Assembly (NCBI GenBank): GCA_017428805.1
Contig: JAFRQC010000157.1
Span: 1-5,720 of the forward strand
Direction of reading: 5' to 3'
DNA: 5,720 nucleotides
Source of the DNA: Prevotella sp.
GTDB taxonomy: Bacteria; Bacteroidota; Bacteroidia; Bacteroidales; Bacteroidaceae
Part shown: positions 1-5,720 of the stretch, piece by piece
Position numbering within the stretch: position 1 is the stretch's first letter
How the letters are laid out: every line of letters begins with the position of its first letter
The notes under the pieces: generated by a model
The model's database searches: none
Told to the model about the DNA's origin: nothing
The model's input: the letters and a program-made list of their open reading frames with translations, nothing else
Made by a program: the position numbers and the translations under genes

Positions 1-1326
1 GAGATTGTGCTCAGGCCGATTGACGGAACGACGACCATCAAGTCGCACACGTTTATCCAGATGGAGGCAGGCAAGGGTTCTGTAGAATTCCCGAAGAGCG
101 CATTGAAGAAAGACCCTGGGGATCCGACGACGTTTACGGATATCCGTGCGATCCTTCAGAGTATTCCCGCAACGGTGAATGAAAAGGTTACTGCCATCAA
201 TAACGTCATCACTGCCCTCAAGGCAGATATTGATGCCTATAACGCCATTTCGGGCGAAGGCGATGACCTGGTGAACAAGCAGGAACAGTGTATCAAGTTC
301 GCCGACATCAAGACTAAGGGCTGTCAGGCCACGGCCGGCACGCTGCAGGATACTGACGCAGTCTTCACCTGGACGGATGCATTAAAAGATGTGGAGCTTT
401 TAAAAGAGGAAGACGAGGTGATTCAGAACTTGATTAAAACGTCAGTTTCGGTGGAAATAACAGAAAAGCCCAAATCTACAGATGACTGCTATAAGGATAA
501 TGCCAAACCCAAAAGAAATTTCCAAAATGATTTGGCAGAATGGGAAAAATATGCAAATTATTATTTGACAGAACTAAACAAGCCAAAGAACGAGGAGAAC
601 CGGGTGAGGGCCGACAAGCGCAAGACCCTTGTGGATTGTGCCAATAATCTGGCAAAGTCTTTCTCAGACCTCTATAACGTATTCGATGGTATCAACAACC
701 TTGCGAATCTGAAGGACTGTCCGAATACTGTCACTCAGACAAACAAGGACAAGGGTCTTGAGGGCGTGAAGAAATACAAGGATTTTGTCACAGCTACCGA
801 CAGTGCCTTGTTTGATAAACTTTATAAGCATGATGTGGCAAAAGATACGGATCTCACCCAGCCGTTAGGTGATGAGGTTAAGAAACGCTGGAGCAGGAAG
901 GCCATCCATCACTTCATGAGCCAGGTGTGGAATGATGTCAATGCCGAGTTTAAGGATTCGATTGCCATGGTGGCTCCTTTATTGCTGGGAGATGTGATGG
1001 ATGATGCACAGTGGAAGGCATCTGTTGGTGGATGGTTTAACGATGTGCAGCCGGTAACTGACGCGAAGTCTCAGATTGGCGGGTTTACCAAGGATAAATT
1101 CGTAGCGATTAGAGATCACTGGAAAGAAGAATACATTGATCCCTGGATAGATGCGACTGTCAACCGGCGTCGTTGGCAAACGGGCGTTCAGGGTAAGATC
1201 CTCCTGTCAGACTCTCCTGGAACGACCATCAGATTTGAGAAAGACGGTTCAACCTATCAACAGGTGAATGCACTGGCTTCCAATAAGTATATCTATGATT
1301 TGAGAGATTATCTAAAAACATTCTAA
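1..1326 (+). CDS. Partial gene (3' part): large mostly helical protein with beta-rich ends, probable spike- or hub-associated
   Basis: The frame is open to the left edge, so this is the C-terminal 441 residues of a longer protein; the GTG at 7 is probably internal rather than a start. Numbered from the first codon in the window, residues 1-32 alternate hydrophobic and polar residues (TTTIKSHTFIQMEAGKG), like the last turns of a VgrG/gp5-type beta-helix. Residues about 45-395 are mostly charged and helical, with a tryptophan-rich part (KRWSRK, QVWND, GGWFND, DHWKEE, DPWID, RRRW) near the end. Residues 398-441 return to short strands (GKILLSDSPGTTIRFEKDGS) before a final helix. I recognise no enzyme motif. 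The stop lies three bases before the next gene, so the two are probably translationally coupled. It could be the C-terminal extension of a spike or hub protein, or cargo carried by one. That role is inferred from the neighbours, chiefly the DUF4280 gene. Bases 421-600 have unusually low G+C. The coding call is secure; the function is not. Confidence 0.8.
   Translation, partial: EIVLRPIDGTTTIKSHTFIQMEAGKGSVEFPKSALKKDPGDPTTFTDIRAILQSIPATVNEKVTAINNVITALKADIDAYNAISGEGDDLVNKQEQCIKFADIKTKGCQATAGTLQDTDAVFTWTDALKDVELLKEEDEVIQNLIKTSVSVEITEKPKSTDDCYKDNAKPKRNFQNDLAEWEKYANYYLTELNKPKNEENRVRADKRKTLVDCANNLAKSFSDLYNVFDGINNLANLKDCPNTVTQTNKDKGLEGVKKYKDFVTATDSALFDKLYKHDVAKDTDLTQPLGDEVKKRWSRKAIHHFMSQVWNDVNAEFKDSIAMVAPLLLGDVMDDAQWKASVGGWFNDVQPVTDAKSQIGGFTKDKFVAIRDHWKEEYIDPWIDATVNRRRWQTGVQGKILLSDSPGTTIRFEKDGSTYQQVNALASNKYIYDLRDYLKTF
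421..600. other. Low-G+C patch inside the first gene
   Basis: By hand count, G+C is about 34-35% in each of the three 60-base lines here, against about 52% at 241-300 and 55% at 601-660. The reading frame stays open. The encoded piece (window codons 141-200) is rich in Lys, Asn, Glu and Tyr, for example EWEKYANYYLTELNKPKNEE. This suggests a segment acquired or exchanged by recombination, or simply a fast-evolving surface loop. Confidence 0.6.
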
Positions 1327-1329
1327 AGT

Positions 1330-3315
1330 ATGGCAGATACGGTATTTAGTGATTGGCTGTCGGCATTGTCGAATCTTCAGGCCAGTGTGTCGAAGGATCT
1401 TTCGGAGATCCGGAAGCAGAAGGCTGAGATACAGCAGTTGAAGTCTGAGGTGTTCAACAGGGTTGCTCAGGGGAAGTATATCCGTGACGACCAGCGGCTG
1501 GTGCTTTCAGCACCGGAGATCGTCATCGGTAACGTAGACGCCTCAGGTATCCTATACAATGAGGGTGGTACTATCACGCTTCGCGGTCAGCGGGTAGCAC
1601 TGGAGGGCGTCGGTGAGAATGGTATCATTGACAGCCGTGCTGCTACTGTCTCTCAGATAGCCGTTGATCCGGGTCCTGACGGGATTGAGGAGGTGGTCAG
1701 AAACCGTTCGGCCGTCATCAGTCAGGCCAAGCATATCACTCTTCAGAGTAATGATGCTGAGAAGGATGGCTATTTCGCCTGTATGCCCCAGACGGTGGGG
1801 TCAGCCGGTGTGCGTATCCATGCCGACGAGTGTATAGAGATAGATGCCGCCGTGTCTTCTGAGTCACGTTCGGCACAGATAGGTGACCAGTTGAAAAACC
1901 TGAGCAGCGCCGTGACGAGCCTGACACTTGACTCTACCAGTGCCATGGCTACAGCCACCACGCTGGTAGGCGAGATGGAGGCGTTGATGGTCTTGCAGGA
2001 TCCGCTGAGTCTGGACGAGGTGACCATGCGCACCACAGTGACGGAACTTGATGATCTGACAAATCAGTTCAATAGTCTCATGCCGTCGGTCTATCGGGCA
2101 TTGGAAAGGGCTGTCGCCTCGATGTCAAAGTTGGCAGAGACGAACCGCAGGATCAAGGAATTGCAGAAAGAACAGACGAAGCTGGCTGCCGCCCAGGCCA
2201 CATTCAAGGATAAGAGTACGGATGCCGTGCTGCGCGTGAATGCGGAGCAGATGTTCTTCAAGTCGGTTGACGGCGACGGGAATATTCGTACTAATCCCGA
2301 AGCTTCCATCCATGTGCAGACGGGTAAGTTCGACTTGACAACGATGAAATCCGACGGTTCGCTGATTGATGACAGTCATGTGCGTATAGCAACCCACGAC
2401 GTGAGCATCTCGACGGTGAATCCTAAACTGAATGATGACGGGACTGCTGACTATACGACTGAGGGCAGTGTGTCGGTGGCCTCGAAGGACGTTTCCTTTA
2501 CGGCCGTGGACTATAGTACCGATAAGGTGAACGCCCAGACGAAAGACAGCCTGTTCAGTGTCAGGATGGAGAATATGTCGTTTATTTCGCGTGATGTAGA
2601 TGGTAATAGTACAGGCAACTTCTGTGTATTGGCAGAGAATGAAATTCATCAGTCGTATGACAAAGACGGCAATGCGACAGGCAGTTTTGACGTACTGGCC
2701 AAGGATATGCAGTTGTCAGCAGAGGACAAGGAAGGAACCGCTATCGGCAGTCTGACAGTAAAGACAGAGAACATGGTATTGGCATCTACAGACAAGAGTG
2801 GCAAGGCCGTAGGACAGTTCATTCTGAACAGTAAAGATGTCTTCGTGAAGTCGATGGATGCTGATGACAAGGGAGCCGACAAGAGTCTCGCTGCTGGCGG
2901 TAACATGGTACTTGTGGCAGAGAAGATGTTCGTGGGTCGCACTGACAAGGACAATACCAGCAAAGAGTTGCAGCTGTCCTCCGACAAGACAGGTATCTAT
3001 GGCAAGACGACTACCGAGATACAGCAGGGCGAGGCCAAGGCTGTGGTGCAGCTCGACGGCGGCAACGTGGCTATTGGCGGCTCGAAGGCTGAGTTCTATG
3101 GCGACAACACCATCAACGGCAAGAGCGATTTCAAGGCTGACGTGACGATGAAGAAGCTGACTGCCGACAATATCGAGGCGAAGACCTCGTTCAAGAGTAA
3201 GAACATCAGTGACGGCATCGCCGTGCCGGGTGCTCCATCCTCGGCTAAGCTGAGTGCGAAGCTGAAGGAGGCTGATGCCCCCAAGGCGAAGGACGTGAAC
3301 CATGATGATAAATAA
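1330..3315 (+). CDS. Beta-repeat needle/spike-like protein with coiled coils
   Basis: A 661-residue protein with no signal peptide. Residues 17-47 are a heptad-like coiled coil (EIRKQKAEIQQLKSEV). Residues 55-175 are beta-rich (LVLSAPEIVIGN, GTITLRGQRVAL, HITLQSND, VRIHADECIEID). Residues 185-298 are helical with a Glu/Lys-rich stretch (TNRRIKELQKEQTKLAAAQ). Residues 298-545 hold about ten degenerate strand-turn repeats. Residues 563-625 resemble the tip-proximal ends of phage and VgrG spikes (VVQLDGGNVAIGGSKAEFYG, then DVTMKKLTADNIEA). Residues 635-661 are a flexible Ala/Lys/Asp tail. The order coiled coil, strands, helices, beta repeats suits an elongated, probably trimeric shaft. A DUF4280 spike-tip gene lies two genes downstream, which supports a needle role in a contractile injection apparatus. 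I see no VgrG OB-fold or gp27-like hub signature, so it is not an ordinary VgrG. It starts three bases after the upstream stop, without a Shine-Dalgarno site. The gene is certain; the needle role is inferred from fold pattern and context. Confidence 0.85.
   Translation: MADTVFSDWLSALSNLQASVSKDLSEIRKQKAEIQQLKSEVFNRVAQGKYIRDDQRLVLSAPEIVIGNVDASGILYNEGGTITLRGQRVALEGVGENGIIDSRAATVSQIAVDPGPDGIEEVVRNRSAVISQAKHITLQSNDAEKDGYFACMPQTVGSAGVRIHADECIEIDAAVSSESRSAQIGDQLKNLSSAVTSLTLDSTSAMATATTLVGEMEALMVLQDPLSLDEVTMRTTVTELDDLTNQFNSLMPSVYRALERAVASMSKLAETNRRIKELQKEQTKLAAAQATFKDKSTDAVLRVNAEQMFFKSVDGDGNIRTNPEASIHVQTGKFDLTTMKSDGSLIDDSHVRIATHDVSISTVNPKLNDDGTADYTTEGSVSVASKDVSFTAVDYSTDKVNAQTKDSLFSVRMENMSFISRDVDGNSTGNFCVLAENEIHQSYDKDGNATGSFDVLAKDMQLSAEDKEGTAIGSLTVKTENMVLASTDKSGKAVGQFILNSKDVFVKSMDADDKGADKSLAAGGNMVLVAEKMFVGRTDKDNTSKELQLSSDKTGIYGKTTTEIQQGEAKAVVQLDGGNVAIGGSKAEFYGDNTINGKSDFKADVTMKKLTADNIEAKTSFKSKNISDGIAVPGAPSSAKLSAKLKEADAPKAKDVNHDDK
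2221..2964 (+). repeat. About ten degenerate 22-30-residue beta repeats within the needle-like protein
   Basis: Protein-level repeats, residues 298-545, with a loose consensus of G-x-hydrophobic-x-V-x-A-x-(D/E)-M/V-x-hydrophobic-x-S-x-D-x-D-G-x-x-x. Clear copies begin near residues 378 (EGSVSVASKDVSFTAVD), 406 (DSLFSVRMENMSFISRDVDG), 429 (GNFCVLAENEIHQSYDKDG), 451 (GSFDVLAKDMQLSAEDKEG), 473 (GSLTVKTENMVLASTDKSG) and 495 (GQFILNSKDVFVKSMD). The copies at 429, 451 and 473 are each exactly 22 residues long; outer copies carry longer turns. Each unit reads as two strands and an Asp/Gly turn. The DNA copies have diverged strongly, so the array is old rather than recently expanded. Confidence 0.75.
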
Positions 3316-3326
3316 TGATGTAAGAT

Positions 3327-4040
3327 ATGAAAAAAGCGATAGAAATACTCATCCGGGAGTTGGATAGTAAGTTGGGCGGGTATGCAGCTCTACTGAACTA
3401 CCGTTATCTGAACCTTTGTGTGAAGGCTGAGCCTGTAGCTCTGCTCCCTGTTGTCATTGAAGATAAGGACGGGGACACCCAACATGTTGAGGACGTAGCC
3501 CGTACCATGCTCATCAACCAGTATCAGTTTGAGGTCATCCCCATGGATCAGGATATGGTATTCAACATATGCAAGGGGTTCCTGACTCATCATCCAGAAT
3601 TCAAGCAGGATGTTGTCATATCGACGGAAGACCACAAGTTATATCGGGATATAGAGAACGAGAAGCATATTATCCTGACTGTTCCTGAGGTGAATGAGGA
3701 TCGCCGTGATTTCCTTTTGGAATCAGTGAAGATGCTTTACGACCAGTGTAAGGTTCAGGTGGATAAAACGAATGCAGCCTATGCCGCCAAGTTGGCTGCA
3801 AAGGTTGTCGGACAGCCGGAGGATGTGGTCGAAGAATCCAAAAATAAACTGGAAGAAAGCCAGCAGATGTATTCCGACATGATTGACAAATATCTGGCAG
3901 CCAAGCAGAAGGAGATTGAGGAAGCCTACCAGCGCTATCTGAATGAGCAGAGCATCAAGAAGGCTAAAGCCGACGAGACGGCTGCTGCCCGTGGCGAGCA
4001 TGCAGGCTATCGGATGCGTGTAGGAGATACTGATGAGTAA
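3327..4040 (+). CDS. Ribosome recycling factor-like protein lacking the rRNA-binding arginines
   Basis: A 237-residue soluble protein without signal peptide or membrane segment. Read against remembered RRF sequences (about 185 residues), it is colinear with both RRF domains. Residues 66-86 (YQFEVIPMDQDMVFNICKGF) match the domain II stretch, [20 protein letters not shown] in E. coli. Residues 115-145 (IILTVPEVNEDRRDFLLESV, later CKVQV) match [20 protein letters not shown] followed by ARVAV. Residues 150-199 then form two long helices ending KYLAAKQKEIEEA, as in RRF domain I. RRF next has the VRNVRRDA block, which includes Arg132, needed for ribosome binding; here it is VDKTNAAYAA, with no arginine. 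About 50 extra residues are split between a loop near 95-112 and a charged tail from 200. Canonical RRF splits post-termination ribosomes with EF-G; this copy is unlikely to do that and is probably a paralogue with a new role, such as adaptor, chaperone or structural part. An unrelated helical protein with chance similarity remains possible. The start follows the previous stop by 11 bases; an A-rich leader is present. Confidence 0.6.
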   Translation: MKKAIEILIRELDSKLGGYAALLNYRYLNLCVKAEPVALLPVVIEDKDGDTQHVEDVARTMLINQYQFEVIPMDQDMVFNICKGFLTHHPEFKQDVVISTEDHKLYRDIENEKHIILTVPEVNEDRRDFLLESVKMLYDQCKVQVDKTNAAYAAKLAAKVVGQPEDVVEESKNKLEESQQMYSDMIDKYLAAKQKEIEEAYQRYLNEQSIKKAKADETAAARGEHAGYRMRVGDTDE

Positions 4041-4060
4041 CTAATTAATAATTAAGGAAT

Positions 4061-4447
4061 ATGGGAAATTTTGTAACGATGGGAGCAATGCTCCAGTGTA
4101 ATCAGGGAATGGCACCCTGCTCGTTGATTGTGACCGTGCCGCTGCGCCCGAAGTGTATGAACATGCTGATGGCAACGACAATGGACTTCACACCGGCTAA
4201 CATTCCGACCTTCGGCATGTGCCGTTCGATGGCCAATCCGACGGTCTCTGCCGCTACATCAGCCGCCATGGGCGTGTTGACGCCGATGCCGTGTGTGCCG
4301 GTAATCCCGGCTCCCTGGGCACCGGGCAGTGCAATGGTGAAAGTGATGAACATGCCGGCCCTGACCAACAATAGTAAATGTATGTGCACCTGGGGTGGCC
4401 AGATATCCATCACCAGTCCGGGTAACACGATGGTGCAAGGGAAATAG
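4061..4447 (+). CDS. DUF4280 family PAAR-like spike-tip protein
   Basis: A 128-residue protein with the full length and layout of the DUF4280 family. It opens with VTMGAMLQCNQGMAPCSL, continues with the central FGMCRSMANPTVSAATSAAM and GVLTPMPCVPV, then PWAPGS, and ends with MPALTNNSKCMCTWGGQISI and a final SPG turn. DUF4280 is related to PAAR, the small cone that sharpens VgrG-type spikes and often carries effectors; in Bacteroidetes it accompanies type VI secretion spike genes. There are seven cysteines, at 13, 20, 32, 54, 78, 107 and 109, some of which could bind a metal at the tip as PAAR proteins do. It has no effector extension, so any cargo would be bound non-covalently or fused to another spike part. 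It sits 20 bases after the RRF-like gene; the leader is AT-rich with AAGGA at 4054-4058, too close to the ATG for a normal Shine-Dalgarno. Family assignment is strong; which type of particle it caps is open. Confidence 0.9.
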   Translation: MGNFVTMGAMLQCNQGMAPCSLIVTVPLRPKCMNMLMATTMDFTPANIPTFGMCRSMANPTVSAATSAAMGVLTPMPCVPVIPAPWAPGSAMVKVMNMPALTNNSKCMCTWGGQISITSPGNTMVQGK

Positions 4448-4481
4448 GTTAGTGGTTAGAGGTTAGTGGTTAGAGATTAGA
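4447..4481 (+). repeat. Five tandem 7-base repeats directly upstream of the barrel gene
   Basis: The units read GGTTAGT, GGTTAGA, GGTTAGT, GGTTAGA, GATTAGA, so the array is also a perfect 14-base duplication (4447-4460 and 4461-4474) plus one variant unit. It begins on the last base of the DUF4280 stop codon and ends three bases before the ATG at 4485, filling almost the whole gap between the two genes. Similar GGTTAGTGGTTAG runs occur between genes in Bacteroidales, from memory. Each unit contains TAG. Confidence 0.85.
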
Positions 4482-4484
4482 GTG

Positions 4485-5471
4485 ATGAAGAAAAGTATCG
4501 TAGGCTTGCTGATGGCTTGTCTGTCGGGGACTGCCAGCGCACAGTACATTCCGGCTTACCAGCCGGACTCCTTTGCTGTGAAGGCTGCGGATGTGGTCTA
4601 CTGGCACAAGGGTAACCTGCTGAAGCATCTGGAGGTGTCGTTGACGGTGGGAACGTCGGGCGTCGGTATCGACCTAGCCGTTCCGCTTTCGCAGTACGTA
4701 CAGGTGCGTGCGGGCTATGACTACATGCCCCCTTTCAAAAAGACGTTTAGTCACAAGGTGCTTGGTAATGGTAAGGAACCTGTAGCCTACGACGCGAATC
4801 GCAACCGCCAGGAGACTCCCTTCAACAGGATTTCCGAATACTATTACAAGCAGCACGGCTATGAGTTGCAGGATCATGTCGACCTGAAGGCTAAACTGAC
4901 GATGAGCAACTTCAAACTGTTGTTCGACGTCTATCCGCTGAAGTACAACAAGAGTGTGCATATCACGGCGGGCGTCTACATCGGACCATCCCAGTTTGCC
5001 AAGGTAAACGAGGCTGATGGCCAGACGGAGATGATGGATGCCATCCTGACCTATAACAAGGAGTACAGGGCGGCTACCGACGGCTCCCTGAAGGACATGG
5101 GCCTGTTGTCGATCCAGATGGGTAACTACTCGCATAACTTCCAGCAGGGTGACAAGCAGCGACTGATGAATGCCGCCTACGAGATGGAGCCGACAGCCGA
5201 AGGCAACGTAGAGATCCTATGCACGTCGAACAGCATCAAGCCCTATCTGGGCTTAGGCTATGGCGGTCTGCTTTCCCCGAGCCGTAACGACTGGAAGATC
5301 ACGGTGGAGCTGGGTGCGATGTTCTGGGGCGGTACGCCCACGATGAGAACCCATGACGGTACGGACATCACCAAGGATGTCAAGGACTATCCTCACTCGA
5401 TCACGAAAATCGTGAAGGCCCTGAAGGTCTATCCTGTACTGAGTGTGAGGATTGCCAAGACATTGTTCTAA
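4485..5471 (+). CDS. Exported outer-membrane beta-barrel protein, function unknown
   Basis: A 328-residue protein from the ATG at 4485. A GTG three bases upstream is in frame, but ATG gives the better signal peptide: MKKSI, a hydrophobic core, then TASA cut before Gln20. The mature part has alternating amphipathic strands typical of an outer-membrane barrel: LEVSLTVGTSGVGIDLAVPL and YVQVRAGYDYMP near the start, NFKLLFDVYPL and VHITAGVYIG in the middle, IKPYLGLGYGG and ITVELGAMFWGG later, and LSVRIAKTLF at the end, with the terminal phenylalanine expected of BAM-assembled barrels. Residues about 85-130 and 170-245 look like long polar loops. It resembles small porin-like or OmpA/OmpW-like barrels of Bacteroidetes, but I cannot name a family. 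It follows four genes with cytoplasmic or injected products, so it may be the envelope partner of the particle (dock, exit port or protective factor), or an unrelated operon member. Five heptad repeats precede its start. Confidence 0.85.
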   Translation: MKKSIVGLLMACLSGTASAQYIPAYQPDSFAVKAADVVYWHKGNLLKHLEVSLTVGTSGVGIDLAVPLSQYVQVRAGYDYMPPFKKTFSHKVLGNGKEPVAYDANRNRQETPFNRISEYYYKQHGYELQDHVDLKAKLTMSNFKLLFDVYPLKYNKSVHITAGVYIGPSQFAKVNEADGQTEMMDAILTYNKEYRAATDGSLKDMGLLSIQMGNYSHNFQQGDKQRLMNAAYEMEPTAEGNVEILCTSNSIKPYLGLGYGGLLSPSRNDWKITVELGAMFWGGTPTMRTHDGTDITKDVKDYPHSITKIVKALKVYPVLSVRIAKTLF

Positions 5472-5487
5472 CCCAAAAGCGACCTGT

Positions 5488-5720
5488 ATGAGACGAATCC
5501 TGACCTTACTCCTGTTGACCGGACTTCTGATACCAGCAATGGCTCAGAAGATCAGTGTCGAAGGGTTTAAGAAGGTCAAGAAGGATTTGTTGAATCAGAC
5601 TCCCCTGCCGGTGGACAAGACGCAGGCGACGATGGATTTCCTGACCGACGAGAAGGGATTCACGTTCAAGGCCGATGGCAAGGTAGACGTACAGCCCGAG
5701 GAGGCAGACGGAAAGATTAC
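5488..5720 (+). CDS. Partial gene (5' part): exported protein, possibly of the PEGA-containing Bacteroidetes type
   Basis: The frame opens at ATG 5488, 16 bases after the barrel gene's stop, and runs off the right edge after 77 codons. The first 19 residues form a signal peptide (MRRILTLLLLTGLLIPAMA) with an Ala-x-Ala site before Gln20, the same layout and cut position as in the barrel protein. There is no lipobox cysteine. The mature start, ISVEGFKKVKKDLLNQ then DEKGFTFKADGKV, resembles from memory the N-terminal part of Bacteroidetes periplasmic proteins that later carry PEGA domains (often FxxxxxDLxAxT, then GFTF). That match is weak, and the PEGA region itself would lie outside the window. 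It probably acts in the periplasm or at the outer membrane alongside the barrel protein. No Shine-Dalgarno site is visible. Confidence 0.75.
   Translation, partial: MRRILTLLLLTGLLIPAMAQKISVEGFKKVKKDLLNQTPLPVDKTQATMDFLTDEKGFTFKADGKVDVQPEEADGKI

Follow-up and report, generated by a model that had tools for sequence, protein, structure and literature searches.

The window analysed here, a stretch of 5,720 nucleotides from the genome of a gut or rumen Prevotella, encodes a protein with the fold of ribosome recycling factor (RRF) within a predicted type VI secretion system (T6SS) cluster. We propose that this RRF-like protein, hereafter RRFL, is probably a diverged RRF paralogue that has left translation and now acts as a dedicated accessory of the T6SS spike, such that an old fold of the translation machinery seems to have been co-opted as a dedicated component of this weapon. 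If this is true, a core translation factor fold has become part of a contractile injection machine, and a single genome encodes ten copies of it. A previous sequence-only reading, in which an RRF fold had been recruited beside spike genes, is supported by the fold, the loss of arginines, the presence of a separate normal frr gene, and genetic linkage.

RRFL has the fold of ribosome recycling factor

The open reading frame at 3327-4040 was recovered as previously described, with the segments FEVIPMDQDM, VPEVNEDRRDFL, VDKTNAAYAA, and KQKEIEE all present, and of the 11 bases out of 5,720 that differ between the window and the genome assembly, none lies within the RRFL gene. The product matched the Pfam RRF family (PF01765) with an E-value of 4.2e-11 and a score of 43.4 bits against a cut-off of 29.7, with RRFL residues 33-197 aligned to positions 12-163 of the 164-position profile. 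When an AF2 model of RRFL (pLDDT 92.3, pTM 0.82) was compared to the PDB using Foldseek, 26 matches were obtained at E <= 0.001, all 26 of which were RRFs (best E 8.8e-12); VIA, like Foldseek, ranked RRFs first. The model and the structure searches indicate that the RRF fold spans both domains, bearing out the expectation of a two-domain protein with RRF as its best match in both profile and structure searches. The only families returned by a Pfam scan of RRFL at E <= 1 were RRF, ARGLU, and Val_tRNA-synt_C. The gene and its features are as follows:

3327..4040, + strand: RRFL, 237 aa, ATG start (Pfam PF01765, AF2 model, Foldseek)
3399..3431, + strand: YRYLNLCVKAE, residues 25-35, the helix-1 end plus hinge, highly conserved among RRFLs (hinge from the helix limits of the model)
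3417..3692, + strand: approximate domain II (beta), residues 31-122 (within 36-118 the model has strands and helices)
3591..3605, + strand: HPEFK, residues 89-93, conserved across RRFLs
3702..3704, + strand: R126, a canonical arginine, conserved in 90/90 RRFLs (alignment with canonical Frr)
3762..3773, + strand: DKTN, residues 146-149, at the site of canonical RNVR (both R positions mostly lost in RRFLs)
3927..4037, + strand: C-terminal extension past the canonical RRF end, residues 201-237 (disordered at its end, pLDDT < 50 for 229-237)
4014-4022, + strand: short motif MRV, residues 230-232, within the C-terminal extension

RRFL has diverged from canonical Frr

Canonical ribosome recycling factor (Frr) has the same fold and belongs to the same Pfam family as RRFL, but RRFL differs from it in its lost arginines, its acidity, its C-terminal extension, its HPEF motif, and its ten copies beside F1 and vgrG genes in the window's genome (G000). 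Against the NCBIfam frr equivalog (TIGR00496), RRFL scored 18.4 bits, under the cut-off of 149.1, and its mean identity to canonical Frr of related genomes was 19% (n=14; the G000 protein and 13 others, one of them from G610, a genome without RRFL). In canonical Frr, conserved arginines serve rRNA binding. Frr positions 65, 131, and 134 are arginine in 14/14 canonical sequences versus 0/90, 0/90, and 2/90 RRFLs, and the proposal that the arginine block at the last two positions had been replaced thus holds across the RRFL family. Over the shared core, net charge averages -12.6 in RRFL versus +0.3 in canonical Frr. In a tree built from 45 of the 90 RRFLs (every other sequence) and the 14 Frr, the two groups fell on either side of a 100/100 branch. 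Judged by these sequence features, RRFL is predicted not to be a working Frr.

The window's genome contains ten RRF-like genes, including that of the window. The Pfam RRF model detected nine of the ten, eight of them over the cut-off, with C195 falling below it at 23.7 bits. A separate normal frr, which the sequence-only reading had called for, was found in G000 on a different contig (222 bits) as well as in 13 of the 15 other genome handles with RRFL (14 of 16 when G610 is counted), two of which, G424 and G696, are apparently one genome. RRFL is also encoded in isolate records, namely those of Prevotella sp. ne3005, Xylanibacter ruminicola D31d, and Parabacteroides distasonis An897. In two public records (P0007 and P0067) RRFL genes are named ribosome recycling factor, which should serve as a warning for users of this annotation.

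VgrG and F1 are the fixed neighbours of RRFL

RRFL had been placed between a needle gene and a DUF4280 gene. The DUF4280 gene is present in the window, and the reading frame at 1-1326 is corrected to the 3' part of vgrG. The neighbouring genes are:

1..1326, + strand: VgrG, 3' part, full gene 1239 aa (OB domain PF04717, E 1.8e-17 for the full protein)
1330..3315, + strand: F1, 661 aa, coiled coils and an extended beta region, the constant neighbour of RRFL
4061..4447, + strand: DUF4280 PAAR-like tip protein, directly after RRFL (PF14107, 102.5 bits, E 2.4e-29)

In G000, an F1 gene adjoins 10/10 RRFL copies, and vgrG was found at nine, at one of which (L025) it is split into two ORFs; the tenth copy lies at the end of the examined stretch with its vgrG side cut off. 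We extended this comparison to named Bacteroidales records, in which the best 80 of 83 relatives represent 79 distinct loci. As RRFL itself was used to find them, these loci are a non-random sample, several of them from one genome. F1 was present within 6 kb at 78/79 of these loci and VgrG within 9 kb at 74/79, in keeping with the prediction that homologues would lie beside spike genes rather than scattered. At four of the five loci without VgrG (L036, L069, L076, and L096) the sequence begins inside F1, and the fifth (L037), which has neither F1 nor VgrG, is on a contig that stops 590 bases past the RRFL match. The gene directly upstream of RRFL within 200 bases is F1 at 62 loci, DUF4280 at 7, and none of the modelled families at 10.

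DUF4280 was found within 3 kb of RRFL at only 20/79 loci. It was thus rejected as the fixed partner of RRFL, the expectation that it would regularly accompany homologues failed, and a general role for RRFL in tip loading is left unsupported by its absence near most copies. The fixed partners of RRFL are VgrG and F1, not DUF4280.

The F1 model (pLDDT 83.3) contains helices at 178-289 plus beta parts, and gave nothing at E <= 0.001 in Foldseek. F1 was considered as a VgrG-like spike and this was rejected, as VgrG chains appeared in Foldseek at E 0.26 and 0.40, VIA matches fell mainly on the helical part, and a comparison with the VgrG profile was weak (probability 11.5, E 0.0026). Since F1 has no recognised fold, its assignment as a spike part is itself putative.

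A phage or plasmid origin was likewise rejected: 17 pattern matches in viral contigs included no relative, and phage and plasmid records gave no match at E <= 1e-5.

RRFL marks a distinct group of T6SS clusters

Together, the window's cluster encodes a ClpV/ClpB-like ATPase, TssC (334.8 bits), TssD/Hcp, VgrG, F1, RRFL, and DUF4280, with a gp25-like TssE farther on, and by this gene content we assign it as a T6SS cluster. With the T6SSiii of Bacteroidota it has in common TssC (PF17541), TssD/Hcp (PF17642), VgrG, a ClpV/ClpB-like ATPase, and a gp25-like TssE, and TssC, Hcp, VgrG, and a ClpV-type ATPase all occur in a single cluster, as is characteristic of T6SSiii. The ATPase is named by context, as it matched best to ClpB and scored below the NCBIfam ClpV cut-off (494 versus 885 bits). 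Unlike T6SSiii, clusters of the RRFL type have a separate TssC group, carry F1 and RRFL, and lack a detected TssN.

To place these clusters, we analyzed 301 genomes of the family. TssC was present in 23 of them, and its 24 matches fell into three classes by score: 737-759 bits (9), 419-441 bits (9), and 335-353 bits (6). At E <= 1e-12, RRFL was matched in seven genomes, one of which (G610) was dropped as its 48.8-bit match is its normal frr. RRFL and F1 occur in the same 6/301 genomes, and these are exactly the genomes with the third TssC class; one of them, G614, also has a TssC of the first class. In a TssC tree of 30 rows, all of them ORFs checked against the TssC profile, 12 rows of the RRFL lineage lay on one side of a 100/100 branch, with the program warning of long branches between groups. 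Six of these 12 came from the sample and six from named loci, of which L084 is probably from the same genome as G424. TssN (PF17555) scored over the cut-off in 9/9 first-class genomes, 0/9 second-class genomes (G636 at 24.6 bits, below the cut-off), and 0/5 genomes with only the RRFL type. As TssN also went undetected throughout the second class, its lack in RRFL-type clusters may reflect sequence divergence. Among 395 genomes of the phylum, and likewise among 393 of the order, RRFL was found in G000 only (E <= 1e-15).

Three genetic architectures are described for human gut Bacteroidales T6SSs in PMC4714493, where a putative Prevotella stercorea T6SS emerged in a second pass and, among Prevotella, only P. 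copri and P. stercorea were kept. PMC10781749 describes more diverse organisations across the phylum, with tssN nearly ubiquitous. RRFL may be used to recognise a separate T6SS lineage of rumen and gut Bacteroidales.

RRFL is a candidate adaptor or chaperone of the VgrG-F1 spike

DUF4123 and DUF1795 are T6SS adaptor or chaperone families. Like these and DUF2169, RRFL is encoded by a small gene linked to vgrG, here also to a PAAR-like gene. DUF2169 proteins are chaperones for VgrG-PIPY spikes with a reportedly novel fold, according to PMC11883445, and we regard them as the closest functional analogue of RRFL. Unlike DUF2169, RRFL has an RRF fold, and it had no Pfam match to DUF2169, DUF4123, or DUF1795 at E <= 1. 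DUF4280 or IglG PAAR-like proteins, of which one directly follows RRFL in the window, are treated in PMC5014421, and a B. fragilis DUF4280 protein is mentioned in PMC11854122. In the retrieved portions of the open-licence PMC literature, including that on T6SSs of Prevotella, the rumen, and Bacteroidales, no RRF-like part of a T6SS or VgrG was found.

It is plausible that RRFL serves the VgrG-F1 spike as an adaptor or chaperone, and genetic linkage to its own VgrG, a mark of T6SS adaptors, was observed. RRFL would stay in the cytosol, with one copy for each VgrG island, and would use newly conserved residues at the helix-1 end and hinge and in the HPEF loop to bind the VgrG-F1 spike. N29 (86/90 RRFLs) and C31 (88/90) are family-specific; H89 and E91 are present in 90/90 and P90 in 89/90, with HPEFK absent from the G000 Frr. 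The alignment around Frr R30 is unsure, as this residue falls opposite C31 in one alignment and at a gap in another. Conservation suggests that N29, C31, and HPEF could form a shared surface. RRFL might hold or assemble the spike before baseplate loading and perhaps help place a tip or cargo, and a partner may dock onto the [hydrophobic][R/K][hydrophobic] motif of its flexible C-terminus. The tail motif [MLFI][RK][LMFVW] was found in the last 16 residues of 39/80 relatives, compared with an average of 4.2 over 500 shuffles (maximum 10), and in the preceding 24 residues of 3/80; as the pattern was widened once tails had been seen (narrower patterns gave 18/80 and 16/80) and the relatives are not independent, this enrichment is suggestive.

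Across 72 triads, RRFL divergence correlated with that of VgrG in its spike region (r 0.87), gp27-like part (0.85), C-terminal part (0.82), and OB domain (0.57), and with that of F1 in its coil (0.78), first beta part (0.77), and, lowest, C-terminal part (0.34), with shared descent of linked genes and differing rates confounding these values. Such correlated divergence is no proof of contact and would fit RRFL as a cognate VgrG-F1 spike adaptor or chaperone.

A more specific possibility, which we hold tentatively, is that RRFL is an obligatory assembly or recycling factor for spikes of a distinct Bacteroidales T6SS lineage with an RRF-like action. The hinged, tRNA-shaped RRFL would then load, hold, or dismantle VgrG-F1 spikes as RRF does ribosomes, and every VgrG island would supply its own matched copy. 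RRFL makes spike assembly in its T6SS lineage testable.

Less likely, RRFL could be a structural spike or baseplate subunit that is kept in the fired particle, where it might, for example, link VgrG to F1 or keep F1 against the hub. That RRFL is almost always linked to VgrG and F1, and co-occurs with them, would agree with this, as would the distance correlation with the VgrG hub and spike regions, but two domains with a flexible acidic tail look more like an adaptor than a symmetric spike subunit.

It is improbable that RRFL still works on the ribosomes of its own cell, for example by tuning translation of the long vgrG-F1 operon. In addition to the RRF homology, equivalents of Frr P105, R111, and K179 are retained in 90/90 RRFLs, and K33 is present in 88/90 at a position shared equally by R and K in canonical Frr (7/14 each). 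With R111 in 90/90 and R112 in 34/90, some residual RNA or ribosome contact is possible. No normal frr was seen in two RRFL-bearing MAGs, G612 (88% complete) and G698, probably due to incomplete assemblies. Against such activity stand the loss of the other conserved arginines, the acidic core, the failure to reach the frr equivalog cut-off, and the normal frr in most genomes.

Action on the ribosomes of a target cell, with RRFL as a delivered effector mimicking RRF, looks unlikely, and we give it very little weight: the fold and the position in a spike operon would suit an effector, but RRFL accompanies nearly every VgrG-F1 pair observed rather than some (among 79 loci found via RRFL), its conserved arginines are gone, and its charge is strongly negative. 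It is equally doubtful that RRFL is mainly regulatory, tying spike islands to adjacent STAS and SpoIIE partner-switch genes. These lie within 8.5 kb at 32/79 and 37/79 loci, respectively, but neither is found at 38/79 (some stretches being short) nor in the window's stretch, L021, although RRFL is present in these places.

Other genes in RRFL-type clusters

The protein encoded at window positions 4482-5471, 329 aa long, begins with what looks by eye like a signal peptide and has a weak outer membrane protein match (CarO, E 1e-4, far below the cut-off). It is followed by a PEGA-domain protein (PF08308; window 5485-5720, L021:15700-17064) with relatives at 39-41% identity in 3/4 other clusters compared. 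Beyond the 3' end of the window, the T6SS cluster encodes a ThiF/E1-like protein (L021:17068-18198; PF00899, E 2.3e-51), relatives of which were present at 52-63% identity in 4/4 other clusters compared. Between Hcp and VgrG (L021:7263-7802) lies a gene for a 179-aa protein that matched nothing in Pfam (E <= 0.1) or NCBIfam; it occupies the same place in many loci. In G000, an AraC-type HTH protein (L021:3854-4405) lies between a 154-aa gene and TssC; it was not seen at that place in L118, L120, or L121. The VgrG-F1-RRFL islands at L022, L028, L029, and many of L031-L109 are flanked by genes for STAS proteins and SpoIIE phosphatases, some of which include Cache-type sensor domains, and it is possible that a partner switch is tied to these islands.
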